From Candidatus Latescibacterota bacterium (GTDB lineage Bacteria; JAAXHH01; JACQVL01), in assembly GCA_016209865.1 (NCBI GenBank), contig JACQVL010000161.1, positions 1 through 7,859 of the forward strand: a stretch of DNA of 7,859 nucleotides, written 5' to 3'. Position numbers and translations under genes: made by a program. Shown here one piece after another: positions 1 through 7,859 of this stretch; within the stretch, counting starts at the first letter, position 1; every line of letters begins with the position of its first letter. The notes beneath the pieces were generated by a model. The model worked only from the letters and a program-made list of their open reading frames with translations, made no database searches and was not told the origin of the DNA.

Positions 1-81
1 GAAGGGGGCTGGGGGCGTAGGGGTGAGGTTCAAGACTCGGCAATCCAATTCTTTTTCTGAACGTCTATAGAACGTCATCTT
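1..81. other. Upstream region of gatB, no gene assigned
   Basis: I see no complete gene here. A + strand reading ending at TAG (18-20) could be the tail of a gene entering from the left, but only five codons are visible, so it cannot be supported. The ten bases at 17-26 resemble the head of the hairpin repeats found later in the window (nine of ten match), but no inverted repeat follows. The heptamer GAACGTC occurs twice, at 59-65 and 70-76, with an 11-base period, just before the gatB start. No Shine-Dalgarno sequence is visible before gatB. Confidence 0.5.
66..71 (+). promoter_or_regulatory. Possible -10 element of a leaderless gatB promoter
   Basis: TATAGA matches four of six bases of the sigma-70 -10 consensus and ends ten bases before the gatB ATG at 82. 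A transcript starting 7-11 bases downstream would begin at or next to the start codon, which fits the lack of a Shine-Dalgarno sequence. There is no convincing -35 hexamer at the usual spacing, so this is a weak call. Confidence 0.2.
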
Positions 82-1545
82 ATGACAACTCCACCTTACG
101 AACCGGTCATCGGGCTTGAGATTCATGCTCAACTGAGGACGAAGAGCAAGCTGTTTTGCGCGTGCAGCACCGAAGCCGCCTCCGTGAGGGACGTGCCCCC
201 GAACACGCACATCTGTCCGATTTGCACCGGGCATCCCGGCGTCCTGCCGCGGCCGCTCAACCGTCGGGCGGTCGTCCTGGCCGTGCGACTGGCGAACGCC
301 TGTCATTGCACCGTGCATCCGGTCAGCGACTTCGACCGCAAGAACTACTTCTACGCCGACCTGCCCAAGGGGTATCAGATCACCCAGAATCACCGGCCGC
401 TTGCCACAGACGGGTGGGTGGAGATCGAGGTTAATGGGACGAGCAAGCGGGTTCGTCTGCACCGGGTTCACTTAGAGGAAGACCCGGGCAAGAGCAAGCG
501 AGAAGGCGGCGTCTGGCTGGTGGACATGAACCGCTGCGGGGTGCCGCTCGTCGAGGTCGTCACCGCGCCCGACCTGTCGTCGGCGGCTGAAGCCGCCGCG
601 TTCACGCGCGAGCTCCGCCGGATCGGACGGTACCTGGATGTATGCGACGGCAACATGGAGATGGGCAACCTGCGCTGCGACGCGAACGTGTCGATCCGCC
701 CGGCGGGCACGGATCAGTTCGGGACGAAGACGGAGATTAAGAACCTGAACTCGTTCCGGTTTCTTGAAGAGGCGATCGCGTGGGAGATCGAACGGCAGCA
801 GGACGAACTTCGCGCGGGGCGTGCCGTCGAGCAGATCACGATCCTCTGGGATGAGCATGCGGGCGTCGGCCGGCTGATGCGGGAGAAGGAATCCGCCGCC
901 GATTACCGGTACTTCCGCGAGCCGAACCTGATCAACGTCCACGTGGACGCCCAGGTTGAAGCGGACGCGTTGGCGCACCTGCCGGAGCTGCCCCTGGCCC
1001 GGCAGCGGCGGTACGTCGAGGAATACGACTTGAGCCAGAGTGACGCTGCGCAGCTCGCCGAAGAGCGCCCGCTCGCGGACTATTTCGAGACAACGGTCGC
1101 CGCGTTTCGCGGTTCCCCCAAGCGGGTCGCCCACTGGGTGCGCAATCAGGTGATGAACATCCTGAACGATGAGGACAACGAGTTCAATGACGTCAACACC
1201 TTGCCGATGACGCCGGCCTACCTGGCCGAGTTGTTGAACCTCGTCGAGTCGAAAACCCTCAGTGAGACATTAGCTCCGCAGGTGTTTCAGAAGGTCCTGG
1301 AGACAGGACTCTCCCCGCAAGCCGCCGTGCAACGCGAGGGGTTGGCGCTGACGGGCGAGGATGAGACGCTGCAGATCGTCGAGCGGGTGCTCCGGTCGGA
1401 CCCGGACAGCGTGCAACAATGCCGGAGCGGCAACGAAAAAGCGCTGAACCGTCTCATCGGGCAGGCGATGCGGCTATCGAAGGGGCGGGCGGACGCGAAG
1501 CGGGTGCGGCAGTTGTTGCAGGAACAGGTGAACGTACAACCATAG
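82..1545 (+). CDS. gatB: Asp-tRNA(Asn)/Glu-tRNA(Gln) amidotransferase subunit B
   Basis: GatB is the tRNA-binding and kinase subunit of the cytoplasmic GatCAB complex. The complex phosphorylates the side chain of misacylated Glu-tRNA(Gln) or Asp-tRNA(Asn) and amidates it with ammonia made by GatA. The 487 residues are close to the usual length of about 475-490. The N-terminus has the family signature VIGLEIHAQL (9-18), followed by DMNRCGVPLVEVVTAPD (about 147-163) and ADYRYFREPNL (about 276-286). From about residue 330 the protein is helical and matches the C-terminal GatB/YqeY domain. Cys26, Cys28, Cys45 and Cys48 form a CxC...CxxC set that could bind zinc. The ATG at 82 places the conserved VIGLE motif at the expected distance from the N-terminus, although no Shine-Dalgarno sequence precedes it. 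gatA and gatC are not next to it on the right. The MFS-HEAT gene begins 26 bases downstream and is probably cotranscribed. Confidence 0.97.
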   Translation: MTTPPYEPVIGLEIHAQLRTKSKLFCACSTEAASVRDVPPNTHICPICTGHPGVLPRPLNRRAVVLAVRLANACHCTVHPVSDFDRKNYFYADLPKGYQITQNHRPLATDGWVEIEVNGTSKRVRLHRVHLEEDPGKSKREGGVWLVDMNRCGVPLVEVVTAPDLSSAAEAAAFTRELRRIGRYLDVCDGNMEMGNLRCDANVSIRPAGTDQFGTKTEIKNLNSFRFLEEAIAWEIERQQDELRAGRAVEQITILWDEHAGVGRLMREKESAADYRYFREPNLINVHVDAQVEADALAHLPELPLARQRRYVEEYDLSQSDAAQLAEERPLADYFETTVAAFRGSPKRVAHWVRNQVMNILNDEDNEFNDVNTLPMTPAYLAELLNLVESKTLSETLAPQVFQKVLETGLSPQAAVQREGLALTGEDETLQIVERVLRSDPDSVQQCRSGNEKALNRLIGQAMRLSKGRADAKRVRQLLQEQVNVQP

Positions 1546-1559
1546 AGTGTGCATGAAAT

Positions 1560-1563
1560 GGAG
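1560..1563 (+). promoter_or_regulatory. Ribosome binding site for the MFS-HEAT gene
   Basis: GGAG lies eight bases before the TTG at 1572. The reading frame is closed by a TGA at 1554-1556, and no ATG or GTG lies in frame between that stop and the TTG. This spacing supports a TTG start. Confidence 0.6.
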
Positions 1564-1571
1564 CCCGATCC

Positions 1572-3845
1572 TTGCTCTCGCGTGGTGACATCAACCGGGC
1601 GTTACGCGCGTTCACCCTGGCCAGCGGCCTGTGGGGCGCGTGGGGTCAGATGGTCGGCATCGGGACGGCCGTGTTCACCGGGTATGCGTTGTCGACCGGC
1701 GCGGATGCCTCCGACATCGCGTTCTTTACCTCAGTCGCCTACCTCTTAGCGCCCATCCAGCTCATCTCGTCCGTCTTCAGTCATCGCATCACGAACAAAA
1801 AACGCTTCGTGGTCGGCGGCGGGTTCTTCGAGGCGCTGTTTCGGGGATCGCTGGTGGTCATCCCCCTGGTCTTCGCTCGCTCGCACTGGTCCGCGATGTT
1901 CCTGCTGTTGCTGGCGCTGGGCCTCATCTGCGGCACGATGTACTCCCCGTTCTACAGCTCCTGGTTAGCTACCACCATCCCGGCCAACGTCCGCGCCCGG
2001 TTTACCAGCCGGCAGACGATCGTGAGCAGTCTGGCGGGGATGCTCGCCGGGATCGTGGCGGGCGGGTTCGTCGACCGGTTCGCTGAAGTGGAGAAACACA
2101 CCCGGTTTGCCCTGGTGTTTCTGGGAGCGACGTTCCTCGGATGGGCGGGATACGCGGCGGTCAGCCGGGCGCCGTTCCCCCGGCAGACCGAGCCGCCCGG
2201 TCGCAACAACCTCCGGGGACTGCTGCAACCGTTCACAGACCGCAATTTTCGGCATGCCCTCCTGTTCTACGCGTCGTGGAACTTTGCGATCGGCCTGTCC
2301 GGCCCCCTCTTCAGCGTGTTCATGTTAGAGCGATTGCAGCTCAGCTACACGGCGATCTCTCTGCTCAACGCGCTGTCGATGGTCACCACCGTTATCGGGT
2401 ATCAGGTCTGGGGCGGGCTGATCGACCGGTTTGGGAGCAAGCCGGTGCTCCAGATTCTGCTCATTCCGAGCGCCCTCTACCCGATCCTCTGGGCGCTGGC
2501 CAGTCCCGGCGCGTACGTCCTGGTGTCCGTGGCGATGGCGCTCACCGGGTTCATCATCTCCGGGATCACGATCGGGATCACCCCGTTGCTCTACGGTCTG
2601 CTTCCCCAGGATGACCAGAACCAGAAAGTGACCTACCTCGCCTCCTGGTCGACCTCCGTCAACCTGATCTACGCGCTCGGCCCGCTCCTGGGCAGTCTGC
2701 TGGTGCGGTCATTCAAGGGGGTGGAGATCGGGGTGATGGGGTTCTCCATCGGGAATCTCCAGATTCTCTTCCTGCTCAGCGCCGCCGCGCGGGTGATCCC
2801 GACCATCCTGCTCCGGTCCGTGGTCGAGACCCGTGCCATCTCCTCGTGGCGTCTGCTGTCTCAGATCTTCCAGGGGAACCTCTTGAGTTATGCCTACCAT
2901 AACGTGATCTACAGTCTGGCCACCGAAGAGGGCCGTCGGGCGAGAGCGATGTTCGCGCTGGGGAAATCCGGCAACCCGCTGGCGCTCGAACAACTCGTCC
3001 ATGCCCTGGCGGATGCCAGTCCCAAAGTCCGCAGTCAGGCGGCCCGCGCGTTGGGGGAGACGGGGGCCGAGGAGGCGGCCGATGTGTTGATCAAGGAACT
3101 GCTCAACGGGGCGTCGGACATCCGGAGTGAAGCGGCCGAGGCGCTCGGACGGCTGAAACATCCCCGCGCGATCGACCCGCTGATCGAGGCGTTAGACGAT
3201 GAAGACCCCCGGGTCCGGATCAGCGCGATCCGCGGGCTGGCGGAGATCGGGGGAGAAGACGTGCAGGAACTGTTGTTCTGGTATTTTTCCAGCAGCTTTG
3301 AGCCGCGCACTTTCCCGACGTTAGTGGAGGCGCTGGCCAACATGGAAGACCAGCGGGTCGTCAAGCAGGCTCTGCAGCACCTCGACCGATTCTCGTCCCC
3401 GGCCATCCGCCTGCAACTGCTCAACAGCGTCTGCCGGGCGTTGGGCGCGGAAGGACAGTTCTACCGGCTGCTCTCTCAGGAAGACGACAAACGGTACGAT
3501 GAGCTGGGGCGATTGTTGAAGCGGACGGCCTCGACGTTGACGACGACCTCGGCCCTGGACGGCACGACGCGCCAGGACCTCAATCGCCTGTTTCGAGACC
3601 TCATCCGCCACTACGAACAGAACAATATCGTGGGGATGATGGAGCAGGGGAGCGCGATCATCAACCTCATCCGGGATGGCCTGGTCGTCAAGGATCAGGG
3701 CGCGTACGAGACCCTGTCGATCTACCTGGTCATCCTGGCGATGAATACCTTCATGACCAGTGACGCCTGCCGGGACCTGCCCGTGGCCCAGGAAATCTTC
3801 CTGACGGTGTGTCTGAGCCGGATCGCGGAGTTGCTGCGGGCGTAG
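1572..3845 (+). CDS. MFS transporter fused to C-terminal HEAT repeats
   Basis: This 757-residue protein joins a full membrane transporter to a soluble helical tail. Residues about 12-415 hold some 12 hydrophobic segments in two sets of six, separated by a polar loop (about 200-225). The motif GGLIDRFGSK (281-290), after the eighth segment, matches MFS motif A (GxxxDRxGxK). The matching loop in the first half (SHRITNKKR, 70-78) is degenerate. Residues about 468-560 contain three HEAT repeats of about 31 residues, each ending in an AxxALGxxG-like helix (e.g. ARALGETG, AEALGRLKH, IRGLAEIG). Residues 560-757 are also mostly helical, first HEAT-like and then unrecognised, with no clear further membrane segment. 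Ordinary MFS proteins are 400-450 residues, so the tail adds about 300. HEAT repeats bind proteins, so the tail may regulate or dock the transporter at the cytoplasmic face; this is inferred. The substrate is unknown. The start is TTG, because an in-frame stop lies just upstream and GGAG sits eight bases before it. Confidence 0.88.
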   Translation: MLSRGDINRALRAFTLASGLWGAWGQMVGIGTAVFTGYALSTGADASDIAFFTSVAYLLAPIQLISSVFSHRITNKKRFVVGGGFFEALFRGSLVVIPLVFARSHWSAMFLLLLALGLICGTMYSPFYSSWLATTIPANVRARFTSRQTIVSSLAGMLAGIVAGGFVDRFAEVEKHTRFALVFLGATFLGWAGYAAVSRAPFPRQTEPPGRNNLRGLLQPFTDRNFRHALLFYASWNFAIGLSGPLFSVFMLERLQLSYTAISLLNALSMVTTVIGYQVWGGLIDRFGSKPVLQILLIPSALYPILWALASPGAYVLVSVAMALTGFIISGITIGITPLLYGLLPQDDQNQKVTYLASWSTSVNLIYALGPLLGSLLVRSFKGVEIGVMGFSIGNLQILFLLSAAARVIPTILLRSVVETRAISSWRLLSQIFQGNLLSYAYHNVIYSLATEEGRRARAMFALGKSGNPLALEQLVHALADASPKVRSQAARALGETGAEEAADVLIKELLNGASDIRSEAAEALGRLKHPRAIDPLIEALDDEDPRVRISAIRGLAEIGGEDVQELLFWYFSSSFEPRTFPTLVEALANMEDQRVVKQALQHLDRFSSPAIRLQLLNSVCRALGAEGQFYRLLSQEDDKRYDELGRLLKRTASTLTTTSALDGTTRQDLNRLFRDLIRHYEQNNIVGMMEQGSAIINLIRDGLVVKDQGAYETLSIYLVILAMNTFMTSDACRDLPVAQEIFLTVCLSRIAELLRA

Positions 3846-3877
3846 CCCAGGGCAACTCGCCGGGAGTCGCCCCTACG
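3841..3877 (-). repeat. Hairpin repeat copy 1, between the converging gene ends
   Basis: The arms at 3850-3858 (GGGCAACTC) and 3864-3872 (GAGTCGCCC) pair over eight of nine positions around a five-base loop. In the - strand transcript the odd position becomes a G-U pair, so the stem is complete in that orientation. Outside it, CGTAG (3841-3845) and CTACG (3873-3877) are also inverted, with four unpaired bases (CCCA) on the left. The left CGTAG contains the TAG stop of the MFS-HEAT gene, and the right arm contains the TAG stop of the PhyH gene on the - strand. There is no T-run on either side. The hairpin may protect mRNA ends or help termination from both sides. It shares the head G-TAG-GGGCGA with copy 2. 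Confidence 0.75.
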
Positions 3878-4601
3878 GCCCGTCGATCAGACGTCGTAGC
3901 GCGGGCAGGTCTCGCTTGTAGTCGGCCAGGCCGGGACTGTCGCTCTCGTTATCCTCAGGGTGCGGCTTAGGATTGTGCCAACCCTGGTAATGCCCGCCCC
4001 AGAGATGGCGGAGGCCCGGCCGGGTGCCGCGCTTGGCGGAGTGCCACAGGGCGGTGTCGAAGATGACCACTGAGCCGGGCGGGGCAGAGACCGCGACCTG
4101 GCCTGGCCAGTCGGTCCCCCTGTCGTCGAGTCGGGGGTTCGTGGAGTCGTTCAGGCCGCGCGGCAACACGATCAACGGGCCGATCTCAGGGGATAAGCCA
4201 TCAGTATACACGTTACCAAGAACCCGTTCAGGGTTCTCCCGGTTCAACCCGCCTGGCGGGACCTCCCAGTGATAGTGATGATGCCAGCCGGAGATGTAGG
4301 GCTTCGTCTGTTCATTCGAGACCGCCCCGCCGCTGTGAGCTAAGCGGACGTCATCCTGCAGCACGGCGGCGAGCGCCTCGATCACCTCGGCTTTGCCGAA
4401 GAACGGCCCCATCTCAGGGCACAGCCGCAGTAACGGATGGAACACGAGACGAGGCGCGTCGGCTGAAGGCCCGCCCCGCTGCGCGCACAGCCGGTCGATG
4501 AGGATGCGAATCTCCTGGCACTCGTCTTCGTCGTAGACCGCTTCGAGCACGCAATACCCGAGGTCACGAACCTCACGGGCCTTGGATGTCATGTCGATCA
4601 T
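3873..4601 (-). CDS. Phytanoyl-CoA dioxygenase (PhyH) family protein
   Basis: This 242-residue protein belongs to the Fe(II)/2-oxoglutarate-dependent oxygenases of the PhyH group, which hydroxylate small molecules in the cytoplasm; the substrate is unknown. Family features are the N-terminal region LGYCVLEAVYDEDEC (14-28), GWHHHYHWE (105-113), the central strand GPLIVLPRGLN (141-151), the turn PPGSVVIFDTALWHSA (174-189) and a downstream arginine at Arg198. His187 is the likely distal iron ligand, and Arg198 would bind 2-oxoglutarate. The usual proximal HxD is not seen: the site reads His107-His108-His109, with His111-Trp-Glu113 as a possible HxE. The ATG at 4601 is chosen because AAGGA lies eight bases before it. 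An in-frame ATG at 4673 would give 24 more residues, but these would be encoded by a hairpin repeat and would overlap the gene before. It is the last gene of the - strand operon. Confidence 0.85.
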   Translation of the reverse strand: MIDMTSKAREVRDLGYCVLEAVYDEDECQEIRILIDRLCAQRGGPSADAPRLVFHPLLRLCPEMGPFFGKAEVIEALAAVLQDDVRLAHSGGAVSNEQTKPYISGWHHHYHWEVPPGGLNRENPERVLGNVYTDGLSPEIGPLIVLPRGLNDSTNPRLDDRGTDWPGQVAVSAPPGSVVIFDTALWHSAKRGTRPGLRHLWGGHYQGWHNPKPHPEDNESDSPGLADYKRDLPALRRLIDGP

Positions 4602-4609
4602 GGGGGAGA

Positions 4610-4614
4610 TCCTT
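4610..4614 (-). promoter_or_regulatory. Ribosome binding site deciding the PhyH start
   Basis: AAGGA on the - strand ends eight bases before the ATG at 4601. It favours this start over the longer in-frame ATG at 4673, which lies inside the end of the preceding gene. Confidence 0.65.
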
Positions 4615-4628
4615 CTCAGATGACGGTT

Positions 4629-4661
4629 AAAAGGGCGAAGCAGTGCTTCGCCCCTACTTTT
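4629..4661 (-). repeat. Hairpin repeat copy 2, between CBM9-like and PhyH genes
   Basis: The arms GGGCGAAGC (4633-4641) and GCTTCGCCC (4645-4653) form a perfect nine-base stem with a three-base loop. AAAA (4629-4632) and TTTT (4658-4661) are also inverted outside it, with four unpaired bases (CTAC) on one side. On the - strand the element starts with G-TAG-GGGCGA, and that TAG is the stop codon of the CBM9-like gene. The - strand stem is followed directly by TTTT, so it resembles a weak intrinsic terminator and could reduce transcription into the PhyH gene 28 bases further on. It could also simply be an inserted repeat. The same head is seen in copy 1. Confidence 0.8.
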
Positions 4662-5463
4662 CCACAAATTCATCCGTCCCGGTGCCCACGATCTTCTCCG
4701 AAAACTGGACGTAGCCGTACATCTCGGGGACGTGCATACTCCCGATTCCCTGGCACGTCCACGTCCAGTCTAAGCAGAGCGTTCGTTCCCGGTCCCGGTG
4801 GAGACGGGACATATTCACCCGCCACTGGTCGCCGTGCTTCGGCGGGCAGCTCACCCCGATGCACTGCGGGGCCATGCTCTCCCAGTCGAACGCGATCTCG
4901 ACCGTCCATCCTTTGTCCACGATCCACGGCGCGTTCAACGTGCCGTCTACGTGGACCGCGGTCTTCATCCCCTCCCAGTTCCAGTCGTCGCGGGGGTTGC
5001 CCCGCCGGTGGTGCGGGTAGTCGAGCAGGAGGTCCCAGACACAGTTGAGGGCGTTGATCTCGAGTTCCATGTAGTTCATCGCATCCCCGTCCGGGTCGAC
5101 GAACACCTCGAAATCCGTGTCCGACCCGCAGATCTGGGAGTCCCGCTTCGTCAAGGTGCCCCAGACGTCGGGGTCTTCCAGGTCCGCGCCGACGTAGAAG
5201 TACTGGTCGTCCCAGAGCATCTTCGCCCGCGTGGCGAAATGCGGAATTTTCTTCAGATCCTCGAGATGGCCGAACGAGTCGGTCCACGGCGCTTTCTTCC
5301 ACGATGGCTCGTCTAAGCGGCCGTCGACCACGATCGGGCCGCTTGCGCGGTAGCAGATGTACTGTTTCGGCTTGATCGTCTCCAGGGCTTTGAAGATCTT
5401 CTCCACGCGTTCCGGTTCTTCCAGCATGATCTGTCTGATCTGTTCATCGGGGAGTGTTCGCAC
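4654..5463 (-). CDS. CBM9-like carbohydrate-binding protein
   Basis: This 269-residue protein matches the CBM9-like (DOMON-related) beta-sandwich group, which binds sugars or sugar ends. The fold begins after residue 40 with VDGRLDEPSW (46-55), then WDDQYFYVGADLEDPDVW (84-101), DTDFEVFVDPDGDAMNY (115-131) with the family's DPDGD...NYxExEIN pattern, GWTVEIAFDW (185-194), QWRVNMSR (213-220) and a closing MHVPEMYGYVQF (243-254). The first 36 or so residues are a charged, probably helical extension. There is no signal peptide and no catalytic domain, so it probably stays in the cytoplasm, unlike many CBM9 modules that sit on secreted enzymes. The GTG start is preceded by GGAGG at a spacing of eight bases. 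The stop codon lies in hairpin repeat copy 2. What it binds is unknown; its neighbours suggest a sugar or glycoside. Confidence 0.8.
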   Translation of the reverse strand: MRTLPDEQIRQIMLEEPERVEKIFKALETIKPKQYICYRASGPIVVDGRLDEPSWKKAPWTDSFGHLEDLKKIPHFATRAKMLWDDQYFYVGADLEDPDVWGTLTKRDSQICGSDTDFEVFVDPDGDAMNYMELEINALNCVWDLLLDYPHHRRGNPRDDWNWEGMKTAVHVDGTLNAPWIVDKGWTVEIAFDWESMAPQCIGVSCPPKHGDQWRVNMSRLHRDRERTLCLDWTWTCQGIGSMHVPEMYGYVQFSEKIVGTGTDEFVEK

Positions 5464-5471
5464 GCGCCTTC

Positions 5472-5476
5472 CCTCC
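5472..5476 (-). promoter_or_regulatory. Ribosome binding site for the CBM9-like gene
   Basis: GGAGG on the - strand lies eight bases before the GTG at 5463 and supports that codon over the in-frame ATG twelve codons later. Confidence 0.6.
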
Positions 5477-5496
5477 TGTTCTGGGTATGGACGATT

Positions 5497-6399
5497 TTAT
5501 CCTTCTGAAAGGACCATTCGAATCGGCTGTGTCCATGCCGCCAGGCCGCCTTCGCCGTAACACTCGATCCGGACGTACTTCAGGCGTTCCAGCAGGTCGG
5601 GCACGTCCGGGACGGTCCAGGATGCGGTGCGGTCTTTCACCGTCGATCGGATGACCCCGCCCCAGCCGGTGATAAACCGGATGCGCTGGGCATCTTCGGT
5701 GTGGATCGTCACCGTGCGCTCGTTCACGATGACCTCGTTGATGGTCACGCCGGTCGAGGCATAGAACCGTCCCCGCCGGATGCCGTCGAGGATGGCGTCT
5801 GCCGTCCGTGTCTCGGCCTGGACGACGATCCAGGCGACGGCGATATCCTCCGGTCGGTGGAGGTCGTCCGTCCCGAACCCCCAGAGCCATTTCTCCTTCG
5901 AGAGCAGCCGATCCCACCGGTCAGAGGCCAGGGCCGCCCCTGAGTACCGCTCGACCAGGCCATTATACACCTCAACCCCGACGGCGCCTTCGAGTGATTC
6001 CATCAATTCCTGCGGGAAATGGTTGAAATGCCGCTCGAAGTTCGGGTGGTTGAGGATGGCGAGTCCACCGGACGCGTTGATCGCGTCGATGACTCGCTGC
6101 CGGTCGGCGTCCGGCTCGATCACCGCCTTCGCCCCGATGTGGAGAATATGAGGGCCACGGGCGGACACTTCGACTCCTGGGATCAGGACGATCGAGGTCT
6201 GTCCCTGGTACGCATCGGGCGAGACGAGCAGGTCGTGGTCGGTGATGGCGAGGAAGTCATAGCCCTGGCCTTCGTAGGCCGCGATGACGGCTTCCGGCTC
6301 GCTCGTGCCGTCGCTCCGCGTCGTATGAGCATGGAGATTCCCTTTTAGCCAGAGATCATTCCCGCTCCGGTACGGGTTCTGTAGCACGATCGGGACCAT
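5497..6399 (-). CDS. PHP-domain metallohydrolase, CehA/McbA type
   Basis: This 300-residue protein has a full set of PHP metal-site motifs. They are NLHAHTTRSDG (21-31, with His23, His25 and Asp30), ITDHD (52-56), GVEVS (75-79), HILHIGA (84-90), NHPN (117-120) and GTDDLH (176-181, with the final DxH). GRFYASTGV (210-218) is typical of the CehA/McbA group, named for hydrolases of the carbamate insecticide carbaryl. Residues about 219-300 look like a small beta-rich C-terminal module. The metal centre is expected to hydrolyse a phosphoester, ester or carbamate; the true substrate here is unknown. No signal peptide is seen. The ATG at 6399 has AGGAGG nine bases before it. The gene lies 55 bases after the hydrolase and 33 bases before the CBM9-like gene, so an operon is likely. 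Confidence 0.9.
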   Translation of the reverse strand: MVPIVLQNPYRSGNDLWLKGNLHAHTTRSDGTSEPEAVIAAYEGQGYDFLAITDHDLLVSPDAYQGQTSIVLIPGVEVSARGPHILHIGAKAVIEPDADRQRVIDAINASGGLAILNHPNFERHFNHFPQELMESLEGAVGVEVYNGLVERYSGAALASDRWDRLLSKEKWLWGFGTDDLHRPEDIAVAWIVVQAETRTADAILDGIRRGRFYASTGVTINEVIVNERTVTIHTEDAQRIRFITGWGGVIRSTVKDRTASWTVPDVPDLLERLKYVRIECYGEGGLAAWTQPIRMVLSEG

Positions 6400-6408
6400 G
6401 CGTTCTCT

Positions 6409-6414
6409 CCTCCT
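6409..6414 (-). promoter_or_regulatory. Ribosome binding site for the PHP gene
   Basis: AGGAGG on the - strand lies nine bases before the ATG at 6399. It is the strongest Shine-Dalgarno match in the window. Confidence 0.7.
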
Positions 6415-6454
6415 GCGGTCTCACGTTCAATTTCCTGTCTGCGATGGAGCCGTG

Positions 6455-7859
6455 TCATCTGTGATCCCAGAGTTGCCGGACGATGCGGGCGGCCATCTTG
6501 GGCTCGCGCTCGCGGGTAAACAGTCCCTTGCGGTTCAGGACGACCCGGCTGTAATGCTGGGCCGTCTTGAAATCGGAGAACGCCCAGATCAGCTCGCCGA
6601 CGGTGTACGGCTTGCTCTCGATGACCTTCATCTGCTGGACGATCAGGTCCGCCTGGTACTCCTCGGTGAAGAGTTCCGGCGGGTCGGTGTGGAGGCCCGC
6701 CATCGCGTCCGCGCCGAATTCGCTGACCAGGATCGGCTTGCCGAAGGTGTGACGGCAGGATTCGAGGTCGTGGTCGAGCGCCTCGCACGCTCTGTCGATC
6801 CGGCCAGGGTTGTAGTACCACCCGTGGTACCGGTTCAAGGAGATCACGTCGCAATGCCTGAGGATCGGCTCGCACGGGGAGGGATGGAGCGCTAAGGTGA
6901 CGGGCCGGGTGGGGTCCAGATGTTTCATCACCGCGCACATCCGCCCGAAATACCCATCAGCCGTCCGAACCGCCTGCTCGACATCCGGCGTCTCGCCCCG
7001 CAGGTTGGGTTCGTTGGCCACGCACCAGAGGATGACGCTCGGATGATTCTTGTCGCGCTGGTAGACCTCCTCCAGCATCTGCCGGTGGATTGCCTCTGTC
7101 CGCCCGGTGATGTGGAGAGGGGAGAGTCCGACGGCCGGGACTTCATCGATGACGAGCAGGCCTTTCTTGTCGGCGAGGAACAGCATCTCCTCCGCATACG
7201 GATAATGCACGCAGCGGAACGTGTTCGCATGGAGCCATTTCAGCAGGGACAGGTCTCTCACGATGACCGCGACGTTCATTCCCTTGCCGATGACCGGGAA
7301 GTCTTCGTGTTTGCCCGCTCCTCTGAGGAAGATCGGTTGTCCGTTGAGCAGCAGATGATCATCAGAAGCCGCGATCGTGCGGATGCCGACGGGCAGGTCG
7401 TATTGATCCGAGCTGTCGTGCTTCAATTCCACACAACACTCGTACAGGAAGGGATGGCCGGGGCTCCAGAATCGGGCCTCCGGCACGACGACCTGGCCGG
7501 AGCAAACGCCCTCGACGGCCTGCCCTTCGACCCGGACGGTCTGTCCGCCGCCGTGGAGCGAGAGTGCGACCGTCCCGGTCTCAGTCCCGTCAACCTGCAC
7601 CACGTACTCGACGATCCCGCGACTGCCCTCGATGGACGGGGTCAACGTGATATCGCGGATACGATTCTTCGGAGTCGTATAGAGCTTGACCGGCCGGTGA
7701 AGCCCGCCGTACGGGAAGAAATCGAACGTCGCCGGCGGGTAATTCTCCACCAGGTCGGGCAGACCTTGCGGGACCGTGTCCGCCGACAACTCCACGTCGA
7801 CGAGGATCGTCAGGAGGTTGAGCTTCCCGCAGGCGACCGTCTCGCTGACCTCGAATTCA
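6455..7859 (-). CDS. Family 2 glycoside hydrolase, beta-glucuronidase-like, 5' end missing
   Basis: The reading frame runs to the right edge and holds 467 codons, so the true start lies outside. The first visible residues (FEVSETVACGKLNLLTILVD) fit the sugar-binding domain in the middle of GH2 enzymes. An immunoglobulin-like domain follows, then the catalytic barrel. ANEPN contains the acid/base Glu (codon 7012-7010), and VSEFGAD contains the nucleophile Glu (6721-6719). NRYHGWY and the NRK triplet (Asn 6535-6533, Lys 6529-6527) match the NxK motif by which beta-glucuronidases recognise the glucuronate carboxylate. The NxK triplet lies 62 residues after the nucleophile, as in E. coli UidA (Glu504, Asn566). 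The segment after IDEVPAVGLSP is short, which suggests a form without the long active-site Loop 1. It would release glucuronate from glucuronides or glycans. About 120-150 N-terminal residues are missing, so secretion cannot be judged. Confidence 0.9.
   Translation of the reverse strand, partial: EFEVSETVACGKLNLLTILVDVELSADTVPQGLPDLVENYPPATFDFFPYGGLHRPVKLYTTPKNRIRDITLTPSIEGSRGIVEYVVQVDGTETGTVALSLHGGGQTVRVEGQAVEGVCSGQVVVPEARFWSPGHPFLYECCVELKHDSSDQYDLPVGIRTIAASDDHLLLNGQPIFLRGAGKHEDFPVIGKGMNVAVIVRDLSLLKWLHANTFRCVHYPYAEEMLFLADKKGLLVIDEVPAVGLSPLHITGRTEAIHRQMLEEVYQRDKNHPSVILWCVANEPNLRGETPDVEQAVRTADGYFGRMCAVMKHLDPTRPVTLALHPSPCEPILRHCDVISLNRYHGWYYNPGRIDRACEALDHDLESCRHTFGKPILVSEFGADAMAGLHTDPPELFTEEYQADLIVQQMKVIESKPYTVGELIWAFSDFKTAQHYSRVVLNRKGLFTREREPKMAARIVRQLWDHR

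Follow-up and report, generated by a model that had tools for sequence, protein, structure and literature searches.

The two hairpins that follow the CBM9-like and PhyH-like genes in the stretch of DNA analysed here (the window, 7,859 nt of a Candidatus Latescibacterota contig) are copies of a lineage-specific family of GTAG-tagged REPs. In the explanation that we favour, with a probability of roughly 0.8, the tag is the guide of a RAYT, copies that lie in frame at gene ends have been kept, and a MITE-like element accounts for part of the spread. The finding is not new in kind, because TAG-supplying GTAG tags were already reported by Di Nocera et al. in 2013. What is added is a REP family with many copies, from a lineage that has not been cultured, and numbers for the 2013 remark, with about one-sixth of the exact tags serving as a working stop, nearly always in the TAG frame. 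It also places REP-supplied stops at the natural ends of genes as central as infA, and shows which null matters, namely the other non-coding GTAGs, against which there is no excess.

Two tagged hairpins at gene ends in the window

Both elements are read on the − strand, and in both the stem begins on the base directly after GTAG, as the first-pass annotation had described. In REP 1, the tag lies at 4654–4657 and its TAG (4654–4656) terminates the CBM9-like gene (4654–5463, − strand; Pfam CBM9_1, E = 1e-9). The hairpin, GGGCGAAGC-ACT-GCTTCGCCC, runs from base 4653 to 4633 with nine perfect pairs (folding z = −4.0 in a 51-nt context), and TTTT comes next, at 4629–4632; the hairpin lies within a 52-bp gap (4602–4653) with co-directional genes on either side. 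In REP 2, the tag lies at 3873–3876 and its TAG (3873–3875) is the stop codon of the PhyH-like dioxygenase gene (3873–4601, − strand; Pfam PhyH, E = 7e-7). The hairpin, GGGCGACTC-CCGGC-GAGTTGCCC, occupies 3850–3872, starting at base 3872, and has nine pairs counting one G-T (folding z = −2.4 for the 36-nt element). Both TAGs are thus real stops, as had been claimed. An Rfam scan of the window gave no match.

Two features of this region had been missed. The tail of REP 2, TGGG-CTAC on the − strand (3842–3849), reads GTAG on the + strand (3842–3845), where these are the last bases of a convergent gene for an MFS transporter with HEAT repeats (1572–3845, + strand), whose stop is the TAG at 3843–3845. 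REP 2 (35 bp) therefore fills the gap between the two convergent genes and holds the stops of both. Judging by dimers such as that at L039 (GCCCTGGGCGACC...CCCCTAC), the tail may be the distal tag of what was once a head-to-head dimer and has since decayed, losing its second hairpin. The start of the PhyH gene is probably at 4601 rather than 4673, because an SD-like AGAAGGA lies upstream of it and the alignment with a paralogue begins there.

A genome-wide palindrome family and a MITE-like element

The suggestion that the two hairpins belong to a family of short mobile palindromes was borne out by the genome. The exact tag sequence, GTAGGGGCGA, has 152 matches in the 3.75-Mb genome (70 and 82 on the two strands) versus 36 (18 and 18) for the reversed string, and most exact-tag copies are perfect hairpins. 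In a scan of all tetranucleotides, a hairpin directly followed GTAG 44 times per 1000, against a median of 7.5; GTAG ranked second as a hairpin foot, and the only higher one, TAGG, represents the same elements shifted by one base. A literature text search for GTAGGGGCG returned only primers and unrelated DNA among the matches listed.

For detailed reading, we used 80 stretches of the genome (818 kb; loci L031–L110) with 107 exact tags. The units are 21–30 nt long; their outer stem (GGGCG/CGCCC) is fixed, whereas the inner stem co-varies. When units were picked solely by the outer stem (GTAGGGGCG...CGCCC), so that the inner pairs were unselected, stem pairs 6, 7, and 8 were complementary in 29, 30, and 27 of 32 distinct sequences, compared with 17.9, 9.4, and 8.2 after shuffling, and all four Watson–Crick pair types were present at positions 7 and 8. 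The stems accordingly vary while pairing is kept, as the two window copies had suggested. Many units form head-to-head dimers with the tags pointing outward (GTAG...CTAC), and because these dimers, tagged at both ends, recur in unrelated flanks, the tag belongs to the element. The genes around the units run in the same direction in 49 cases, diverge in 19, and converge in three, the others lying at contig ends, with dimers counted twice. A second type of palindrome, with long tagged ends (GTAGGGGCGAAGCATTCGC...) and a variable interior of 20–50 nt, was also seen (L037, 3293–3360; L038, 1683–1752; L244, 1497–1570), and palindromes with these ends are abundant in a distant genome, G075.

Part of the family resides in a MITE-like element of 125 bp without coding capacity, in which 28-bp terminal inverted repeats (86% complementary; end sequence CTRATGARWTTTGA) enclose a central head-to-head REP dimer. 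About 40 copies, some of them partial, occur in the genome (e.g., L057, 10151–10275), and the element is absent from 14 order relatives. In its unit length, terminal inverted repeats, copy number, and lack of coding capacity it resembles MITEs; it differs from them in its REP-dimer centre and in that no target duplication was recognised by eye at its copies. At one locus (L076, about 10237–10361), a longer inverted repeat (gcttcgtcgttt / aaacgacgaagc) has a 125-bp copy between its arms, which looks like an insertion into a hairpin. The element is a possible second driver of REP spread. A more specific scenario, which we put forward tentatively as the less probable course of events, is that, in a lineage lacking a RAYT of its own, a 125-bp MITE took up a REP dimer at its centre and the transposase of that MITE then spread it. 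If this were true, the stop-supplying REPs would be partly second-hand, and REPs could change their driver.

Stop-codon supply, protein ends, and alternative readings

Genes were called with a simple codon-usage caller built for this analysis (704 genes, 87% coding). Across the 818 kb, 18 of the 107 exact tags provide the stop of a called gene (16 of 105 when the window is excluded), in agreement with the earlier idea of an element that brings an in-frame stop to gene ends. Of the remaining tags, 85 are intergenic, many of them at a large distance from the nearest upstream gene end on the same strand, two lie in same-strand coding sequence in another frame, and two are antisense. The TAG frame was used 16 times and another same-strand frame twice, window excluded, where a third would be expected if the frames were equally tolerated. 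GGGC came next after the stop at 23 of 86 GTAG stops and at six of 578 other stops (p = 6e-17), a difference that is inflated because the contigs were mostly chosen for the motif; in unselected contigs, the counts were two of 16 and one of 134 (Fisher p = 0.03).

Whether the TAG is a stop more often than chance, as the first-pass annotation had asked, depends on the null. REP tags serve as stops far above random intergenic placement, but show no excess over other non-coding GTAGs, with stop fractions of 11/98 for hairpin units and 75/473 for the others, so that the counts call for no mechanism that seeks out stops. A special property of targeting stop codons was set aside on the same grounds. 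Supplying stop codons looks like a by-product that is tolerated, and the simplest view of the element at the stop is that it is passive; by analogy with E. coli REPs near stops, an effect on translation is possible. In the replication sets G062 and G075, one of 19 and two of 10 units supplied stops; few units passed the filter because the tags there are mostly in other or longer palindromes. In loci L031–L110, C precedes only two of 143 TAG stops, even though it occupies 43% of third codon positions, indicating avoidance of CTAG.

The genes stopped by REPs include those that we take to be infA (IF-1), folD, and genes for a transketolase, a Gfo/Idh-type protein, and an amidase-like protein. In the proteins compared, the ends differ from those of homologues by 0–3 residues. 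The infA product (72 amino acids) ends at the identical residue to that of its order relatives, which mostly use a TAA stop (AAG-TAA); relative to the order relatives, the Gfo/Idh protein is one residue longer and the transketolase one residue shorter, and the CBM9 protein is about two or three residues shorter than its closest orthologue. Because the protein ends match those of homologues, the elements sit at natural gene ends.

A different account of these stops is that insertion takes place immediately 3′ of a GTAG (or GTAA) present beforehand, so that the stop predates the hairpin and GTAG stops are common targets; IS200/IS605 elements do insert 3′ of a fixed tetranucleotide. It is consistent with the paralogues in the same genome, as the PhyH paralogue (C319) shares the GTAG stop but no GGGCGA hairpin comes after it, and the CBM9 paralogue (C84) shares the GTAG stop with a REP of a different stem type behind it. 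The exactly conserved length of infA, with AAG-TAA in most relatives, and the resemblance between the stop fractions of REP tags and other non-coding GTAGs fit it as well. We nevertheless consider it unlikely, since dimers bear a tag on each outer end in numerous unrelated settings, the MITE-like unit has its tags inside, and the final Gfo/Idh codons ahead of the tag also differ from those of all relatives. Furthermore, GTAG has been shown experimentally to be the recognition motif within the REP and the probable guide for TnpA-REP, which cleaves at CT (PMC8266576).

The hairpins might instead be selected for regulation, with a REP at the stop stalling terminating ribosomes, shielding the mRNA 3′ end, or terminating transcription; end protection or attenuation had been proposed for the two window copies. 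The stem starts 0 nt after the stop codon, the genes on either side of REP 1 are co-directional and TTTT comes after its hairpin, and, according to a study as cited in PMC12306157, translation in E. coli is lowered by REPs that lie no more than 15 nt from a stop. However, a T-run follows only one of 89 hairpins, which is REP 1 itself, so attenuation or termination as a general role is not supported and terminator function is rejected as a family trait. In addition, the orthologue of the CBM9 gene in G011 (~80% identical) lacks the element, and 85 of the 107 tags are intergenic, many of them remote from an upstream same-strand gene end. We regard selection for regulation as distinctly improbable. 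Chance, with two unrelated terminator-like hairpins after TAG stops in a GC-rich genome that yielded 12,449 hairpins in the scan, is refuted by the copy number (152 versus 36), and the co-varying stems and GTAG foot enrichment likewise leave it a negligible probability. The first-pass annotation had named two copies only, no regard to stops, and no compensation in the stem as observations that would speak against its proposal, and none of these was found.

Proposed RAYT association and relation to known REPs

Under the preferred reading of a GTAG-tagged REP family, GTAG would be the recognition or guide tetranucleotide at the hairpin foot, and a RAYT-type HUH transposase (TnpA-REP) would process the hairpin as single-stranded DNA. 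Copies landing in frame at the extreme 3′ end of a gene would be kept, because the TAG ends the protein near its natural length, and copies in other frames or deeper inside genes would be lost; we infer that such selection produced the frame bias. Some of the spread probably took place without a RAYT, by the copying of about 40 head-to-head dimers inside the MITE-like element.

The family resembles the GTAG REPs that Di Nocera et al. (PMC3733652) described from several phyla, occurring as dimers and located behind genes; one sentence of that paper states that GTAG REP termini often give a TAG stop to flanking ORFs. Shared with that superfamily are GTAG at the foot of a 6–13-bp stem, a short loop, alternative complementary stem residues, head-to-head dimers, a mostly extragenic location, and the supply of TAG stops, a likeness of description rather than of exact consensus. 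It differs in that no RAYT was found here and many dimers are embedded in the 125-bp element. With the REPtrons (TnpA-REP, or RAYT) of group 3, such as S. maltophilia Sm, whose REPs are regular palindromes with GTAG directly before them (PMC8266576), the family shares a perfect palindrome directly after GTAG and, in other lineages, an adjoining HUH transposase; unlike a REPtron, the present genome (83% complete assembly) has no detected RAYT gene flanked by REPs. The REP/BIME units of E. coli are likewise paired and inverted, lie 3′ of genes, and carry GTAG/CTAC tags, but their stems require an internal bulge for activity (PMC8266576), whereas those observed here are regular.

The RAYT or TnpA-like transposase that the first-pass annotation had proposed to look for was not detected in the genome itself with PF01797 or NF047646, in an assembly that is 83% complete and whose contigs often end at these repeats; no genome of the same genus or family was found among the relatives. 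RAYT genes of other lineages do have GTAGGGG[C/T]G palindromes flanking them or within them (genomes G011, G024, G039, and G070; loci L116, L129, L130, L131, L135, L164, and L183). G011 belongs to the same order as the source genome and has the highest tag count (24) among the order relatives. G013 and G047 had modest GTAGGGGCGA counts and no RAYT match, and the tag-rich G075 had only two weaker RAYT matches, with no adjoining GTAGGGG palindrome in the loci retrieved. Among order relatives, L113 (22–1893, 623 amino acids) and L115 (550–1896, 448 amino acids) contain ORFs with a C-terminal Y1_Tnp domain and an unrelated N-terminal part. In the RAYT ORFs of G024, G011, and G070 (L131, L164, L173, L183, L129, and L135), REP palindromes lie inside the transposase reading frame itself, recurrently in the segment that links the HUH motif to the catalytic tyrosine region (for example, VGAGFKPAPT in L164).
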